A DNA stretch of 64,000 nucleotides from Paractinoplanes atraurantiacus (GTDB lineage Bacteria > Actinomycetota > Actinomycetes > Mycobacteriales > Micromonosporaceae): positions 62,001 through 126,000 of the forward strand of contig NZ_OBDY01000019.1 in NCBI RefSeq assembly GCF_900215205.1, read 5' to 3'. A program made the position numbers and the translations under genes. Below the pieces are notes generated by a model, which did not search any database, was not told where the DNA came from, and worked only from the letters and a program-made list of their open reading frames with translations. Numbering within the stretch: position 1 is the stretch's first letter; each line of letters begins with the position of its first letter. Positions 1 to 64,000 of this stretch are shown here, one piece after another.

Positions 1-320
1 AGCTGCCCGTCGGCGCAGTCGAACGCGTACGCCAATTGCCAGCCGACCAGCGCGAGAAGACCGATCGGCCAGGCCCAGACGTCGCCGTCCGCGACCGGGC
101 CGGCCGCCGCGACCACGACGAACGAGACCAGGCAGCCGAGACCGAGGTTGAGCACGGTGAGCACCGACGGCGCGATCTTGTGCTTGTACGCCTGCACCGC
201 GATCCGGGCGCCGATGTGCTGGCTGAGGCCCTCGCTGAACAGGCCGCCGCCGCGGTTGACCGCGTAGTAGTCGGCGGCCGTGGGGGCGGTGGAGTCAGTG
301 GGCGGCGACTGCTTCGACAT
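1..320 (-). CDS. CDP-alcohol phosphatidyltransferase family protein (3' end outside window)
   Basis: Only the first 106 residues are in the window; the gene runs off the left edge. Enzymes of this membrane family move a phospho-alcohol from a CDP-alcohol to a second alcohol, as in phospholipid headgroup synthesis. The visible part starts MSKQSPP, has hydrophobic segments at about residues 50-74 and 82-100, and reaches D101-C-A-D104-G105, the beginning of the family motif DxxDGxxAR. The ATG at 320 overlaps the end of the upstream dehydrogenase gene by 26 bases, so it is the third gene of a coupled operon with a cytidylyltransferase and a glycerol-1-phosphate-dehydrogenase-like enzyme. Substrates are unknown; family assignment is secure from the motif. 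Confidence 0.8.
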   Translation of the reverse strand, partial: MSKQSPPTDSTAPTAADYYAVNRGGGLFSEGLSQHIGARIAVQAYKHKIAPSVLTVLNLGLGCLVSFVVVAAAGPVADGDVWAWPIGLLALVGWQLAYAFDCADGQ

Positions 321-1356
321 ATGTGGCCAGCTTTCGGCTGATCTCGTCGGGGGACATGGCGAGGTGCTCGAGGATCGTGTAGCGGTCGGGGCGGGTGCGC
401 GGGGCGAACACCACAGCCTCGACGAACTGCTCGTGGGTGAGCCCGACATCCGACGGCACCCGGGGCAGGTGATGCCGTCCGAGACAGTCGGCCATCTGAG
501 CGAAGCGCCGCTCGTCGCCGCGCAGGAACGTGCAGAACAGGGCGCCCAGCCCGGCCAGCTCACCGTGCGAACCGGTGCCCGGGAAGAGCGAGTCGACGGC
601 GTGCATGATCTCGTGACAGCCACCGCTGGCCGGACGGCTGTCGCCGTAGACCGCCATCGCGAGACCGCTGGCGATCAGCGCCTCGGCGAGAACCGTCGCG
701 AAGGCGTCGTCGGTGAGGTCGCCCGGCATGGTGAGCACGGCTTCGGCGCCCATCCGGGCCAGCGACGCGGCCAGACCGTCGAACGGCTCACCGCGCACTT
801 CCCGGCCGAGCTCCCAGTCGGCCAGAGCGCTGATGTTGCTGATCGCGTCGCCGATGCCGCCCCGGTTGACCCGGTCCGGTCCGGTTTCGACGAAGTCGAG
901 GTCGACGATGACACCGAACGGGATGTGCACCCCGTACGAGCCCTTGATGCCATCGTTGATCAGGCTGGCCACCGGGGAGGCGATGCCGTCGTTGGCCAGG
1001 CTGGTGGCGACCGAGATCATGGGCAGACCCCAGCGATTGGCCGCGTATTTGGCCACGTCGACTGTCGTGCCTCCGCCGATGCCGACCACCGCGTCGTAGT
1101 GACCGGCCCGCAATTTGGCCGCCAGCTCGAGCGCCGCGTCCAGGGTGCCACCACTGGTGGAGAAGACGTCGGCCGAGCGCAGCGAGGGGCGGATCAGCTC
1201 GACGATCCGCTCGCCCAGGCCGGGACCGACCACCACGGCCACGTCGCCGCCGGCCGAAACGCGGCCGTCGGCCAGGATCTGCCCGAGGTCGGCCACGGCG
1301 CCGCGCCGGACGATGATGTGCAGCGGCGCCTGGACGCTGCGGGCTAGTAGCGGCAT
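295..1356 (-). CDS. sn-glycerol-1-phosphate dehydrogenase-like protein (iron-containing alcohol dehydrogenase superfamily)
   Basis: A 353-residue NAD(P)-dependent polyol-phosphate dehydrogenase. The sequence has the nucleotide-binding segment VGIGGGTTVDVAKYAA (about residues 91-106), then the G1PDH-type block ATSLANDGIASPVASL (about 117-132), and later the two metal-binding regions GGCHEIMHAVD and GSHGELAGLG. This pattern follows archaeal EgsA and Bacillus AraM, which reduce dihydroxyacetone phosphate to sn-glycerol-1-phosphate; other phosphorylated substrates are possible. I chose the ATG at 1356, which overlaps the cytidylyltransferase stop by 13 bases, over an in-frame upstream start lacking similarity. 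It is the middle gene of a three-gene operon. Family confident, substrate inferred. Confidence 0.82.
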   Translation of the reverse strand: MPLLARSVQAPLHIIVRRGAVADLGQILADGRVSAGGDVAVVVGPGLGERIVELIRPSLRSADVFSTSGGTLDAALELAAKLRAGHYDAVVGIGGGTTVDVAKYAANRWGLPMISVATSLANDGIASPVASLINDGIKGSYGVHIPFGVIVDLDFVETGPDRVNRGGIGDAISNISALADWELGREVRGEPFDGLAASLARMGAEAVLTMPGDLTDDAFATVLAEALIASGLAMAVYGDSRPASGGCHEIMHAVDSLFPGTGSHGELAGLGALFCTFLRGDERRFAQMADCLGRHHLPRVPSDVGLTHEQFVEAVVFAPRTRPDRYTILEHLAMSPDEISRKLATYVEAVAAH

Positions 1357-2075
1357 GCGATGTCCCGGGCCTTGGCCAGGTCGTCGTGGTTGTCGACCTC
1401 GACCCACGACACCTCGCCGATGGTGGCGGCGCGGACCTCGCCGCCCCGGTTCGCGTACTCCTGGAAGCCGTCCTCGTAGTAGAGGTTCGGGTCGCGCTCC
1501 CAGGTCGTCTTGAGCGCGTCGGCCAGCTCGGCCGCGGCCGAGGCCTCGATGATGTTGGCACCGATGTACTCGCCGAAGGCGTCGCCGGGCTCCATCAGCT
1601 TCGTAATCTTGGTGAGCTGTCCATCCGGACTGAAGACGGTCTTCATCTCCTCGTCAGCCAGCTTCTTCAGATTGTCGATGGCGAGCAGGATGCTCGGGCC
1701 ACGGTGATCGAGGAGGGTCTGTTCGACGCTGACCGGGTGAACGGTGTCTCCATTGACCATCAACGCGCCCTGCGCGAAGTGGTCACGGGCGAGCCAGAGC
1801 GAGTAGGCGTTGTTCCATTCCTCGGCTTTGTCGTTGTGCACGAGGGTGATTTTCACGCCGTACTTGCTCTCGAAGCCGGCGACGCGCTCCTCGACGGCGC
1901 TCGCGCGGTATCCGACGACGATCGTCACGTCCGGCAGGCCCGCGGCCGCGAGGTTGCGCAGCGCGATGTCCATGATCGTGGTGTCCCCGTCCACCGGGAC
2001 GAGGGCCTTGGGCAGCGTGTCCGTGTACGGACGGAGTCTGCGCCCGGCGCCGGCGGCGAGGATGAGGCCGATCAT
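1344..2075 (-). CDS. NTP transferase family protein, phosphocholine cytidylyltransferase (LicC)-like
   Basis: A 243-residue Rossmann-fold nucleotidyltransferase. It opens with MIGLILAAGAGRRLRPYT and LPKALVPV, the nucleotide-binding signature of sugar and phospho-alcohol nucleotidyltransferases, and carries EEWNNAYSLWLAR, which resembles the K-N-N-x-x-S-L stretch of LicC-type CTP:phosphocholine cytidylyltransferases. MVNGDT (about residues 136-141) supplies the metal-binding aspartate. An AGGAG sequence precedes the ATG. As first gene of the operon it would make the CDP-activated alcohol that the phosphatidyltransferase downstream uses. The true alcohol (choline, glycerol, an inositol or something else) cannot be read from sequence. 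It diverges from the aminotransferase at 2188. Confidence 0.82.
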   Translation of the reverse strand: MIGLILAAGAGRRLRPYTDTLPKALVPVDGDTTIMDIALRNLAAAGLPDVTIVVGYRASAVEERVAGFESKYGVKITLVHNDKAEEWNNAYSLWLARDHFAQGALMVNGDTVHPVSVEQTLLDHRGPSILLAIDNLKKLADEEMKTVFSPDGQLTKITKLMEPGDAFGEYIGANIIEASAAAELADALKTTWERDPNLYYEDGFQEYANRGGEVRAATIGEVSWVEVDNHDDLAKARDIACRY

Positions 2076-2187
2076 GAAGGTGTCTCCTAAATCTTCTTAA
2101 AGGCAGCACAATACGGCCCTTGTCCCACAGCCCGGACCGCGCGAGGCAGACGAAAATTCTATAGAGGCTGCTCGTAAGCTTGTCAGC
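2076..2187. promoter_or_regulatory. divergent promoter region between cytidylyltransferase and aminotransferase
   Basis: A 112-base spacer separates two divergent genes and is AT-richer than its surroundings. TATAGA at 2160-2165 is a plausible -10 element for the aminotransferase, placing a start site close to the ATG at 2188. No convincing -35 is visible at the right distance. On the other strand only the ribosome binding site AGGAG before 2075 is clear. Confidence 0.35.
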
Positions 2188-3282
2188 ATGACCGCTGAGC
2201 AGCTGATCTCCTTCGCCCGTGGCGCTCCGTCGCTGGACATCATCGACGTCGAGGGCCTCAAGGCCGCCGCCGCGCGCGCCTTCGACGCCGACCCCGCCGG
2301 CGTGACCGCTTACGGCACGTCCGTCGGTTACGTCCCGCTGCGCAAGTGGATCGCCGAGAAGCACAACGTCTCGGCCGATCAGGTCATCGTCACCAACGGC
2401 TCCCTTCAGGCCGACGCGTTCCTCTTCAACCACCTGGTCCAGCCGGGCGACGACGTCGTGGTGGAGAAGCCGACGTACGACCGCACGCTGCTCAGCCTGC
2501 AGAACCTCGGCGCCAAGGTGCACCAGGTGACCCTGCAGTCCGACGGCATCGACGTCGACGAGCTGCGCACCCTGCTCGAGTCCGGCGTGCGCCCCAAGCT
2601 CGCGCACATCATCCCGAACTACCAGAACCCGGCCGGCATCACGCTCTCGGTCTCCAAGCGCCGCGCCCTGCTCGCGCTGGCCGTCGAGTTCGGTTTCACC
2701 ATCTTCGAGGACGACCCGTACGTCGACATCCGGTTCCGCGGCGACGCGCTGCCGTCGATGCTGTCCATGGACAGTGACAACGCGGTCGTGCACGCCTCCA
2801 GCTTCACCAAGACGGTCTGCCCCGGCGTCCGGGTCGGATATCTGGTCGGCCCGGCCGCGCTGATCGACGCGATCGCCAAGAAGGCCACCAACCTGTACAT
2901 CTCGCCCGGTATGGTCTCCGAGGCGATCGTGCACCAATTCTGCGTCTCGGGCGACATCGAGCGCTCGGTGCAGACCGTGAGCACGGCGCTCGGCGAGCGG
3001 GCCCAGGTGCTGGCCGAGTCGCTGCGCAAGCACATCCCGGGCGCCACCTTCACCGAGCCCGACGGTGGATACTTCCTCTGGGTCGACCTGCCGGACGATG
3101 TCGACGTGGACAAGCTGTTCCCGGCCGCCATGAAAAAGGGCGTCGCGGTCGTCAAGGGCAGCGACTTCCTGCTCGAGGGCGGCAACCACTCGCTGCGCCT
3201 GGCGTACTCGGCTGTCACCGTCGACCAGATCGACGAGGGTGTGCGCCGGATCGCCGCCGCCATCGAAGAGGTACGTGCCTGA
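2188..3282 (+). CDS. PLP-dependent aminotransferase, class I/II (MocR/2-aminoadipate type)
   Basis: A 364-residue fold-type I aminotransferase with no helix-turn-helix extension. Key features are the substrate/cofactor loop TNGSLQA near residue 69, IPNYQNPAG (142-150), FEDDPYVD (173-180) with the PLP-nitrogen aspartate, and the Schiff-base lysine K208 in SSFTKTVCPGVRVGY. This combination is that of LysN/aminoadipate and MocR-like aminotransferases, which transfer amino groups between 2-oxo acids and amino acids. The gene is divergent from the G1PDH/cytidylyltransferase operon; whether it takes part in that pathway, for example by making an amino-alcohol precursor, is only an inference from position. 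Confidence 0.88.
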   Translation: MTAEQLISFARGAPSLDIIDVEGLKAAAARAFDADPAGVTAYGTSVGYVPLRKWIAEKHNVSADQVIVTNGSLQADAFLFNHLVQPGDDVVVEKPTYDRTLLSLQNLGAKVHQVTLQSDGIDVDELRTLLESGVRPKLAHIIPNYQNPAGITLSVSKRRALLALAVEFGFTIFEDDPYVDIRFRGDALPSMLSMDSDNAVVHASSFTKTVCPGVRVGYLVGPAALIDAIAKKATNLYISPGMVSEAIVHQFCVSGDIERSVQTVSTALGERAQVLAESLRKHIPGATFTEPDGGYFLWVDLPDDVDVDKLFPAAMKKGVAVVKGSDFLLEGGNHSLRLAYSAVTVDQIDEGVRRIAAAIEEVRA

Positions 3283-3358
3283 CGCGGCAGACATCAACGT
3301 CGACCGGGCGGGTACGTTTCACCCTTGCCCGGTCGACGTTTGTGTGGGGGAGGTTCAG

Positions 3359-4468
3359 ATGAGCGATCGCGAACGGAACAGGCCGCTCTCGCGAGCCCTC
3401 GCCGCACCCTTGCGGGCGATGAACAGGGTGCTCGGCGCCGCCGACAGCCCCAACGGCGCCCTCACCGGTCACGGCGCGGGCAGCGCCGTGGTCGACTGCG
3501 CGGTCTACGTGGCCGGGCAGCGCCAGCCCGGCGACCACTCACCCGACGAGGCGCTCAAGGTCGCCTGCTCGCAGGAGAACGCCTTCGTCTGGCTCGGCCT
3601 GCACGAGCCGGGCGAGGAGGAGATGGCGGCCATCGCCCGGACGTACGGCCTGCACGAGCTGGCCGTCGAGGACGCGGTCAAGGCCGAGCAGCGCCCCAAA
3701 CTGGAAAACTTCGGCTCGGTGCACTTCCTGGTCATGCGCACTGCCCGCTACGTGCCGCACAGCCAGCTCACCGAGACCTCGCAGGTCGTCGAGACCGGCC
3801 AGATGATGATCTTCGTGGGTGAGCAGTTCGTCATCACGGTCCGCCACGGCGACGCCTCCGAGATGGGCTCGGTCCGCGCCGACCTCGAGTCGAGCCGGGC
3901 CGACCTGCTCGAGCAGGGCCCGTGGGCGGTGGCGTACGCGGTGACCGACCGGGTCGTCGACCACTACGTGGCCGTCGCCGACAAGGTGGAGGTCGACCTC
4001 GACCAGATCGAGGAGGGCGTCTTCGCCCGCGACCAGGCCAGCCCGATTCCGGCCATCTACCAGATGAAGCGGGAGCTGGTGGAGTTCCGCCGCGCGGTGA
4101 CGCCGCTGCAGCGCCCGCTGGCCATGATCGTGGCGCTGGTGCCCAAGCGCATCGGCAAGTACTTCCGCGACGTCCAGGACCACCTCACCCGTACGGTCGA
4201 GCAGGTGTCCTCGTTCGACGATCTGCTCAACTCGATCCTGCAGGCCCGGCTGGCCCAGGTCACGGTCGACCAGAACAACGACATGCGCAAGATCGCCGCG
4301 TGGGCGGCCATCGCGACGGTGTGGACCGCCGGCGCCGGCATCTACGGGATGAACTTCAAGTTCATGCCCGAGCTCGACTGGCAGTACGGATATCCGGCGT
4401 GGTGGACGGTCATCCTGATCATTTCGGTGCTGCTCTACCGCGCGCTGCGGCGCAGCGGCTGGCTGTAA
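3359..4468 (+). CDS. corA: magnesium and cobalt transport protein CorA
   Basis: A 369-residue divalent cation channel of the inner membrane. A long acidic, helical N-terminal cytoplasmic domain is followed by two C-terminal transmembrane helices, the first ending in the diagnostic Y-G-M-N motif (IYGMNFKF, about residues 325-332), the second spanning YPAWWTVILIISVLLY. This matches CorA-type Mg2+/Co2+ transporters in length and layout. An upstream in-frame start would run into the preceding aminotransferase; I prefer the ATG at 3359 because GGGGGAGG lies 5 bases before it. The gene appears to be monocistronic. Confidence is high; the exact metal preference is not readable. Confidence 0.93.
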   Translation: MSDRERNRPLSRALAAPLRAMNRVLGAADSPNGALTGHGAGSAVVDCAVYVAGQRQPGDHSPDEALKVACSQENAFVWLGLHEPGEEEMAAIARTYGLHELAVEDAVKAEQRPKLENFGSVHFLVMRTARYVPHSQLTETSQVVETGQMMIFVGEQFVITVRHGDASEMGSVRADLESSRADLLEQGPWAVAYAVTDRVVDHYVAVADKVEVDLDQIEEGVFARDQASPIPAIYQMKRELVEFRRAVTPLQRPLAMIVALVPKRIGKYFRDVQDHLTRTVEQVSSFDDLLNSILQARLAQVTVDQNNDMRKIAAWAAIATVWTAGAGIYGMNFKFMPELDWQYGYPAWWTVILIISVLLYRALRRSGWL

Positions 4469-4498
4469 CAGATAGACAGCGGCCCCTAGAGTGACAGG

Positions 4499-5881
4499 GT
4501 GCCGTCGCGTCAGGACCAGCTCCACTCGTACCAGTACTCGCTGCAGCGAGTGGTGGCCGCGCTGGTCACTCACGACCCCGATCCGCAGCGCTCGCCGCTG
4601 CGCCGGGCCGGCACGACCGCGCTGGTCAGCCTGCTGATCGCCGCCCTCGCGGTGCTGGCCGCCACGATCTACGGCATCTTCACCGGCAACAGCAACGTCA
4701 GCCCGAAGGACGCGAGCGTCGTCTTCCAGGAGAAAGGCACCGGCGCCCGGTTCGTCTATTCGGAGGCCGACAGTCGGCTGCACCCGGTCCTCAACTACGC
4801 CTCCGGCCTGCTGCTGGCCAACGCCGAGGCGCCCGAGATGAAGGGCATCTCGTCGGAGAAACTGGCCACCGTGCCGCTCGGCGACCCGCTCGGCATCCCG
4901 GACGCGCCCGATTCCCTGCCCGGCAAGAAGGCGCTGCTGACCGAGCGCTGGTCGGTCTGCACCGACAACACGTCCGGCGCGCCGCTGAGCACGCTGCTGG
5001 CCGGGGTCCGGATCACCGACGGCACCGTGCTCGCGCAGAAGGGCCAGGCCCTGCTGGTGAGCGACCCCGGCGACCGGACCTACCTGATCTTCGGCAACCG
5101 GCGCTTCGCCATCCCCGCGGGCCGGGTCGACGTCACGCTGAACGCGCTGCGCCTCGGCGCCCAGTCGCCCTGGCCGGTCTCGGTGGCCTGGATCAACGCC
5201 GTGCCGGCCGGCCCCGACCTGGTCGCACCACGGATCGCCGGCGTCGGCGGCAACTCGGCCGGCAGCGACTTCCGGGTCGGCCAGCTGGTCACCGACGGGC
5301 GGCAGGTGGCGGTGATCCTGGCCGACGGCAAGGCCGTGCTGACCGAGATGCAGGCCGCCCTGATGCGCACGGTGCCGGGCCGTCAAGAGCCGATCGCGGT
5401 CGGCAACGACTTCCTGAGCATCCCGACGTCACAGACGCGGGTGAGTGACGCCGGCGACCCGGACGGGTTACCGCCGGCCGTGCCCGCCCTGACCGACGGC
5501 ACCCCGGCCAAGGCCTGCATCACCCTGCCGGTCGACAAGGCCGGCGACGGCATCCGGATCGACCCGGCCACACCGCAGGGTCTGGCCGTGGCCGGCATCC
5601 CCGGCGCGGACAACAGCGTGCGGGCCGACCGGGTCTTCGTCGAACGCGGCAAAGGCGCGGTCACTGCCCTGGCCGCCTCGTCGACCGCACCGGCCGGCTC
5701 CGGCACGGTCAGCGTCGTCACCGACACCGGCCGGCAATATCCGCTGGCCAACCGCGCCCTGCTGACCAAGTTGGGATACGGCGGGGTCCGGCCGCAGCAG
5801 ATCCCGTCCGAGCTGATCTCGCTCATGCCGATGGGCCCGGCGCTGGATCCAGCGCGGGCCCGTCAGACATCTCCGCAGTAG
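4499..5881 (+). CDS. eccB: type VII secretion protein EccB
   Basis: A 460-residue component of the ESX/type VII secretion membrane complex. The N-terminal cytoplasmic stretch PSRQDQLHSYQYSLQRVVAALV is typical for EccB, then one transmembrane helix at about residues 41-64 leads into a long extracytoplasmic repeat domain. The start is GTG at 4499. The gene is alone here: no EccC ATPase, EccD, mycosin or WXG100 gene occurs in the window, so the rest of the secretion locus must be elsewhere or this is an orphan copy. Its stop at 5881 directly abuts the stop of the convergent gene, leaving no room for a terminator. Confidence 0.9.
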   Translation: MPSRQDQLHSYQYSLQRVVAALVTHDPDPQRSPLRRAGTTALVSLLIAALAVLAATIYGIFTGNSNVSPKDASVVFQEKGTGARFVYSEADSRLHPVLNYASGLLLANAEAPEMKGISSEKLATVPLGDPLGIPDAPDSLPGKKALLTERWSVCTDNTSGAPLSTLLAGVRITDGTVLAQKGQALLVSDPGDRTYLIFGNRRFAIPAGRVDVTLNALRLGAQSPWPVSVAWINAVPAGPDLVAPRIAGVGGNSAGSDFRVGQLVTDGRQVAVILADGKAVLTEMQAALMRTVPGRQEPIAVGNDFLSIPTSQTRVSDAGDPDGLPPAVPALTDGTPAKACITLPVDKAGDGIRIDPATPQGLAVAGIPGADNSVRADRVFVERGKGAVTALAASSTAPAGSGTVSVVTDTGRQYPLANRALLTKLGYGGVRPQQIPSELISLMPMGPALDPARARQTSPQ

Positions 5882-6487
5882 CTACAGGCCCTTCGGCGCC
5901 GGGTTCGGCACCGTGCCGTTCGGCGACGACGTGTAGGCCTGCGGCTCGTCCGGCTCGAAGGCGGCGTCGTCCGCGCCCGCGTTCCGGCTGGTGGTCAGCG
6001 GGGCGGCCGGCTCGTACTCGTCCCACTGGGCGGCCCGGCGGCGCTTGTTCACGTACGCCGCGCCGACGCCCACGGCCGCGCCGAGCAGCGCGAACCCGAG
6101 AAGCTTGGAACCACGGCCCTTGCTCTGCTTGCGAGCCAGGGTCTTGTTCGCGCGCTTCTGGAGCTTCTTGGCGTCCTTCTTGTTCTGCTTCGCGCTCTTC
6201 TTGGCCGAGCGCTTGCTGACCTTGCCGGCCTGCTTCACGTTGTCGCTCGCGGCCGCGACCAGTGGAGTGATGGTCGCCACGGCGCTGCCCCACCCGCTCG
6301 ACGCGGCGTCCTTGGCCTTGACGGCGGCCGGCTGCACGCGGTCGACGGCGGCGCTGATCGTCGGGCCCACGGTCGCGCTGGTCTCCTGCGCCGCCAGCGT
6401 CGCCGCGCGCTTGAAGTGGTCCACGCCCTGCCCGAGCTCGTTCTTCATCCGCCGGTTACGGCGCTTACGGCGCATCGTTGCCAACAC
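5882..6487 (-). CDS. DUF5324-like membrane-associated protein
   Basis: A roughly 201-residue protein of unknown function. It begins with a very basic segment (MRRKRRNRRMKNE), has alanine-rich helices resembling structural or stress-associated proteins, a lysine-rich stretch (SAKKSAKQNKKDAKKLQKRA), a single hydrophobic helix GFALLGAAVGVGAAYV near residue 140, and an acidic C-terminal tail. The pattern recalls the actinobacterial DUF5324 family. I chose GTG at 6487 because AGGAGG sits 9 bases upstream at 6497-6502; the next in-frame ATG is at 6475. Function unknown; likely anchored to the membrane with a basic nucleic-acid- or lipid-interacting part (inference). Confidence 0.7.
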   Translation of the reverse strand: MLATMRRKRRNRRMKNELGQGVDHFKRAATLAAQETSATVGPTISAAVDRVQPAAVKAKDAASSGWGSAVATITPLVAAASDNVKQAGKVSKRSAKKSAKQNKKDAKKLQKRANKTLARKQSKGRGSKLLGFALLGAAVGVGAAYVNKRRRAAQWDEYEPAAPLTTSRNAGADDAAFEPDEPQAYTSSPNGTVPNPAPKGL

Positions 6488-6651
6488 CAGTGCCCACCTC
6501 CTGTGGCTCTCTCCCACGTCATCGTGCCCTGCTTCGGTACCCCCGCGCTGCCGCTTTCAGACACATGGGGGAGGATCCGAACTGCAAAGAACTGTCCAAT
6601 CGCCCCCTGAGAGGTACCTGTGGGGCGACCGTGACACAGACAGGAGTACCC

Positions 6652-7182
6652 GTGGCCGAGACGCTTTACGCCACCCTGCACACCAACCATGGCCCGATCC
6701 GGCTTCAGCTCTTCCCGGACCACGCCCCGGCGACCGTGCGCAACTTCGTGGAGCTCGCGGAGGGCACGAAGGACTACGTCGACCCGCGCACCGGCCAGAA
6801 GGGCAACGGCCCGTACTACGACGGCACGATCTCGCACCGGGTCATCGCCGGCTTCATGATCCAGCTCGGCGACCCGACCGGCACCGGCCGTGGCGGCCCG
6901 GGCTTCCAGTTCGCCGACGAGTTCCACCCGGAGCTCCAGTTCGACCGCCCGTACCTGCTCGCCATGGCGAACGCCGGCCCGGGCACGAACGGCTCGCAGT
7001 TCTTCATCACGGTGGCCCCGACCCCGCACCTCAACCGTCGGCACACCATCTTCGGCCAGGTCGCGGACGAGCAGTCGGCCAAGGTCGTCGACTCGATCGC
7101 GGGCACGCCGACCGGCCCCGGCGACCGTCCCCGCGAGGACGTCGTCGTGGAGCGGGTGGAAATCGAGCGGGTGCAGGCCTGA
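6652..7182 (+). CDS. peptidyl-prolyl cis-trans isomerase, cyclophilin type
   Basis: A 176-residue cyclophilin that catalyses proline cis-trans isomerisation in the cytoplasm during folding. Diagnostic segments are HRVIAGFMIQLGDPTGTGRGGPG (in parts, with the catalytic arginine R in SHRVI), NAGPGTNGSQFFIT and HLNRRHTIFGQV. There is no signal peptide. I chose GTG at 6652, 5 bases after AGGAG at 6642-6646; another GTG at 6631 is possible. The rhomboid protease gene begins 14 bases after the stop, so the two are probably cotranscribed, an arrangement familiar in actinobacteria. Confidence is high. Confidence 0.94.
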   Translation: MAETLYATLHTNHGPIRLQLFPDHAPATVRNFVELAEGTKDYVDPRTGQKGNGPYYDGTISHRVIAGFMIQLGDPTGTGRGGPGFQFADEFHPELQFDRPYLLAMANAGPGTNGSQFFITVAPTPHLNRRHTIFGQVADEQSAKVVDSIAGTPTGPGDRPREDVVVERVEIERVQA

Positions 7183-7196
7183 AGTACCGTTGATAC

Positions 7197-8108
7197 ATGA
7201 GTGAGGCTCCCTCGACGGTCCCGGTCTGCTACCGCCATCCGTCGCGGGAGACCTACATCCGGTGCACCCGATGTGACCGGCCGATCTGCCCCGATTGCAT
7301 GAACGAGGCGTCCGTCGGTCACCAGTGCCCGGAGTGTGTCGCGGAGGGCAAGCGAAGCCAGCGGCCGGCGCGTACCGCCTTCGGCGGCAGCCGCGCCGGT
7401 ACCGCGGGCTACGTGACCCGCACGCTGATCGGCATCAACGTGGCCGTGATGGCCCTCTCGGCGATCCTGGGCGGGGCCACGGCCCTGGCCGGGAACGGCG
7501 GCTGGTTCGGCCTCATGGGCTCGGAGACCCCGCTCACCCGGTGGGGCGAGGTGCTGGGCTACGCCCCGTACACCCTCGGTGGTGATCCGCACGGCATCGC
7601 CGCCGGCGAGTGGTGGCGGCTCGTCACCGCGATGTTCCTGCACTACGGCCTGCTGCACCTGGCGCTGAACATGTGGCTGCTCTGGCAGCTCGGGCGCTAC
7701 CTCGAGGTCCAGTTCGGCCCGTTGCGCTTCGCCGCGATCTACCTGCTGGCCGGTCTCGGCGGCAACGTCGCGGCCTACCTGTTCACCCCGCAGAACCAGC
7801 CCGCCGCGGGCGCCTCGACGGCCATCTTCGGCCTGTTCCTGGCCATGATCGTGGTGAACAGGCGACTCAAACGCGACATCAGCCAGCTCATCCCGCTGCT
7901 GGTGGTCAACCTGATCTTCACCTTCGCCGTGCCGAACGTGTCGATCGCCGGCCACCTGGGCGGCCTGGTCATCGGCGGCGCGGTCGCGTTCGTCCTGGCC
8001 TACGCCCCGATGCGCAACCGCAGCCGAATCCAGCTCGCCGGCAGCGCGGCCGTGCTGGTGGTGCTGCTGATCGCCGCGGTCGTACGAACCCAGATGCTGC
8101 TCGGCTAG
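7197..8108 (+). CDS. rhomboid family intramembrane serine protease with N-terminal zinc-binding domain
   Basis: A 303-residue integral membrane protease. The first 50 residues form a B-box-like zinc-binding module (C-x2-H ... CTRC ... CPDC ... CPEC), followed by about six transmembrane helices. The catalytic dyad is S207 in GASTAIFG and H253 in AGHLGG; the HY/HLALNMW segment near 149-160 is the usual rhomboid loop. It would cleave transmembrane substrates within the lipid bilayer. It lies 14 bases after the cyclophilin gene and its end overlaps the stop of the convergent PH-domain gene by 4 bases. High confidence for family; substrate unknown. Confidence 0.93.
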   Translation: MSEAPSTVPVCYRHPSRETYIRCTRCDRPICPDCMNEASVGHQCPECVAEGKRSQRPARTAFGGSRAGTAGYVTRTLIGINVAVMALSAILGGATALAGNGGWFGLMGSETPLTRWGEVLGYAPYTLGGDPHGIAAGEWWRLVTAMFLHYGLLHLALNMWLLWQLGRYLEVQFGPLRFAAIYLLAGLGGNVAAYLFTPQNQPAAGASTAIFGLFLAMIVVNRRLKRDISQLIPLLVVNLIFTFAVPNVSIAGHLGGLVIGGAVAFVLAYAPMRNRSRIQLAGSAAVLVVLLIAAVVRTQMLLG

Positions 8109-8515
8109 CTGGTCCTGACCCTGAGGTCGGCCAGGGCGGTGGCGACCTCCTCGGGCTCGGTGCCCAGGTCGTGGGTGCTGAAAAGGTAGATGGCGTCGCC
8201 CGCGTCCAGCTCGAGCATCTCGCTGCGCAGGCCCCGATGGGTGCGGCGATCGACCCGTACCCTCTCGATTTGATCCCAGAGCAGGCGGCGACGGCGCGCG
8301 AAGCCGGAGACCACCGTGACCCCCGACGGATCCGCCGCCAGGCGGACCGGCGCGATCAGATCGCGCAGGGCCCAGACGGCCAGGGCGACCGCGACGATCG
8401 CGCCGAGCGCCCACCGAATCGGGTCGTTCCCGGCGAAAGCCAGCGCCAGCACCACGACGGCGACCGCGCCCATCAGCTTCGAGACCGGGAGGACCGGCTT
8501 CACACGCCACTGCAT
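8105..8515 (-). CDS. PH-domain-like membrane protein
   Basis: A 136-residue protein with two hydrophobic helices near the N terminus (about residues 12-50) followed by a compact domain beginning APVRLAADPSGVTVVSGFARRRRLLWDQIERVRVD. That W-x-x-I-x-x-V segment is typical of the bacterial PH-like domain (PF10756-type), found in many small actinobacterial membrane proteins of unknown role. The ATG at 8515 was preferred because the long upstream in-frame extension shows no similarity and overlaps the divergent gene at 8564. The gene converges on, and overlaps by 4 bases, the rhomboid gene. Confidence 0.72.
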   Translation of the reverse strand: MQWRVKPVLPVSKLMGAVAVVVLALAFAGNDPIRWALGAIVAVALAVWALRDLIAPVRLAADPSGVTVVSGFARRRRLLWDQIERVRVDRRTHRGLRSEMLELDAGDAIYLFSTHDLGTEPEEVATALADLRVRTS

Positions 8516-8563
8516 GACCCAACTATGCAGTGACTTCCTCGCGCCGGCACCGTTGAACGCCGT

Positions 8564-8998
8564 ATGGACGTGTTCTCCCGTACGTTCCTCCCCGCCGCCG
8601 CCGAGGCCGGTGTCGCCATCCCGACCGTGAGCCGGCACATGCCGATCTTCCGCCGGTGCATCGAGCCGGACGAGAAAACCGTGCTGGTCAGCCGATGTCT
8701 GCGGCCGGACGCGCCGATGGCCGGCGAGTTCATGCTGGTGCTGACATATCGCCGCCTGGTGGTGACCCAGGAGACGAAGGTGCTGCACCGGCTGAAGTTG
8801 CATCTCAACACCAACCTGAGGCATCTCAGCAACGTCTCGTGGCAGCCGGAGCCGCAGCGCTCCACTGTGGATGTGACGGCCACCGCGGTCGACGGGGTGC
8901 GAGAGCGCTTCCGCATGCGGCTGAGCAGCCCGAAGGCCGTAATCCACTTCGACAAGCTGCTCCAGAACGTGTTCCGGCCACGCGCCATCGCGGCTTGA
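8564..8998 (+). CDS. conserved hypothetical protein (144 aa)
   Basis: A soluble 144-residue protein without signal peptide or membrane segment. I do not recognise the family. The sequence reads as real protein with good codon usage: an N-terminal helix MDVFSRTFLPAAAEAG, a strand-rich middle EFMLVLTYRRLVVTQETKVLHRLKLHLNTNLRHL resembling the strand pattern of PH-like folds, and a basic C terminus FDKLLQNVFRPRAIAA. It is divergent from the PH-domain gene at 8515, which may hint at a functional pair. The end of the gene is followed within 33 bases by a 15-bp tandem repeat array. Confidence 0.7.
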   Translation: MDVFSRTFLPAAAEAGVAIPTVSRHMPIFRRCIEPDEKTVLVSRCLRPDAPMAGEFMLVLTYRRLVVTQETKVLHRLKLHLNTNLRHLSNVSWQPEPQRSTVDVTATAVDGVRERFRMRLSSPKAVIHFDKLLQNVFRPRAIAA

Positions 8999-9030
8999 GG
9001 GCTCGCAGGATCGCGGCGACGAAGCGCGCG

Positions 9031-9129
9031 GTCGCGGCCCGGAGCGTCGCGGCCCCGAGCGTCGCGGCCCCGAGCGTCGCGGCTCCGAGCGTCGCGGCCC
9101 CGAGCGTCGCGGCCCCGAGCGTCGCGGCT
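9031..9129. repeat. 15-bp tandem repeat array (about 6.6 copies)
   Basis: The unit GTCGCGGCCCCGAGC occurs from 9031 to 9129 with single-base differences in the first and fourth copies. The array fills the gap between two convergent genes and its last partial copy ends on the stop codon of the transketolase C-terminal gene (TAA at 9131-9129). It is a perfect multiple of three and open on both strands, but no gene needs it. Confidence 0.95.
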
Positions 9130-9995
9130 TAGAGGAATGCGCTGATCGAGGCGCGCAATCCGGCCGCGTCCAAACCGTGCGCTCTCGCGTGGTCGCGCCA
9201 ACTGCCGTACCGCCGTACCTCCGCCCGGCCCACGCCCAGATGCAGCGCGCGATGCGGCAGGCCCGTCAGGGCCGCGCTGACCGCCGCCGCCGAGGTTCCC
9301 GCCAGGTAGGGCTCGACCATGATCACCTCATGCTCGGTGAGGGCGCGCAGGCCGTCCGCGTCGAGCGGGCGTGGCGTGTTCGTGTAGGCCACGGTGACGT
9401 CCATGCCGCGGGTCGCCTCCAGCACTGGATCGAGCAGCGGCCCGACCGCCACGACCAGCGGGCCGCCAAGCCTGAGGGTTATGAGGCGATTTGCCGCAGT
9501 GTGCGCCTGGCGATTCTCCTGCATGCCGAGCCGCACATAGACCCGATCATCGTGCCGCGCGGCGTCCCGCAACAGCGCCGGCACCTCGTCGCGGTGACCC
9601 GGCACGTGCACGGTCCAGCCGTCGAGCGTGTCCAGCAGCGCCACGTCGCCCGGCGACTGGTGCGTGTAGCCCTCGGCCGCCGCGTCGTAGGAGCCGCCGA
9701 TGCTGACCAGCACCGCGCCCACGTCCTGATGACCGAGGTCCAACTTCACTTGCTCGTACGCCCGGTCGATGAGAAACGGGGCATACGAGTGCACGAACGG
9801 CCGCATCCCGGTCAGCGCCAGCCCACCGGCGACACCGGTCATGAGCTGCTCCCGGATGCCGACGTTGATCACGCGGTCGGGGTGGCGGCGCCGGGCCGGG
9901 TCGAAGGGCTCGGCCGAGATGTCGGCCAGCACCAGGGCGGTGCGCGGGTCGTCGGCCAGCAGTTGCGTGGTGGTGTCGATGAACGTTTGCCGCAT
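9129..9995 (-). CDS. transketolase, C-terminal subunit
   Basis: A 288-residue protein corresponding to the pyrimidine-binding and C-terminal domains of transketolase. The N-terminal half has ALVLADIS and NVGIREQLMTGVAGGLALTG, in which the glutamate of G-I-R-E-Q is the residue that activates the thiamine diphosphate ring in this superfamily; the C-terminal half shows the regulatory-domain fold. It starts 3 bases after the stop of the N-terminal subunit gene, so the two are one translational unit. Split transketolases occur in central and in secondary metabolism; the sugar substrate here is unknown. The stop codon lies on a 15-bp repeat. Confidence 0.88.
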   Translation of the reverse strand: MRQTFIDTTTQLLADDPRTALVLADISAEPFDPARRRHPDRVINVGIREQLMTGVAGGLALTGMRPFVHSYAPFLIDRAYEQVKLDLGHQDVGAVLVSIGGSYDAAAEGYTHQSPGDVALLDTLDGWTVHVPGHRDEVPALLRDAARHDDRVYVRLGMQENRQAHTAANRLITLRLGGPLVVAVGPLLDPVLEATRGMDVTVAYTNTPRPLDADGLRALTEHEVIMVEPYLAGTSAAAVSAALTGLPHRALHLGVGRAEVRRYGSWRDHARAHGLDAAGLRASISAFL

Positions 9996-9998
9996 TTC

Positions 9999-10679
9999 TC
10001 AGCTCCCCTTCTTCTCGACGGTCGCGATGACCAGATTCGGGCGGTCGTGCGTGTTCTGAAGGGCGCACTCGATCTCGCCGTGGTCGTGCCCGTCGACGAT
10101 CGCGACGTCCCATCCGACGAACCGGGCGGCGATCCCGCCCGGCCAGCCGTGTGTGGCCGACTGGTTGTCGATCACGATGGCGGTCAGCGGCAGGCGGGTC
10201 GCACCGGCGTACGCGATGGCCTCGTGGTTGGAGCCCTCGTCCAGCTCGGCGTCGCCGACCAGCACGAAGGTCCGGGTGTCCTGGAAGCCCTGCGCCCGCA
10301 GGCCGAGCGCGGTGCCGACGGCCAGACCGAGCCCGTGCCCGAGTGAGCCGGTGCCGACCTCGACGCCCGGGATCCGCACGCGGTCCGGGTGGTGGCCGAG
10401 CGGGCTGTCCCATCCACCGAGGTCGTCGAGCGCCGACTCCGGGATGAAGCCCTTGGCCGCCAGCACGGCGTAGTAGGCGGCCGGCCCGTGCCCCTTGGAG
10501 AGCAGGAACCGGTCGCGGCCGGGATCGTCGGCAGTCTCCGGGGAAACTCTCAGGACCCGGTCGTAGAGGACCCAGAGCACGTCGAGCGTCGAGTGTGCGC
10601 TCGGCGCGTGCTTCTCGTCGCCGGTCAGCCGCCGCAACAGCGGACGGAGCCGGTCGGTGTGCATCGCGGTGACTGTCAT
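9999..10679 (-). CDS. transketolase, N-terminal subunit
   Basis: A 226-residue thiamine-diphosphate-binding half of a split transketolase. Family landmarks are LLSKGHGPAAYYAVLA, SLGHGLGLAVGTAL and the cofactor motif GDAELDEGSNHEA (usual form GDGExxEGxxWEA; here the second glycine is alanine). It transfers two-carbon ketol units together with the C-terminal subunit downstream. I chose ATG 10679 over the longer GTG 10706 because the latter lies inside the palindromic operator at 10694-10713. The gene faces soxR, which suggests redox-dependent expression. No other pentose-phosphate gene is nearby. Confidence 0.85.
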   Translation of the reverse strand: MTVTAMHTDRLRPLLRRLTGDEKHAPSAHSTLDVLWVLYDRVLRVSPETADDPGRDRFLLSKGHGPAAYYAVLAAKGFIPESALDDLGGWDSPLGHHPDRVRIPGVEVGTGSLGHGLGLAVGTALGLRAQGFQDTRTFVLVGDAELDEGSNHEAIAYAGATRLPLTAIVIDNQSATHGWPGGIAARFVGWDVAIVDGHDHGEIECALQNTHDRPNLVIATVEKKGS

Positions 10680-10693
10680 GAGGATAGGCTGCA

Positions 10694-10713
10694 AGTTGAA
10701 GTTCACTTCAACT
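10694..10713. promoter_or_regulatory. perfect 20-bp palindrome, candidate SoxR operator
   Basis: AGTTGAAGTTCACTTCAACT reads the same on both strands. It lies between the divergent transketolase operon (ATG 10679) and soxR (ATG 10725), starting 15 bases from the first and ending 11 bases from the second. MerR-family activators such as SoxR bind palindromes of this type placed in the promoter spacer, and TTGAAGT-type arms are similar to known actinobacterial SoxR sites. The site probably controls both directions. Confidence 0.75.
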
Positions 10714-10724
10714 CAAGGACCCTC

Positions 10725-11165
10725 ATGGAGACCCTGACCATAGGCGACTTCGCGGCCCGCAGCGGCGTGGCGCCCTCGGCCCTGCGCTACTACGAGCGCG
10801 AGGGCCTGATCCGCTCCACCCGCACCGGCGGCAACCAGCGCCGCTACGACCGCGCCGAGCTGAGGCGGGTCGCCTTCATCCGCATCGCCCAGCAGGTCGG
10901 CGTCTCGCTGGAGGAGATAAGAACGGCTTTGGCCGATCTCCCGGAGAACAGGACACCCACCAAAGCGGACTGGGCCAAGCTGTCCGCGCACTGGCGCCAC
11001 CGCCTGGACGAGAAGATCGCCTTGATGGAGCGCCTCCGCGACCAGCTGACCGGCTGCATCGGCTGCGGTTGCCTCTCCCTGCACCGCTGCAAGCTCATCA
11101 ACCCGGGCGACCGCTTCGCCTCCGACGGCACCGGCCCCCAGGTCCTGCTGAACCCCGCCCCGTAA
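10725..11165 (+). CDS. soxR: redox-sensitive transcriptional activator SoxR
   Basis: A 146-residue MerR-family regulator. The N-terminal winged helix-turn-helix (IGDFAARSGVAPSALRYYEREGLI) is followed by a dimerisation helix and the [2Fe-2S] cluster loop C111-I-G-C114-G-C116-L-S-L-H-R-C122, the SoxR hallmark. Oxidation of the cluster by redox-active compounds switches on target promoters. In streptomycetes SoxR responds to endogenous redox-active antibiotics rather than mounting a general superoxide response. The start ATG at 10725 lies just after the palindrome at 10694-10713. The divergent neighbour is the split transketolase, an unusual direct target if the operator is used. Confidence 0.95.
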   Translation: METLTIGDFAARSGVAPSALRYYEREGLIRSTRTGGNQRRYDRAELRRVAFIRIAQQVGVSLEEIRTALADLPENRTPTKADWAKLSAHWRHRLDEKIALMERLRDQLTGCIGCGCLSLHRCKLINPGDRFASDGTGPQVLLNPAP

Positions 11166-11259
11166 CGATCCCGGCGCCCACTTCCGAGTGACCCGTCTGC
11201 ACGCCGTGCCCTCTCGACACCACTATCCCTGTGGACACGAACGAGAGGGGTACGCGGAC

Positions 11260-11451
11260 ATGACGACGCCGTCACCCGACCCGCTGCCGTTGCGCTGGGC
11301 GACGATCCTGACCATCGCGGCATTGGCGGGCCTGGTCATCGGGATGTTGACCTTCGCCCAGTCGGCCGCCTGGCCGGCAGCGCTGCTGGCGGCGCTGGGA
11401 GCCGCCGGGGTGACCGTCCCGGTCGCCCACCAATTGCTGGCCCGCACGTGA
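11260..11451 (+). CDS. small two-helix membrane protein upstream of ECF sigma factor
   Basis: A 63-residue protein beginning MTTPSPDPLPLRW with two predicted transmembrane helices: ATILTIAALAGLVIGMLTFA (about residues 15-34) and AAWPAALLAALGAAGVTVPVAH. GAGAGGGG precedes the ATG at 11260. Its stop overlaps the GTG of the sigma factor gene (GTGA), so translation is coupled. Function is unknown; a membrane partner of the sigma factor is a position-based guess. It is too small to carry a usual anti-sigma domain. Confidence 0.7.
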   Translation: MTTPSPDPLPLRWATILTIAALAGLVIGMLTFAQSAAWPAALLAALGAAGVTVPVAHQLLART

Positions 11452-11969
11452 GCACCTGGTCCGCCGAGCCCTCCACCGCCTGGTCGGAATCATCGGTAGC
11501 GGCCCGCGACACCGAGTTCAGCCTGTTCTACGAGGACGAGTTCGCGCGGCTGGTGGCGTTCTTGATCGTGCAGGGCGCGGCCCCGTGCCTGGCGGCCGAC
11601 GTCGCCCAGGAGGCGATGATCGCCGTCTACCGCGAGTGGGACGTCGTGGAATGGCCGAAGACCTGGGTACGGCGCGTCGCCCAGCGCCAGTGGTGGCGGA
11701 TGCGGGAGCGCGCCACCCAGGAGATCCCCTACGACGATCTGCCCGAGGCGAGCGGCCTGCTGCCCCCGGCCGAGGCCGAGGCGATCCTCACCCATCACGA
11801 GTTCCTCACCGAGATCGCGGCCCTGTCCCCTCAGCAGAGAGCGGTCCTGGCCTGGACCTACGACGGCTACCGCCCAACGGAGATCGCCCCACTGCTGAAC
11901 ATGAACCCGGCCACGGTGCGAACGACCCTGCGCGACGCCCGCGCGGCCATCCAGAGCCGGCGCACATGA
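11448..11969 (+). CDS. ECF-type RNA polymerase sigma factor
   Basis: A 173-residue sigma-70 family protein. Region 2 is recognisable in FSLFYEDEFARLVAFLIVQG and DVAQEAMIAVYREW; region 4 is LSPQQRAVLAWTYDGYRPTEIAPLLNMNPATVRTTL (quoted in parts), the helix-turn-helix that reads the -35 element. It is translationally coupled on both sides: GTGA with the small membrane protein and ATGA with the 382-aa protein downstream. No classic zinc-binding anti-sigma factor is present; either neighbour might control it. The promoter specificity cannot be predicted from this sequence alone. Confidence 0.88.
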   Translation: MSTWSAEPSTAWSESSVAARDTEFSLFYEDEFARLVAFLIVQGAAPCLAADVAQEAMIAVYREWDVVEWPKTWVRRVAQRQWWRMRERATQEIPYDDLPEASGLLPPAEAEAILTHHEFLTEIAALSPQQRAVLAWTYDGYRPTEIAPLLNMNPATVRTTLRDARAAIQSRRT

Positions 11970-13114
11970 TCGAGTACGAGGCCCTGACGGCCACCCTCAG
12001 CGCCCGGCTACGCGCCCGGGTGGGCCTGGCCGCCATCCTCGGAGACCGGCCACCCCCAGCGTCTGACAGCGATGTGGAGCACGTCGCGCTGGTCACCAAT
12101 CTTCGCGAATCGCTCACCTCCGGCCTGGCCGCGATCTTCGACACCCACAGCGATATCTCGGCCCTGCGGGGCAGCCTCGCTCGCGAGACGAAGATCGACC
12201 GCGGCCTGACCGCCATCCTGGCAACAGCGAAGCCGGAAACATCATTGGACGAGCACGTGGTCGCGCTTCGCGGCGCGGCTCCACGACAGCGACTGGAGTT
12301 GCGCAAGGGCGATGTTGCATATGCCGTGCGCAATGCGTGCCAGATGCTGGTCACGCTCACCGAAGTCCTCGATTTCGTCCCTATCGGACGGTCCGCGCCC
12401 GCCAACCCGCTGGACCTGCTCCCGGACATTCTCACCCAGCAGCAGAGTCGCATCGCGGACGCGACGGCGTCGCTGGCGGCCGCGTCCGGTGAACCACGAC
12501 GGTTGACGGCCTTCACCAAGTCACTTCTTGAAGCGCTCCGGTCTCGAACCCCTCCGGAGCAGAACCTCGAGGATGCTGTCGACGTTCGGATACGGGCATA
12601 CGAGGAACGTCCAGGGCGGGAGACGCCCGAGGAACCCTTCACGCTGCGGTCCAGTTCGAGATTCTCACAGAGCATCGTCGCCGGGGCGGGCGGCGGGGGC
12701 GTCAACTTCACGAAGAAGACCCGGCTACCGGAGGATCATCTGAGGCGGGCGTCCGAACTGGTGCAGGCGGTTGCCGACGAGGTGGGAGACGTCTGCGACG
12801 AGTTGCACTCGTCTCCGGCGCGAGCACCTCGGGAGCTCCGGGAACGGTGCCACGTTGCGGCATCGCAGCTGTCCGGGACGTTGGAAAAACTGTGGGAGGC
12901 GCTGTCGGACTTCCAGGGTGCGGATCTGAGCGGTGTGACGATCGGGCTCGACCATCTCGACGGGGTGCGGTGGTCGGACGGCACGGCTCCGGCGGGGGCC
13001 ACCGCGTGGCCCTCGGCGCTGCGGAAGCAGGTCGAGAGGCACTCGGCGGCCGTCGACGGGATGCCGGGGGCGTTCGAGGTCCGCTTCGGGGTCCCGCTGC
13101 CGGCGGGACGGTGA
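11966..13114 (+). CDS. unknown 382-aa protein coupled to an ECF sigma factor
   Basis: I do not recognise a named family. The protein is soluble, mostly helical, and has visible internal structure: three short repeats near the N terminus (RVGLAAILGD, SGLAAIFDTH, RGLTAILATA), a central arginine-rich helical region, a Gly-rich hinge AGAGGGGVNF near residue 235, and a C-terminal segment with FQGADLSGVTIG followed by LDGVRWSDGT, WPSALRKQVERHS and GAFEVRFG. That C-terminal pattern (GVRWS..T.WP ... V...S ... G.FEVR) resembles tails I remember on various actinobacterial signalling or conflict proteins. The ATG overlaps the sigma factor stop (ATGA), implying a shared role. Confidence 0.75.
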   Translation: MIEYEALTATLSARLRARVGLAAILGDRPPPASDSDVEHVALVTNLRESLTSGLAAIFDTHSDISALRGSLARETKIDRGLTAILATAKPETSLDEHVVALRGAAPRQRLELRKGDVAYAVRNACQMLVTLTEVLDFVPIGRSAPANPLDLLPDILTQQQSRIADATASLAAASGEPRRLTAFTKSLLEALRSRTPPEQNLEDAVDVRIRAYEERPGRETPEEPFTLRSSSRFSQSIVAGAGGGGVNFTKKTRLPEDHLRRASELVQAVADEVGDVCDELHSSPARAPRELRERCHVAASQLSGTLEKLWEALSDFQGADLSGVTIGLDHLDGVRWSDGTAPAGATAWPSALRKQVERHSAAVDGMPGAFEVRFGVPLPAGR

Positions 13115-13143
13115 ATGAGGTCGCGCCTTGCTGACCCCGTGGA

Positions 13144-14643
13144 TCAAACGCGGACCGGGACGGCTGACGAGACGCCCAGCAGGGTGCCCTTGTCGTCGAG
13201 GGCCTCCGCCACCACGTACTCGGGAGTGCCCGGCACCGTCAGCGTGGTCTCGAAGCCGGACCGGGGCGCCTCGATCGTGCCGCCGGTGAGCACGTCGGGC
13301 TGGGTGCCCCAGCGGGCCCGCCAACTCGCTACCTTCGTGGCGCCGTTCCAGCTGGCCGAGACGATCACGTTGCCGCCGTCGGGGCGCAGGCCTAGCGCCG
13401 GGCGGTCGAGCGGCTCGGCGGTCCATTCGGCCTTGTAGGCGCGGTACGACTGGTTGTCGAGCGGAATGTGGCCGGCCAGCCGCACCGAGCCGTCCGCGTC
13501 ATGTTCGGTGAAGTGCGGCATCTGACCCCAGCCGATGAACGAGCCGCCGTCGGCCAGTTCGCGGAAGTTGCCCTGCGTCGGCGCCGAGATCTTGTCGGGA
13601 TGCAGGTATTCCGCGACGAAGGCGGTTGTCTTGGCGTCCTCATCCACTGTGAACACCACACCGCGCGAGTAGTCGCGGACCTTGGTCACCCCGGCGCCGT
13701 TGTCGAAGACGCTCCACGAGCCGTCCCGCCGCTGCCGGAAGTCGTGCTGCCAGGCGAAACTGGTCCGCTCGTCGACAGCGATGTCGGACTTCTTGCCGCC
13801 GAGCCGCCAGCGGACGGCGCCGGTCCTCCGGTCGATCTTGTAGACGGCCCAGGTGTGCCGGGCCGAGATGATCAGATCGCCGTCGGCGGCCAGGCCCACC
13901 GAGTTGGCGTGGAAGTAGTCGTAGGGCAGGTGGGCCGAGTCGCCCTGCGGCAGCGGTGCGTACGACTCGTCCACGCCCACGTGGTCGCTGGACCGCCACT
14001 CGAACAGCTTCCGCCCGGTGGCGATGTCGATCTCCTGGAGCACGCCGTCGTGCAGCACCCCGTCCTTCGGGCCACCGATCGACGTCAGGTCGTACGCCTT
14101 CGGGTCGTACACCCAGAAAAGCGCCGTGTCCTGTGGGGTGATGATCAGGTCGTGTTGGTCGGCCTGCTCGGTGCCGGCCGCGCGGACGCGGGTGATCTCC
14201 CGGTACGACCGGTCGGCGATCACGAATTCACCCTGGCCGACCCCTTGGCCGCCGGTGCCGCCGATCGTGCCCTCCCACCAGGTCAGCACCGGCTGCTTGC
14301 GATATTGCTGCACCTTGAAGTCGATCGACACGGTGGCCGGCGGCGGCGTCTGCCGGAACCAGACCGGCGAGCCGGCCTGGTCGACCATCAGCGGTCCCCA
14401 CAGGCTGGAGCCGGAGGCCGGGCTGAAGAGCAGGTAGCCCGGCGCCGTCCCGGACGCCGGCGTCGTGATCGTGACGTCGGCGATGTTCTGGAAGTCGGGC
14501 CGGGAGGAGTATTTCGGCGTGGTCGCGGCGGCCGGTGCGGGCGCGGCGGCGGGCGTGCCGATCGCGTAGCCGAAGCCGCCGCCGGCGACTCCGGTGAGCG
14601 CGGCCGCGCCCGCGCCGATCAGGAGGTTTCTGCGGGTCGTCAC
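13144..14643 (-). CDS. arylsulfotransferase family protein, Tat-exported
   Basis: A 499-residue protein beginning with a twin-arginine signal (TTRRNLLIGAGAAALTGVAG), so it is probably exported folded. The rest fits the arylsulfotransferase-like propeller family (PF05935/PF14269): QADQHDLIITPQDTALFWVY, LPYDYFHANSVGLAADGDLI and SFAWQHDFRQRRDGSWSVFD supply the histidines expected around the active site or propeller centre. Members transfer sulfate between phenolic compounds, although many actinobacterial homologues are uncharacterised. Its neighbour upstream on the same strand is a GT4 glycosyltransferase 30 bases away, suggesting a joint envelope or glycan role (inference). Confidence 0.82.
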   Translation of the reverse strand: MTTRRNLLIGAGAAALTGVAGGGFGYAIGTPAAAPAPAAATTPKYSSRPDFQNIADVTITTPASGTAPGYLLFSPASGSSLWGPLMVDQAGSPVWFRQTPPPATVSIDFKVQQYRKQPVLTWWEGTIGGTGGQGVGQGEFVIADRSYREITRVRAAGTEQADQHDLIITPQDTALFWVYDPKAYDLTSIGGPKDGVLHDGVLQEIDIATGRKLFEWRSSDHVGVDESYAPLPQGDSAHLPYDYFHANSVGLAADGDLIISARHTWAVYKIDRRTGAVRWRLGGKKSDIAVDERTSFAWQHDFRQRRDGSWSVFDNGAGVTKVRDYSRGVVFTVDEDAKTTAFVAEYLHPDKISAPTQGNFRELADGGSFIGWGQMPHFTEHDADGSVRLAGHIPLDNQSYRAYKAEWTAEPLDRPALGLRPDGGNVIVSASWNGATKVASWRARWGTQPDVLTGGTIEAPRSGFETTLTVPGTPEYVVAEALDDKGTLLGVSSAVPVRV

Positions 14644-14673
14644 CGACCGAGCCTTCCCCGGCCGGCGCGCTTT

Positions 14674-15846
14674 CTACCTCGGCGAGCGCTCGGAGTTCGC
14701 TGAGAGTCCGGCGTAGATCTCCAGGAGCCGGGCGGTGAGCACGTCGGGGTGGAAGTGGTGCAGATAGCGCTCGCGGGCCGCCCGGGCCCGGCCCGGCGCC
14801 TCGTCGCGGGCCAGCGGCAGGGCGGCCGCGATCGCCTCCGGCTCGGGCGGCACGACCCAGCCGGTGTCGCCGACGAGGTAGGGGATGCCGCCGACCTGGG
14901 TGCCCAGCACCGGCCGGCCGGCCGACAGCGCCTCCAGGATCACCGTCGGGAGGACGTCGTTCCAGGTCGGCGTCGCGATCACCACCGCCGAGGCGCGGCG
15001 CGCGGCCTCCATGCCCGATTTGTCCAAAATACCGAGATATTCGACGTCGCCACGGGCAGCTGCCACGGTTTCGGCCAAGGGGCGCAACTCGCCGTCCCCG
15101 GCGATGCGCAGCGTGCCGAGCGACCCGTCCGGGTGCCGCTGCCACGCGTCGAGCAGCAAACCCAGGCCCTTCTCGGGGGAAAGTCGGGCCCCATAGAGAA
15201 AGCCCGAACCCAGCGGCTCCGGCTCGCCCGGGTCGGGCAGGCCGTTCGGCTTGATCACGATCCGGTCGTCCGCGATGCCGTAGTCGCGCAGGTGGGCGGC
15301 GATCCGGTCGGTGAGCGCGATGTACCGGTCGACCGAGCGCCACGTCGGCCGGTGCACGGCCAGCGTGGTCGCCATCAGCGCGCTCTGCGCCGACGAACCC
15401 CGGTAGCACTTGTGCTGCACGGCCGGCCAGCCAATGATCTTGCCCCGGCAGTCCTGGCAGTTGTGCCCGTCGCGGAAGTACAGCCCGGACGAGCAGACCT
15501 GGCGATAGTTGTGCACGGTCTGCACCACCGGCACCCCGTGCTTGTGCGCGGTCCGGACGACCCAGGGCGAGAGCAGGGGGTACGGGTTGTGCAGATGGAG
15601 CACATCCGGCCGTTCCGCCTCGAGGAGCTGGGACAGGTCCCGCTGGGCGGCCCGCCCGTAGATCGGCGACAGGGGCAGCAGCGCCTTCTCGGCCAGCGGC
15701 AGGTCACCGATCGAGTCGGAGCTGCGCTGGAAGGGGATCACCTCGGCCCCCGCCGCGCGGAGCTGGGCGATCTCGGTGTCCACGATGACGTTCTCACCGG
15801 ACGGCATCGCTTCTCGATACCGGTTGTGCGCAACGACGACCTTCAC
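14674..15846 (-). CDS. glycosyltransferase family 4 protein
   Basis: A 390-residue GT-B fold glycosyltransferase. The acceptor domain begins MKVVVAHNRYREAMPSGENVIVDTEIAQL, and the donor domain shows GARLSPEKGLGLLLDAW and the E-x7-E region PTVILEALSAGRPVLGTQVGG, all standard for retaining GT4 enzymes. A cysteine-rich insertion (CSSGLYFRDGHNCQDCRGK, residues about 117-135) is common in GT4 proteins that act on envelope polysaccharides. It is likely cotranscribed with the arylsulfotransferase and diverges from the Fpg/Nei gene at 15872, only 25 bases away. Sugar specificity is unknown. Confidence 0.9.
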   Translation of the reverse strand: MKVVVAHNRYREAMPSGENVIVDTEIAQLRAAGAEVIPFQRSSDSIGDLPLAEKALLPLSPIYGRAAQRDLSQLLEAERPDVLHLHNPYPLLSPWVVRTAHKHGVPVVQTVHNYRQVCSSGLYFRDGHNCQDCRGKIIGWPAVQHKCYRGSSAQSALMATTLAVHRPTWRSVDRYIALTDRIAAHLRDYGIADDRIVIKPNGLPDPGEPEPLGSGFLYGARLSPEKGLGLLLDAWQRHPDGSLGTLRIAGDGELRPLAETVAAARGDVEYLGILDKSGMEAARRASAVVIATPTWNDVLPTVILEALSAGRPVLGTQVGGIPYLVGDTGWVVPPEPEAIAAALPLARDEAPGRARAARERYLHHFHPDVLTARLLEIYAGLSANSERSPR

Positions 15847-15871
15847 GCCCGGAAACGCTACCGTTGACCCT

Positions 15872-16747
15872 GTGCCCGAACTTCCTGAGGTCGAGGCGCT
15901 CGCGGCCTATCTGCGCGAGCGCGCGGTCGGCCACACCGTGCAGCGCTTCGAGGTCTCGTCGTTCAGCGCCCTGAAGACGTACGACCCGCCCGCCACCGCC
16001 GTCAACGGCCTAAAGATCATCTCGGCCGGACGGCAGGGCAAGTTCCTCGACATCGGGCTGGGTCCAGAGGATGAGCGTCCCGAGATCCATCTGGTGATCC
16101 ACCTGGCTCGCGCCGGCTGGCTGCACTACCGCGACGCCTTCAAGTCGCCGGCCCCGCTCAAGCCCGGCAGTGGGCCCATCGCCCTTCGGGTACGCCTCGA
16201 CGACGGCTCCGGCTTCGACCTGACCGAGGCCGGCACCCAGAAGTCGCTCGCGGCCTACCTGGTGCGCGACCCGGCCGAGGTGCCCGGCGTGTCGCGGCTC
16301 GGCCCCGACGCGCTCGCCGTCTCGCGCGACGAGTTCGCCGAGCGCCTCCGCGGGCGCAACGGCCAGGTCAAGGGCGTGCTCGTCGACCAGGAGGTGCTCG
16401 CCGGCATCGGCAACGCCTACTCCGACGAGATCCTGCACGTGGCGAAGATGTCGCCGTTCGCGCTCACCGGCAAGCTGACCGACGAGCAGATCGACACGCT
16501 CTACGCGGCGATGCGCGAGGTCGAGACCGACGCCGTCGCCCGTTCGGTGGGGCAGAGGGCGGCCGAACTCAAGGGCGAGAAGAGGGCCGGCATGCGGGTA
16601 CACACTCGCACGGGGCTGCCCTGCCCGGTCTGCGGCGACACGGTGCGGGAGGTGTCGTTCGCCGACAAGAGCCTCCAGTACTGTGCGACCTGCCAGACCG
16701 GAGGCAAGCCTCTCGCCGACCGACGCCTGTCCAAGTTGATCCGTTAG
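15872..16747 (+). CDS. Fpg/Nei family DNA glycosylase
   Basis: A 291-residue base-excision-repair glycosylase/AP lyase. The mature N terminus P-E-L-P-E-V-E provides the catalytic proline and glutamate, and the helix-two-turn-helix GQVKGVLVDQEVLAGIGNAY is intact. The C-terminal zinc finger has four cysteines (CPVC and CATC), but the segment FADKSLQYCATCQ lacks the arginine normally seen in the GRxT/YCPxCQ hairpin of Fpg. The GTG at 15872 was chosen because it places proline second. The change in the finger suggests altered lesion preference (inference). Promoter shared with the divergent GT4 gene. Confidence 0.92.
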   Translation: MPELPEVEALAAYLRERAVGHTVQRFEVSSFSALKTYDPPATAVNGLKIISAGRQGKFLDIGLGPEDERPEIHLVIHLARAGWLHYRDAFKSPAPLKPGSGPIALRVRLDDGSGFDLTEAGTQKSLAAYLVRDPAEVPGVSRLGPDALAVSRDEFAERLRGRNGQVKGVLVDQEVLAGIGNAYSDEILHVAKMSPFALTGKLTDEQIDTLYAAMREVETDAVARSVGQRAAELKGEKRAGMRVHTRTGLPCPVCGDTVREVSFADKSLQYCATCQTGGKPLADRRLSKLIR

Positions 16748-16814
16748 CGCCGCAACGGTCACCCTGCGTACAGGAGTGGGAAAGCGGCCTGAACGTCCGC
16801 TTCTTTCCGCCCGA

Positions 16815-16830
16815 TCCATCGGTATAGTGG
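16815..16830 (+). promoter_or_regulatory. possible -10 element upstream of the glycosylphosphotransferase gene
   Basis: In the 147-base gap between the glycosylase and the sugar transferase, TATAGT at 16823-16828 is the best -10 candidate. The stretch around 16799-16804 is a poor -35 at 18-base spacing. A transcript starting near 16835 would have a leader of about 60 bases. Confidence 0.35.
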
Positions 16831-16894
16831 CCCGGTCCAACGTAACCGTCACACGTTCGAGCGGGCCCCGGAGTCGCGGCTGCCCTCGAATTCC

Positions 16895-18508
16895 GTGGCG
16901 GTGCGTAATCTTTTCCGGATGCGGGAGGACGTAGGCGAGGTGACCGCTAGCCTGCATCGCCCAGTTACCGACAGCAGCCGGAGCAGACCCGTGCCGTACG
17001 ACAGCTTCGAGTGGCAGCAGGAGCCGCCGCCGAGCAACGGCGTACCCCGATCGGCCTGGACCCGGCAGCACAAGCGCCTGTCGCGCTGGCACCGCCCGTA
17101 CACGGCGGTCCTGGTCTTTCTCGATCTTCTCGCCGTCCTGTCGGCGAGCTACCTCGCGGCGACATACCTGGAAAAGGCGAAATCCGGCTTCCAGGAGCGG
17201 TCGCTCGGGTTCCTGCACGGCGCCGAGCTCTTCTACTTCTTCGCGTACCTCGTGCTGCCGCTGGGCTGGCTGATCCTGCTGTGGGCCAACGGCACGTACG
17301 ACCGGCGCTACCTGGGCCTGGGCAGCGAAGAGTTCAAACGCATCGTCCGCACCTCGGTCACGGTCGTGGCCTGCGTGTCGCTGCTCGCGTTCGCCACCAA
17401 GACCCAGCTCTCGCGTGGCACGGTCGCCCTGGTCTCGCTCAGCGCGGTGCTGTTCCTGCTGCTCGACCGCGTGCTCGCCCGCCAGGTGCTGCACTTCGCC
17501 CGGCGGCGCACCGGGCACGGCGCCCACCGGATGATCCTGGTCGGCACCCTGCCCGAGGCCCTCGAGGTCTACACCGCGGTCACCCGCAGCCCGGCCGCCG
17601 GCCTGATCCCGGTCGCGATCCACATCACGGACGGTTACGCCGCCGCCCGCGGCATAGAGACGCCGGTGCCGGTCTACGCGGCCCGCGACGTGCTCTCGCT
17701 GGTGCGTGAGGTCGGCGCCGACACGATCGCGGTCTGCGGCTCGGCCAGCGCCGAGCCGGGCGAGCTGCGCCGCCTGGCCTGGCAGCTCGAGGGCACGGGC
17801 GTCGACCTGGTGGTCGCGCCGCAGCTCACCGACATCGCCGGCCCCCGGGTGCACATCCGCCCGATCGAGGGCCTGCCGCTGCTGCACGTCGAGGAGCCGA
17901 CCCTCTCCGGCCCCGGCTGGCTGATCAAAAACCTGCTCGACCGGGTCGCCGCCGGCATCGGCCTGCTGCTGCTCAGCCCGATCCTGCTGCTCATCGCGAT
18001 CGGCATCAAGCTTTCCGACCCGGGCCCGGTCTTCTTCCGGCAACCCCGCGTCGGTCACGAGGGCCGGACGTTCCGGGTCTGGAAATTCCGGACGATGTAC
18101 GTCGACGCGGAAGAGCGCAAGCGCACGCTGGAAGAGCTCAACGAGTCCGACGGCATGCTCTTCAAGATGAAGAACGACCCCCGGATCTTCGCCTTCGGCG
18201 CCAAGCTGCGGGCCACCTCGCTCGACGAGCTGCCCCAGCTGATCAACGTGCTCAAGGGCGAGATGTCGCTGGTCGGCCCGCGCCCGCTGCCCGCCGACGA
18301 CGGCGACTACCTGGGCGACGTCCGCCGCCGCCTGCTGGTCCGGCCCGGGATAACCGGTCTGTGGCAGGTCTCCGGCCGTTCAGATCTTTCGTGGGACGAG
18401 GCCGTACGCCTGGACCTGTACTACGTCGACAACTGGTCCCTGACGTACGACCTCAGCATCCTCTGGCGCACGATCTGGGTCGTCCTGAAGCGCAAGGGCG
18501 CCTATTAA
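16895..18508 (+). CDS. exopolysaccharide biosynthesis polyprenyl glycosylphosphotransferase
   Basis: A 537-residue membrane enzyme that transfers a sugar-1-phosphate from a nucleotide sugar to undecaprenyl phosphate, starting an envelope polysaccharide. About four N-terminal transmembrane helices (residues 70-200) and a CoA-binding-like middle domain precede the C-terminal bacterial sugar transferase domain (PF02397), visible as LLDRVAAGIGLLLLSPI, DPGPVFFRQPRVG, FRVWKFRTM, TSLDELPQLINVLKGEMSLV and GPRPL. GTG 16895 gives the longest form; ATG 16919 is an alternative. Its end is 4 bases from the stop of the convergent hydrolase gene. Confidence 0.9.
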   Translation: MAVRNLFRMREDVGEVTASLHRPVTDSSRSRPVPYDSFEWQQEPPPSNGVPRSAWTRQHKRLSRWHRPYTAVLVFLDLLAVLSASYLAATYLEKAKSGFQERSLGFLHGAELFYFFAYLVLPLGWLILLWANGTYDRRYLGLGSEEFKRIVRTSVTVVACVSLLAFATKTQLSRGTVALVSLSAVLFLLLDRVLARQVLHFARRRTGHGAHRMILVGTLPEALEVYTAVTRSPAAGLIPVAIHITDGYAAARGIETPVPVYAARDVLSLVREVGADTIAVCGSASAEPGELRRLAWQLEGTGVDLVVAPQLTDIAGPRVHIRPIEGLPLLHVEEPTLSGPGWLIKNLLDRVAAGIGLLLLSPILLLIAIGIKLSDPGPVFFRQPRVGHEGRTFRVWKFRTMYVDAEERKRTLEELNESDGMLFKMKNDPRIFAFGAKLRATSLDELPQLINVLKGEMSLVGPRPLPADDGDYLGDVRRRLLVRPGITGLWQVSGRSDLSWDEAVRLDLYYVDNWSLTYDLSILWRTIWVVLKRKGAY

Positions 18509-18512
18509 AGCT

Positions 18513-19361
18513 TTAGCTGTGGGGACACGTGTCCCGGTACTCCTGGATCGCGGATCCGCTGGGTGCCGGGCACAGGAACTGGTCGTAGCGGGTGTCGTTG
18601 TCGATGAAGCGCTTGAGCCACGAGATCGAGTACTTCGCGACGGTCACGTTGGCCGAGGTCGGCGCCGAGTGGCTGGCGTTGTTGAGTTCCAGGTACGCCT
18701 TGTCCGGCGCCGACGTCATGCTCGTGTAGAACGGCTCGGAGTGTGAGCTGACCGGCGCCACCGTGTCACTCTCGGCCCCGATGATCATCGTCGGCACCCG
18801 GTCGGTGCTCCAGCTCTTCGTGCCGTGCCAGGGGGTCAGCGGGATCGCGGCCTGCAAAGACGGCCGGGTGCGCGAGGCCGACAGGCTGCCGCCGCCGCCC
18901 ATCGAGTGGCCCATGACGCCGAGCCGGGTGGCGTCGATCCGCGTGCGGACCGAGCTCTGCCCGGTCAGGTAGTCGAGCGCGGCCAGCAACTGCGTGCCCC
19001 GGCTGTCGGGCTGATCCAGCGTGCTGTTGGTGTCGATCGTCATCACCACGAAGCCCTGCGAGGCGAGCCGCGGGCCGAGCCACGACACGGCCGACTGCGA
19101 TGCGGTGAAGCCAGGCGAGATGGCGACGGCCCCGAAGGTGCCCGAGGCGGTGCTGGTGGGGTAGTAGATCGTGCCGCCGCCGAAGCCGCTGACCGACGAG
19201 CGGGCCACGGTGACCTGGGCGATGGCGAACGATCCGCGGGTGGCCTCGATGCTGGCGTTGGTGGGGGCCGGACCGCGCTCGTAGGGGTTGGCGGCTTGGG
19301 CGGGTGCGGCCGGCGCGGCCACGGCGAGGGCGACCGCGGCGATCAGCGCGAGTCTCTTCAT
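18513..19361 (-). CDS. secreted polyester hydrolase, cutinase/PET-hydrolase (PETase-like) family
   Basis: A 282-residue alpha/beta hydrolase with a Sec signal peptide ([23 protein letters not shown]) and mature start [11 protein letters not shown]. It aligns by eye along its full length with Thermobifida cutinases, LCC and the Ideonella PETase: [18 protein letters not shown], nucleophile S153 in [15 protein letters not shown] with W178, D199 in ESDTVAP, H231 in [16 protein letters not shown] and the C264-C279 disulfide. Oddities: the oxyanion aromatic is F85 rather than tyrosine, and the residue after H231 is S232, as in Ideonella PETase, rather than phenylalanine. Polyester hydrolysis is expected from family; PET activity is inferred. 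Confidence 0.93.
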
Positions 19362-19446
19362 GGAGCACTCCCTGGGGTGTGGGGTGTCGCACGTGTATCG
19401 ATGTGCGTCGATCGTTGATCGCTTCGTTACTCGCCGGTAATCCCAA

Positions 19447-19461
19447 TTGGCACCCTGCCAA
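19447..19461. promoter_or_regulatory. TTGGCA-N3-TGCCAA palindrome between hydrolase and LytS-like kinase
   Basis: TTGGCACCCTGCCAA is a perfect inverted repeat with a 3-base centre, located 86-100 bases upstream of the polyester hydrolase start and 51-65 bases upstream of the kinase start. It is the strongest symmetric element in this divergent 150-base spacer and is a candidate operator for either gene. The binding protein is unknown. Confidence 0.4.
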
Positions 19462-19511
19462 CACGGTATGACCATTGGACGAATCGACCCGTAGCCGTCA
19501 ATATCTGCTGC

Positions 19512-20702
19512 GTGAACCAGGTCGGAAGCGTGCTCGCGGTCGTCGCCGTCCTCGCCGCCCTGGCCGCCGCCGTCCTCGCCGTGGTGCGGCTCCGGGCCCG
19601 CCGCGGCATCGCCACCGCCATGCAGCGGGCCACCTACGACGTCCTGCACACGGCCGCGCTCGCCGCCGAGCCGCTGCGCGGCGGCCTCAGCCCCGCCTCG
19701 GCCGGCAAGGCCGCCCGCCACCTGCGCGCCCTGGTCGGCGCGGCCGGCCTGACCATCGCCGACGGCGACCGCTGCCTCGCCTTCGACGGCCGCGGCAGCC
19801 ACCACGCCGAGCAGTTCACCGCCGCCGCCACCCGCGCCCTCGACACCCACCGCTCGGTCGTGCTCGCCGCCGCCGACCTGCCCTGCGACCGCGTCGACTG
19901 CGTGGTGCGCGGCGCCGTCGTCGCCCCACTCTCCGGCCCCGACGGCCGCGCGGCAGCCGCCCTGGTGGCCGTGGCCGACGACCATCCCGCGCCCGGGCTC
20001 GTCCAGGCCACCCTGGAGACCGCCCGCTGGGCCGCCACCCAGATCGCCCTGGCCGAGCTCGAATCGTCCCGCGAGCGCCTGGCCCGAGCCGAGGTGCGGG
20101 CGCTGCGAGCCCAGATCAGCCCGCACTTCATCTACAACGCGCTGACCGCGATCGCCTCGTTCGTGCGCACCGACCCGGAGCGCGCCCGCGAGCTGATCCT
20201 CGAGTTCGCCGAGTTCACCCGCTACTCCTTCCGGGCCCACGGCGACTTCACCACGCTCGCCGAGGAGTTGCGCTCCATCGACCGCTATCTGACCATTGAG
20301 CGGGCGAGATTCGGAGATCGGCTTCAGGTACGCCTGCAGATCGCCCCCGAGGTCTTACCCGTCGGCCTGCCCTTCCTGTGCCTGCAACCGCTCGTCGAGA
20401 ACGCCGTCCGCCACGGTCTGTCCCGTAAACCGGGCGTCGGTATGGTGAGCATCGAGGCACGGGACGCCGGTGCCGAATGTCACATCACGGTCGAGGACGA
20501 CGGCGTCGGCATGGATCCGGAGGTCTTCGCGGCGGGCGGGCCCGAGACCGACGACGGGCAGCACGTGGGCCTGGCAAATGTGGACGAGCGCCTGCGCTCG
20601 GTCTTCGGCGACCACTTCGGCCTGGTCGTGGAGACCGCGCCCGGCGCCGGGACGAAGGTGAGCATGCGAGTGCCGAAGTTCCACCCGGGAGTACGAGCGT
20701 GA
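19512..20702 (+). CDS. LytS-type sensor histidine kinase
   Basis: A 396-residue kinase of the His_kinase (PF06580) family. A single N-terminal transmembrane helix (about residues 4-27) is followed by a GAF-like sensory region, then the phosphoacceptor motif [20 protein letters not shown] with the histidine in S-P-H-F, and an ATPase domain with [10 protein letters not shown] and [10 protein letters not shown]. It would signal to the LytTR regulator encoded by the next gene, whose GTG start overlaps the kinase stop (GTGA). The start used is GTG 19512. The stimulus is unknown. The gene is divergent from the polyester hydrolase. Confidence 0.92.
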
Positions 20703-21442
20703 GCCTTGTCGTGCTGGCCGTCGACGACGAGCCACCCGCCCTCGACGAGCTGGCCTACCTGCTCAACGCCGACGGCCGGGTGGCACACGTGCACCGCGCC
20801 GGCGACGCCACCGAGGCGCTGCGCGTGCTGCGCGACACCGAGGTCGACGCGGTCTTCCTGGACATCCGCATGCCCGGCCTCGACGGCATGGAGCTGGCCC
20901 GCATCCTGCGCCGCTTCGCCCGCCCACCCGCGATCGTCTTCGTCACCGCGTACGACGACGGCGCCGTCGACGCCTTCGACCTGGGCGTCACCGACTACGT
21001 CCGCAAGCCCGTACGGGCCGAACGCCTGGGCGAGTCCCTCCGCCGCGTGGCCGGCCTGCGCACCGTCCCCGCCGCCGCACCCACCCAGCCCGCCGACGAG
21101 CCCGCCATCCCCGTCGAGCTGGCCGGCACCACCCGCATGCTGCCGAGAAGCTCGGTCCGCTGGGTCGAGGCACAGGGCGACTACGCCCGCCTGCACACGT
21201 CAGACGCCTCCCACCTGGTCCGCGTCTCCCTGGCCACCTTGGCCGAGCGCTGGGCCGACGCCGGCTTCGTCCGCATCCACAGATCCTTCCTGGTGCAGAT
21301 CCGCCTGATAGCCGAGCTACGCCTGACCCCTTCCGGCTACGTGGTGAACGTCGACGGCGTAGAGCTCCCGGTAAGCCGCCGCCACACCCGAGAGCTGAAA
21401 GACCGCCTGATCCGAGCCGCCAAGCACGACTGGCAGCGCTGA
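20699..21442 (+). CDS. LytTR family response regulator
   Basis: A 247-residue regulator. The receiver domain has the acidic pair D9-D10 and the phosphoacceptor D55 in VFLDIRMPGLDG, with the lysine of DYVRKPV closing the switch. The C-terminal LytTR DNA-binding domain is visible as VRWVEAQGDYARLHT, FVRIHRSFLVQI and VDGVELPVSRRHTRELK. It is translationally coupled to the LytS-type kinase upstream. LytTR regulators bind two spaced direct half-sites; none is obvious nearby. Targets may include neighbouring genes, but this cannot be read here. Confidence 0.94.
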   Translation: MSLVVLAVDDEPPALDELAYLLNADGRVAHVHRAGDATEALRVLRDTEVDAVFLDIRMPGLDGMELARILRRFARPPAIVFVTAYDDGAVDAFDLGVTDYVRKPVRAERLGESLRRVAGLRTVPAAAPTQPADEPAIPVELAGTTRMLPRSSVRWVEAQGDYARLHTSDASHLVRVSLATLAERWADAGFVRIHRSFLVQIRLIAELRLTPSGYVVNVDGVELPVSRRHTRELKDRLIRAAKHDWQR

Positions 21443-21461
21443 CCACACCCCGCTCCCCACC

Positions 21462-21514
21462 CAATCCACACAGTTATCCACAGCCCCACACCCTTGTCCA
21501 CAGGGTTATCCACA
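21462..21514 (+). promoter_or_regulatory. cluster of DnaA-box-like sites
   Basis: Perfect TTATCCACA occurs at 21474-21482 and 21506-21514, with TTGTCCACA at 21494-21502 between them and a weaker CAATCCACA at 21462-21470. All four point the same way. This lies in a 286-base gene-free stretch (21443-21728) after the LytTR gene; the rest of that stretch holds no gene that I can support. No dnaA, dnaN or AT-rich unwinding element is present, so it is not oriC; a titration or regulatory site is possible. Confidence 0.55.
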
Positions 21515-21728
21515 GGCCCTGGCGGATAGCTCTGCCCTCCGCACAGTGACTCAGACGAGCGCCCGTACCGGCCACGGCCGACACCCCGTCGCCCAAACTG
21601 TGCGACTCCATAGCCAACCATCGCTTTATGTTGACGCCCGCCAAAGGGTCAGCAGCCATTGGCGGAGGTGCGCGGGGCGAACCAGAGCCATCTCTGTATT
21701 AGGGCACCGACGCGGGGGAAAACAGAAG

Positions 21729-22872
21729 ATGCCAGCTCAACACGGGCGGGGTGGGCCTAGCGGACTCGACCGATCCGGCTGGGTCGCACTCGCCGAGAGG
21801 CACCTCGCCGAGGTCGTCGAGACGCAACTGGCAGCACCGCACGCCGAACTCGAGGCCCGGCTATGGGAGATCGGCGTGCCGCCGATTCGCCACGACCACT
21901 TCTCCTCTTCCCCACATCATCCAAGAAGGCCTCAACAACCTGCTCAGCTCGGGCACGATCGCCAAGGTGGCTCATCCCACGAAGGCCGGCCGCGGCGCCG
22001 ACCTTTACATACCGCCTGACACGGGCCGAGGCCGAAAAACCGCCATCGAGATGGCGATCCGGCGTAAGGCGATACTTTACACCCGGTACCTCAACTATTC
22101 AGCCCAGTTCGGGACCGCTGGTGAGACCGTCGTCCGAGAGTCCCTCGGCGACGCACTCAAGTTCGGTTACACCTCCATCAACATCAACCAACTCTTCGGC
22201 GAAGTGAAGAAGGTCGGCGCTACAGCCCTACAGGGAGCCCTCGACTCGGGTGCCTGGCTTTCCACGATTGACCCCATCACCGCCCTTCCCCGACAGACAC
22301 ACGCAGTCCTCATCGAGGTCAAGAACCGGCGGCTCACGCTGTACCCACGCCATGCTGAAGTTCATCAGCTTCTCCACAAGGCTGCCGTGGTGCGAAACGC
22401 GAACGTACAGTTGCCCGTCATCCCGCTGTTGGTCTGCCGCCGCGCGCATGATCGCCTGTTCTGGATGGCCAAGGACCTCGGCTTCCACGTCGCCGAGACA
22501 CGCCGCCAGTTTCTGACCCTTCCCCCGAAGACAGAGACACGGCTACTCGACGAGATCAGAACCGAGCTCGCCCTCCATGACCTGACTCTCATCACCCCGG
22601 CCTCCCGACCGCGCATCGAGGCGGTCTTCCAGGAACGGCTACCAAAACTCGGCCCAGCTACCGCGGAACGGTGGGCTCTCGCCGGCTCAACACTCACCCC
22701 CTACTACGCCGCCCTTCGCAAAGAAACTCTCAAGCCCTGGGAGCGGAACATCTCACTCGCACGACTGCGCACAGCCGCCGAAATCGCACTAGATCAAGCC
22801 GGTGTCGAAAACCCCGTACTAGCGTGGGCCCTTGAAGAAGACGCAGAACCCGACCTGCTCGACTCCGTCTGA
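21729..22872 (+). pseudogene. frameshifted PD-(D/E)XK nuclease-like protein
   Basis: Two overlapping reading frames encode parts of one protein. From ATG 21729 the first frame reads sensible helical protein (VALAERHLAEVVETQLAAPH, LEARLWEIGVPP); from about 21907 the next frame continues PHIIQEGLNNLLSSGTIAKV, a winged-helix-like segment, through to 22872. One extra base in the pyrimidine run CTCCTCTTCCCC (21903-21913) explains the break. The C-terminal two-thirds contains AVLIEVKNRR, the E-x-K half of a PD-(D/E)XK nuclease core. GC content is visibly lower than in neighbours, suggesting acquisition. It may be a true pseudogene, a programmed shift or a sequencing error. Confidence 0.65.
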
Positions 22873-22907
22873 ACGCTCGTGATGTTGCCGGTTTCAGCAC
22901 GCGTGAA

Positions 22908-23972
22908 TTACGGCGTGGCGTCCCAGGCTTTGATCCGCAGCAAGAGCTGCCCCTCCTGGTGCGGCTGCTCGACGTTAAGGCGGACCAAGGTCTGCTGGGG
23001 ATCGGAGTCTGCGGTCATGAGGCAGTACGTGCGGTCCTCGCGCAGGGGCAGCTGGGAGTCCGGCGTCTGCTGGATCGCCTGGGCGCAGTCGCCGGGGGTC
23101 GCGTCGGCGGTGGGGATCATTGCCGCCAGCACGCCGCCGCTGCTGGCCAGGACCGAGTCGCCGGTGCCGGGGGACGCCGAGATGCGCACCGGGCCGTCGT
23201 TGACGATTTTCGGCTCGTCGAGGGCCAGGCTCTGCGGGGCGGCGCCGCTGATCGGCACGGTGACCAGGGTCGCCGGATAACGCAGCCGGTACGTCGCCGT
23301 GCCCGCCGTGGAAGGGAACGGCGATCCGGACGGCGCCGGCGAGGTCGGCGCGGGCCGGGAGGGGCCGGCCCCAGAAGGCGAGCCGGCAGGGCCACCGGCG
23401 GTGGGTGAACCCCCAGGACCGCCCACGGACGGCGAACCCGCAGACCCGCCCGCGGACGGCGAACCTTCAGGACCGCCCACGGACGGCGAACCCGCAGAGC
23501 CGCCCGTAGAGGGCAAACCCAGAGGACCGCCCGCGAAGGGCGAGCCGACAGGGCCGGTCAGTGAAGGCGGGCCGACCGGCGGGGAGGCCGGCCGAGCCGT
23601 GGGGCCGCCGGGGTACACGGCAGCCGACGCGATGGAGGAAGGCCCGGACGGACTGGAGGGCGGCGGGGTGGAGAGCGCAGATGCCTGGGGAGACGACCGC
23701 GACGGCGGCAAGGGGCCGGAAAACACCAGGGCGCCCGTCGTTGCCTGCTGGAAGCCGTAAGTCACCCCGAAAGCCGTCATCACGACCGCCGCCACCACGC
23801 TGATGCGGGCTCTTACCGACGATCCTGTGCGCTGGCGCGGGATTCCGGCCGGCGCGCGCCTTTTCACGTCGGCCAAGCCTGCCTCGAAGTCGAAAGACAG
23901 GCCGGTGAGGGCCTCCGCCTCGGCCCGGGAGAACAGGGCGCGCTCCTCGGGCGTCAGCACCTCATCGACCAT
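22908..23972 (-). CDS. ECF-linked single-pass membrane protein with collagen-like repeat stalk
   Basis: A 354-residue protein probably acting as partner or anti-sigma factor of the upstream ECF sigma gene, whose stop it overlaps by 11 bases. The order is: a short cytoplasmic part (TPEERALFSRAEAEALTGLSFDF), one transmembrane helix at about residues 55-75, a Pro/Ser/Gly-rich stalk containing seven 9-residue repeats of the type GSPSxGGPx, and an extracytoplasmic domain of about 130 residues with two cysteines (GDCAQAIQQTPDS and RTYCLMTADSD). No zinc anti-sigma motif is visible. The function is inferred from operon position only. Confidence 0.72.
   Translation of the reverse strand: MVDEVLTPEERALFSRAEAEALTGLSFDFEAGLADVKRRAPAGIPRQRTGSSVRARISVVAAVVMTAFGVTYGFQQATTGALVFSGPLPPSRSSPQASALSTPPPSSPSGPSSIASAAVYPGGPTARPASPPVGPPSLTGPVGSPFAGGPLGLPSTGGSAGSPSVGGPEGSPSAGGSAGSPSVGGPGGSPTAGGPAGSPSGAGPSRPAPTSPAPSGSPFPSTAGTATYRLRYPATLVTVPISGAAPQSLALDEPKIVNDGPVRISASPGTGDSVLASSGGVLAAMIPTADATPGDCAQAIQQTPDSQLPLREDRTYCLMTADSDPQQTLVRLNVEQPHQEGQLLLRIKAWDATP
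23380..23568. repeat. 27-bp coding tandem repeats (seven units)
   Basis: Seven contiguous 27-bp units, beginning at 23380, 23407, 23434, 23461, 23488, 23515 and 23542, encode the 9-residue Gly/Pro/Ser repeats of the ECF-linked membrane protein. Alternate units are most alike, for example 23407 and 23461. Because the length is a multiple of three, copy-number change would lengthen or shorten the stalk without breaking the frame. Confidence 0.85.
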
Positions 23973-24456
23973 GATCCAACTCCTTTTGACGGGCCAGCAA
24001 GGGCCGCAGGGTTTCGCGGGCTTTCTGCAGCTGTGACCGGACGGTCGAGGGGTTGCGCCCGAGCAGCGAGGCGATCTCCCCGATGCGCAGGCCGTCGTAG
24101 AGCAGCGACATCACCTCGCGCGACGGGCCGTCCAGGACGCGCAGGACGTCGAGCGCCTCCGTTCCGCCGTACGCGTCGTCCTCCGCCACGCGCACCAGCG
24201 GCGCCATGCGGGTGAGGCCGGTTCGCTGCCGTACGGCCTGGCGGGCCCGGTCGATGTGGATCCTCTTCGCCGTGGTCAGCACGTACGCCTTCAAGGCCGG
24301 CTCCGACGATCGGTCCAGTTCGGACCATTGCCGGTACAACCGCAGCATGGCCTCCTGGGCGACGTCCCCGGCGTCCTGTTCGCCGAGCCCGCAAGCCCTC
24401 ATCCGGACGAAGAGCCACCGGAACTGGTCCCGGTAGAAGGCGTCGAAGGTCGTCAC
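23962..24456 (-). CDS. ECF-type RNA polymerase sigma factor
   Basis: A 164-residue sigma-70 family protein. Region 2 is seen in FDAFYRDQFRWLFVRMRACG and DVAQEAMLRLYRQW, with YVLTTAKRIHIDRAR as the DNA-melting segment, and region 4 in GPSREVMSLLYDGLRIGEIASLLGRNPSTVRSQL (quoted in part). The start is GTG 24456, overlapping the stop of a 48-residue ORF upstream (GTGA). The following gene encodes a membrane protein with a repeat stalk, overlapping by 11 bases, so the three genes form one tight operon. Regulons are unknown. Confidence 0.9.
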   Translation of the reverse strand: MTTFDAFYRDQFRWLFVRMRACGLGEQDAGDVAQEAMLRLYRQWSELDRSSEPALKAYVLTTAKRIHIDRARQAVRQRTGLTRMAPLVRVAEDDAYGGTEALDVLRVLDGPSREVMSLLYDGLRIGEIASLLGRNPSTVRSQLQKARETLRPLLARQKELDHGR

Positions 24457-24599
24457 GGCTCGTCGTCCCCGGAAGGCCGGCTGGACCGCCAGGTGATGCG
24501 GAGGTCGAAGTGGCGGATGCGCAGTCCGGGCAGTTCCGCCACCATCCAGTTGATGACCTGCGCGACGAGCGCGCCGACCAACGGATCGATGATGTCCAA
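24453..24599 (-). CDS. 48-aa small protein leading an ECF sigma operon
   Basis: A short reading frame, MDIIDPLVGALVAQVINWMV, then AELPGLRIRHFDLRITWRSS and a short acidic end. It starts with TTG at 24599, preceded 5-10 bases upstream by GGGGGA, and its TGA overlaps the sigma factor GTG. The N-terminal half is amphipathic or weakly hydrophobic and could dock to a membrane or protein. I do not recognise a family. The ribosome binding site, coupling and codon use make it more likely real than chance. Confidence 0.5.
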   Translation of the reverse strand: MDIIDPLVGALVAQVINWMVAELPGLRIRHFDLRITWRSSRPSGDDEP

Positions 24600-24612
24600 C
24601 TGTTCCCCCTTT

Positions 24613-24628
24613 ACCGTTTATATACGGT
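24613..24628. promoter_or_regulatory. ACCGT-N6-ACGGT inverted repeat upstream of the sigma operon
   Basis: ACCGTTTATATACGGT has 5-base arms around an AT-rich centre and lies 14-29 bases upstream of the TTG start of the 48-aa ORF. It is the most AT-rich patch in the region, so it may be the operon's -10 region, an operator, or both. Confidence 0.4.
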
Positions 24629-24742
24629 TATGGGGGAAACGCTGGAACCCGGGAAAGTGTCCGCGCCTACTCTGATCTCCACAGGTTGTTCACAACCTCA
24701 GCGCCCGGCCTGCACGGGTGATCAATAGGCTCACCGCCGTCG

Positions 24743-24828
24743 AAGGAAGCCGGTGAGCCACGGGGGCACACCGGCCGCCACAACGAGGAAAGCCGGTGCG
24801 TCACGGGGGCACACCGGCCGCGACGGCG
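24743..24828. repeat. 43-bp direct repeat, two copies, each with an inverted repeat
   Basis: Two near-identical 43-bp copies lie directly before the response regulator gene; AGCCGGTG begins at 24748 and again at 24791. Both contain CACGGGGGCACACCGGCCGC, and each can form a hairpin through CCGGTG and CACCGG arms. They end about 10-18 bases before the candidate starts at 24837/24846, a position suited to an upstream regulatory or leader element. Confidence 0.85.
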
Positions 24829-24845
24829 AGGAAAGGGTGGGGGCC

Positions 24846-25526
24846 GTGGAGACGGAGCGACGGGTCCTGGTCGTCGAGGACGAAAAAACGATCGCCGAGG
24901 CGGTCGCGGCGCGGCTGCGGGCCGAGGGCTTCACGGTCGAGGTGGCCGGCGACGGCCCGTCCGCGGTGGAAGCCGCCCGGCGGACGCCGCCCGACGCCAT
25001 CGTGCTCGACGTGATGCTGCCGGGCTTCGACGGTCTCGAGGTGTGCCGCCGCATCCAGGCCGAGCGCCCGGTGCCGATCCTCATGCTGACCGCCCGCGAC
25101 GACGAGACCGACCTGCTGGTGGGTCTCGCCGTCGGCGCCGACGACTACATGGTCAAGCCGTTCTCGATGCGCGAGCTGGCCGCCCGGGTCCACGCTCTCC
25201 TGCGGCGAGCCACCAAAACGAAAAGCGAGAAACCGGCACCGCTCCGGTTCGGCGACCTCGAGATCAACCAGGCCGAGCGGCGGGTGACCCGGGCCGGCGT
25301 CGAGGCACACCTGACCCCGACCGAGTTCGACCTGCTGGTGCATCTGGCCGCGCACCCGCGCACGGTCCTTCCCCGCGAGCGCCTGCTCGCCGACGTCTGG
25401 GGCTGGGCCGACGCCTCCGGCACGAGGACGGTCGACAGCCACATCAAGGGCCTGCGCCGCAAGCTGGGCTCCGACCTCATCCGCACGGTCCACGGCGTGG
25501 GCTACGCCTTAGAGGTGGAGAAGTGA
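24846..25526 (+). CDS. OmpR-family response regulator
   Basis: A 226-residue two-component regulator. The receiver domain has E11-D12 and phosphoacceptor D55 in IVLDVMLPGFDG, with K in DYMVKPFSMREL. The C-terminal winged helix shows the typical LTPTEFDLLVHLAAHPRTVL and RTVDSHIKGLRRKLG. I chose GTG 24846, preceded by AGGAAAGG at 24829-24836; GTG 24837 is also possible, and a still earlier GTG at 24753 would place the 43-bp repeats inside the coding region. The kinase gene follows with a GTGA overlap. Confidence 0.93.
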   Translation: METERRVLVVEDEKTIAEAVAARLRAEGFTVEVAGDGPSAVEAARRTPPDAIVLDVMLPGFDGLEVCRRIQAERPVPILMLTARDDETDLLVGLAVGADDYMVKPFSMRELAARVHALLRRATKTKSEKPAPLRFGDLEINQAERRVTRAGVEAHLTPTEFDLLVHLAAHPRTVLPRERLLADVWGWADASGTRTVDSHIKGLRRKLGSDLIRTVHGVGYALEVEK

Positions 25527-26527
25527 AAGTGAAACTGCCGCGCCCGCTCGACCCGGTGCGGTCGATCAAGATGAAGATCATCATGGTGCTGTTCGCCGGT
25601 GGCTTCAGCGGGCTCGTCTGGTTCTACCTGTGGCTGGGCTGGTTCCCGATCTGGACCGGCGTCACGGCCACGGTCATCGGCGTGACGATCGTCCAGTTCC
25701 TGGCCCGCGGCATGACCTCGCCGCTGCGCGAGATGACCGCGGCCGTCCGGGCCATGGCACAGGGCGACTACGACCGCCGGGTCCGCGCCACCTCGGCCGA
25801 CGAGGTCGGCGAGCTCGCGGTCGCCTTCAACCAGATGGCGGCCGACCTGGGCGCGGCCGATCGCCAGCGGCGAGAGCTGATCGCGAACGTCTCGCATGAA
25901 TTGCGTACGCCCATCACGGCCCTCCAGGGGCTGTTGGAGAACATCGTCGACGGGGTGGCCGAGGCCGACCCGGCGATGATGCAGACCGCGCTCGCCCAGA
26001 CCGAGCGCCTCGGCCGCCTGGTCACCGAGCTGCTCGACCTGTCCCGGGTCGACGCCGGGGTGACACCGCTGGCCAGCCACCCGATCGACGTGCCGGATTT
26101 CCTGCGCGACGTGGTGCGCGAGGCCGAGGTGAACGCGGCCGGCGCCGGCCGTGACGTGCTCTTCAAGGTCACGTCGCCCGAGATCGTCGTGCCGGGCGAC
26201 CGGCAGCGGCTGCACCAGGTCTTCGCCAACCTGGTCGACAACGCGGCCCGGCACAGCCCGCCCGGCGGCACCGTCGAGGTGCGCGCCGAGCGCCGCGGCG
26301 AGCACCTGCTCGTCTCGGTCGCCGACGAGGGCGAGGGCATCCCGCCGAACGAACGCGACCGGGTCTTCGAGCGCTTCACCCGCGGCGAGCGCCCGGCCGG
26401 CGGCGGCACCGGCCTCGGCCTGGCCATCGCCCGCTGGGTGGTCCAGATGCACCGCGGCACGATCGCCGTGGTCGACCCCGAGCGCGGCCGCCCCGGCTGC
26501 CACATCCAGGTGACCTTGCCGCTTTAA
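25523..26527 (+). CDS. sensor histidine kinase (HAMP, HisKA, HATPase)
   Basis: A 334-residue kinase that pairs with the OmpR-type regulator upstream, whose stop it overlaps (GTGA). Two transmembrane helices lie close together (about residues 20-38 and 42-63) with almost no extracytoplasmic loop, so it probably senses within the membrane or cytoplasm. HAMP follows (SPLREMTAAVRAMAQGDYDRRV), then ANVSHELRTPITALQGLLEN with the phosphorylated histidine, and an ATPase domain with NLVDNAARHSPPGG, DEGEGIPP and GGTGLGLAIARWV. A DUF4173 membrane protein gene follows. Confidence 0.94.
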   Translation: MKVKLPRPLDPVRSIKMKIIMVLFAGGFSGLVWFYLWLGWFPIWTGVTATVIGVTIVQFLARGMTSPLREMTAAVRAMAQGDYDRRVRATSADEVGELAVAFNQMAADLGAADRQRRELIANVSHELRTPITALQGLLENIVDGVAEADPAMMQTALAQTERLGRLVTELLDLSRVDAGVTPLASHPIDVPDFLRDVVREAEVNAAGAGRDVLFKVTSPEIVVPGDRQRLHQVFANLVDNAARHSPPGGTVEVRAERRGEHLLVSVADEGEGIPPNERDRVFERFTRGERPAGGGTGLGLAIARWVVQMHRGTIAVVDPERGRPGCHIQVTLPL

Positions 26528-26597
26528 GCAAAAGCAAGACCGACAAAGCCCGCCGAGAAGCCGGGCCGATCGATGCTGCCCTGACGGAGGTAGAGCC

Positions 26598-28088
26598 TTG
26601 TCCCTCACCACGAACGCACCGGACTGGAGAACACGGCCTCTTCACGGGCCTTGGCCCTCCGCCGCACCCTGGTGGCGGCAATGGCCGGGACCCGGCCTCC
26701 CGGCGAGCGGCGCCACGACAGCAGCCGTGATGGCCGCCGCCGCTGTCACCGCCTTCAGCCTCCCGCTGGGCGAGCCCGGCGTGGGCTGGCTGATCAGCAC
26801 GTTGGTCGCGGTCGCGGCCGTGACCGTGGCCCGGATCGCGCCATCCCGACCAATGCCGATCGGTAATATAGCGCCCATTTCGGATATGTCGACAAGAGTG
26901 GTGAACCCGGAGCGCATCGCCTGGACGGCTGCCACCGTCGCGCTGCTCGCGGTCAGCACCTTGCGCGCGGCGGGCTGGCTCTTCGCCCTCTGCCTGGTCA
27001 CCGCGACGCTGACCGCCGCCCTCGCCCTGGCCGGCGGCCGTTCGATGCGGAGCATCTTCGCCGCGTACACCATTCCGTTGATCGCGTCCTTCCGCGCCCT
27101 TCCCTGGCTGCGAAGAGGTCTCAGCAAGGGCATCAGCGTGCGGATCGCCGCCACCGCCACCGTCTCGATCGTGCTGCTCGCCGCGTTCGGCGCCCTCCTG
27201 GCCTCCGCCGACCTCTACTTCTCCCAGGCCATCGAGGCGGTCATGCCCGACCTCACCAGCGGATCCCTCTTCCGCTGGATCTTCATCGGCGGCCTGGCCA
27301 CCATGATCGTCGGTGGGGCCGCCCTGCTGGCCACCGCTCCGCCCGATCTGTCCAGCCTGGACACCGCGGCGACCCGCAAGGTGCACCGCTGGGAGTGGGC
27401 GATCCCGCTGACCCTGCTCACCATGCTCTTCGGCGCCTTCGTCGGCGTGCAGGCCGTGGTCCTGTTCGCCGGCAATTTCCAGGTCGCCGAGTACGCGAAC
27501 GCCGCCCGCCACGGCTTCTTCCAGCTCAGCGCCGTCACCGCCCTGACCCTTGTCGTCCTGGCCGGCGCCGCCCGCTGGGCGCCCCGCGACGAGCCCGCCG
27601 ACCGCCTCCTGATCCGCGTCATCCTCGGCACGCTGACCACGCTCACCCTGGTCATCGCCGCGACCGCCCTGAACCGGATGACCATCTACACCGACGAGTA
27701 CGGCCTGACCCGCCTGCGCCTGCTGGTCTTCTGCTGCGAGCTCTGGGTCGTCTTCACCCTGCTCCTGGTGCTGCTCGCCGGCGTACGGATAAATGGATCC
27801 TGGCTGCCCCGAGTGGCGATCGCCGCCGGAGTTCTCGCCCTGCTCGGCCTGGCCGCCGCCAACCCGGACGCGCTGATCGCCGAGCGCAACATCCACCCGG
27901 CGAACGGCCGCGAGATCGACTTCGTCTATCTCCAGAACCTCTCGCCCGACGCCGTGCCGGCCCTCCTCGACGTGCCCGGCGTCCGCGCGAACTGTCTTGT
28001 GGAAAGCACCGGTGACTGGCGCAGCTGGAACTGGGGCCGGGAGCGGGCCCAGCAGTTGATCGACCCGAATGCCCGATGCGGGTCTTGA
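26598..28088 (+). CDS. DUF4173 (DUF4153-like) multi-pass membrane protein
   Basis: A 496-residue membrane protein with roughly 10-12 hydrophobic helices, followed by a C-terminal soluble segment GREIDFVYLQNLSPDAVPAL and CLVESTGDWRSWNW. The stretch YTDEYGLTRLRLLVFCCELWV is characteristic of DUF4173. In many actinobacteria this family sits next to a two-component system, as here. TTG 26598 is the likely start, with CGGAGG at 26584-26589. Function is unknown; sensing or transport partner of the kinase is an inference from conserved position. Confidence 0.82.
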   Translation: MSLTTNAPDWRTRPLHGPWPSAAPWWRQWPGPGLPASGATTAAVMAAAAVTAFSLPLGEPGVGWLISTLVAVAAVTVARIAPSRPMPIGNIAPISDMSTRVVNPERIAWTAATVALLAVSTLRAAGWLFALCLVTATLTAALALAGGRSMRSIFAAYTIPLIASFRALPWLRRGLSKGISVRIAATATVSIVLLAAFGALLASADLYFSQAIEAVMPDLTSGSLFRWIFIGGLATMIVGGAALLATAPPDLSSLDTAATRKVHRWEWAIPLTLLTMLFGAFVGVQAVVLFAGNFQVAEYANAARHGFFQLSAVTALTLVVLAGAARWAPRDEPADRLLIRVILGTLTTLTLVIAATALNRMTIYTDEYGLTRLRLLVFCCELWVVFTLLLVLLAGVRINGSWLPRVAIAAGVLALLGLAAANPDALIAERNIHPANGREIDFVYLQNLSPDAVPALLDVPGVRANCLVESTGDWRSWNWGRERAQQLIDPNARCGS

Positions 28089-28118
28089 CATCCTGTCCGG
28101 GGCGGCCAGACTCCCGGC

Positions 28119-28505
28119 ATGGCCCCCGATGACGAGACCCCCCGGCGTACGAGGGTCGTGCTCGGGGAAGTCGCGGCCCGCAGCCGCCCCGCCGACCTGA
28201 CCCGCACGGACCTCGCGGAACAGACTCCCGTGGGTGAGGCCCTGGTCAAGGGCCTGATGCGGGCCCAGCTGGCGCTGGCTCTGCGGCTCGCGCTGGTCGT
28301 CGTGATCGCCCTCGGCGCGCTGCCGCTGCTGTTCGTGGCCGCGCCCGGGGTGGCCGAGTTCAAGATCTTCGGCATCTACCTGCCGTGGTTGCTGCTCGGT
28401 GTCGCCGCCTTCCCGTTCCTGCTGGTCGTGGGCTGGGCCTACGTGCGCTGGGCCGAGCGCAACGAGCAGGACTTCATCGCCGTGATCCGCAGGCCCGAGC
28501 GGTGA
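28119..28505 (+). CDS. small membrane partner of a sodium/solute symporter
   Basis: A 128-residue protein with a charged N-terminal segment of about 50 residues and two transmembrane helices (ALRLALVVVIALGALPLLFV and YLPWLLLGVAAFPFLLVVGW), ending WAERNEQDFIAVIRRPER. Its stop overlaps the GTG of the symporter gene (GTGA). The layout mirrors DUF485 proteins, which precede acetate symporters, but the sequence is not an obvious DUF485 member; the true DUF485 copy is at 33756. Role inferred from coupling. Confidence 0.75.
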   Translation: MAPDDETPRRTRVVLGEVAARSRPADLTRTDLAEQTPVGEALVKGLMRAQLALALRLALVVVIALGALPLLFVAAPGVAEFKIFGIYLPWLLLGVAAFPFLLVVGWAYVRWAERNEQDFIAVIRRPER

Positions 28506-30118
28506 ACCCGTACGTCGTGCCCGGCCTGGTGGTCGTGGTGCTGGTGACCGTCGGCATCGGCGTGTACGGCCTGCGCTTCGCCCGCACGACCTCGGATTTC
28601 CTGGTCGCCTCGCGCTCGGTCAGCCCAGCCTGGAACGCGGCCGCGATCAGCGGCGAATACCTGTCGGCGGCGTCCTTCCTGGGCGTCGCCGGCCTGGTCC
28701 TGCGCTACGGCGTGGACGTGCTCTGGTACCCGGTCGGTTTCGCCGCGGGCTATCTGGCCCTGCTGCTGTTCGTGGCCGCGCCGCTGCGGCGCTCGGGCGC
28801 GTTCACCCTGCCCGACTTCTGCCAGGTGCGGCTCGGCTCGTTGACCCTGCGCCGGCTGGCCAGCATCTTCGTCGTCTTCATCGGCTGCCTCTACCTGGTG
28901 CCGCAGTTGCAGGGCGCTGGCCTGACTTTCACCACGGTCACCGGCGGCTCGTACGTCTGGGGCGCCCTGCTGGTCGGCGTGGTGGTGACCGCCAATGTGG
29001 CGCTCGGCGGCATGCGCGCGATCACCTTCGTGCAGGCCTTTCAGTACTGGCTGAAGCTGACCGCCCTGGCCGTCCCCGTGATCTTCCTGGTGCTCCAGTG
29101 GCAGTCGGACGGCCGTCCGGCGGTCACACCCACGGTCTTTCCCACCGCGACCACGGTCACTGTGGAACAGGACGCGATCATCGCCGGCACACCCGTACAA
29201 AAGGGACAAATCTTAAGCTATGAAGCGGGCGACGAGGTCCCGCCCGTCAGCACCGTGGACAGCACCTTCGGAACGGACTGGCTTCAGCCCAGCGGCAACA
29301 GCACCCTTTTCGCCACATACTCGCTCATCCTGGCCACCTTCCTCGGCACGATGGGCCTCCCTCACGTGCTCGTGCGCTTCTATACGAACCCCGACGGCGC
29401 TTCCGCCCGGCGCACCACCCTGGTCGTGCTGGGTCTCGTGGGGCTCTTCTATTTATTGCCGACTTTGTACGGTGTTCTGGGGCGCATCTACACCCCACAA
29501 CTGCTCATGACGGGCCGCACCGACGCGGTCGTCCTCCTGCTCCCCGAGGCCGCGCTCGGCGGCGGTCACCTCGGCCGGCTGCTGGCCGCGCTGGTCACCG
29601 CGGGCGCCCTCGCCGCCTTCCTCTCCACCTCCTCCGGCCTGCTGACCAGCGTGGCCGGCGTGGTCTTCACCGACGTGCTGCACGGCGGCCGGGCCGGCTC
29701 GGTCCGCGACTTCCGCCTGGCCACGGTGCTCGCGGCCGTCGTGCCCATCCTGCTGTCGATCTACGCCTCCAACATGGACGTCTCGCGGGTGGTGGGCTTG
29801 GCCTTCGCCGTCGCCGCGTCGAGCTTCTGCCCGCTGCTCGTGCTCGGCATCTGGTGGCGCCGGCTGACCGACGTCGGCGCGATCGCCGGCATCCTGATCG
29901 GCGGCGGCGCATCGATGGCGGCCGTCCTGATCACCGTGCTCGGCCCGCCGCTGCACGGATGGTTCGCCGAGTTCATCGGCGAGCCGGCCGCGTGGACCGT
30001 GCCGCTGGCCTTCTTCGTCATGGTCACCGGGTCGCTGCTGACCGGCCGCCGGGTGCCTCCGGACGTCGGCGCGACCATGCTCCGCCTCCACGCGCCGGAG
30101 TCGTTGCGGGTGTCGTGA
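28502..30118 (+). CDS. sodium/solute symporter, cation acetate symporter (ActP)-like
   Basis: A 538-residue transporter with about 13 transmembrane helices. The SSS-family sequences EYLSAASFLGVAGLVLRYG, ALGGMRAITFVQAFQYWLKL, TMGLPHVLVRFYT and STSSGLLTSVAGVVFTDVLH are close to ActP-type acetate or monocarboxylate:sodium symporters. A hydrophilic insertion of about 60 residues rich in Thr and Val (around residues 205-265) separates two helices. It is coupled to the small membrane protein upstream. The window has a second, more canonical copy at 34124, so substrates may differ. Confidence 0.9.
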   Translation: MNPYVVPGLVVVVLVTVGIGVYGLRFARTTSDFLVASRSVSPAWNAAAISGEYLSAASFLGVAGLVLRYGVDVLWYPVGFAAGYLALLLFVAAPLRRSGAFTLPDFCQVRLGSLTLRRLASIFVVFIGCLYLVPQLQGAGLTFTTVTGGSYVWGALLVGVVVTANVALGGMRAITFVQAFQYWLKLTALAVPVIFLVLQWQSDGRPAVTPTVFPTATTVTVEQDAIIAGTPVQKGQILSYEAGDEVPPVSTVDSTFGTDWLQPSGNSTLFATYSLILATFLGTMGLPHVLVRFYTNPDGASARRTTLVVLGLVGLFYLLPTLYGVLGRIYTPQLLMTGRTDAVVLLLPEAALGGGHLGRLLAALVTAGALAAFLSTSSGLLTSVAGVVFTDVLHGGRAGSVRDFRLATVLAAVVPILLSIYASNMDVSRVVGLAFAVAASSFCPLLVLGIWWRRLTDVGAIAGILIGGGASMAAVLITVLGPPLHGWFAEFIGEPAAWTVPLAFFVMVTGSLLTGRRVPPDVGATMLRLHAPESLRVS

Positions 30119-30136
30119 CCTGCTAACTTCGAAATC

Positions 30137-30934
30137 ATGACCGTGCCGGCGCAACGATCAGGGGAAGAACTTCCTTCAGAAGCACCGCCGCCCGCGATGT
30201 CGCTGCGCGGACTGGTCAAACACTTCGACACCAAGCTGGCCGTCTCCGGCGTCAGCCTCGACGTCCCGGCCGGCTCGTTCTACGGCCTGCTCGGTCCCAA
30301 CGGCGCCGGCAAAACCACGACCCTCTCCATGGCCGTCGGTCTCTTACGGCCCGACGCGGGTCAGGCTTTCCTTCTGGGGTACGACGTCTGGGCCGACCCG
30401 GTCGCGGCGAAGGCCCGCCTCGGTGTCCTTCCCGACGGGGTACGCCTTTTCGACCGGCTCACCGGTGCCGAGCTCCTCGCCTATCACGGCCTGCTGCGCG
30501 GCATGGACGCCGCGACCGTCGACCAGCGCGCCCGCGAGCTGCTCGACGTGCTCGAGCTCGGCACCACCAACAAGACGATGGTGGTCGACTACTCGGCCGG
30601 CATGCGCAAGAAGATCGGCCTGGCCTGCGCGCTGCTGCACGCCCCGCGCCTGCTGGTGCTCGACGAGCCGTTCGAGGCCGTCGACCCGGTCTCGGCCGCG
30701 AGGATCAGGGACATCCTTCAGCGGTACGTGGCCGGCGGCGGCACGGTGATCTTCTCGAGCCACGTCATGGAGGTCGTCGAGCGGCTCTGCTCGCACGTCG
30801 CCATCCTGTCCGACGGCGTTCTGCGGATGCACGGCACGCTCGACGCCGTGCGCGGCGACCGCTCCCTGGAGGAGGTCTTCGTCCAGGTCGTCGGCGCCCG
30901 GGTCGGCACCGGGTCGGAGCTGGCGTGGCTCTGA
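30137..30934 (+). CDS. ABC transporter ATP-binding protein
   Basis: A 265-residue ATPase of an ABC-2-type exporter. It shows Walker A GPNGAGKTT, a Q-loop region, the signature YSAGMRKKIGLA and Walker B LLVLDEPFEAVD followed by the H-loop histidine in SSHVMEVVERL. GPNGAGKTTTLSMAVGLLRP is typical for drug or lipid export modules. The permease gene overlaps its 3' end by 10 bases, so the two form a complete transporter. The exported substrate is unknown. Confidence 0.93.
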   Translation: MTVPAQRSGEELPSEAPPPAMSLRGLVKHFDTKLAVSGVSLDVPAGSFYGLLGPNGAGKTTTLSMAVGLLRPDAGQAFLLGYDVWADPVAAKARLGVLPDGVRLFDRLTGAELLAYHGLLRGMDAATVDQRARELLDVLELGTTNKTMVVDYSAGMRKKIGLACALLHAPRLLVLDEPFEAVDPVSAARIRDILQRYVAGGGTVIFSSHVMEVVERLCSHVAILSDGVLRMHGTLDAVRGDRSLEEVFVQVVGARVGTGSELAWL

Positions 30935-32544
30935 CCTCGGCGTCGCCGGCGCGGGTGCCCGGCGGCTCGCCGATGCCGTTCGTGCGGCTCAAGCTTCGGC
31001 TCATCGCCAACGGGCTCCGCGGCCGGCCGGGCCGCGTGGCGCTGTTCGTGAGCGGCGTGCTGCTGTCCGGCATCTTCGCGGTCGCCGGCTACGCGATCTT
31101 CGCCGTGCCCGGCGTGCTCGGCGACGAGCAGGCCGCCGCCACCCTGCTCCCGCTCGGCGGGTCGGCGCTGGTGCTGGGCTGGGTGGTGCTGCCGCTGGTC
31201 TTCTTCGGCGTGGACGAGTCGCTCGACCCGGCCCGCTTCGCGCTCTTCCCGCTGCGCCGCCGCACCCTGATCACCGGCCTGTTCGTGGCCGCGCTGGTCG
31301 GGCTGCCGGCGGTGGCGACGCTGGTCGCGACGGCCGGGACGGTCAACACGGCCGGACAGCTCGGCGGGGCCGCCGCCGCCCTGGCCCAGGTCGCCGGGAT
31401 CGTTGCCGGCCTGTTGCTCTGCGTGGCCGTGAGCCGGGCCGTGACCAGCGCGTTCGCCACCGGGCTGCGGTCGCGCCGCTCGCGCGACCTGGCGGTGATC
31501 CTGCTCGCCGTGACGGCCGCGCTGCTCGGGCCGCTGCAACTGGCCGTGCTGGCCGGGCTGGAGCGGGCCGACTGGGCGGCGTTCGGCACGGTGGCCGACA
31601 TCGCCGGGTGGACGCCGCTGGGCGCGCCGTGGACGGTCGGCCTCGACGTCGCGGCGGGGCGGCCCTGGGCCGTACCACTGAAGCTCCTGATCGTCATCGC
31701 CGCCATCGCCGGACTGCTGTGGTGGTGGGGCGCGACACTGGAAAAGGCCATGCTCGGCACCGCCGGCAGCGGGCGCGGCGGCGCGGCCACCGACACGAGA
31801 TCGCCGGTCGGCCGCCTGTTGTTCGGCCGCCTGCCCGCCACTCGGTTCGGGGCGCTGGTCGGCCGCGAGGTCCGCTATTGGCTGCGGGAGACCCGGCGGC
31901 GCGCCTCGCTGATCACCTTCACCGTGGTCGGGCTCTTCCTGCCGGTCTCGATCTCGATGAGCGGCGGGTCGCCGGGCCCGATGACCCTGTTCGTGGGCGC
32001 GCTGGCCGCGATCGCGCTGGCCAACCAGTTCGGCTACGAGGGCAGCGCGTACGCGGCCAACATGACCGCGGGCGTGCCCGGCCGCACCGAGATCCACTCG
32101 CGGGCCGCGGCGCACGCCCTGTTCACGGTGCCGCTGCTGGTGGTCGTCGCGGTCGTGGTGGCCCTGGTGGGCGGGCGGCCCGAGTCGATCGCCGCGCAGT
32201 TCGGCGGGCTCGTCGCGGCGTACGGGGTGGGGCTGGGCGTGGTGCTGCCGATCTCGGTCCTCGCCGCGTACTCGCTGCCCGAGACGACCAGCCCGTTCGC
32301 GGTCTCCTCGGGCGGCGGGGTGGCGAAAGGCCTGCTCACGCTGGGCGCGATGGCCGGCACCGTGGTGGTGTCGGCGCCGCTGCTGGTCGTCGGCTTCTTC
32401 CTCGGCGACGTCTGGCTGTGGATCGGCCTGCCGGCCGGCGTCGCCTACGGCTGCGCCGCCTATCTGATCGGCTCCGGCCTGGCCGGAGACACGTTGGACA
32501 GACGCATGCCCGAGGTGCTGGCCGCGGTCACCGCCGGCCGGTGA
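30925..32544 (+). CDS. ABC transporter permease
   Basis: A 539-residue membrane protein with around 12 hydrophobic helices, starting at GTG 30925 inside the end of the ATPase gene. It partners the ATP-binding protein. The segments LRGRPGRVALFVSGVLLSGI, FFGVDESLDPARFALFPLRR and FGALVGREVRYWLRETRRRA are typical of large actinobacterial ABC-2-like permeases, with a cytoplasmic loop between two six-helix halves. The specificity is unknown. It ends one base before the convergent small gene at 32546. Confidence 0.86.
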   Translation: MALTSASPARVPGGSPMPFVRLKLRLIANGLRGRPGRVALFVSGVLLSGIFAVAGYAIFAVPGVLGDEQAAATLLPLGGSALVLGWVVLPLVFFGVDESLDPARFALFPLRRRTLITGLFVAALVGLPAVATLVATAGTVNTAGQLGGAAAALAQVAGIVAGLLLCVAVSRAVTSAFATGLRSRRSRDLAVILLAVTAALLGPLQLAVLAGLERADWAAFGTVADIAGWTPLGAPWTVGLDVAAGRPWAVPLKLLIVIAAIAGLLWWWGATLEKAMLGTAGSGRGGAATDTRSPVGRLLFGRLPATRFGALVGREVRYWLRETRRRASLITFTVVGLFLPVSISMSGGSPGPMTLFVGALAAIALANQFGYEGSAYAANMTAGVPGRTEIHSRAAAHALFTVPLLVVVAVVVALVGGRPESIAAQFGGLVAAYGVGLGVVLPISVLAAYSLPETTSPFAVSSGGGVAKGLLTLGAMAGTVVVSAPLLVVGFFLGDVWLWIGLPAGVAYGCAAYLIGSGLAGDTLDRRMPEVLAAVTAGR

Positions 32545-32545
32545 G

Positions 32546-32773
32546 TCAGCGCCGCTTGACCAGGCCGTCCTGCCGTACGAAGATCACCCGCCGCTCGATC
32601 GCCTCGCCGGTCGGCCCGAGCACGTAGCCGTCGATCCAGAGCCAGCCGTTGTAGGTCAGCCGGGGGTCGACGCGGATGACCCGGAGGGTGAGCGCCCGCT
32701 CGCCCTGGAACTGGACGCTGGCCGCCCCGCCCACATAGATGACCTCGCCGGGCCGAGGCAACGCCTCATCCAT
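32546..32773 (-). CDS. small conserved protein, paralogue of 32800-33030
   Basis: A 75-residue soluble protein with the pattern LPRPGEVIYVGGAASVQFQG, ERALTLRVIRVDPRLTYNGW and LWIDGYVLGPTGEAIERRVI. It is a clear tandem paralogue of the next upstream gene (about half the positions identical by eye). The predicted strands suggest a small beta-barrel or SH3-like fold. The ATG at 32773 is used; a GTG 6 bases upstream is possible. I do not recognise a named family. It follows the other copy by 26 bases, so the pair is likely one operon. Confidence 0.68.
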   Translation of the reverse strand: MDEALPRPGEVIYVGGAASVQFQGERALTLRVIRVDPRLTYNGWLWIDGYVLGPTGEAIERRVIFVRQDGLVKRR

Positions 32774-32799
32774 TGGCACACGTTACATCCAGGAACTTC

Positions 32800-33030
32800 T
32801 CAGAGAGCAGGACGAAGACCCTCACGGCGTACGAAGATGCGGCGGCGTTGCAGCGCCACCCCGGTCGGCCCGAGCACGTAACCCTCGAGCCAGAGCCAGC
32901 CGTCGTACGTGCTGCGCGTGTCGACCCGGATCAGCCGGAAGGTGAGCGCCCGGGCCCCCTCGAACTGCACACTCGCGTCGGCGCCGACGAGCAGCACCTC
33001 TCCCGGGTGCAACTGCACCTGCTGATGCAC
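32800..33030 (-). CDS. small conserved protein, paralogue of 32546-32773
   Basis: A 76-residue protein reading HQQVQLHPGEVLLVGADASV, QFEGARALTFRLIRVDTRST, YDGWLWLEGYVLGPTGVALQ, then RRRIFVRREG. It shares with its neighbour the frame GEV-x2-VG-A-ASVQF-x-G-x-RAL-T-x-R-x-IRVD and Y-x-GWLW-x-x-GYVLGPTG. GTG 33030 is supported by GGGAGGAGG 6 bases upstream. No signal peptide or membrane segment. Function unknown; the duplication suggests subunits of a hetero-oligomer or recent expansion. Confidence 0.7.
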   Translation of the reverse strand: MHQQVQLHPGEVLLVGADASVQFEGARALTFRLIRVDTRSTYDGWLWLEGYVLGPTGVALQRRRIFVRREGLRPAL

Positions 33031-33070
33031 GGGCGACCTCCTCCCGTAGGAAGATAGTTCTTGATCAATG

Positions 33071-33100
33071 TTGACGGATAGAGTCGTGCACCTTCTGTAA
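33071..33100 (+). promoter_or_regulatory. possible promoter of the flavin-reductase-like gene
   Basis: TTGACG at 33071-33076 is a good -35 hexamer; 17-18 bases later TCTGTAA (33094-33100) is a weak -10. Initiation would fall at or just before the ATG at 33112 or GTG at 33121, so the mRNA may be nearly leaderless, which is common in actinobacteria. Confidence 0.3.
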
Positions 33101-33111
33101 GCAAAGCCAGA

Positions 33112-33621
33112 ATGGTCAGCGTGACGATTCACTCGACCGATCCCTTCGCCACCCCGGACGAGGAAAAGTCCGCGGTCCGGCGCCTGCGCGGCCGGCTGGC
33201 CAGCCCGGTCACCCTCTGGACCACGCCCGGCCCGGCCGGGCTGACCGTCTCGTCGGCGCTGATCGCCGACGGTGATCCGGGCCGGGTGCTCGGGCTGATC
33301 GACGACGAGAGCGACTTCTGGGACGCGGTGGAGACCAGCGGCCGGTTCGCGGTGATCCCGCTGGCCCCGGCCGACCGGCAGGTCGCCGACCGGTTCGCCG
33401 GCCTCATGCCCGCGCCCGGCGGCCTCTTCGCGGCCGACGAATGGATCGAGACCGACTACGGCCCGGTGCCCGCCGGCCACGGCACCTGGGCCGGCTGCCG
33501 CCTCGCATCGTCGCGCCAGTGCGGCTGGGCGCTGCTGGTCGAGGCCGTGATCGAGACGATCACCGTCGATTCCCCGGCCGGCCCGCTGATCCACTATCGA
33601 GGGAGGTACCGGGAGTTGTAA
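33112..33621 (+). CDS. flavin reductase-like, FMN-binding split-barrel protein
   Basis: A 169-residue cytoplasmic protein of the flavin reductase domain family. TLWTTPGPAGLTVSSALIAD is the typical FMN phosphate-binding strand and GRFAVIPLAPADRQVADRFAG matches the second conserved block (the F-x-V-N-x-L-x-x region, here with I-P-L). HYRGRYREL at the C terminus is typical too. Members reduce flavin for partner monooxygenases or bind F420/FMN. No monooxygenase gene is nearby. The start may be ATG 33112 or GTG 33121. Confidence 0.78.
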   Translation: MVSVTIHSTDPFATPDEEKSAVRRLRGRLASPVTLWTTPGPAGLTVSSALIADGDPGRVLGLIDDESDFWDAVETSGRFAVIPLAPADRQVADRFAGLMPAPGGLFAADEWIETDYGPVPAGHGTWAGCRLASSRQCGWALLVEAVIETITVDSPAGPLIHYRGRYREL

Positions 33622-33755
33622 CCCGCTGACCTTCGTCTTCCATTGGGCGCAGTCAGACGGCCACTCGGCGCAACGGCCGACCGGCCGCCGGTGACCGGCC
33701 CGCAACTTCCGTACGTTGCCGGAAAGTCCGCCCCACCCGAAGGTGGTGAAACCCG

Positions 33756-34124
33756 GTGACTACCGAAGTGCCTCCGACCTCCGCCGAGAGGTACGTGGCC
33801 GTCCAGCAGTCCGAGGAGTTCGGAAGGCTGCGCCACATCGTCCGCAGCTTCGTCTTCCCGATGACGGCCGCGTTCTTCCTCTGGTACGCCCTATACGTCC
33901 TGCTCTCCGCGTATGCCCGCGGTTTCATGAGCACCAAGCTCGTCGGCAACATCAACGTGGCGCTGGTCTTCGGCCTGCTCCAGTTCCTCTCGACGTTCCT
34001 GATCGCCTGGTACTACTCGCGCTACGCGGCGCAGAAGATCGACCCGCTGGCCGAGCAGATCTACAACGAGATCGACAGCGGCGAGAAGATCGAGAGCGGC
34101 GACAAGAAGGGGACCGAGGCCTGA
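33756..34124 (+). CDS. DUF485 domain-containing membrane protein
   Basis: A 122-residue protein with two transmembrane helices (FPMTAAFFLWYALYVLLSAYA and VALVFGLLQFLSTFLIAWYY) and the DUF485 end pattern YSRYAAQKIDPLAEQIYNEI. DUF485 proteins precede acetate/monocarboxylate symporter genes throughout bacteria (YjcH of E. coli). The stop overlaps the ATG of the symporter (TGATG), so the two are translationally coupled. GTG 33756 is the start. Its exact job with the symporter is unknown. Confidence 0.92.
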   Translation: MTTEVPPTSAERYVAVQQSEEFGRLRHIVRSFVFPMTAAFFLWYALYVLLSAYARGFMSTKLVGNINVALVFGLLQFLSTFLIAWYYSRYAAQKIDPLAEQIYNEIDSGEKIESGDKKGTEA

Positions 34125-35797
34125 TGGAACCGCACTTCCTCGCCGCCGAGGCCACCGCCTCCTCCTCGCGCGGTCTCACCATCACGCTCTTCCTGGTCTT
34201 CGTCGCGATCACCCTGGGCATCACGATCTGGGCCAGCCGGCAGACCAAGACCGCCACCGACTTCTACGCCGGCGGCCGCCAGTTCTCCGGTTTCCAGAAC
34301 GGCATGGCGATCGGCGGCGACTACATGTCGGCGGCGTCCTTCCTGGGCATCGCCGGCCTGATCGCGCTCTACGGCTACGACGGCTTCCTCTACTCGATCG
34401 GCTTCCTGGTCGCCTGGCTGGTCGCGCTGCTGCTGGTCGCCGAGTACCTGCGCAACGCGGGCCGCTACACGATGGCCGACGTGCTGGCGTTCCGGATGCG
34501 CCAGCGCCCGGTCCGTACGGCGGCCAGCGTCTCCACCATCGTCGTGTCGATCTTCTACCTGATCGCCCAGATGGTCGGCGCCGGCGCGCTCGTGTCGCTG
34601 CTGCTGGGCATCAAGCCGGGTACGACCTTCCTCGGCATGGACGCCGACACGGCCAAGGTCGCCACCATCATCCTGGTCGGCGCTCTGATGATCGTCTACG
34701 TCGTCGTGGGCGGCATGAAGGGCACCACGTACGTCCAGATCGTCAAGGCGTTCATGCTGATGACCGGCGCCCTGCTGATGACGATCCTGGTGCTCGCGCA
34801 CTACAAGTTCAACCTGTCGGACCTGCTCGGCGACGCCGCCGCCCAGTCGGGCAAGGGTGACGCCTTCCTCGAGCCGGGCCTGCGCTACGGCGTCGAGACG
34901 GCGAGCGCGTCGGCCACCTTCTACAGCAAGATGGACCTGCTCTCGCTCGGCATCGCGCTGGTGCTCGGCACGGCCGGCCTGCCGCACATCCTGACCCGGT
35001 TCTACACGGTGCCGACCAGCCGGATCGCCCGCAAGAGCGTGCTTTGGGCGATCGGCATCATCGGCACCTTCTACCTGTTCACCCTGGCCCTCGGCTTCGG
35101 CGCGGCGGCCCTGGTGGGCGGCAAGAACATCACGGCCCAGGACAAGGCCGGCAACACCGCCGCGCCGCAGCTGGCCCAGGCGCTCGGCATCGACTACTTC
35201 GGCGGTGACACCGGCGGGGCGATCCTGCTGGCGGTGATCGCGGCGGTCGCCTTCGCCACGATCCTCGCCGTGGTGGCCGGCCTGACCCTGGCCTCGTCGT
35301 CGAGCCTCGCGCACGACTTCTACGCCAACGTGATCAAGCGCGGTCAGGCGTCCGAGCGGGACGAGGTGCGGGTCGCCCGCATCTCCGCCCTGGTCATCGG
35401 CGCGGTCGCGATCGCGCTCTCGATCTTCGCGCAGAGCCTGAACGTGGCCTTCCTGGTGGCGCTGGCCTTCGCGGTGGCCGCCTCGGCCAACCTGCCGGCC
35501 ATCCTCTACAGCCTGTTCTGGAAGCGGTTCAACACCTCCGGCGCGATGTGGTCGATCTACGGCGGCCTGATCGTGGCCGTGGGCCTGGTCTTCTTCTCGC
35601 CGGTCGTCTCCGGCTCGCCGACGGCCATGTTCCCCGACCACGACTGGCACTGGTTCCCGCTGTCCAACCCGGGTCTCATCTCGATCCCGGCCGGCTTCCT
35701 GGCCGGCTGGATCGGCACGGTCATCTCCAAGGAGTCCGACGCCGACAAGTACGCCGAGCTCGAGGTCCGGTCGCTTACCGGACACGGCGCGCACTGA
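34124..35797 (+). CDS. actP: cation acetate symporter
   Basis: A 557-residue sodium/solute symporter with about 13 transmembrane helices. Landmarks are FYAGGRQFSGFQNGMAIGGD, YMSAASFLGIAGLIALYGYD, GGMKGTTYVQIVKAFMLM, GTAGLPHILTRFYTVPTSR and LTLASSSSLAHDFYANVIKR, all close to ActP. It would import acetate and related short-chain acids with sodium or protons. It is coupled to the DUF485 gene upstream and is followed 12 bases later by a strong hairpin terminator, so this is a closed two-gene operon. Confidence 0.94.
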   Translation: MEPHFLAAEATASSSRGLTITLFLVFVAITLGITIWASRQTKTATDFYAGGRQFSGFQNGMAIGGDYMSAASFLGIAGLIALYGYDGFLYSIGFLVAWLVALLLVAEYLRNAGRYTMADVLAFRMRQRPVRTAASVSTIVVSIFYLIAQMVGAGALVSLLLGIKPGTTFLGMDADTAKVATIILVGALMIVYVVVGGMKGTTYVQIVKAFMLMTGALLMTILVLAHYKFNLSDLLGDAAAQSGKGDAFLEPGLRYGVETASASATFYSKMDLLSLGIALVLGTAGLPHILTRFYTVPTSRIARKSVLWAIGIIGTFYLFTLALGFGAAALVGGKNITAQDKAGNTAAPQLAQALGIDYFGGDTGGAILLAVIAAVAFATILAVVAGLTLASSSSLAHDFYANVIKRGQASERDEVRVARISALVIGAVAIALSIFAQSLNVAFLVALAFAVAASANLPAILYSLFWKRFNTSGAMWSIYGGLIVAVGLVFFSPVVSGSPTAMFPDHDWHWFPLSNPGLISIPAGFLAGWIGTVISKESDADKYAELEVRSLTGHGAH

Positions 35798-35808
35798 CCT
35801 GCGAATAG

Positions 35809-35843
35809 ACGAAGGGGGGAGAGCCGTCCTCTCCCCCCTTCGT
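35809..35843. terminator. strong hairpin terminator after the acetate symporter
   Basis: Perfect 15-bp arms, ACGAAGGGGGGAGAG (35809-35823) and CTCTCCCCCCTTCGT (35829-35843), flank a 5-base loop CCGTC. There is no T-tract, as is usual in high-GC actinobacteria. It separates the symporter operon from the LCP gene at 35900. Confidence 0.85.
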
Positions 35844-35899
35844 GCCGCGTCGGCCGTTAAGACGAGGCGAACGGGCGCGGGGTCCGTAACCTTGCTTTC

Positions 35900-37102
35900 A
35901 TGTCTGCTCCCACCTCTCCGTACGGCAATCAGTCGGGAAGAGCCTCCGTTCCGCCCGCGGGCCGGGCAACGGCACGTCCGTCACGTCCGTCCGGGCCGGG
36001 AGAGGACTGGCCGCCCCGTGGCAACAGCGGTGGCGGCGGTGGCCGCCCGCCCGCCGGCGGCGGCAGTGGCAACTCCTACCGGGGCAACCGCCCGCGGCCG
36101 CGCTGGAAGCGCATCGCCCTGCTGGCCGGCCTGGCGCTCCTGATCATCGCGGTCATCGCCGGCATCTCCCTCTACGGATATGCCCGCGGCCTCGACAAGG
36201 ACCTCAAGCGCACCGACGCCTTCTCCGGCATCTCCACCGACCGCCCGGCCAAGGCGATCGAGGGCGCGCAGAACATCCTTCTGGTGGGCAGCGACTCCCG
36301 TGACCCCGACGCCAAGGACGACGGCGCCGGCAAGTGGCGGGCCGACACGCTGATCCTCATGCACGTCCCCGAGGACCACAAAAGCGCCCAGCTCATCTCG
36401 ATCCCCCGCGACCTGTGGGTGACGATCCCGAAGAGCAACGACGCCGAGTGCTCCGACGGCAGCCGCGCCAAGATCAATGCGGCCTTCGCCTTCGGTGGCC
36501 TGCCCCGGGCCGTGCACACCGTGGAGTGCATGACCGACGTCAAGGTCGACCACGTCATGGCCATCGACTTCGGCGGCTTCAAGGAGGTCACCGACGCGCT
36601 CGGCGGCGTCGACCTCAAGGTCGAGCAGACCATCACGTCGATCCACAAGCCGCACCGGGTGTTCAAAAAGGGCATGATGCACATGAACGGCGAGCAGGCG
36701 CTCGACTGGGTGCGCCAGCGCAAGCAGTTCGCCCGTGGCGACTTCGCCCGCATGCAGCACCAGCAGGAGTTCCTCAAGGCCCTGATGGAAAAGGCGACGA
36801 GCTCCGGCACGATCACCAACCCCGGCAAGCTCAACTCGTTCCTCAAGGCGGTCACGGCCGCCGTCACCGTCGACAACGACTTCTCGCTGACCGACATGGC
36901 CTCCGAGCTGCGCGGCGTCCGCGGCAGCAACCTCACCTTCATCACCAGCCCCAACAAGGGCGCCGACACCATCGGCGGGCAGTCCGTCGTCGTCTCCGAC
37001 CGGGAAAAGGCGCTGGGGCTCTACAAGGCGGTCGCGGCCGACAAGATGAGCGAGTGGATGTCGGCCAACCTGAAGGGGTCGAGCGCCACCGCCGGTGGCT
37101 GA
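35900..37102 (+). CDS. LCP (LytR-CpsA-Psr) family protein
   Basis: A 400-residue membrane-anchored enzyme that attaches polyprenyl-linked glycopolymers to peptidoglycan. A Gly/Pro/Arg-rich cytoplasmic tail of about 70 residues precedes one transmembrane helix (RIALLAGLALLIIAVIAGIS). The LCP domain shows ILLVGSDSRDPDAK, ADTLILMHVPEDH, LISIPRDLWVTIP and LDWVRQRKQFARGDFARMQH, with the arginines and aspartates that bind the pyrophosphate. The rhodanese gene downstream overlaps by 8 bases. With the glycosyltransferases at 14674 and 16895 it fits envelope polymer synthesis. Confidence 0.93.
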   Translation: MSAPTSPYGNQSGRASVPPAGRATARPSRPSGPGEDWPPRGNSGGGGGRPPAGGGSGNSYRGNRPRPRWKRIALLAGLALLIIAVIAGISLYGYARGLDKDLKRTDAFSGISTDRPAKAIEGAQNILLVGSDSRDPDAKDDGAGKWRADTLILMHVPEDHKSAQLISIPRDLWVTIPKSNDAECSDGSRAKINAAFAFGGLPRAVHTVECMTDVKVDHVMAIDFGGFKEVTDALGGVDLKVEQTITSIHKPHRVFKKGMMHMNGEQALDWVRQRKQFARGDFARMQHQQEFLKALMEKATSSGTITNPGKLNSFLKAVTAAVTVDNDFSLTDMASELRGVRGSNLTFITSPNKGADTIGGQSVVVSDREKALGLYKAVAADKMSEWMSANLKGSSATAGG

Positions 37103-37457
37103 CCCCCGTACGCTTAATGCCGTGTTCGGACCCCAAGTGCCCAGCGTGACCGCCGTCGAAGTCGAGGACGGCGCGTACCTTCTCGATGTTCGCGAACCCG
37201 ACGAGTGGGCGGCGGGCCACGCGCCCGGCGCCCACCACGTCCCGATGATGGAGATCCCGGCCCGCGTGGCCGAGGTGCCGACCGATGTCGAGGTCGTGGT
37301 GGTGTGCCGTTCCGGCGGCCGCTCCGGCCAGGTCGTGTCGTACCTCATGGGCAACGGCTGGGACAACGTGCGCAACCTCGACGGCGGCATGAAGTCCTGG
37401 GAGGCTTCCGGCCGCGAGGTTGTCAGTGAGAACGGTCAGCCACCCAGCGTCCTGTGA
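37095..37457 (+). CDS. rhodanese-like domain protein
   Basis: A 120-residue single-domain rhodanese. It has AYLLDVREPDEWAAGHAPGA, the active-site loop VVVCRSGGRSGQVV with the catalytic cysteine, and NLDGGMKSWEASG. Such proteins handle protein persulfides or sulfur transfer in the cytoplasm. GTG 37095 overlaps the end of the LCP gene by 8 bases; a second GTG at 37122 would give a shorter form. The stop overlaps the start of the glycerophosphodiesterase gene. Confidence 0.9.
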   Translation: MADPRTLNAVFGPQVPSVTAVEVEDGAYLLDVREPDEWAAGHAPGAHHVPMMEIPARVAEVPTDVEVVVVCRSGGRSGQVVSYLMGNGWDNVRNLDGGMKSWEASGREVVSENGQPPSVL

Positions 37458-38251
37458 GTAATTACCGTCCTTTGGTCTTCGCGCACCGTGGCGGCGGTGA
37501 CGCGCTGCCCGAGCACACCCTCGGGGCCTATCTCCAGGCGCTGAAGGACGGTGTGGACGGGCTCGAGTGCGACGTCCGGCTGACCCGCGACGGCCACCTG
37601 GTCTGCGTGCACGACCGGCGGCTGGGCCGCACCAGCAACGGCCGCGGCCTGGTCAGCACCAAGACCCTCGCCGAGCTCGACTCGCTCGACTTCGGCTCGT
37701 GGCACCCCGGTTATCCGGTCGACGAGGAGCCACTGCCCGATCTGACCCGGCTGCTCACCCTCGACCGGCTGCTGGAAGCGGTGCGTGACAGCGGCCGGCA
37801 GGTGCGGCTACTCATCGAGACCAAGCACCCGTCACGCTACGGCGCCGAGGTCGAGCGGCGGCTCGTGCAGATGCTGCGCCGGCACGGTCTGGCCGAGCAG
37901 CGTCCCGACGACCCCGTCCGGGTGACGGTGATGTCGTTCGCGGCGCTGGCCCTGCGCCGCGTCCGGGCCCAGGCGCCGACGATCCCGACGGTCTACCTCG
38001 TCGAGCTGCTGCCGCCGGGCGTCGGCGTGACCCGGGGCCGGCTGCCGTTCGGCGCGCGCATCGCCGGGCCGGGCGTCGGGCTCGTACGGGCCCGGCCGGG
38101 CCTGATCCCCGCCATCCGGGCCGCCGGGCATCAGGCGTACATCTGGACCGTGAACGAGAAAGCCGACCTCGACCTGGTGCTGGAGCACCGAGTGGACGGC
38201 GTGATCACCGACCGGCCGCGCTTCGTTCTCGATCGTCTCGCCGAAATGTGA
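37454..38251 (+). CDS. glycerophosphodiester phosphodiesterase
   Basis: A 265-residue TIM-barrel enzyme that splits glycerophosphodiesters into glycerol-3-phosphate and an alcohol. The catalytic pair is in AHRGGGDALPEHTLGAY (H11, E20), metal ligands in GLECDVRLTRDGHLVCVHD (E38, D40, H53), and the barrel closes with IWTVNEKADLDLVLEHRVDGVITDRP. There is no signal peptide, so it acts in the cytoplasm. GTG 37454 overlaps the rhodanese stop. LCP, rhodanese and this gene are one overlapping chain. Confidence 0.93.
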   Translation: MSNYRPLVFAHRGGGDALPEHTLGAYLQALKDGVDGLECDVRLTRDGHLVCVHDRRLGRTSNGRGLVSTKTLAELDSLDFGSWHPGYPVDEEPLPDLTRLLTLDRLLEAVRDSGRQVRLLIETKHPSRYGAEVERRLVQMLRRHGLAEQRPDDPVRVTVMSFAALALRRVRAQAPTIPTVYLVELLPPGVGVTRGRLPFGARIAGPGVGLVRARPGLIPAIRAAGHQAYIWTVNEKADLDLVLEHRVDGVITDRPRFVLDRLAEM

Positions 38252-38307
38252 CGCACGACACTCCGAGGCCCTGCCCAAAGACAGGGAAGCGAGGCAAACT
38301 CGCAAGC

Positions 38308-39492
38308 ATGCCGGACCGCCCCGACTACAGCGCGCTGACACGAGGTCAGATCGCCCTCCTCGACCGGATCAACGCCGGCGAGACCGGGCTGCCCACGCTG
38401 CACCAGGTCGTCCGGCTGGCCCAGGAGGCGCTGGGCGGCCGCGGGGCCGGCTTCGCCGAGTACGCGCCCGACCACGGCCGCATCATCGCGGCCACCGGCG
38501 CCTGCGCGCCCGCCATCGGCCGCCGGGTCGACCGCGCCGACTCCCGCCTGCGCGGCGGCCGCACGCTGCTCATCCCGCTCGACTCGCTCAACGACGAGTT
38601 CGCCAAGCATGTCGAGGGCGGCGACGTGCGCCGCATGCTCGGCGCCCGCTGCGAGGTGGGCGACGCCATCGTCGGCTCCCTGCACGTCTATTTCGGCGAT
38701 GGCGACGGCGAGCCCGGCCCGGAGCACCACGCGGTGCTGGAGCTGCTCGCCGCGCACGTGGGGCGGCTCTACGCGGCCCGCGCGGGCCTGCCGGTGCACA
38801 GCTCCACCCGCCAGGACGCCCGCGACCTCTGGGTCGCCGTCACCAGCCACGAGCTGCGGACGCCGGTCACGGTCATCAAGGGGTACGCGGACACGCTGAC
38901 CAACCACTGGGACTCGCTCGGCGAGGACGGGCGCCAGGAAGCGGTCCGGATCATCGGCACCCGGGCCGGCGAGCTGGCCCGGCTGGTCGACCGCCTGCTC
39001 TCCGCGGCCAGCGCCGACGGTGAGATCGGCGGTTCGCCGGCCGGCCCGTTCGACCTGCCCGAGACGCTGCGGGGCGCGGTCGAGGAGCTGCCGGCCGACC
39101 TGCGCCGGCGCATGCTGATCGGCAACCTTCCGGCGGAGCTTCCGAAGGCGTACGGGGAAAAAGACTCGATCGCGACGATCTTGACCGAGCTCACCACGAA
39201 CGCCGACAAATATTCGCCACCCGACTCGCTGATCGAGCTGTGCGCCGGCGCCGACGAGGAGACGCTGCGCTTCCGGGTCTCCGATCGGGGCGCCGGCATC
39301 AAGCCCGAGCACGTCGAGCGGGCCTTCGAGCGCTACTGGCAGGCCGAGTCCGGCGACCGGCAGCATCACCCCGGCGCCGGCCTGGGGCTCTACCTCGTGC
39401 GCCGGCTCGTCGAGCGGCAGCACGGCTGGGTCTCGCTGCGCCCCCGCGAGGGCGGCGGCACCACGGCCGAGGTCCGTCTCCCGCGAGCCTGA
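38308..39492 (+). CDS. cytoplasmic sensor histidine kinase (GAF-like, HisKA, HATPase)
   Basis: A 394-residue kinase without transmembrane helices. The first 170 residues look like a GAF-type sensory domain (VGDAIVGSLHVYFGDGDGEP). The HisKA motif is VAVTSHELRTPVTVIKGYAD, and the ATPase part has ILTELTTNADKYSPPDSLIE, SDRGAGIKPEH and GAGLGLYLVRRLVERQHGW. No response regulator is adjacent, so it is an orphan kinase. ATG 38308 was chosen; an earlier GTG would overlap the phosphodiesterase gene. The signal is unknown. Confidence 0.9.
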   Translation: MPDRPDYSALTRGQIALLDRINAGETGLPTLHQVVRLAQEALGGRGAGFAEYAPDHGRIIAATGACAPAIGRRVDRADSRLRGGRTLLIPLDSLNDEFAKHVEGGDVRRMLGARCEVGDAIVGSLHVYFGDGDGEPGPEHHAVLELLAAHVGRLYAARAGLPVHSSTRQDARDLWVAVTSHELRTPVTVIKGYADTLTNHWDSLGEDGRQEAVRIIGTRAGELARLVDRLLSAASADGEIGGSPAGPFDLPETLRGAVEELPADLRRRMLIGNLPAELPKAYGEKDSIATILTELTTNADKYSPPDSLIELCAGADEETLRFRVSDRGAGIKPEHVERAFERYWQAESGDRQHHPGAGLGLYLVRRLVERQHGWVSLRPREGGGTTAEVRLPRA

Positions 39493-39530
39493 AAAGACAC
39501 GGGGCGGTTCAGCGCCTAGGCTGTGTCGCC

Positions 39531-40412
39531 GTGAGCAAGCGTCGCAACCAACGCCAGTCGTCCGCACCCAAACGCGAGAAGGTGCGGGACATCTTCGTCG
39601 CCCGGCCGTTCGAGGGCATGGCCGACGAGCCGGAGTGGATCGCGTTGCGCGAGCTCGTTCCGGCCGCGTCCGCGCCGCTGACCCTCAAGCCCGAGATCAT
39701 CGAGGAGTACGGGGACCGCCCGATCACCCTCTCGACGGTCCTCCCGATGGCCTGGCCGGCGATGACGCGCCAGGACGGGCGGGTCTTCATCGGTCTCCAG
39801 CGGCACGTCCAGTCCGGTGACGTCTCCCGCGACCTCGCGGTGGCGATCCTGAGCGCGCTGCGCACCGAGCCCGGCGACACGGTGTCGGTGCCGGCCCTGC
39901 CCGGCGAGGGCCCGCGCCTGCAGGACGTGCTGGTCGACGGCCCGCTCGAGATCACCATGCACGACGGCTTCGAGTACTGGCTCGACGCCGAGCAGGCCGA
40001 GGACCCGAACGTGAAGGCGTCCCTCGAACGGGCGAACGCCTCGATCTACCCGACCGTGCGCCTGCAGAGCGCCCACGCGGCGTACTGGTGCCGGGTCGCC
40101 CCCGACAAGGGTCACGTCCGCTGGGTACTGCCCGAGGCGGAGGACAAGGCGCTCGACGCGCTGGCCCGCCTCTCGGCCTCCGGCGACCTGCTGCTGGGCG
40201 AGAACACCAAGTTCGCCGGCATGTTCCGGGCCCACGGCCTGCTCGTGCCCGTCTGGGACATCCCGGGCGAGGGCGAGGGTGCCGACTGGGAGGCCCCGCT
40301 GGCCGACTTCGCCAAGCGCTACGCCGACATCCTGGCCGAGACGGGCCCGCTGGACCCCGACGCCCGCCGCGCCAAGCAGGGCTTGATCGGCCGCCAGCTG
40401 ACCTTGCGCTGA
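39531..40412 (+). CDS. DUF5926 family protein
   Basis: A 293-residue cytoplasmic protein of an actinobacterial family of unknown function. It begins with a basic SKRRNQRQSSAPKREKVRDI and continues with ARPFEGMADEPEWIALRELV, DRPITLSTVLPMAWPAMTRQ and DGFEYWLDAEQAEDPNVKAS. The starting region resembles SEC-C-associated proteins, but no zinc motif is visible. GTG 39531 is the start. The GH16-like gene begins 2 bases after the stop. Confidence in family is good; role unknown. Confidence 0.85.
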   Translation: MSKRRNQRQSSAPKREKVRDIFVARPFEGMADEPEWIALRELVPAASAPLTLKPEIIEEYGDRPITLSTVLPMAWPAMTRQDGRVFIGLQRHVQSGDVSRDLAVAILSALRTEPGDTVSVPALPGEGPRLQDVLVDGPLEITMHDGFEYWLDAEQAEDPNVKASLERANASIYPTVRLQSAHAAYWCRVAPDKGHVRWVLPEAEDKALDALARLSASGDLLLGENTKFAGMFRAHGLLVPVWDIPGEGEGADWEAPLADFAKRYADILAETGPLDPDARRAKQGLIGRQLTLR

Positions 40413-40414
40413 CC

Positions 40415-41149
40415 GTGCTGGACGAGCGGTTCACCTCTGCGGAGCTGGACCGCTCTGTCTGGGTTCCGTGGTATTTGCCGCATTGGAGCTCTCGGACGCG
40501 GTCGGCGGCGACCTATGAAGTGGGCGGCGGGGAGCTTCGGCTGAGCATCCCCGCCGACCAGCCGCTGTGGGCCGAGGGCATTCATGAGACGCCGCTGCGC
40601 GTCTCCGGCATCCAGAGCGCCAACTACTCCGGGTCGGTCGGCAGCACGGTCGGCGGCCAGCCGTTCCGCGACGGGCTCGAGGTCCGCGAGGAGCAGGGGG
40701 AGTTCTGGGGCGTCACGCCCCTCTACAGCGACGTCGAGATCACCATGCGGGGCGTCATCACGCCGTGGTCGATGGTCGCGTTCTGGCTCGCCGGCGTCGA
40801 GACCGCCCCCGAGCTGTCCGGCGAAATCTGCGTGATGGAGGTCTTCGGGACCGCCCCGCACGAGATCGGCATGGGCTTGCATCGCTTCCGCGATCCCAAC
40901 CTGACCGAGGACTGGGGAACGGTCACGCATTCGTTGGACATTTCCGACTTTCACACGTACGGCGTGAAGTGGCGCCGGGAGTCACTCGCCTTCACGATCG
41001 ACGGCGAGGTCGTCAAGCGCGTCGACCAGGCCCCGCAGTATCCGATGCAGCTCCAGATCGCCGTCTTCGACTTCCCCGACCGGGCCGACCTGGTCGACGG
41101 GCCGGTCCCGGTCCCCGAGCTGATTGTCTCCCGCGTCACCTGCTCCTAG
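40415..41149 (+). CDS. GH16-like family protein with altered catalytic motif
   Basis: A 244-residue jelly-roll protein resembling glycoside hydrolase family 16 (beta-glucanases, including actinobacterial intracellular homologues). Sequence: YEVGGGELRLSI, SGEICVMEVFGTAPHEIGMG and DFHTYGVKWRRESLAFTIDG, the last being a highly typical GH16 strand pair. The catalytic motif is usually E-x-D-x-x-E; here it is E137-I-C139-V-M-E142, so the central aspartate is replaced by cysteine while both glutamates remain. No signal peptide is present. GTG 40415 starts 2 bases after the DUF5926 stop, suggesting cotranslation. Confidence 0.82.
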   Translation: MLDERFTSAELDRSVWVPWYLPHWSSRTRSAATYEVGGGELRLSIPADQPLWAEGIHETPLRVSGIQSANYSGSVGSTVGGQPFRDGLEVREEQGEFWGVTPLYSDVEITMRGVITPWSMVAFWLAGVETAPELSGEICVMEVFGTAPHEIGMGLHRFRDPNLTEDWGTVTHSLDISDFHTYGVKWRRESLAFTIDGEVVKRVDQAPQYPMQLQIAVFDFPDRADLVDGPVPVPELIVSRVTCS

Positions 41150-41158
41150 CCGGAAGGG

Positions 41159-41230
41159 CTCCCGCCTTCAGCCGCGCGATCCCCGCCCTTAGCCGAGCGA
41201 CTCCCGCCCTCAACTGAGCGACTCCCGCTC
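41159..41230. repeat. 21-bp imperfect tandem repeat overlapping the arcA 3' end
   Basis: CCCGCC begins at 41161, 41182 and 41203, with a last partial copy (CCCGCT) at 41224, giving a 21-bp period. Units read approximately CCCGCCCTTAGCCGAGCGACT with several substitutions. The array covers the stop codon of the arginine deiminase gene (TGA at 41212-41210). Confidence 0.8.
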
Positions 41231-42406
41231 GATCGGGCAGCTCATGCACCGAGGGCCGCCTCGGCCGCTGCCGAGCTCGCTGCCGCTGATCCGCACGACC
41301 TCGATGCCGGCCCGCTCCAGCTGGGCGTTGGTTTCGACATTTCGCTCATAAGCCACACAGAGCCGAGGGCCGATGGCGAGGGTGTTGTTGCCGTCGTCCC
41401 ACTGCTCGCGCTCGGCGGTGACGGGGTCCAGACCGGTGTCTATTATCCGCAACCGGTCGATTCCCATCGCCTCGGCCGCCGCCTCGAGGAACGGCCTCGG
41501 CCCCCGCGCCCGCGGCTCGCCGTCGGCGTCCGCCTTCACGGTGTAGGCCTGCAGGGTGTCGGCGATGTTCGGATACATGACCACGGCGTCGACGTCGACC
41601 ATCGTGCAGACCGTGTCCAGGTGCATGGTGGCGCGCTCCTGGGCGATCGGCACGGCCAGGATGGTGTGCGCGAGCCCGGCCGCGAAGACCCGGCGGGCCA
41701 GCCGCTCGGCGCCGGCCGGGGTGGTGCGCTCGCCGACACCGATGGCGAGCACGTTCGGCGCCAGCAGCAGCACGTCGCCGCCCTCGAGGTGCTCCAGCCC
41801 GGGGTCGTAGAGCAGCTCGGCCCCGGCGAAGCGCGGGTGGTAGCGGTAGATCGCCTGGGTGAGCGTCGTCTCCCGGTTGCGGGCCGGCATCGCGAGGCTG
41901 GTGACCGCCACGTGTTCACGCACCCAGACCGAGGAGTCGCGGGTGAACAGCAGGTTGGGCAGCGGGTCGATCACGAAGTCGTGGCGGTCCATGAGCTCGT
42001 AGACCAGGCCGCCCGGCCCCGGTTTCAGCTCCTCGTGGGCCAGCCCGGCCATCAGCACGTCGGCCAGGCGCCGCGGGTCCTGGTCGGCCAGATACCGTCC
42101 CACGCTGTCGCGGAGGGTGTCGCCGAGCCGGCGGTCGGCCAGCACCCCGGCGGTCAGCTCCTCGCGGGCCTCGGCGACGGCGAGCGTCTCGGCCAGCAGC
42201 TCACCGAGGTAGAGCACCTCCACGCCGCGTTCACGCAGGGCGGCCGCGAAGGCGTCGTGCTCCTCCTGCGCCCGCCCGACCCACGGAATCGCATCGAAAA
42301 GCAGCGAATCGTTATTCCTAGGGGTCAATCGGGCCAATTCGGGTCCGGGCCGGTGCAGAAGCACCGTGCGGAGCCTGCCCACCTCGCTGTCGACGTAGTG
42401 CGCCAC
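41210..42406 (-). CDS. arcA: arginine deiminase
   Basis: A 398-residue guanidino-modifying enzyme converting arginine to citrulline and ammonia. Landmarks are [27 protein letters not shown] (in part), [25 protein letters not shown] with the substrate-binding region, [13 protein letters not shown] with the catalytic histidine, and the C-terminal catalytic cysteine C387 in GPRCMSCPI. Length matches the family. No arcB (ornithine carbamoyltransferase), arcC or arcD neighbour is present, so the usual energy-yielding pathway is not encoded here. The 3' end carries a 21-bp repeat. Confidence 0.95.
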
Positions 42407-42706
42407 AACCCGACCGTACTCCGCAGTCGATCTCCCAGCACTCCTCGCGGTTGTTCGATGACGTTCGGTCTAGATCATGAGACACCTGTGCATGAACCCG
42501 GCGCGCCGACTAACTTTGTCCGAGAACCAGTCGAACAGGGGAACGGGCGCCAAGATGCACCATCCGCAAGAAGTCGCGATGCGTGAATGCGGCATTCATC
42601 CCCACTCACTCCCCTTTCTTTCCGCCCTGGTGTCTTGCTTCCGTAGGGGGTCGAGCACTTACGGTAGTGAAAAGAGAGCCCGAAGGACCTTTTGCCGGAG
42701 GTCGAA
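42407..42706. other. 300-base divergent intergenic region
   Basis: No gene that I can support. Short open frames (for example from ATG 42478) have no recognisable similarity. On the plus strand TTGCTT at 42635-42640 and TACGGT at 42660-42665 form a weak promoter candidate (19-base spacing) for the gene at 42707. On the minus side nothing beyond the arcA start is clear. Confidence 0.4.
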
Positions 42707-43438
42707 GTGACTGTCTTCCCAGCACGCCCTGCTCTGCCCGCGAAGCCCACCAGCCTCATCGACCGCCCTCTCGCGCAGCCCGCAGCGCTGGAGGCACCGA
42801 ACCGCCCGTCGCCCACCGAGTACTTCAAGCGCCGCCGCTCCGAGCGCGACGCCCGTCGTCTCGAGGCCGCGGGTAACCGAGCTCTCACCCGCCTGGACCG
42901 TCTCGGTCCGGCGTGGCACATCGTCGACTGGCCGCGCACCGACGCCCTGGGCCACTACGAGCCCGACCCGGCCGACGACCGTGCCGGATTCCTGGCGATC
43001 GGCCCCGGCGGCGTCTACGCGGTGACCGTCGCCGACCACGGCCGCGCCCGCGTGCTCATCGCCGGCGACGTGGTCCAGATCAACGGCAAGCGCCCGGCGT
43101 ACGTGGCCGAGGCCCGCCGCGAGGCCCGCCGCGCGAGCAAGGCCCTCTCCGCCGCGGTCGGCCTGAGCGTGCCCGTCACCCCCGTGCTCACCTTCGTCGG
43201 ATCGGGCGTGATCAGCGTTCACGGCCTCCCCAAGGAGGTGCTGGTCTCCACCGACAAGGAGCTCGACCGCCTGCTGATCGCCGGCGGCGCCCGCATCTCG
43301 CCGGCCACCGCGGGCAAGCTCTCGGCCGTGGCCAACCATCCGGCCACCTGGGCCAACGCTCCGTACCGGCCGGCCGGCGACTATCGCTGGCACGCCGACG
43401 GACAAACGGCCGCTGACAAGCGTCCGGCTCGCCGGTAA
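42707..43438 (+). CDS. nuclease-related domain (NERD)-like protein
   Basis: A 243-residue cytoplasmic protein. After a Pro-rich N-terminal region and a basic segment TEYFKRRRSERDARRLEAAG, the core reads GWAHR-like WHIVDWPRTD, DDRAGFLAIGPGGVYAVTVA and VLIAGDVVQINGKRPAYVAE, the arrangement of NERD domains (D...G.GG.f.v..K), though the usual lysine position is occupied by histidine or aspartate (VADHGRARV). The start GTG 42707 follows GGAGG at 42697-42701; an upstream TTG at 42692 is possible. Catalytic activity is therefore doubtful; family is inferred. Confidence 0.7.
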   Translation: MTVFPARPALPAKPTSLIDRPLAQPAALEAPNRPSPTEYFKRRRSERDARRLEAAGNRALTRLDRLGPAWHIVDWPRTDALGHYEPDPADDRAGFLAIGPGGVYAVTVADHGRARVLIAGDVVQINGKRPAYVAEARREARRASKALSAAVGLSVPVTPVLTFVGSGVISVHGLPKEVLVSTDKELDRLLIAGGARISPATAGKLSAVANHPATWANAPYRPAGDYRWHADGQTAADKRPARR

Positions 43439-43542
43439 CGTTCCTTGCGGTTGATGTCGACGGCTTCATCGCCGCGGCGAGCGCCCGGGTCACCGGTCGC
43501 GCCGCGGCGCCGCCGTTGATCCGCAGGAGCGAGGAGGACCGG

Positions 43543-44004
43543 GTGGCGCACGTCGAACTCTCACTTTCCGGAGCGTTCGTCCCCCAGGCGCGCACACCGT
43601 CCGAGGCCGAGTTCGTCCCCAGTCTCGAGAGGTGGACGGCGACCGTCGCGGCCGCCGCCGAGCCGTGCCTGATCATCGACAACTCCACCACGATCCAGGC
43701 CCTCTCGGCCTCGGCCGCGGAGTTGCTCGGGCTGGGCAAGCCGCCGGAGGTGATCGGCAAACCCCTCGGCGGGGTGCTGCACCTGATCGACTTCACGGCC
43801 GGCGCGGGCGAGCTCGAGGAGTCCGACGCCGACAAGATCCCGCCGTTGCTCGCGGTCCGCAGCGAGCGCCTGGCTCGGGGTCTGCTGCGCGTCGTGCCGG
43901 GCCCGGGCGAGCCGCCGCTGACGGTCGACGCGATCGCCACGCCGCTGTTCGAGAGCGAGCGCGTGGCCGGGTCCCTGACGTTCTTCTCCCCGGTGCGCTA
44001 CTAG
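43543..44004 (+). CDS. PAS-domain protein
   Basis: A 153-residue soluble protein with one PAS-like domain: PCLIIDNSTTIQALSASAAE, LLGLGKPPEVIGKPLGGVLH, and TVDAIATPLFESERVAGSLTFFSPV. No output domain is attached, so it may be a small sensor partner or regulator. GTG 43543 was chosen because GAGGAGG lies 5 bases upstream at 43531-43537; a TTG at 43516 would lengthen it by 9 residues. The adjacent genes do not include a kinase; function unknown. Confidence 0.78.
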   Translation: MAHVELSLSGAFVPQARTPSEAEFVPSLERWTATVAAAAEPCLIIDNSTTIQALSASAAELLGLGKPPEVIGKPLGGVLHLIDFTAGAGELEESDADKIPPLLAVRSERLARGLLRVVPGPGEPPLTVDAIATPLFESERVAGSLTFFSPVRY

Positions 44005-44070
44005 CCGCTGTGGTGTTTACCGCACCTCGCGGGCATGTGCAGAAATGACCTCGAAACGTAGTCTGCGTTC

Positions 44071-44460
44071 ATGCTCGATCTCGACCTGCTACCAGGGGAG
44101 TACGCGGTGTGCCGCCTTCCGGCCGGCTCACCCCTTCCCGCTTCCCTGAGTGAGGGGCCGGACGAGAAGAGTGTGATCTCGCTGAGCTGGGCGCCGGAGG
44201 AGCTGTCGATCATCTGCCCCAGCGACCGTGTGCCGGACGGCGCCACGGCCGACACCGCCTGGCGCTGCCTGCGCGTCGTGGGGCCGCTCGACCTCGCGCT
44301 GACCGGCGTCCTGGCCTCGCTCATCGGCCCGCTGGCCGACGCCCGGGTAAACATCGTGACGTTCTCCACCTACACGACCGACTATCTGCTGGTACCGGCC
44401 GTGCGCCTGACCGAGGCCATGGACACCCTGCACGCCGCCGGTCATCGCATTGCTTCCTGA
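44071..44460 (+). CDS. ACT-domain protein (CASTOR-like)
   Basis: A 129-residue protein with two ACT-like halves: LPGEYAVCRLPAGSPLP and SVISLSWAPEELSIICPSDR, then WRCLRVVGPLDLALTGVLAS, LIGPLADARVNIVTFSTYTT and DYLLVPAVRLTEAMDTLHAA. The second half with I-G-P-L-A and S-T-Y-x-T-D-Y-L-L-V is the typical pattern of ACT_7/CASTOR-like amino-acid-binding domains. It probably binds a small amino acid. There is no fused enzyme. Prephenate dehydratase, also an ACT protein, lies 0.7 kb away. Confidence 0.85.
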   Translation: MLDLDLLPGEYAVCRLPAGSPLPASLSEGPDEKSVISLSWAPEELSIICPSDRVPDGATADTAWRCLRVVGPLDLALTGVLASLIGPLADARVNIVTFSTYTTDYLLVPAVRLTEAMDTLHAAGHRIAS

Positions 44461-44483
44461 TTGATCGGGCTTAGCATGTCCGG

Positions 44484-45080
44484 GTGTTCCCCCGCACACG
44501 CTCCATCCCCTTGATCGTCTTCCCCCTGGCGATCCTGTCGGCCTGCGGCGCCCCGCCGCAGCCGCAACCCACCTCGCCGACGTACGCGACCGCCAGCGCC
44601 GCGCCCGTCCCGCTGGACCCCTCGCTGCCCCTGCCGGCGACCCAGCCCGTCACCACCCCGCCGATTACCGTCCCGGCTTATCCGACGGCGACCTATCCCA
44701 CGATCACGCTCCCGCCGGCCACCCTCCCGCCGGCCACGGTCCCGACGACGACCGCGCCGACCGAGAAGTCACCCACCCCGACGCCCTCGCACGCGCCCAA
44801 GTGCACGACCGTGCCGACCGGTCCGGAGATCGTCATCCTGGCCAAGAAGCAGCAGGGCATGGCGAACAAGCCCTTGGTCGTGCAGGACGGCCCGCGCTGC
44901 TCGGGCACGTGGTCCTTCACCGCCCTCGAGCTCAGCGGAGCCGAGGAGGACCCCTTCATGGTGGTCGCCACCGGCTCCGGGGCCACGCTCACCCTGGTCG
45001 CCGCGGGCTCGGAGGTGTGCATCGACCCGGTGCAGAACAGCGCGCCGCCCGGCATCCGCGTGCTCGCCTGCGGCTTCTGA
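44484..45080 (+). CDS. lipoprotein with Pro/Thr-rich linker
   Basis: A 198-residue exported protein. The signal peptide ends in the lipobox L-S-A-C (about residue 21), so it is probably anchored to the membrane as a lipoprotein. Residues 25-105 are a Pro/Thr/Ala-rich linker with repeated PPATLPPATVPTT-type blocks, likely crossing the wall. The C-terminal domain holds four cysteines (KCTTV, PRCSGTW, EVCIDP and LACGF) and a segment IVILAKKQQGMANKPLVVQD. I do not recognise the domain. Start GTG 44484. Confidence 0.72.
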   Translation: MFPRTRSIPLIVFPLAILSACGAPPQPQPTSPTYATASAAPVPLDPSLPLPATQPVTTPPITVPAYPTATYPTITLPPATLPPATVPTTTAPTEKSPTPTPSHAPKCTTVPTGPEIVILAKKQQGMANKPLVVQDGPRCSGTWSFTALELSGAEEDPFMVVATGSGATLTLVAAGSEVCIDPVQNSAPPGIRVLACGF

Positions 45081-45186
45081 CGCGCCCCGCCCGGCCACGG
45101 CTGGGCCGCGCGGCTTCGGCCGGGCCGCGCCACCCTGCTGCTACTCGGCCGCGCCGAGCGCGCGAGCCGGGCCTAGACTTCCCGTC

Positions 45187-46134
45187 ATGCCCGGAACGCC
45201 GCCCACGCGCTTCGTCTACCTCGGCCCAGAGGGCACCTTCACCGAGGCCGCCCTGCGCACGATCCCCGCGGCCGAGCGCGGCCTGCGCACCCCCGCCCGC
45301 AGCGTCCCCGAGGCGCTCGAGGCGGTCCGCGCCGGTGAGGCCGACGCCGCGCTGGTGCCGCTGGAGAACTCGGTCGGCGGCGCCGTCCCGGTCACCCTGG
45401 ACGAGCTGGTCACCGGCGCCCCGCTGGTGATCACCCGGGAGGTCGTCCTGCCGGTCGAGTTCGTGCTGGGCGCGCGGCAGCCCACGCCGCTGGCCGCGAT
45501 CCGGACGATCGCCGCCCACCCGCAGGCCTCGGCCCAGTGCCGCAACTGGCTGCGGGCCAACGCGCCGGACGCGGTGATCGTCGACGTGCTCTCCAACGCC
45601 GCCGCCGCGATCAGCGCGGCCGCCGGCGAGCACGACGCCGCCCTCTGCGCCCCCATCGGCGTGTCCCGCAACCAGCTGACCGTGCTGGCCGACAAGGTGG
45701 CCGACCACCCCGACGCGGTCACCCGGTTCGCGCTGCTCACCCGCCCCGGCCGCCCGGCCGAGCCGACCGGCGACGATGTCACGTCGCTGGCCGTCTCGAT
45801 CCGGCGCGACCAGGTCGGTGCCCTGCTGGCGGTGCTCACCGAGCTGGCGGTGCGCGGGATCAACCTCTCCCGCATCGAGTCCCGCCCGACCGGCGAGCAG
45901 CTGGGCACGTACGTCTTCTTCCTGGATTGCACCGGCCACGTCGCCGAGCCCCAGCTGGGCGAGGCCCTCCAAGGCCTGCGCCGCATCTGCGCCGACGTCC
46001 GCTTCCTGGGCAGCTACCCCCGCCACCGCCTGGTCCAGGAGGCCCCGGTCCCGTCCCCACCGGGCTTGGCCAACGCCGACTTCGCCGACTCCGCGGCCTG
46101 GCTGGCCCAGGTCAGGGCGGGCGAAACCGCCTAA
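45187..46134 (+). CDS. pheA: prephenate dehydratase
   Basis: A 315-residue enzyme converting prephenate to phenylpyruvate in phenylalanine synthesis. The PDT domain has YLGPEGTFTEAALRTI, DAALVPLENSVGGAVPVTLD and the catalytic T-R-F motif in DAVTRFALLTRP. The C-terminal regulatory ACT domain has GALLAVLTELAVRGINLSRI with ESRPT, which binds phenylalanine. The layout matches monofunctional actinobacterial enzymes. The gene overlaps the end of the convergent AIM24 gene by 4 bases. SerS, another housekeeping gene, is 2.5 kb downstream. Confidence 0.95.
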   Translation: MPGTPPTRFVYLGPEGTFTEAALRTIPAAERGLRTPARSVPEALEAVRAGEADAALVPLENSVGGAVPVTLDELVTGAPLVITREVVLPVEFVLGARQPTPLAAIRTIAAHPQASAQCRNWLRANAPDAVIVDVLSNAAAAISAAAGEHDAALCAPIGVSRNQLTVLADKVADHPDAVTRFALLTRPGRPAEPTGDDVTSLAVSIRRDQVGALLAVLTELAVRGINLSRIESRPTGEQLGTYVFFLDCTGHVAEPQLGEALQGLRRICADVRFLGSYPRHRLVQEAPVPSPPGLANADFADSAAWLAQVRAGETA

Positions 46135-46868
46135 TCGAAGAGGTTGCCTAGGATGCCGCCGCCGCCCTGCTGCTGGTTGCCGCCGCCCAGGCCGGCGATG
46201 CCGCCGGGCGGCTCCTCGGAGGGCTGGACCACGACGAAGCCCTGACCGGCGAAGCTCATCGTGAAGCGCTCGCCGGTCGAGCGGCCGAGCAGCGTGCCCA
46301 TGCCGAGCTGCTCGGCACGGTGATATCCGGTCTGCAGGTTCGCCGACCAGCAGATCGCGGCCTGCGGGTCGACATACGTCGGCTGGTCGATGGTCAGCAC
46401 CACCGGGGTGCCGTGCGTGGTGACGGCGATCCGGCCCTGGCCGGTGAAGACGCAGTTGAACAGGCCCGCGTTCGACATCATGCCGGCGCCGCTGACCATC
46501 TTGATGTCGTAGCGCAGGGACGACTCGAAGGCGAGCACGTTGGCGCCGTTGATCGACAGGGCGTCGCCCGGGTCGAGGTCGATGAGGTGGATGTCGGCCG
46601 CCCGCTCGGCCAGGAAGACGTCTCCGTGGCCCTTGACCCGCATCAGCGGGACGCCCTCACCGGTGAGTTTCTGCTTGAGGAACTTGCCGATGCCGCCCGA
46701 GCCGAGCGCCTCGAACTGCACCTGACCCTGATAGGCGACCATCGAGCCGACCCGCGCCATGAACTCGCCGTTCAGCTCGGCCTTGAGCAGCTTCGAGTTC
46801 TGCAGCCGCAGCCCGGGCTGGGCCGACTCCTTCTCGAGGTTCTCCGCCGAGAAAAGCTCACTGCGCAT
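46131..46868 (-). CDS. AIM24 family protein
   Basis: A 245-residue soluble protein of the AIM24/DUF124 family, a tubby-like double-barrel fold of uncertain role. Landmarks: NSKLLKAELNGEFMARVGSM, VAYQGQVQFEALGSGG, VFLAERAADIHLIDLDPGDA and LFNCVFTGQGRIAVTTHGTP. The C terminus is a flexible Gly/Gln-rich tail (GLGGGNQQQGGGGILGN). AGGAGG precedes ATG 46868 by 6 bases. No operon partner is apparent. Family assignment is secure. Confidence 0.88.
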   Translation of the reverse strand: MRSELFSAENLEKESAQPGLRLQNSKLLKAELNGEFMARVGSMVAYQGQVQFEALGSGGIGKFLKQKLTGEGVPLMRVKGHGDVFLAERAADIHLIDLDPGDALSINGANVLAFESSLRYDIKMVSGAGMMSNAGLFNCVFTGQGRIAVTTHGTPVVLTIDQPTYVDPQAAICWSANLQTGYHRAEQLGMGTLLGRSTGERFTMSFAGQGFVVVQPSEEPPGGIAGLGGGNQQQGGGGILGNLFD

Positions 46869-46916
46869 GAACGTCCTCCTGTTGTGGGGCCTTGGACCCA
46901 GCGTAAGAGGGCGGAG

Positions 46917-47279
46917 CTATCCCCAGCCGAGCTCGTGCAGGCGGTGGTCGTCGATGCCGAAGTGGTGGGCGATCTCGTGCACCACGGTGATCGCGACCTC
47001 GTCGATCACGTCGGTCTCGGAGTCGCAGATCTTCAACGTCGGCAGGCGGAAGATGGTGATCCGGTCGGGCAGCACGCCCGCGTAGTCCCAGCCGCGATCG
47101 GTGAGCGCCGTGCCCTCGTAGAGGCCGAGCAGGTCGTCGCTGCCGTCCGGCGGCAGGTCCTCGACCATGATCACGACGTTGTTCATCATGCGCATCAGCT
47201 CGGGTGGCACCTCGTCGAGGGCCTCACCGACAAGTTCCTCGAAACGTTCGGCACTCATCTCGACCGGCACGCCACCCAT
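46917..47279 (-). CDS. minimal zincin metallopeptidase family protein
   Basis: A 120-residue protein of the bacterial minimal metallopeptidase family (DUF1025-like). Zinc-binding H-E-x-x-H is at residues 101-105 in TVVHEIAHHFGIDD. The N-terminal half FEELVGEALDEVPPELMRMM and IMVEDLPP is typical. An ATG at 47258 gives a slightly shorter form and may be the true start. Substrate unknown. It could act with neighbours AIM24 or OsmC but nothing in sequence shows that. Confidence 0.88.
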   Translation of the reverse strand: MGGVPVEMSAERFEELVGEALDEVPPELMRMMNNVVIMVEDLPPDGSDDLLGLYEGTALTDRGWDYAGVLPDRITIFRLPTLKICDSETDVIDEVAITVVHEIAHHFGIDDHRLHELGWG

Positions 47280-47339
47280 TGTGCCCGGGGCGCCCGATCA
47301 TCCGTACGACCAAGCGCCCCGGTCTTGCCATCAAGAAGA

Positions 47340-47768
47340 TCAGGCCAGCTTGGCGCTGAGCGTGATCTCGGCGCCGGGCGAGAGCAGCCGGGAGATCGGG
47401 CAACCCTCCTTGGCCGCCACGGCGATCTTCTGGAAGGCCGCGTCGTCGATGCCGGGGACGTCGCCCACGGTCTCGAGGTCGATGCGGGTGACGCTGAAGC
47501 CGGCGTCCGTCTTGTCCATGTGCACCTTGGCGACCGTCTCGACCGAGTTGGGCGTGAAGCCCTCGTCGGAGAGGGCCTTGGAGAACGCCATCGAGAAGCA
47601 GCCGGAGTGCGCGGCCCCGATCAGCTCCTCCGGGTTCGTCCCCTCGCCCTCCTCGAAGCGCGACTTGAACGAGTAGTTCCCCTGGATGCCACCCTTGCCG
47701 GTCTTGATCGTGCCGGAACCCTCGGTGAGGTTCCCCTGCCAGCGGGCGGTTGCGGTACGAATAGGCAT
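47340..47768 (-). CDS. osmC: OsmC family peroxiredoxin
   Basis: A 142-residue thiol peroxidase reducing organic hydroperoxides. The two catalytic cysteines are C57 in GAAHSGCFSMAFSKAL and C123 in AAKEGCPISRLLSPG. RTATARWQGNLTEGSGTIKT is the usual start. ATG 47768 was preferred; an upstream in-frame extension would overlap the divergent gene at 47827. Expected to be induced by peroxide or osmotic stress in related organisms; no regulator is adjacent. Confidence 0.93.
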   Translation of the reverse strand: MPIRTATARWQGNLTEGSGTIKTGKGGIQGNYSFKSRFEEGEGTNPEELIGAAHSGCFSMAFSKALSDEGFTPNSVETVAKVHMDKTDAGFSVTRIDLETVGDVPGIDDAAFQKIAVAAKEGCPISRLLSPGAEITLSAKLA

Positions 47769-47826
47769 ATCCAGAACGCTAGTCCATCGTTCGGCCGCTG
47801 GCCGTGGGACCTGCGCACCCGTCATC

Positions 47827-48588
47827 ATGGTTCACATGCCCGCGCAGCAGCAGCCGATCGACCTCGGCGTCGCCCCGGCCGAGTCGGTGGTCGAGTTCGG
47901 CCCGGAGCCGCCCGTCCGGCAGCGGCGGTGGCAGTCCGGCTTCTCCCTTCGTGAGCTGGCCGGCGACCGGCGGGTGGTCCCGTTGCTGGCGGCCCTGGCC
48001 GGCGTCGCCGCCCTCGCCTCGCTCTTCTCCGAGTGGCAGGTCACCACTGTCGACGCCGAGGTGCTCAGCGGCGACGTGGGCCAGCGCGCGGTCGCGGCCC
48101 GCATCGGCGACCTGGGTGCGCTCGGCACCGGCTATCTGATCGGCATCTTCCTCGTGGTCCCGGCCGTGGTGCTGACCATGTTCGGCCCGCCCGCCGGTCG
48201 CCGCTACGCCCGGCTGGCCGGCCTCAGCGCCGCCGGCACGGCGTTCGGCCTGCTCATCGCGCTCGCGGCCGAGCTCGGCGACAGCAGCGGGGCGATCGAC
48301 CGGGTCTACGAGATCGCGCTCGACGGCGACCAGATCTCCCTGACGTACGGGCGTGGCCTCTGGTGCGCGCTGGTGGCCATGGCGCTGGCCGTGGCCGCTC
48401 TCTACCTGGCCGGACGCTACCTGGGGCAGCCGGACAAGGTGGACGACGACGAGGCTCCGGCCTCGGTCGAGCCCTGGTCGTGGCGCCGCCCGGCCGACGC
48501 CGACGACAGGCAGCCCGACGCTCCCCTCGACCTGACGGTCGCACCGGCCAAGCCGTTCACGTCCTACACCGACGGCATATCCGGATGA
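47827..48588 (+). CDS. four-helix membrane protein, unknown
   Basis: A 253-residue protein with about four transmembrane helices: [58 protein letters not shown] and [20 protein letters not shown], separated by short loops, with an acidic, Pro-rich cytoplasmic C terminus ([20 protein letters not shown]). A second ATG 9 bases downstream (47836) is equally possible. Similar unnamed proteins are common in actinobacteria. It is followed 34 bases later by serS but probably not functionally related. Confidence 0.7.
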
Positions 48589-48622
48589 AGATCGGGCCTG
48601 CTCGCCGGTAGGCTCGTCAATC

Positions 48623-49885
48623 GTGATTGACCTGCGTCTGCTTCGCGACGACCCCGACCGGATCCGCGCCAGCCAGCGAGTGCGCGGCGAGTCCACCGAG
48701 CTGGTGGACGACCTGCTGCGCGCCGACGAGGCCCGCCGCTCCGCCACCCAGCGGTTCGAGGCGATGCGGGCCGAGCAGAAATCGCTGAGCAAGCAGGTGC
48801 CCAAGGCCTCCGGCGACGAGCGGGCCGCCCTGCTCGCCCGCACCAAGGAGCTGGCGGCCGAGGTCAAGGCGGCCGAGGCCGAGACGAGCGCGGCCGACGA
48901 GGCGCTGCGCCAGGCCCACCTGGCCGTGCCGAACGTGGTGCAGGAGGGCGTGCCCGCCGGCGGCGAGGACGACTTCGTCGTGCTGCGCGAGGTCGGCGAC
49001 ATCCCCCAGATCGACAACCCCAAGGACCACCTCGAGATCGGCGAGGCGCTGCGGGCGATCGACACCGAGCGCGGGGCCAAGGTCTCGGGCTCGCGGTTCT
49101 ACTTCCTGACCGGCGTCGGCGCGCTGCTCCAGCTCGGCATGCTCCAGATGGCGATCGCCCAGGCGGTGGAGCACGGCTTCGTCCCGTCGATCACGCCGTC
49201 GCTGGTCAAGCCGGAGTCGATGGAGGGCACCGGCTTCCTCGGCGCGCACGCGAGCGAGATCTACCGGCTCGAGGCCGACGACCTCTACCTCGTGGGCACG
49301 TCGGAGGTGGCCCTGGCCGCCTATCACTCAAACGAGATCATCGACCTCGAGAGCGGCCCGGAGCGGTTCGCCGGCTGGTCGTCCTGCTACCGGCGCGAGG
49401 CCGGGTCGTACGGCAAGGACGTGCGCGGCATCCTGCGGGTGCACCAGTTCGACAAGGTGGAGATGTTCTCCTTCTGCAAGCCGGAGGACGCCGCCGAGGA
49501 GCACCTGCGCCTGCTCGCGATGGAGGAGGAGATGCTGGCCAAGGTCGAGATCCCCTACCGGGTGATCGACGTGGCGGCCGGCGACCTCGGCTCGAGCGCC
49601 TCGCGCAAGTACGACTGCGAGGCCTGGGTGCCGTCGCAGGGCCGCTACCGCGAGGTCACCTCGACGTCGAACTGCACGACCTTCCAGGCCCGGCGGCTCA
49701 ACATCCGCTACCGCGACGCGGACGGCAAGCCGCAGACCGCGGCCACGCTGAACGGCACGCTCGCGACCACCCGCTGGCTGATTCCGATCCTGGAGAACCA
49801 CCAGCAGCCGGACGGCTCGGTGCGCGTCCCCAAGGCCCTCCAGCCCTACCTCGGGGGCCGTGACGTGTTGGAACCTTCCCGCTAA
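48623..49885 (+). CDS. serS: seryl-tRNA synthetase
   Basis: A 420-residue class II aminoacyl-tRNA synthetase. The N-terminal long coiled coil (residues about 25-110) binds tRNA-Ser. Motif 2 is [21 protein letters not shown] (in part) and motif 3 is [18 protein letters not shown]. The serine pocket lies in [15 protein letters not shown]. Length is standard. Start GTG 48623. A large hairpin follows the stop at 49893-49943. Essential housekeeping gene; single copy in this window. Confidence 0.97.
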
Positions 49886-49892
49886 CGGTCAA

Positions 49893-49943
49893 TACACCGT
49901 CCGGCTACCAGAAGTCATAGCCGCTGGTAGTCCGGCGGGTGTA
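49893..49943. terminator. hairpin after serS
   Basis: The arms TACACCGTCCGGCTACCAG (from 49893) and CTGGTAGTCCGGCGGGTGTA (to 49943) pair with few mismatches; the inner CTACCAG / CTGGTAG part is perfect with a 12-base loop. It lies 8 bases after the serS stop and probably ends transcription before the HAD phosphatase genes. Confidence 0.65.
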
Positions 49944-49994
49944 CCGTTCTCCTTCCGCCCTCCGCGGGGGTTTGCGACACCCCGGAGGTAATCG

Positions 49995-50807
49995 ATGGTC
50001 AAGCCTGGACTCCCCAAACTGGTCGCGACCGATCTCGATGGCACACTGGTTCGCAGTGACGACACCGTGTCCGCGTACACCCATGAGGTCCTCGATCGCG
50101 TCCGGGCCGCCGGCATCCGGGTCGTGGGCGCCACCGGTCGCGGCCCGCGACTGACCTCCCTCACCCGCAACGACATCCGCGACGCCGACTTCCTCGTGAT
50201 GGCGCAGGGCGGCTGGGTCCTCGACCAGGCCGAGTCCAGCTACCTGCTCCGCTCCCGGCTCCGCGGCGAGGTGCTGGGCCAGGTGCTGGCCGCCATCGAG
50301 GCCGAGACCGGTCCGCTGTCGGTCATGGTGGAGGCGCTGGAGCACGACGACTCGCCGCTGTGGGGCGACTACGACCCGACCTGGCGCTACCCCGTCGTCG
50401 TCGAGCCGCGCACCCGCGCCGAGTGCTGCACGGGCGAGGTCATCAAAGCCTTCGCCCGTTCTTTCGCGTACGACGTCGACGAACTCCTCGCGGTGGCGCG
50501 CCGCCTCGTTCCGGCCGACGTGGCTTCGGTCACCCAGGCCGGCCTCGACTACGTGGAGATCTGCCCGGCGAACGTCGACAAGGGCACCGGTCTCGCGGTG
50601 GTGGCCGAGGCCGTCGGTGTCGATCCGGCCGACGTGCTGGTCTTCGGTGACATGCCCAACGACCTGCCGATGTTCGCCTGGGCCGGGTGGGGCCGGGTGG
50701 CGGTCGGCAACGCGCACCCCGAGCTGCTCGCGGTCGCCGATGACGTGACTCTCACCAATGATCAGGACGGCGTGGCGGCGTACCTCGACCGGCTACTGTC
50801 GAGGTGA
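49995..50807 (+). CDS. HAD family hydrolase (Cof type)
   Basis: A 270-residue haloacid-dehalogenase-like phosphatase. Motif I is ATDLDGTLVRSDD, motif II VVGATGRGPR, motif III the conserved lysine in DKGTGLAVVAEA, and motif IV GDMPNDLPMFAWAG. The Cof-type cap lies between motifs II and III. Substrate is a phosphorylated sugar or cofactor, unknown. GGAGG precedes ATG 49995. The next gene is a paralogue overlapping by 4 bases, so they are one operon. Confidence 0.9.
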   Translation: MVKPGLPKLVATDLDGTLVRSDDTVSAYTHEVLDRVRAAGIRVVGATGRGPRLTSLTRNDIRDADFLVMAQGGWVLDQAESSYLLRSRLRGEVLGQVLAAIEAETGPLSVMVEALEHDDSPLWGDYDPTWRYPVVVEPRTRAECCTGEVIKAFARSFAYDVDELLAVARRLVPADVASVTQAGLDYVEICPANVDKGTGLAVVAEAVGVDPADVLVFGDMPNDLPMFAWAGWGRVAVGNAHPELLAVADDVTLTNDQDGVAAYLDRLLSR

Positions 50808-51607
50808 TGTCGCCTTTCAAGCTGGTCGCCTCGGATATCGACGGAACCCTCATCCGCACCGACGGAACGCTGAGCAAGCGGACCATCGAGGTGCTCGACG
50901 CCCTCCCCGTGCCGTTCGTCGTGGTGACCGGCCGGCCGGTCCGCTGGCTGCGGCAGCTCTTCGACCAGATGAAGGCGCCGGTCCCGGCGGTCTGTGCCAA
51001 CGGCGCGGTGGTCTACGACGCCGACACCGACGAGATCCTGCGGGCCGACCCGCTCTCGGTCGACCTGCTGCTCGACGTCAGCGCCAAGCTGCGCGAGGCC
51101 GTGCCCGACGTGGCGCTCGCGGTCGAGGTCGAGGACGGCCGCGCCTTCTGGTACGAGGAGGCGTGGCCGGTGCGCTGGGAGAACGACAACCATCCGCATG
51201 TACGGGTGCTGTCGACCCCCGAGGAGCTTACGTCGGCGCCCGCCGTGAAGCTGCTGGCCCGCTCGGCCGCGCACCAGCCGGACGAGTTCCTCGAGCTGGT
51301 CAGCCGCACGCTGGGCGGCGTCGCCGAGACCACCCACTCGTCGTCGACGGCGCTGGTGGAGATCTCCGCGGCCGGTGTCACCAAGGCCGCCGGCCTGGCC
51401 TGGCTCTGCGAGAACGAGGGCATCAAGGCCGAGGAGGTCGTCGCGTTCGGCGACATGCCCAACGACATCCCGCTGCTGGCCTGGGCCGGTCGCGGGGTGG
51501 CGATGGGCAACGCGCACCCCGCGGTGAAAGAGGTGGCCGACGAGGTCGGCCTGACCAACGACGAGGACGGGGTCGCGCAATATCTGCGCGACCTTTACGA
51601 CCTCTGA
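50804..51607 (+). CDS. HAD family hydrolase (Cof type), paralogue of the preceding gene
   Basis: A 267-residue HAD phosphatase with ASDIDGTLIRTDGTLSKRTI (motif I), VVTGRPVRWLRQL (II), KAAGLAWLCENEG (III) and FGDMPNDIPLLAWAGRGVAMGNAHP (IV, quoted in part). It resembles its neighbour along its length, so the pair arose by tandem duplication, and substrates may have diverged. GTG 50804 overlaps the upstream stop (GTGA); the next codon is ATG 50807. It ends 7 bases from the convergent Bpa gene. Confidence 0.9.
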   Translation: MMSPFKLVASDIDGTLIRTDGTLSKRTIEVLDALPVPFVVVTGRPVRWLRQLFDQMKAPVPAVCANGAVVYDADTDEILRADPLSVDLLLDVSAKLREAVPDVALAVEVEDGRAFWYEEAWPVRWENDNHPHVRVLSTPEELTSAPAVKLLARSAAHQPDEFLELVSRTLGGVAETTHSSSTALVEISAAGVTKAAGLAWLCENEGIKAEEVVAFGDMPNDIPLLAWAGRGVAMGNAHPAVKEVADEVGLTNDEDGVAQYLRDLYDL

Positions 51608-51613
51608 TCGCTC

Positions 51614-52174
51614 CTAGAGGTACTGACCCGTTCGGCCGCCCTCGCCCTGCTGGGTGGGCATGCCGGGCAGCGCGCCCATGGGCAGCGCCGGCCGGCCGCC
51701 GCCACCGCCGCGCATCTGCTCGAGCTGGAGCCGGGCCGCCATCTGCTGGGCGACCAGGGCGGCCTGGATGCCGTGGAAGAGACCCTCGAGCCAGCCGACC
51801 AGCTGGGCCTGGGCGATGCGCAGCTCGGCCTCGCTGGGCGGGGTGTCGCCCTCGAACGGCAGCGAGAGGCGCTCGAGCTCCTCGCGCAGCTCGGGCGCGA
51901 GGCCGTCCTCGAGCTCGGTGATCGACCGCTGGTGGATCTCACGGAGCCGGCCCCGGCTCGCCTCGTCGAGAGGCGCCGCCCGGACCTCCTCGAGCAGCTG
52001 CTTGATCATGCTGCCGATCCGCATGACCTTGGCGGGCTGCTCGATCAGGTTGCCCGGCGCTTCGGGATCGAGCTTGCCGTCGGCGTCCATGGTGCCCAGC
52101 GGGCGCCCGTCGGGGCCGACCACGATCACGGAGCCGTCTTCCTGCTTCTCCATGGTGCGGTTCTCGTCGGTCAT
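51614..52174 (-). CDS. bpa: bacterial proteasome activator
   Basis: A 186-residue ATP-independent activator of the actinobacterial 20S proteasome (PafE/Bpa, DUF2587). The helical domain DEASRGRLREIHQRSITELE, DGLAPELREELERLSLPF and AQLVGWLEGLFHGIQAALVA forms the ring-building bundle. The C terminus G-Q-Y-L is the HbYX-type tail that opens the proteasome gate. A Gly/Pro-rich linker separates core and tail. ATG 52174 is used; ATG 52183 is an alternative. No proteasome subunit gene is in the window. Confidence 0.95.
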   Translation of the reverse strand: MTDENRTMEKQEDGSVIVVGPDGRPLGTMDADGKLDPEAPGNLIEQPAKVMRIGSMIKQLLEEVRAAPLDEASRGRLREIHQRSITELEDGLAPELREELERLSLPFEGDTPPSEAELRIAQAQLVGWLEGLFHGIQAALVAQQMAARLQLEQMRGGGGGRPALPMGALPGMPTQQGEGGRTGQYL

Positions 52175-52209
52175 GCCGTCCATCTTCCCGCACCCGCTCC
52201 GAACAACCG

Positions 52210-53037
52210 CTACGGCCTCAGCTCGGCCACGGCACATTTGACACTGCCGCCGCCACGCTTGAGCTCGGAGAGGTCGACGTGCACGGGGTGGTAGCCGGCC
52301 GCACGCACCCGGTCACCCATCGCGATGGCCTCGGTGTTGAGGATCACGTGCCGGCCGTCGCTGACCAGGTTCAGCCCGAACGCCTCGGCGTCCTCCCGGT
52401 CGGCGATCACCGCGTCCGGGAAGAGCTGGGCCAGCACGCGCTGCGAGCCCTCGGAGAAGGCGCCGGGGTAGTACGCGATGGTGCGGTCGTCAAGCGCGGC
52501 CAGCGCCGTGTCGAGGTGGTAGAAGGCCGGGTCGACCAGCCGCAGGGAGAGCACCGGGCGGCCCAGCACCTCCTGCGCCTCGGCGTGCGCGCTGGGGTCG
52601 GTCCGGAAGCCGTAGCCGGCCAGGACCAGGCCGCCGTAGGCGGCGGGCAGATAGGCGAAGTCGCCCTCGCCCTCGTTGATGTGCGCCGGCCCGGCGAAAC
52701 GCCAGCCGCCGGCGCCGTAGAAGGCGGCGTGCGCGTCCGCCTCGGCCGCGCGCTCCGGGAAGCGGAAGCGGGCGCCGTAGACGGCGCCGTCGACGGAGAA
52801 GGCGCCGTTGGCCGCGTAGACCATGTCGGGCAGGCCGGGCACGGCGTCGAGCACGTGCACCGTGTGGCCGAGGTCGCCGAGCGTGTCGCGCAGGACCGAC
52901 CACTGTTTGACCGCGAGCGCCGCGTCGACCGGGACGGTCGTGTCCATCCAGGGGTTGATCGCGTACTCGACCGTGAAATGCTCCGGGGGACACATGAGAT
53001 ATGTCCGATTCCGCGGCTGGCGCTCGCTGTGGTTCAT
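52210..53037 (-). CDS. ddaH: dimethylargininase (amidinotransferase-fold hydrolase)
   Basis: A 275-residue enzyme of the guanidino-group-modifying superfamily that hydrolyses methylated arginines or related compounds to citrulline. Features: RTYLMCPPEHFTVEYAINPW, DMVYAANGAFSVDG, EGEGDFAYLP, FYHLDTALAALDD with the catalytic histidine, and C-terminal nucleophile C268 in GGGSVKCAVAELRP. In many actinobacteria it neighbours an Lrp regulator, as here, and ornithine aminotransferase, which is absent. It diverges from the Lrp gene at 53105 across a short spacer. Confidence 0.9.
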   Translation of the reverse strand: MNHSERQPRNRTYLMCPPEHFTVEYAINPWMDTTVPVDAALAVKQWSVLRDTLGDLGHTVHVLDAVPGLPDMVYAANGAFSVDGAVYGARFRFPERAAEADAHAAFYGAGGWRFAGPAHINEGEGDFAYLPAAYGGLVLAGYGFRTDPSAHAEAQEVLGRPVLSLRLVDPAFYHLDTALAALDDRTIAYYPGAFSEGSQRVLAQLFPDAVIADREDAEAFGLNLVSDGRHVILNTEAIAMGDRVRAAGYHPVHVDLSELKRGGGSVKCAVAELRP

Positions 53038-53104
53038 GACCTAGAGCGTAGGTAGGCTCAGGCGCACGAAACAGCGTGAAATCTTGCTCATCGGAGGCGA
53101 ATCG

Positions 53105-53575
53105 TTGCAGATGGACGCGGTAGACCAGCGAATCGTTGCGTTGCTGGTGGCTGACGCACGATCGTCGTACGCCGAGATCGGCGCCAAGGTCTCACTGTCG
53201 GCCCCGGCGGTGAAACGACGGGTCGACCGGCTTCGATCCAGTGGGGTGATCAAGGGATTCACCACGGTGATCGAGCCGTCGGCGGTGGGGTGGACGACCG
53301 AGGCGTTCGTCGAGCTTTTCTGCACCGGGCGGACCACACCGGCCCAGATCACGGTGGCCACCCGGCGCCATCCCGAGGTGGTGGGGGCCTACACGGTCTC
53401 GGGGGAGGCGGACGCTCTGGTGCACCTGCGGGCGGCCGACATCGGCCACCTCGAGCAGGCGCTGGAGAAGCTGCGGGCGGAGCCCTTCGTGACCTCGACC
53501 CGCAGCATGATCGTGCTGTCCCGCTTGGTGGAGACGCCGACGCCGGTTCCCGCCTCGTTGGGAACCGTCCTGTAG
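53105..53575 (+). CDS. Lrp/AsnC family transcriptional regulator
   Basis: A 156-residue regulator. The N-terminal helix-turn-helix is MDAVDQRIVALLVADARSSYAEIG then LSAPAVKRRVDRLRSSGVIK, and the C-terminal RAM effector domain reads VGAYTVSGEADALVHLRAAD. It most likely controls the divergent dimethylargininase gene in response to an amino acid such as arginine. TTG 53105 sits 7 bases after GGAGG and is my choice; ATG 53111 is the alternative. The beta-propeller lipoprotein gene follows 20 bases later. Confidence 0.92.
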   Translation: MQMDAVDQRIVALLVADARSSYAEIGAKVSLSAPAVKRRVDRLRSSGVIKGFTTVIEPSAVGWTTEAFVELFCTGRTTPAQITVATRRHPEVVGAYTVSGEADALVHLRAADIGHLEQALEKLRAEPFVTSTRSMIVLSRLVETPTPVPASLGTVL

Positions 53576-53595
53576 GTGGCGGCGTCCAATCGGAC

Positions 53596-55338
53596 ATGTC
53601 GCGTCGATCCTGGCTCTTCGCCGCACTGGCCGTCCTCCCGCTGGCCGGGTGCACCGGCTCGCCGGCCCCCTCCTCCACCTCCACCTCCACCGCCCGGCCT
53701 GCCTTGACGTTGGTGGCTTTCGACTCCTGCGCCCAGCTCGAGAAGGAGCTGCGGGCCGCGGCCAAGAAATACGGCCGGGAGCCGGTGGCCATCGACGACA
53801 TGCGGGCGATGCCCGAACAGGCGCGGGGCGGCGTCCCGGCCGCGAAGTCCTACTCCGGCACCAACGTGCACGAGGCCGGCGCCGACGAGCCCGACATCGT
53901 CAAGACCGACGGCCGGCGGATCGTCACCGTCACCGGCGGTGTCCTCAAGGTCGTCGACCCCGCCACCCGCACGCAGACCGGACGCCTCGATCTCGGCATC
54001 GAGTCGTTCGGCGAGCCGAAGCTGCTGCTCTCCGGTGATCACGCGCTGGTGCTCGCGGACGGCGGACCCTCGTACCTCAAGGACTCGGCCCGTTTCTCCA
54101 GGCCGGACGGCGGCCGGTCCGAGGTGCTGCTGATCGATCTGACCGGCACGCCGCGGCTGCTCAGCCGCTACCGCGGGGACGGCTCGCTGGTCGACGCCCG
54201 GCAGACCGGCAGTGTGGCCCGGGTCGTGCTGAGCAGCCGGCCGCAGATCGACTCGTGGGTGCCGGCCTGGGAAATCACGACCGGTTCGGCCCGCACCACC
54301 GGGAAGCTCGACTGCTCGCAGGTCAGCAAGCCCGAGACGTTCACCGGCGCCTCGATGCTGCGGGTGCTGACCTTCGACCTGGCCGCGACCGCGCTCAGTG
54401 ACGGCTCGCCGGTTGCGCTCGTCGCCGACGGTGACGCCGTTTACGCCACCGAGAGCAGCCTCTACATCGCCAACAACGAGAGCCCGGCGTTCCGGCGCAG
54501 GGTCTCCTCCGCGGGCGACGTCGCTCCCGACGCCGTTCCGAAACGCGACACCGAGATCTACCGCTTCACCCTGCCGCCGGCCGGCAAGCCCGTTTACGTC
54601 GCGGCCGGAAAGGTGCCCGGCACGCTGCTCAACCAGTACTCGATGTCCGAATGGGACGGTCATCTGCGGGTGGCTACGACCAACCCGGCGAGCGAGAGCT
54701 CGGCGGTGCGGGTGCTGAAGGAGAGCAACGGAAAACTCGCCGAGGTCGGCTCGGTGGACGGTCTGGGCAAGGGCGAACAGATTTATTCCGTACGCTTCCT
54801 CGGCGCTCGCGGCTATGTGGTCACGTTCCGCCAGACCGACCCGCTCTACAGCCTCGACCTGGCCGACCCGGCCCACCCCCGGTTCACCGGCGAACTGAAG
54901 ATCAACGGCTATTCGGCGCACCTTCAGCCGGCCGGCGAGAACAGGCTGATCGGCATCGGCCAGGAGGCGACCTCCGAGGGCCGGCCGCTCGGCACCCAGA
55001 TCTCGCTGTTCGACGTGAGCGATCCGGCCGCACCGCGCCGCCTCGACCAGCACGTCGTTCCCGGTTCGATGTCGGAGGCCGAGATCGACCCGCACGCGGT
55101 GCTGTGGTGGGAGGCGACGTCGCTGCTGGTCGTCCCGCTCAGCGACGCCCGATCCGACGGGCCGCTGGCCCTGCACGTCACCGGCGATCAGCTGAAGCCC
55201 GCGGACCGGCTGACCATGAACGGCCCGGTGCGCCGGTCGCTGGTCATCGGCGACGTGCTCTGGTCGGTGGCCGACTCCGGCCTACTCGCCTCGAACGCGT
55301 CCACCTTGGACAAGATCACCTGGGTCGCCCTGAAGTGA
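53596..55338 (+). CDS. beta-propeller lipoprotein (PF09826 type)
   Basis: A 580-residue exported protein. The signal ends in the lipobox L-A-G-C (residues 16-19), so it is membrane-anchored outside the cell. The rest is a beta-propeller of the secreted C-terminal beta-propeller family, with GTNVHEAGADEPDIVKTDGR as the diagnostic block, DRYLL-like repeats and VGSVDGLGKGEQIYSVRFLG. Function is unknown; related proteins occur in archaea and actinobacteria. It lies 20 bases after the Lrp gene. A hairpin follows its stop. Confidence 0.88.
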   Translation: MSRRSWLFAALAVLPLAGCTGSPAPSSTSTSTARPALTLVAFDSCAQLEKELRAAAKKYGREPVAIDDMRAMPEQARGGVPAAKSYSGTNVHEAGADEPDIVKTDGRRIVTVTGGVLKVVDPATRTQTGRLDLGIESFGEPKLLLSGDHALVLADGGPSYLKDSARFSRPDGGRSEVLLIDLTGTPRLLSRYRGDGSLVDARQTGSVARVVLSSRPQIDSWVPAWEITTGSARTTGKLDCSQVSKPETFTGASMLRVLTFDLAATALSDGSPVALVADGDAVYATESSLYIANNESPAFRRRVSSAGDVAPDAVPKRDTEIYRFTLPPAGKPVYVAAGKVPGTLLNQYSMSEWDGHLRVATTNPASESSAVRVLKESNGKLAEVGSVDGLGKGEQIYSVRFLGARGYVVTFRQTDPLYSLDLADPAHPRFTGELKINGYSAHLQPAGENRLIGIGQEATSEGRPLGTQISLFDVSDPAAPRRLDQHVVPGSMSEAEIDPHAVLWWEATSLLVVPLSDARSDGPLALHVTGDQLKPADRLTMNGPVRRSLVIGDVLWSVADSGLLASNASTLDKITWVALK

Positions 55339-55352
55339 CCCGGCCATGAGCC

Positions 55353-55409
55353 GGGGCCCGCCCCGACCGGTCGCGGTTTCAGCCCCGCGTGGCCGGCGGG
55401 GCGGGACCC
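55353..55409. terminator. bidirectional hairpin between convergent genes
   Basis: CCCGCCCCG (55357-55365) pairs perfectly with CGGGGCGGG (55397-55405), with flanking GGG/CCC adding to the stem. It lies between the beta-propeller gene and the convergent YbjN-like gene and could serve both. The loop is about 31 bases and contains a smaller stem. Confidence 0.55.
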
Positions 55410-55455
55410 ACCCTCTCGCTCAAGAAGTCGGCCGGCGGGCGGCTCACCCCTCTGG

Positions 55456-56547
55456 CTACAGGTACATTCCCGGGCGGTGGTCGTCGGTGGCCGGCTCTTT
55501 CGGCGGCACGGCGGGCTTGTCGCCCTCGCCGAAGAAGCGCTTGCCGCCGAACTCGCCGTGCAGCCGGTCGTCCAGCTCGTCGGCCAGGCCGGTCATGACC
55601 TGCACGGCCAGCATGAGGTGGGTGGCCTGGAAGTTGCGCCCGAAGACCGGGATGGACGCCCACACCGTGTCCTGCGCGCAGTAGAGGCGGCCGATCGGCA
55701 TGCGGTTGGTCAGCTCGGAGAGCTTCACGTAGAGCAGCTCGGTCGGCTCGACCTCGGTGAGGATCGGCGAGAAGACGTCGACGAGCGGCGGGTTGTCGCG
55801 CACCCGCACGAAGACCATGGCCGAACCGGCCCGGATGCTGATGTCGCCGTCGGCGTCGAACTGCAACTGGTCGACGGTGGTCTTCGACATGGTGGCCACG
55901 ACCGTGCGGACCCGCTCGTCGAGCGGCACGACCTCGTCGGCGGCGTCGGCCAGGGCCGCGGCCAGCGTGCCGTCCTCGTCGAGGTCGTCGAGGCTCAGCT
56001 CGGCGTCGATGCTGGGCTCGTGCCGGGCGGTCCCCAGCGGCGCGGAGTCGATCGGCTCGTCGTTCTCGTCGTGCACCAGGTAGACGAGGAAGGCCGGGTG
56101 CGGCGCCCCGTAGACGTCCCGCAGGGTGCGCGCGATGACGGTGGCGAACGAGCCGGACTTGTCCTGGGTGGAGCTGAGGCCGAACGAGTCGCCGGACCCG
56201 GGCAGCACTCCCGGCGGCGACCAGCCGAGCGCGACCAGCTCGCCGATCGACGAGCGGTCCATCCGGTAGCCCTCGGGCAGCCCCGCGTTGCCGGTGGCCA
56301 GCGCCTCGACGACGCCACCCTCGCGCACCCGGATGCTGACCGAGTAGACGGCCATGCCGGTGCCCGAGGCGGTCGGGTCGAGCGTCAGATCGACGTGCCC
56401 ACCCTCCTGCAGGGTGGGAAGGAGGCCGGCCAGCGCCGTACCGAACTCACGCCACGCGTCGACGACCTTGGCCCGCAGGTCGGCCGTGGTCGGCTCGTCC
56501 AGGAAAACAGCCTCGGTGGACGCGCCCTCGGCGCTCTCTGCCGTCAT
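55456..56547 (-). CDS. YbjN/type-III-secretion-chaperone-like fold protein ending GMYL
   Basis: A 363-residue soluble protein with two related halves: residues about 20-170 (VVDAWREFGTALAGLLPTLQ, GGHVDLTLDPTASGTGMAVY, YRMDRSSIGELVALGWSPP) and 195-345 (VRTVVATMSKTTVDQLQFDA, GDISIRAGSAMVFVRVRDNP, LLYVKLSELTNRMPIGRLYC). The fold class is that of the T3SS chaperone/YbjN domains, common and uncharacterised in actinobacteria. GGAGGTGA precedes ATG 56547. The C terminus P-G-M-Y-L resembles the G-Q-Y-L tail of proteasome activators. Role unknown. Confidence 0.78.
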   Translation of the reverse strand: MTAESAEGASTEAVFLDEPTTADLRAKVVDAWREFGTALAGLLPTLQEGGHVDLTLDPTASGTGMAVYSVSIRVREGGVVEALATGNAGLPEGYRMDRSSIGELVALGWSPPGVLPGSGDSFGLSSTQDKSGSFATVIARTLRDVYGAPHPAFLVYLVHDENDEPIDSAPLGTARHEPSIDAELSLDDLDEDGTLAAALADAADEVVPLDERVRTVVATMSKTTVDQLQFDADGDISIRAGSAMVFVRVRDNPPLVDVFSPILTEVEPTELLYVKLSELTNRMPIGRLYCAQDTVWASIPVFGRNFQATHLMLAVQVMTGLADELDDRLHGEFGGKRFFGEGDKPAVPPKEPATDDHRPGMYL

Positions 56548-56671
56548 GATCGTCACCTCCGTTCCCGCCACCCTATCGAGCGCCGTCCGCCCGCACGCGC
56601 CCGTATCGGAGGTTGGAACGCTCAGGCCGCCTCGCCCTGCTCCCCGCGCAGGTAGTCGCGCCCCGCGCCGC

Positions 56672-56920
56672 TCAAGCCGTCTCGACCTGCTCGCCGCTCC
56701 AGCCCAGGGCGAGCGCGCGAACTTTCTCAACCGCCTCCGCCGGATCGGCGCCACGACCAACGGCAAGCCCGATGAGGTACGCCGACACGGGCGCCCCAGG
56801 CCGCACCACGTTGTGGGCCACATCTTTGGCCAGCCCCAGCACAGCCCCGGTGGGCACCTCAGCCGGATCGATTCCCAGCTCGGCCCCGACCACCTTGATC
56901 CAAGCGTCGAGATCACTCAT
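56672..56920 (-). CDS. DUF6457 domain protein
   Basis: An 82-residue helical protein, [20 protein letters not shown] then [20 protein letters not shown] and [20 protein letters not shown], matching DUF6457. In many actinobacteria this small domain follows or is fused to MobA-like guanylyltransferases, as here, where its ATG overlaps the MobA stop (ATGA). It may be involved in molybdenum cofactor maturation. The function is not established. Confidence 0.85.
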
Positions 56921-57516
56921 CGAGCCCACTCCTCGGCGGTGCGCAGGTCGTCGTCGGTGTCGCAGTCGAACCAGGGCGGCGGGCCCGGACGGCGCCACGA
57001 CACCTCGGCCACCCGCAGATGCTCCATGAGTTCGCGCACCGAGGCGCCGTCCAGTCCGCCGCGCTCCTGGGCCAGCTTGTCGATCGCCTCGCGCAGCCGC
57101 GCCGTACGCCACACTCCGCAGAGCATCTGCCGCCGCCCTTCGGCGTCGCGGTAGACCGCACCCTGCATGGGCGCCGACTCCGCGGTCAGCCGCAGCACGT
57201 CGATCGCCTCACCGGTGAGGAACGGCAGGTCGGCCGCGAGCAGCGCGGTGAAGGTGACATCCTCGGGCACCAGCGCGAGCCCCGCCGCCGTAGCCGCGAC
57301 GGGCCCACCACCGGGCGGGTCCTCACGTGTCGAATGCACCGGCACGGGCAGGTCGGGCGGCACCGGCCCGACGACGACGCGGGGGTCGGCATCGTGCACA
57401 GCGGCCAGCACTCTGGTCAGCATGGATTGACCGGCCACGGGCAGGGTCGGCTTGTCCGCGCCACCCATCCGCCGCGCCGCACCACCGGCCAGCACCACCG
57501 CAGCAAATCCCCCCAC
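56917..57516 (-). CDS. mobA: molybdenum cofactor guanylyltransferase-like protein
   Basis: A 199-residue nucleotidyltransferase. [20 protein letters not shown] contains the LAGGxxxRMGxxDK GTP-binding signature; [15 protein letters not shown] holds the metal-binding aspartate region. It would attach GMP to molybdopterin to form the guanine dinucleotide cofactor used by formate dehydrogenase and related enzymes. It is coupled to DUF6457 downstream and is divergent from fdhD (57739), a formate dehydrogenase maturation gene. Some homologues act on other substrates. Confidence 0.88.
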
Positions 57517-57738
57517 GTACGTACCGTATCCCGACCGCGTGTCGAGCGTGACCGCGCGCTCAGTTACCTGTGGCGGATCACTCCCGCTCCCCTGTCGAGT
57601 GGATCTCCCCTCTACCTGGTCGCAGCCCTCTCACCCCCGACGAACCACAGATCACCCACCGCTCCCCTGTGGCGGAACACTCGTCGGCCGCCCTCGGCTG
57701 GCCGCGACGCCGGCCGCGGACCGGCCTACGCTCGACGC

Positions 57739-58566
57739 ATGGCGAGGACGATGACCCGGCGGCCGGTCGTGAAGATCAACCTGGACGCGACCGGGGAACC
57801 GCGCCGCCGCCCGGACGATCTCGCCGCCGAGGAGCCGCTGGAGATCCGCGTCCGCAAGGAACCGCTGGCTGTCACCATGCGCACCCCCGGTCAGGACATC
57901 GATCTGGCCATGGGCTTCCTCCTCTCCGAGGGCGTCATCCGCTCGGCCGCGGATGTGGTCACCGCCCAGCTTTGTGCCGGCACCGACACCCCGAACACCT
58001 ACAACGTGGTCGACATCGTGCTCGGCGCCGACGTGCCCCCGCCGGTCACCGACCCGAGCCGGAACTTCTACACCACCAGCTCGTGCGGCGTCTGCGGCAA
58101 GGCGAGCATCGACGCCGTCCGCACGAAGTCCCCCTTCGATGTGTCCGCCGACCCGCTGACCGTCCCCGCCGCCACCCTCGCCGCCCTGCCCGACCGGCTG
58201 CGCGCCGCCCAGCGCACCTTCGACCGCACCGGCGGCCTGCACGCGGCCGGCCTGTTCACCGCCGACGGCGAGCTGGTCGTGCTCCGCGAGGACGTGGGCC
58301 GGCACAACGCGGTCGACAAGGTGATCGGCTGGGCGCTGCGCGAGGGCCGCCTGCCACTGAAAGGCCACCTCTTGCTGGTCTCGGGCCGGGCAAGCTTCGA
58401 GCTCACCCAGAAGGCCTGGATGGCCGGCCTGCCGATGCTCGCGGCCGTCTCCGCCCCAAGCACCCTGGCCGCCGAACTGGCCGACGAGGCCGGCATGACC
58501 CTCGTCGGCTTCCTCCGCGGCCAGAGCATGAACGTCTACACGTCCCCCCAGCGAGTAACCGTCTGA
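57739..58566 (+). CDS. fdhD: formate dehydrogenase accessory sulfurtransferase FdhD
   Basis: A 275-residue protein that moves sulfur to the molybdenum cofactor of formate dehydrogenase. The catalytic cysteines are C116 and C119 in [14 protein letters not shown]. Further blocks: [53 protein letters not shown] and [23 protein letters not shown] 57739 is the start. No formate dehydrogenase structural gene is present. A 16-bp tandem repeat follows 35 bases after the stop. Confidence 0.95.
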
Positions 58567-58601
58567 TCACTCCTCAGGCCCCAACCTTCATCGCCGCTCA
58601 C

Positions 58602-58665
58602 CGCTCATTGCCGGCACCGCCCATTGACGGCACCGCTCATTGCCGGCGCCGCTCATTGCCACGCC
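58602..58665. repeat. 16-bp tandem repeat (four copies) overlapping a gene 3' end
   Basis: Units CGCTCATTGCCGGCAC begin at 58602, 58618, 58634 and 58650 with one to five substitutions. The stop codon of the DUF4192 gene (TGA at 58639-58637) falls inside the third unit, so two copies are coding (the basic tail RRGNERRRQ-like end) and two are not. Confidence 0.88.
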
Positions 58666-59860
58666 GCGGACCGGCGGCTCCCTGCCACTGTCGACCGCCG
58701 AGCCCTTGCCTCTTCCAGCCGTCAACCCCCTGCTTGTCCCGGCTTGCAGCCCCCTGCCGGCTCCGGCCACCGGTCTTCAGCCGCTTGGTGGCCCGGGTAG
58801 CCGCCCGTGGATCGGCCGTCAACAGCAATCCCGGTGGGACCAGACGGGAGGGCGGCGCCAGATCCTCGACCGCGTGCGGCCCGATGCTCGCCGACAGGAG
58901 ACCGTCGAGCACGCCGAGCAGCCGATGGCCGGGATCCTCGCGCAGGCCACGGTCGAGAGCGACCCGAGCCAGCGGCCCGTTGCCCGCACGCCAGGCGACA
59001 TAGGCCAGCAGCGCCGCCGGGCCCGCCACGAACGCCGGCTCCACCCGCCGCAGCAGGCCGTTCCACAGCTCGAGCCGCCAGGGCTCCGGGCCGAACCGGT
59101 CGAGCGCGTAGCCCAACACCGCCGCATCAATCAGCACCACACCGAGCCAGGCCGCCTCGTCGTCGGTGAGCTCACCCCCTGACCGATGCCGGGCCTCGGC
59201 CTCGCGGACCGCCGCCCTCCCCACCCGCCGCACCAAACGCCCGCCCCGCTTCCCCGAACGCCCACCACGCCCCTCGACAAGCCCGTCGTGCTGCTCCGCG
59301 GCTCTGAGCTCGACCGCCCGGACAAGTGCCCTCGCGGTCGCCACCACCATGGCCGCGCGGGCCTCGCCGCCGACCGGGGCCACGGAGGCCACGAGGGCCT
59401 TGCGGTCGGGTAGCGCCACCATGCCGTTGAAGACGGCGGCGGCGGCGAGCGGATGGTGCGGCGGAAGGCAGGGATGGCCGTCGACCTGGCCGTCGCATGA
59501 CTCGGGACAGGAATAGGACCACCAGCGCCCCTCGGTCACCCTCAGCGCCTCGAACACCGACCCGCCGGCGCGCTCGAGCACGACCCTCGTCTGCTGAATT
59601 GCCCTGGTGACCCGCTCCTCAGAGCCGTACCCGATCACCGCGAAGAGGCGGACCCGCTGGTCGGCCACGCAGGCGGCCAGCGACACGCAATCGACGCTCA
59701 CACCCGGCGGCGGCAGGTCGTGCCGGGCCGCGAACGCGACCACACCGTCGAGCACGCCGAGGACGACGACGCTGTTGGTGGGATGGAATCCGATCAGGTA
59801 CGGCGTGGCGGTGATCAGCTCGGCGGCGGTGCGAACGGTGATCGAGCATTCGGGCGTCAT
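58637..59860 (-). CDS. DUF4192 domain protein
   Basis: A 407-residue cytoplasmic protein. The N-terminal domain TPYLIGFHPTNSVVVLGVLD, GVVAFAARHDLP and DQRVRLFAVIGYGSEERVTR is diagnostic for DUF4192, an actinobacterial family of unknown function. The C-terminal part carries YALDRFGPEPWRLELWNGLL and WRAGNGPLARVALDRGLRED, a tetratricopeptide-like segment. The last 40 residues are low-complexity and basic, partly encoded by the 16-bp repeat, suggesting the natural end was extended or altered. Confidence 0.87.
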   Translation of the reverse strand: MTPECSITVRTAAELITATPYLIGFHPTNSVVVLGVLDGVVAFAARHDLPPPGVSVDCVSLAACVADQRVRLFAVIGYGSEERVTRAIQQTRVVLERAGGSVFEALRVTEGRWWSYSCPESCDGQVDGHPCLPPHHPLAAAAVFNGMVALPDRKALVASVAPVGGEARAAMVVATARALVRAVELRAAEQHDGLVEGRGGRSGKRGGRLVRRVGRAAVREAEARHRSGGELTDDEAAWLGVVLIDAAVLGYALDRFGPEPWRLELWNGLLRRVEPAFVAGPAALLAYVAWRAGNGPLARVALDRGLREDPGHRLLGVLDGLLSASIGPHAVEDLAPPSRLVPPGLLLTADPRAATRATKRLKTGGRSRQGAASRDKQGVDGWKRQGLGGRQWQGAAGPRRGNERRRQ

Positions 59861-59926
59861 GCCGGCACTTTGCCGCGATCGGCTGGGCCGAGGCGTGCCG
59901 AATCGTCGATCTGTGGACGGCCGCCG

Positions 59927-59935
59927 TTATCCACA
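59927..59935 (+). promoter_or_regulatory. isolated DnaA-box-like site TTATCCACA
   Basis: A perfect TTATCCACA lies in the 88-base spacer between the acetyltransferase stop and the DUF4192 start, with an inverted partial match TGTGGAC at 59912-59918. Single sites TTGTCCACA occur at 61401-61409 and, on the minus strand, at 63149-63141. Confidence 0.35.
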
Positions 59936-59948
59936 GGCGGCCTTGTCA

Positions 59949-60452
59949 CTAAGAACGGAACTGCATGTCGTGCAGCTCGAGCCCTTCCTCCTGGCGCGCG
60001 TGTGGCGCGCGGTCGAGATCCAGGGTCAACTCGATCGACGACACCACGTCGTAGCCCGCCGCGTGCAGGCTGCGGATCGCGTCGACGTTGCGGGACTCGG
60101 GCGAAATGGTCAGCTGGGTCATGTTCCGCCGCCGGGCCTCGTTCGCGACGTGGCGCAGCAGCTTGCGGCCCACGCCCTTGTGCCGATGCGAGATGGTGAC
60201 GACGACCGGCTCGACCTCGCCGGCACGGCCCCGCAGCACGAGCCCGACCAGGCCGATCACCCCGTCGTCGGGATGGTCGGCGACCCACAGCCCGCCCAGG
60301 TCGAGCCGGGTCAGATATTCCTCGAAGCCCTCGCCGCCGTCCTGATCGGGCTCGCCGTACATCTGGTTGTGCTGGTTGGTCAGCTCGGCCCACAGGCGAC
60401 GGCCCGCGGAGTGGTCACTCGGACGGTACGAACGCACTGTGACAGGGCTCAT
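59949..60452 (-). CDS. GNAT family N-acetyltransferase
   Basis: A 167-residue acetyl-CoA-dependent acetyltransferase. VRSYRPSDHSAGRRLWAELT starts the fold, GLWVADHPDDGVIGLVGLVL and EPVVVTISHRHKGVGRKLLR carry the strand with the R/Q-x-x-G-x-G/A pyrophosphate loop (HKGVGRKL), and NVDAIRSLHAAGYDVVSSIE closes it. ATG 60452 was chosen. Substrate unknown. It is divergent from the fructosamine kinase gene at 60509. Confidence 0.9.
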   Translation of the reverse strand: MSPVTVRSYRPSDHSAGRRLWAELTNQHNQMYGEPDQDGGEGFEEYLTRLDLGGLWVADHPDDGVIGLVGLVLRGRAGEVEPVVVTISHRHKGVGRKLLRHVANEARRRNMTQLTISPESRNVDAIRSLHAAGYDVVSSIELTLDLDRAPHARQEEGLELHDMQFRS

Positions 60453-60508
60453 GCCGACATTTTGACTCCGATTTCGGGCAGCCGTAAGCCGAAGCGGAAG
60501 ATAAGGCG

Positions 60509-61390
60509 GTGGACCAGGCGTACTTGCGCGCGCACCCCGAGCATCTACCGACATTTCTCACCCACCAGCGCATCCGGGAGACGCCGGTGGGCGGCGGCAG
60601 CGTGTCGGCCGCGAACCGGCTGACCTTGGACGACGGCACCTCGGTGTTCGCCAAGACGTGGCGGTCGGGCCCGGCGCCGGAGGGTTTTTTCACCGCCGAG
60701 GCGGCCGGTCTCGCCTGGCTTCGGGAGGCCGGCGCCCCCGTACCGGAAACGATCGTGGCTCTTCCCGAGATCATCGCTTTGGAGTGGATCGAGCCGGGTG
60801 AGCCGAGCCGGTCCGGGGCCGAGCGACTGGGCCGTGATCTCGCCGCGCTGCATCGCTCGGGAGCCGACGCCTTCGGCGCCGCGTGGCCCGGTTTCATCGG
60901 CCCGCTTCCGCTGGACAACACGCTCTCGCTCGGCGGGTGGGGCCCATGGTTCGGCGAGCGCCGCCTCCTTCCGTACCTCCAAATCTCGGTCGATCGCGGC
61001 GCACTCTCCGCGACCGAAGTCGCTCTGGTCGAGACAATTCTCAAGAGGCTTGAGGTGTACGGGGACAGCGAGGCACCCAGCCGCACGCACGGCGATCTCT
61101 GGCCGGGGAATGTGCTGTGGGACTCGGACGGCCAGGCCTGGCTCATCGATCCGGCCGCGCAGGGCGGTCACCGCGAGACCGACCTGGCCGAGCTGGCGCT
61201 CTTCGGCGGCATCGCCCACCTGGAGACCGTGATCGCCGCCTATCAAGAGGCATATCCGCTGGCCGACGGCTGGCGGACACGTGTGCCCCTGCATCAGATG
61301 CACCTGATGCTGGTGCACACCGCCGCCTTCGGCGGGACCTATCGAGACGCCGTACGCATCACGGCCGAGGCCGCCCTGAGAGCTGTGTGA
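60509..61390 (+). CDS. fructosamine kinase family protein
   Basis: A 293-residue kinase-like fold enzyme that phosphorylates ketosamines for deglycation of proteins. The ATP-binding region is PVGGGSVSAANRLTLDDGTS, the lysine FAKTW, the catalytic loop RTHGDLWPGNVLWDSDGQAW with the HGDLWxxN signature, and the metal aspartate in LIDPAAQGGHRETDLAELAL. GTG 60509 is the start. Divergent from the acetyltransferase gene. High confidence for family. Confidence 0.93.
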   Translation: MDQAYLRAHPEHLPTFLTHQRIRETPVGGGSVSAANRLTLDDGTSVFAKTWRSGPAPEGFFTAEAAGLAWLREAGAPVPETIVALPEIIALEWIEPGEPSRSGAERLGRDLAALHRSGADAFGAAWPGFIGPLPLDNTLSLGGWGPWFGERRLLPYLQISVDRGALSATEVALVETILKRLEVYGDSEAPSRTHGDLWPGNVLWDSDGQAWLIDPAAQGGHRETDLAELALFGGIAHLETVIAAYQEAYPLADGWRTRVPLHQMHLMLVHTAAFGGTYRDAVRITAEAALRAV

Positions 61391-61482
61391 TCGATCTCGG
61401 TTGTCCACAGGCCGAAATCAGCAGCGGCGATCGGCCCCGCGAGCGGATAGATTCGTTCTGTGAGCAAGCGGTGGAGGTCCTG

Positions 61483-62490
61483 GTGAATGTGCTCGCCGAC
61501 CGGTTCGGGCGGGTGGCGACCGATCTGCGCGTCTCGCTCACCGACCGCTGCAACCTCCGCTGCACCTATTGCATGCCGGAGGAGGGCCTGGCCTGGCTCC
61601 CCAAGCAAGACCAGCTCACCGACGACGAGGTCGTCCGGCTGATCCGGATCGGCGTGGAGCGGCTGGGCATCCTCGACGTGCGGTTCACCGGCGGCGAGCC
61701 GCTGCTGCGCCGCGGGCTGGTGGGCATCATCGAGGCGTCGGCCCGGCTCGCGCCCCGGCCACGGCTCATGCTGACCACGAACGGCATCGGGCTCGAGCGT
61801 CTGGCCGAGCCGCTGCGCGACGCCGGCCTCGACCGCGTGAACGTCTCGCTCGACACCCTCGACCCGGACCGCTTCACAGCGCTGACCCGCCGCGACCGCC
61901 ACGCCGACGTCCTCCGGGGCCTCAAGGCGGCCGCCGCGGCCGGGCTCACGCCGGTAAAGATCAATACCGTACTCATGCGGGGCATCAACGACGACGAGGC
62001 CCCGGCTCTGCTGCGCTTCGCTCTCGATCACGGCTACCAGCTGCGCTTCATCGAGCAGATGCCGCTCGACGCCCAACATCAGTGGGACCGGCACAAGATG
62101 GTCACGGCCGACCAGATCCTGGCCGACCTCGAGCCGTTCGGCCTGCGGCCCGATTCGGTTTCACGTGGAACAGCGCCGGCCGAGACCTGGCTCGTCCCCG
62201 GTCATGTCGACGCCGCCGGTGAGCCCGCCCGTGTCGGTGTCATCGGGTCAGTGACCAGGCCTTTCTGCGGCGACTGCGACCGTACGAGGCTGACCGCCGA
62301 CGGCCAGGTGCGCGACTGCCTGTTCGCCACCAAGGAGAGCGACCTGCGCAACCTCATGCGCGGCGGCGCCACCGACGACGAGTTGGCCGCGGCCTGGCAG
62401 GTCGCCATGCGCGGCAAGCGGGCCGGCCACGGCATCGACGACCCCAGCTTCCTCCAGCCGTCTCGCCCCATGTCCGCGATCGGAGGATGA
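61483..62490 (+). CDS. moaA: GTP 3',8-cyclase MoaA
   Basis: A 335-residue radical SAM enzyme that starts molybdopterin synthesis from GTP. The SAM cluster is C23-x3-C27-x2-C30 in DRCNLRCTYCMPEEG; the second [4Fe-4S] cluster uses FCGDCDRTRLTADGQVRDCL. TGGEPLLR binds SAM. The C-terminal I-G-G is present as required for activity in MoaA proteins. GTG 61483 follows GGAGG at 61473-61477. The MoaD gene follows directly with start 62491. Confidence 0.96.
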   Translation: MNVLADRFGRVATDLRVSLTDRCNLRCTYCMPEEGLAWLPKQDQLTDDEVVRLIRIGVERLGILDVRFTGGEPLLRRGLVGIIEASARLAPRPRLMLTTNGIGLERLAEPLRDAGLDRVNVSLDTLDPDRFTALTRRDRHADVLRGLKAAAAAGLTPVKINTVLMRGINDDEAPALLRFALDHGYQLRFIEQMPLDAQHQWDRHKMVTADQILADLEPFGLRPDSVSRGTAPAETWLVPGHVDAAGEPARVGVIGSVTRPFCGDCDRTRLTADGQVRDCLFATKESDLRNLMRGGATDDELAAAWQVAMRGKRAGHGIDDPSFLQPSRPMSAIGG

Positions 62491-62739
62491 GTGGCCACCA
62501 CCCTGACCGTCCGCTACTTCGCCGGCGCCCGCGCCGCCGCCGGCCTCTCCACCGAGCCGATCGAGGCGGGCTCTCTGGAAGCCCTCAAGCAGGCCCTGAC
62601 CGACCGCCACGGCGAGCGCCTCGGCGTGGTCCTCAAGGCCGCCAGCTTCCTGGTCGACGGCCTGGCCTGCCACGACGCTCAGGCCCCACTCCCGGCAAAC
62701 GCCACCGTCGACGTGCTCCCACCCTTCGCCGGCGGCTGA
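62491..62739 (+). CDS. moaD: MoaD/ThiS family sulfur carrier protein
   Basis: An 82-residue ubiquitin-like protein, VRYFAGARAAAGLSTEPIEA then VDVLPPFAGG. The terminal G-G is the adenylated and thiocarboxylated end that donates sulfur to molybdopterin. GTG 62491 immediately follows the moaA stop, so the two are coupled. MoaE and MoeB are not in the window. With mobA and fdhD at 57 kb it indicates an active molybdenum cofactor pathway. Confidence 0.94.
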   Translation: MATTLTVRYFAGARAAAGLSTEPIEAGSLEALKQALTDRHGERLGVVLKAASFLVDGLACHDAQAPLPANATVDVLPPFAGG

Positions 62740-63309
62740 CCGCCTGACTCGGGCCCGTCCGCACGAACGCGGCCTGCACTCCCTCGTCCGGCAGGCGCCC
62801 GTCCAGCACGCGCCCTGTCCTGCACGCGCCCTGTCCTGCACGCGCCCTGTCCTGCACGCGCCCTGTCCTGCACGCGCCCTGTCCTGCACGCGCCCTGTCC
62901 TGCACGGCCCGGCGCTGGACGCACCCGGCTTGCACGCGCCCAGTCCGGTAAGTGCCCAGTCCCGCAAATGCCCAGTCCCGCACGCGCCCGCATCCGCGTC
63001 GACGGTCCGGCCGATCCGGTGGTCCCGCGCCCTGAACCAACGCTCGAACTGCCCAACCGGCACCCACCGATAGCCCGCCCTCCCAAGGGGGAGCCGCCCG
63101 ATGCCATTGTCGCGGAACCGCCCAAGATCGTGTCGGCCCCTGTGGACAAAGCGCGGCTTGTGGAAAACGCCGTGGCGCTGGCGGCGCGATGCTTAGCCGG
63201 CGAAGCACACGTCATGAGCTGGCTTTAGCCCGGATTGCAAGAACGCTTAGCCGGCGAAGGACCGTTCGACAGGGCGGGCGCGCGGCGCCGAGATAGCTAC
63301 GCTGCTCGC
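62740..63309. other. 570-base region without a confident gene, dominated by tandem repeats
   Basis: The stretch contains the 16-bp array at 62791-62990, and then ordinary GC-rich sequence. An open frame from 62968 to 63228 (86 codons) reads Pro-rich low-complexity protein without recognisable similarity and begins inside the degenerate array, so I do not call it. CTTAGCCGGCGAAG occurs twice, near 63192 and 63246. TGTGGACAA at 63141-63149 is a minus-strand DnaA-like site. Confidence 0.5.
62791..62990. repeat. 16-bp tandem repeat, six perfect copies with degenerate flanks
   Basis: GCACGCGCCCTGTCCT is repeated without change six times from 62806 to 62901. Degenerate copies extend on both sides (from 62791 and to about 62990). 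It starts about 50 bases after moaD. There are no spacers, so this is not a CRISPR array. Confidence 0.95.
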
Positions 63310-64000
63310 GTGCTCGATGCGGGAGAAGCGGCTGACTCAGGGGAAGCGGCCGATGCGCGGGAAGCAGCTGATGCGCGGGAAGCAGCTGATGCGCGGGAAG
63401 CAGCTGATGCGCGGGAAGCAGCTGATGCGCGGGAAGCGGCTGAGGCGGTGGCGGCGGCGTTCGGGCTGGGGCGGGCCGTGGGGCCGCTTGCGGCGCTGAG
63501 CTATCGGAGCTCGCCGACCTGGACGTTGGCGGCGCGTGCGGGGCGCTTTCTGGTCAAGCATGTGGCGGCTGAGGAGTGGCGCGACGACTTCGCGCGGGCG
63601 ATGCGGTTCGAGGACAAGGCTCTTGCCGCCGGGATCGCGATGGGCCGGCCGGTGTCGCCCGAGGTGCCGGCGCTGGGGTACGCGGCGGAGGTCGACGGGA
63701 TCGGGCTGGTTCGGGTCTACGAGTGGATCGACGGGCGGCCGCTCGAGGCCAGCGACGATGTGAGCACGTGGCTGGGATCGACTCTGGCCCGGCTGCACCG
63801 GATCGAGCCGGACGGGCGCCCGGAAGCGGCGCCGGAGTGGTACCGGCTGGATGACCGGGCGCTCTGGGACGGGTGGTTGCAGGAAGGCGAGCGGCTCCGG
63901 AAACCGTGGGCGCCGAGCCTTCGGGAGGGGCTGACCGGCATCCTCGGCGCGGCGGCGTGGGTGTCGCGGGCTTTTCTGGAGGCCGGCGACTACGTGGTGA
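63310..64000 (+). CDS. aminoglycoside phosphotransferase-like kinase (3' end outside window) with N-terminal hexapeptide repeats
   Basis: The reading frame from GTG 63310 stays open to the right edge (230 residues). After a helical Ala/Glu/Asp/Arg-rich N terminus made of seven 6-residue repeats (consensus AREAAD), the sequence becomes a phosphotransferase N-lobe: TWTLAARAGRFLVKHVAAEE (with the ATP lysine), MRFEDKALAAGIAMGRPVSP, GLVRVYEWIDGRPLEASDDV and GSTLARLHRIEPDG, the last two typical for APH/choline-kinase-like proteins. The catalytic loop lies beyond the window. The repeats are probably an extended charged helix. Substrate unknown. Confidence 0.72.
   Translation, partial: MLDAGEAADSGEAADAREAADAREAADAREAADAREAADAREAAEAVAAAFGLGRAVGPLAALSYRSSPTWTLAARAGRFLVKHVAAEEWRDDFARAMRFEDKALAAGIAMGRPVSPEVPALGYAAEVDGIGLVRVYEWIDGRPLEASDDVSTWLGSTLARLHRIEPDGRPEAAPEWYRLDDRALWDGWLQEGERLRKPWAPSLREGLTGILGAAAWVSRAFLEAGDYVV
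63319..63444. repeat. 18-bp coding tandem repeat (seven units)
   Basis: Units of GCGCGGGAAGCAGCTGAT start at 63355, 63373, 63391 and 63409 without change, with a variant at 63427 and two degenerate units at 63319 and 63337. They encode the six-residue repeats at the N terminus of the phosphotransferase-like protein and keep its frame whatever the copy number. Confidence 0.9.

Follow-up and report, generated by a model that had tools for sequence, protein, structure and literature searches.

Introduction

Two PET hydrolases, LCC of type I and IsPETase of type IIb, serve as reference points for the enzyme described here. According to the accessible part of the review by Kawai (PMC11219463), type I enzymes have His164 and Phe243 in common, with PHL7 (Leu) as the exception, and type IIb is marked by Trp and Ser/Thr. 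The same text describes two actinomycete PET hydrolases, Mipa-P and Kubu-P, which do not keep the His164/Phe243 pair. Hence, exceptions to the type I rule are already in print. Richter et al. call the Phe at this position 'strictly conserved' in type I (accessible part of PMC10076380).

The position of LCC F243, which lies in subsite II and corresponds to position 232 in the enzyme discussed here, has been a frequent target of engineering in PET hydrolases. For TfCut2, Furukawa et al. give an increase from 2.5 to 5.4 nmol/min/cm2 at 65 °C upon the exchange F209S (accessible part of PMC6831586). In the same work H129W alone surpassed the wild type, so that Trp at the position of residue 152 is not simply unfavourable, and the double mutant H129W/F209S fell below the corresponding single mutants. 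In PHL7, PET hydrolysis at 8 h changed by +14% for L210S and by -32% for L210F, and the variant H185S, in which the counterpart of our H207 is changed as in IsPETase, was destabilised (accessible part of PMC10076380). Consequently, the mutants of TfCut2 and PHL7 indicate that His and Ser can function together on a type I scaffold.

In the literature that we searched, mostly short of full text and with Seo et al. known to us via the review, no description of a type I clade with the His/Ser pair was found. Likewise, no paper on a secreted cutinase of Actinoplanes SE50 was found under that name among the matches listed. Actinoplanes is named among the genera with M5-motif PETases (accessible part of PMC12224614).

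The gene and its product

Paractinoplanes atraurantiacus is described as a soil actinomycete. In a stretch of 64,000 nucleotides from its genome (the window, to which all coordinates refer), the open reading frame check places a coding sequence of 282 amino acids with an ATG start at 18513..19361 on the minus strand. Over these positions, plus-strand frame 1 is interrupted by a stop and is not the gene. A preliminary description had named this reading frame a candidate of the PETase/cutinase family with similarity over its full length. Both statements hold, since the Pfam family PETase (PF12740) covers residues 22-280 and scores 404 bits against a cut-off of 28, and PETases of the PDB match residues 23-282 with E values down to 2e-127. 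Comparison of the gene with seven clade members (see below) gave dN/dS values of 0.13-0.35 at dS values of 0.34-0.71. The E values and the dN/dS range together exclude a chance match, and the latter indicates a maintained protein. Against NCBIfam NF051441, an equivalog family named bis(hydroxyethyl) terephthalate hydrolase, the protein scores 513 bits, narrowly below the cut-off of 520. Four other Ser-type members lie at 492-518 bits; among four members without Ser, three are above the cut-off (532-574) and one is below (498.5).

Residues 1-23 (19293..19361, minus strand) form a putative Sec signal peptide, as read from a basic N-terminus, a hydrophobic core and an AQA-A motif, and the enzyme is probably secreted. 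Script numbering and alignment confirmed every residue named in the preliminary description, namely F85, H152, S153, W178, D199, H231, S232, C264 and C279, and in addition placed M154. On the minus strand, the codons of H152 and the nucleophile S153, within the motif GHSMGG, occupy 18903..18908, those of the catalytic residues D199 and H231 18765..18767 and 18669..18671, respectively. The TCG codon of S232 (LCC F243, IsPETase S238) directly follows at 18666..18668, and T235 (LCC N246) is encoded at 18657..18659. W178 (IsPETase W185) is found at 18828..18830 and F85, at the oxyanion-hole and aromatic-clamp position, at 19107..19109. C264 and C279 (18525..18572 from the one to the other) are the only two Cys of the protein and align with the conserved pair, for which a bond is predicted. 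The earlier statement that a second disulfide is lacking is thus correct; it is impossible because there is no further Cys.

The host genome of 10.9 Mb holds a second copy of the family, 66% identical, and two weak partial matches. The second copy has His-Phe-Phe at 231-233, like 7YKO from Thermomonospora curvata. Among named relatives, the closest one found belongs to Paractinoplanes deccanensis (92% identity). Nine PETase-family matches were counted in one order-level relative (G049), the most among the 60 genomes searched.

An AlphaFold2 model, calculated from an alignment of 42 sequences (the window protein and 41 proteins of named genomes), has a pLDDT of 90.2, with values below 50 over residues 1-23. 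Fold comparison by Foldseek and VIA-align gave 7YKP from T. curvata as the best match (Z 47.1, rmsd 0.8), followed by PET40 (Z 46.8), PHL7 (Z 46.6), 1JFR (Z 46.0) and CaPETase 7YM9 (Z 44.6). The superpositions with 7YKP, PET40 and PHL7 (Z 46.6-47.1) have an rmsd of 0.8-1.0 over 259-260 residues. The modelled fold is common to PETases, cutinases and lipases of the family and shows no function.

A type I scaffold with Ser in subsite II

The features of type I were taken from the accessible parts of PMC11219463, PMC10076380 and PMC12442448: one disulfide, no extended loop, His before the nucleophile, a Tyr/Phe-Met-Trp clamp in subsite I and Phe after the catalytic His in subsite II. The reference sequences of LCC and IsPETase are identical letter for letter to the PDB chains. 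By script count, the window protein is 57.5% identical to LCC and 50.2% to IsPETase. It has one Cys pair, the predicted single disulfide, and its loop after the catalytic His (H231-W248) comprises 18 residues, as in LCC, compared to 21 in IsPETase. H152 precedes the nucleophile, which the preliminary description had likened to LCC-type enzymes, and F85, M154 and W178 form the clamp. In subsite II, S232 takes the place of Phe. Type IIb is defined by Trp before the nucleophile together with Ser/Thr after the catalytic His, and by an extended loop with a second disulfide. From the first pair only the Ser half is present, and with a loop of 18 residues and two Cys the second feature is absent. In a table of 16 positions, where the alignment shifts the LCC counterpart of the second Cys (279), Ser232 is the sole cleft position that agrees with IsPETase against LCC.

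S232 after the catalytic His was rightly recognised as an IsPETase-like residue at a functionally important cleft position. The term 'hybrid', in the sense of a mixture of two enzymes, does not fit, since the loop length, the two Cys and H207/F211 instead of S214/I218 all belong to type I. Likewise, F85 had been read as a replacement of the usual tyrosine. The 261 aligned rows contain 147 F, 109 Y, 4 L and 1 W at this position, and PET40 also has F. We therefore rejected F85 as a distinguishing feature; F and Y occur family-wide (F 61/Y 13 in the clade described below, F 84/Y 93/L 4 in 181 rows without Ser). Judged by the alignment, the window enzyme is a type I scaffold with one clade-wide change in subsite II, Ser232 for Phe.

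The Ser232 clade

Relatives were collected as 292 loci from the own genome, from sets of 60, 250 and 397 genomes, from 396 phylum genomes, from 80 named loci and from 120 stretches. From the 397-genome search the best 30 loci and 40 chosen stretches from outside the family were taken in, and from the 250-genome search part of the matches. Nine of the 396 phylum genomes contain a family match. Two loci (L003, L004) without a full-length match were dropped. The unique rows plus five references gave an alignment of 261 rows, in which position 232 is F in 165, S in 77, L in 5, N in 5, Y in 4, M in 2 and A, R or G in 1 each; the Ser share is not a population frequency, because the sampling favoured relatives of the window protein. 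The 181 rows without Ser at identities of at least 50% have F (165), N (5), Y (4), L (2), M (2) or another residue (3). In an outside-family sample of 57 rows from the 397-genome search, 49 F, 3 S, 2 L, 2 M and 1 N were counted. Two of these three Ser rows, L257 and L260 (86% identical to the window protein), fall into the clade described next and L265 lies outside.

For a quick tree of 258 rows, columns 85, 152, 178, 232 and 235 were excluded. It places 74 unique Ser rows, including that of the window, in one group with an SH-aLRT value of 89 and with no other residue at 232 inside; an earlier quick tree of 187 rows had given a Ser group of 73 rows (SH-aLRT 93). The support for the clade is moderate. 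Ser rows outside of it are L265 (placement support 10), L025 and IsPETase. The rows L024, L256 and L105, with Ala, Leu and Phe, respectively, attach directly below the clade (support 98). The position after the catalytic His seems unusually labile at this point of the tree.

Further positions vary together with Ser232. Thr235 is present in 73 of the 74 clade rows versus 4 of the 181 rows without Ser, and position 161 is Ser or Ala in all of 73 clade rows versus Glu in 92 of 110 others. His207/Phe211 are found in 74/74 clade rows. Apart from IsPETase there are 76 Ser rows, of which 60 have loops of 18 residues and 16 have loops of 19. Position 152 is His in 65 of 74 clade rows and otherwise Tyr. 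Thus, as far as alignment and tree can tell, Ser232 and Thr235 are a trait of one clade and not an oddity of a single gene. The preliminary description had considered that its F and S positions might be standard for a large, already characterised clade. For Ser232 the first part applies, as it is clade-standard; no characterised enzyme was identified as a clade member in the literature covered.

Other cleft positions show variation of their own. The motif GYSMGG, with Tyr for His before the nucleophile, occurs in nine unique Actinoplanes-type sequences of the Ser clade (L020, L021, L022, L023, L027, L090, L189, L194, L208), and in the other rows of at least 50% identity position 152 is His, or Trp in two rows. 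Trp178 is exchanged for Tyr in 13 of the 74 clade rows, e.g. L011, L013, L018 and L090. A divergent Actinoplanes-type subfamily (L149, L151, L152, L153; 53-56% identity) has Leu-Asn at 85/86, Asn after the catalytic His, Tyr/His at 178 and Arg/Leu at 207/211. At all these positions its cleft is unlike that of LCC or IsPETase.

The clade consists mostly of Micromonosporaceae (Actinoplanes, Paractinoplanes, Catenuloplanes, Winogradskya, Dactylosporangium, Micromonospora). Five named loci are from Pseudonocardiaceae, two from Actinophytocola, two from Umezawaea and one from Saccharothrix yanglingensis. Some Pseudonocardiaceae sequences reach 90% identity with the window protein, compared to about 80% for members from Micromonospora, and this difference points to a possible transfer.

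Genomic neighbourhood and upstream element

The gene is flanked by a convergent bacterial sugar transferase of the exopolysaccharide type (16895..18508, plus strand) and by a divergent histidine kinase (19512..20702, plus strand; Pfam His_kinase and HATPase_c), for which we use the label LytS; LytTR is likewise a label assigned in this analysis. Ten of the 80 named loci show, as far as the flanks examined reach, a common gene order: MutM-type glycosylase, sugar transferase, PETase gene, LytS and LytTR-type gene. Nine other loci have the gene near an RtcB-like gene, named from its sequence alone. In the part of the flanking genes that was annotated, no regulator common to the LytS and RtcB-like sites was seen. 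L084 and L090, which have Tyr before the nucleophile, occupy the LytS site, like the window gene.

The distance between sugar transferase and LytS differs with the presence of the PETase gene. It amounts to 1007-1283 bases in five loci with the gene that hold both neighbours. Thirteen same-genus loci hold both neighbours and have no PETase gene beside LytS; here the gap is 16-145 bases in eight and 340-918 bases in the remaining five. Gene and intergenic region therefore appear as an optional piece at this site. The eight loci with at most 145 bases (within L299-L313) are candidate empty sites.

The intergenic region (19362-19511) contains a conserved element that spans 19426-19470. Read on the minus strand towards the gene, it comprises an outer part CATACCG (19464..19470), a perfect inverted repeat TTGGCACCCTGCCAA (19447..19461, no strand assigned), the sequence GGGATTACC (19436..19444), which contains the clade-specific core GGATTACC, and an inner part GTAAC (19426..19430). 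At up to one mismatch, 0.02 occurrences of TTGGCACCCTGCCAA are expected in the window; GGGATTACC in the window alone is unremarkable (1 match versus 0.10 expected). A search of the 300 nt preceding each gene detected the core GGATTACC in sense orientation for 47 of 56 Ser-type genes versus 0 of 90 others, at 67-158 nt before the expected start. It was absent in antisense orientation (0/56) and from control windows of the same loci (0/166). Since the rows are related, these counts measure clade-specific conservation rather than independent events. The flanking parts, CATAyCG before and GTAAC after, are more variable than the core, and the core is kept at the second genomic site near the RtcB-like gene. 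Searches of the own genome with two extended patterns gave a single match for each, at the PETase gene.

Nine Ser-type genes have no GGATTACC. Five are the Pseudonocardiaceae loci; the other four are L020, L025, L082 from Micromonospora and L161 from genus g24 in the same family. For the Pseudonocardiaceae sequences of up to 90% identity without the core (L037, L042, L044, L073, L086), a transfer of the coding sequence is possible.

The natural reading of the upstream element, drawn from its conservation, would be a gene-specific promoter or operator. LytS/LytTR was considered as a linked regulator and rejected, because the palindrome tracks the PETase gene and not LytS. Of 29 LytS loci examined, 21 belong to the same genus; the palindrome (up to one mismatch, within 250 nt) lies upstream of LytS in 6/6 of these with the PETase gene and in 0/15 without it. 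It was also absent from the eight further loci (0/8), which are from other genera or second copies and all without the PETase gene. Hence, the element goes with the PETase gene. The palindrome itself was dropped as the conserved element, since it occurs at ten named loci (up to one mismatch, within 260 nt upstream), all at the LytS site, and GGATTACC is conserved more widely. A perfect inverted repeat accompanies the element in Paractinoplanes loci. An RNA element was also considered; Rfam gave 0 matches at its cut-offs in 18400-20800.

Proposed mechanism and alternative explanations

We consider it likely that the gene encodes an alpha/beta-hydrolase of the PETase/cutinase family on a type I scaffold, with Ser232/Thr235 as a clade trait and with the following mechanism. 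S153 would attack the ester carbonyl, with H231 and D199 relaying the proton, as is usual in the family. The backbone amides of F85 and M154 would form the oxyanion hole, and in subsite I an aromatic or acyl group would be held between F85 and W178, by analogy with the family (accessible part of PMC10076380). Ser in place of Phe at 232 probably opens subsite II and would relieve an overly tight hold on the part of the chain past the scissile bond, whereas His152 and His207/Phe211 may keep the remaining cleft rigid as in LCC; both proposals follow from the mutants. The natural substrate would most likely be a plant polyester or a related ester, with PET being incidental. Expression is probably controlled via the upstream element, which stays with the gene at two genomic sites.

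From the analogy with the mutants we infer that Ser232 would raise polyester hydrolysis in this enzyme, also at ambient temperature. The basis of this comparison is thermophilic, as the TfCut2 rates refer to 65 °C and PHL7 is thermophilic as well, and because Ser232 co-varies with Thr235 and position 161, its effect in the clade background may differ. Since the engineered Ser raised PET hydrolysis in TfCut2 and PHL7, the clade would be a natural version of an engineered change.

The enzyme might instead be mainly a lipase or a hydrolase of small esters of the BHET type, with little action on solid polymers, and owe its PETase appearance to common ancestry. Identities of 71% to the Streptomyces exfoliatus lipase 1JFR and of 66% to 7YKO, deposited as a triacylglycerol lipase, are in line with this explanation, as is the NCBIfam family named after BHET hydrolysis. 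The preliminary description had named a closer match to non-polyester lipases as an argument against its proposal. Lipases are indeed among the best relatives; as these carry PETase as well as lipase names, the names do not decide between the two functions. Streptomyces LipA enzymes point in both directions, being efficient on BHET while S2LipA also roughened PET film (accessible part of PMC11169514). Moreover, the residues at 85, 154, 178, 207, 211 and 231 are those named for the terephthalate-binding subsite I of PHL7 (accessible part of PMC10076380). A predominant lipase or BHET-type activity is conceivable, but we regard it as doubtful. Somewhat less probable still, and in our view unlikely, is that Ser232 is near-neutral, was fixed once in the ancestor of the clade and is buffered by Thr235 and position 161, with polymer binding unaffected. 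A single origin covers 74 of the 77 Ser rows (the tree requires at least four changes), and positions 232, 235 and 161 differ together, as expected for such a history. Position 232, however, does not vary across the 74 clade rows, whereas 85, 152 and 178 do. This uniformity is to be read with the definition of the clade, which is the ancestor's group of Ser rows, and reversals may be concealed by the adjoining rows, which carry Ala, Leu or Phe. An exchange to Ser at this position affects the activity of both TfCut2 and PHL7 (accessible parts of PMC6831586 and PMC10076380), which also speaks against neutrality.

A convergent adaptation towards PET, as in IsPETase, could be read from the identical residue at the position of IsPETase S238. 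The clade, however, keeps His152 (65/74, otherwise Tyr), His207/Phe211 (74/74) and a loop of 18 or 19 residues, and the window protein has one Cys pair. Furthermore, it spans many genera, with dS values of 0.34-0.71 between the window gene and seven members, which is unlike a recent adaptation to a man-made polymer. We consider this explanation very improbable. Within the preferred reading of a type I scaffold with a clade trait, we tentatively propose, as less likely than not, a large, old lineage that opened subsite II once, kept the change and has its own upstream element. Its members would be natural polyesterases for ambient temperature that achieve chain release without the route of IsPETase, i.e. 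Trp/Ser, S214/I218 and the second disulfide. The change from Phe to a small residue has reportedly been engineered later into LCC, TfCut2 and PHL7. At least 74 distinct natural Ser sequences with co-varying positions 235 and 161 offer natural backgrounds for this change, and a single reverse mutation could show directly what subsite II does at ambient temperature.

Comparison with known enzymes

A solved structure of the Ser clade was not found; with a profile of 21 clade members searched against the PDB, the best chain was PET40. In a PET screen, those round 1 enzymes that performed best and were well expressed were scaled up; DP043 came from this set and was crystallised (accessible part of PMC12455559). 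Its host strain, Actinoplanes sp. DH11, has a clade orthologue (L049/L015) among four copies, the others being L130, L134 and L152, and DP043 may be a clade member. For the DH11 copies L130 and L134 no near-identical PDB chain was found.

PET40 from Amycolatopsis (8A2C) is 73% identical to the window protein and has F at 85, His before Ser, two Cys and a loop of 18 residues in common with it. It differs in having Phe and Asn at the positions of S232 and T235, Gly for P177 and Asn for H179. The ancestral reconstructed PETases 8ETX-8EU1 (70% identity) have the PWH motif and His207/Phe211, but Y at 85 and an HFAPN loop. T. curvata 7YKO/7YKP (66% identity, with the best Z of 47.1) has F at 85, but an HFFPQ loop, and was deposited as a triacylglycerol lipase; S. 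exfoliatus 1JFR (71% identity, Z 46) is likewise a named lipase.

Among the exceptions to the type I rule, PHL7 (66% identity) is also a type I scaffold without Phe at this site, but has a natural Leu210 instead of Ser (accessible part of PMC10076380). Mipa-P from Micromonospora pattaloongensis and Kubu-P from Kutzneria buriramensis resemble the window protein in having one disulfide, no extended loop and no His164/Phe243 pair, as given in the accessible part of the review (PMC11219463). The Ser clade adds weight to the view that the definition of type I is too narrow. LCC (4EB0), with 57.5% identity, corresponds in His164, His218/Phe222, the loop of 18 residues and PWH, and differs by Phe243 where the window protein has Ser232. 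IsPETase, with 50% identity, has Ser after the catalytic His, W185 and M161 in common with the window protein, but is set apart by Trp159, S214/I218, a loop of 21 residues and four Cys.
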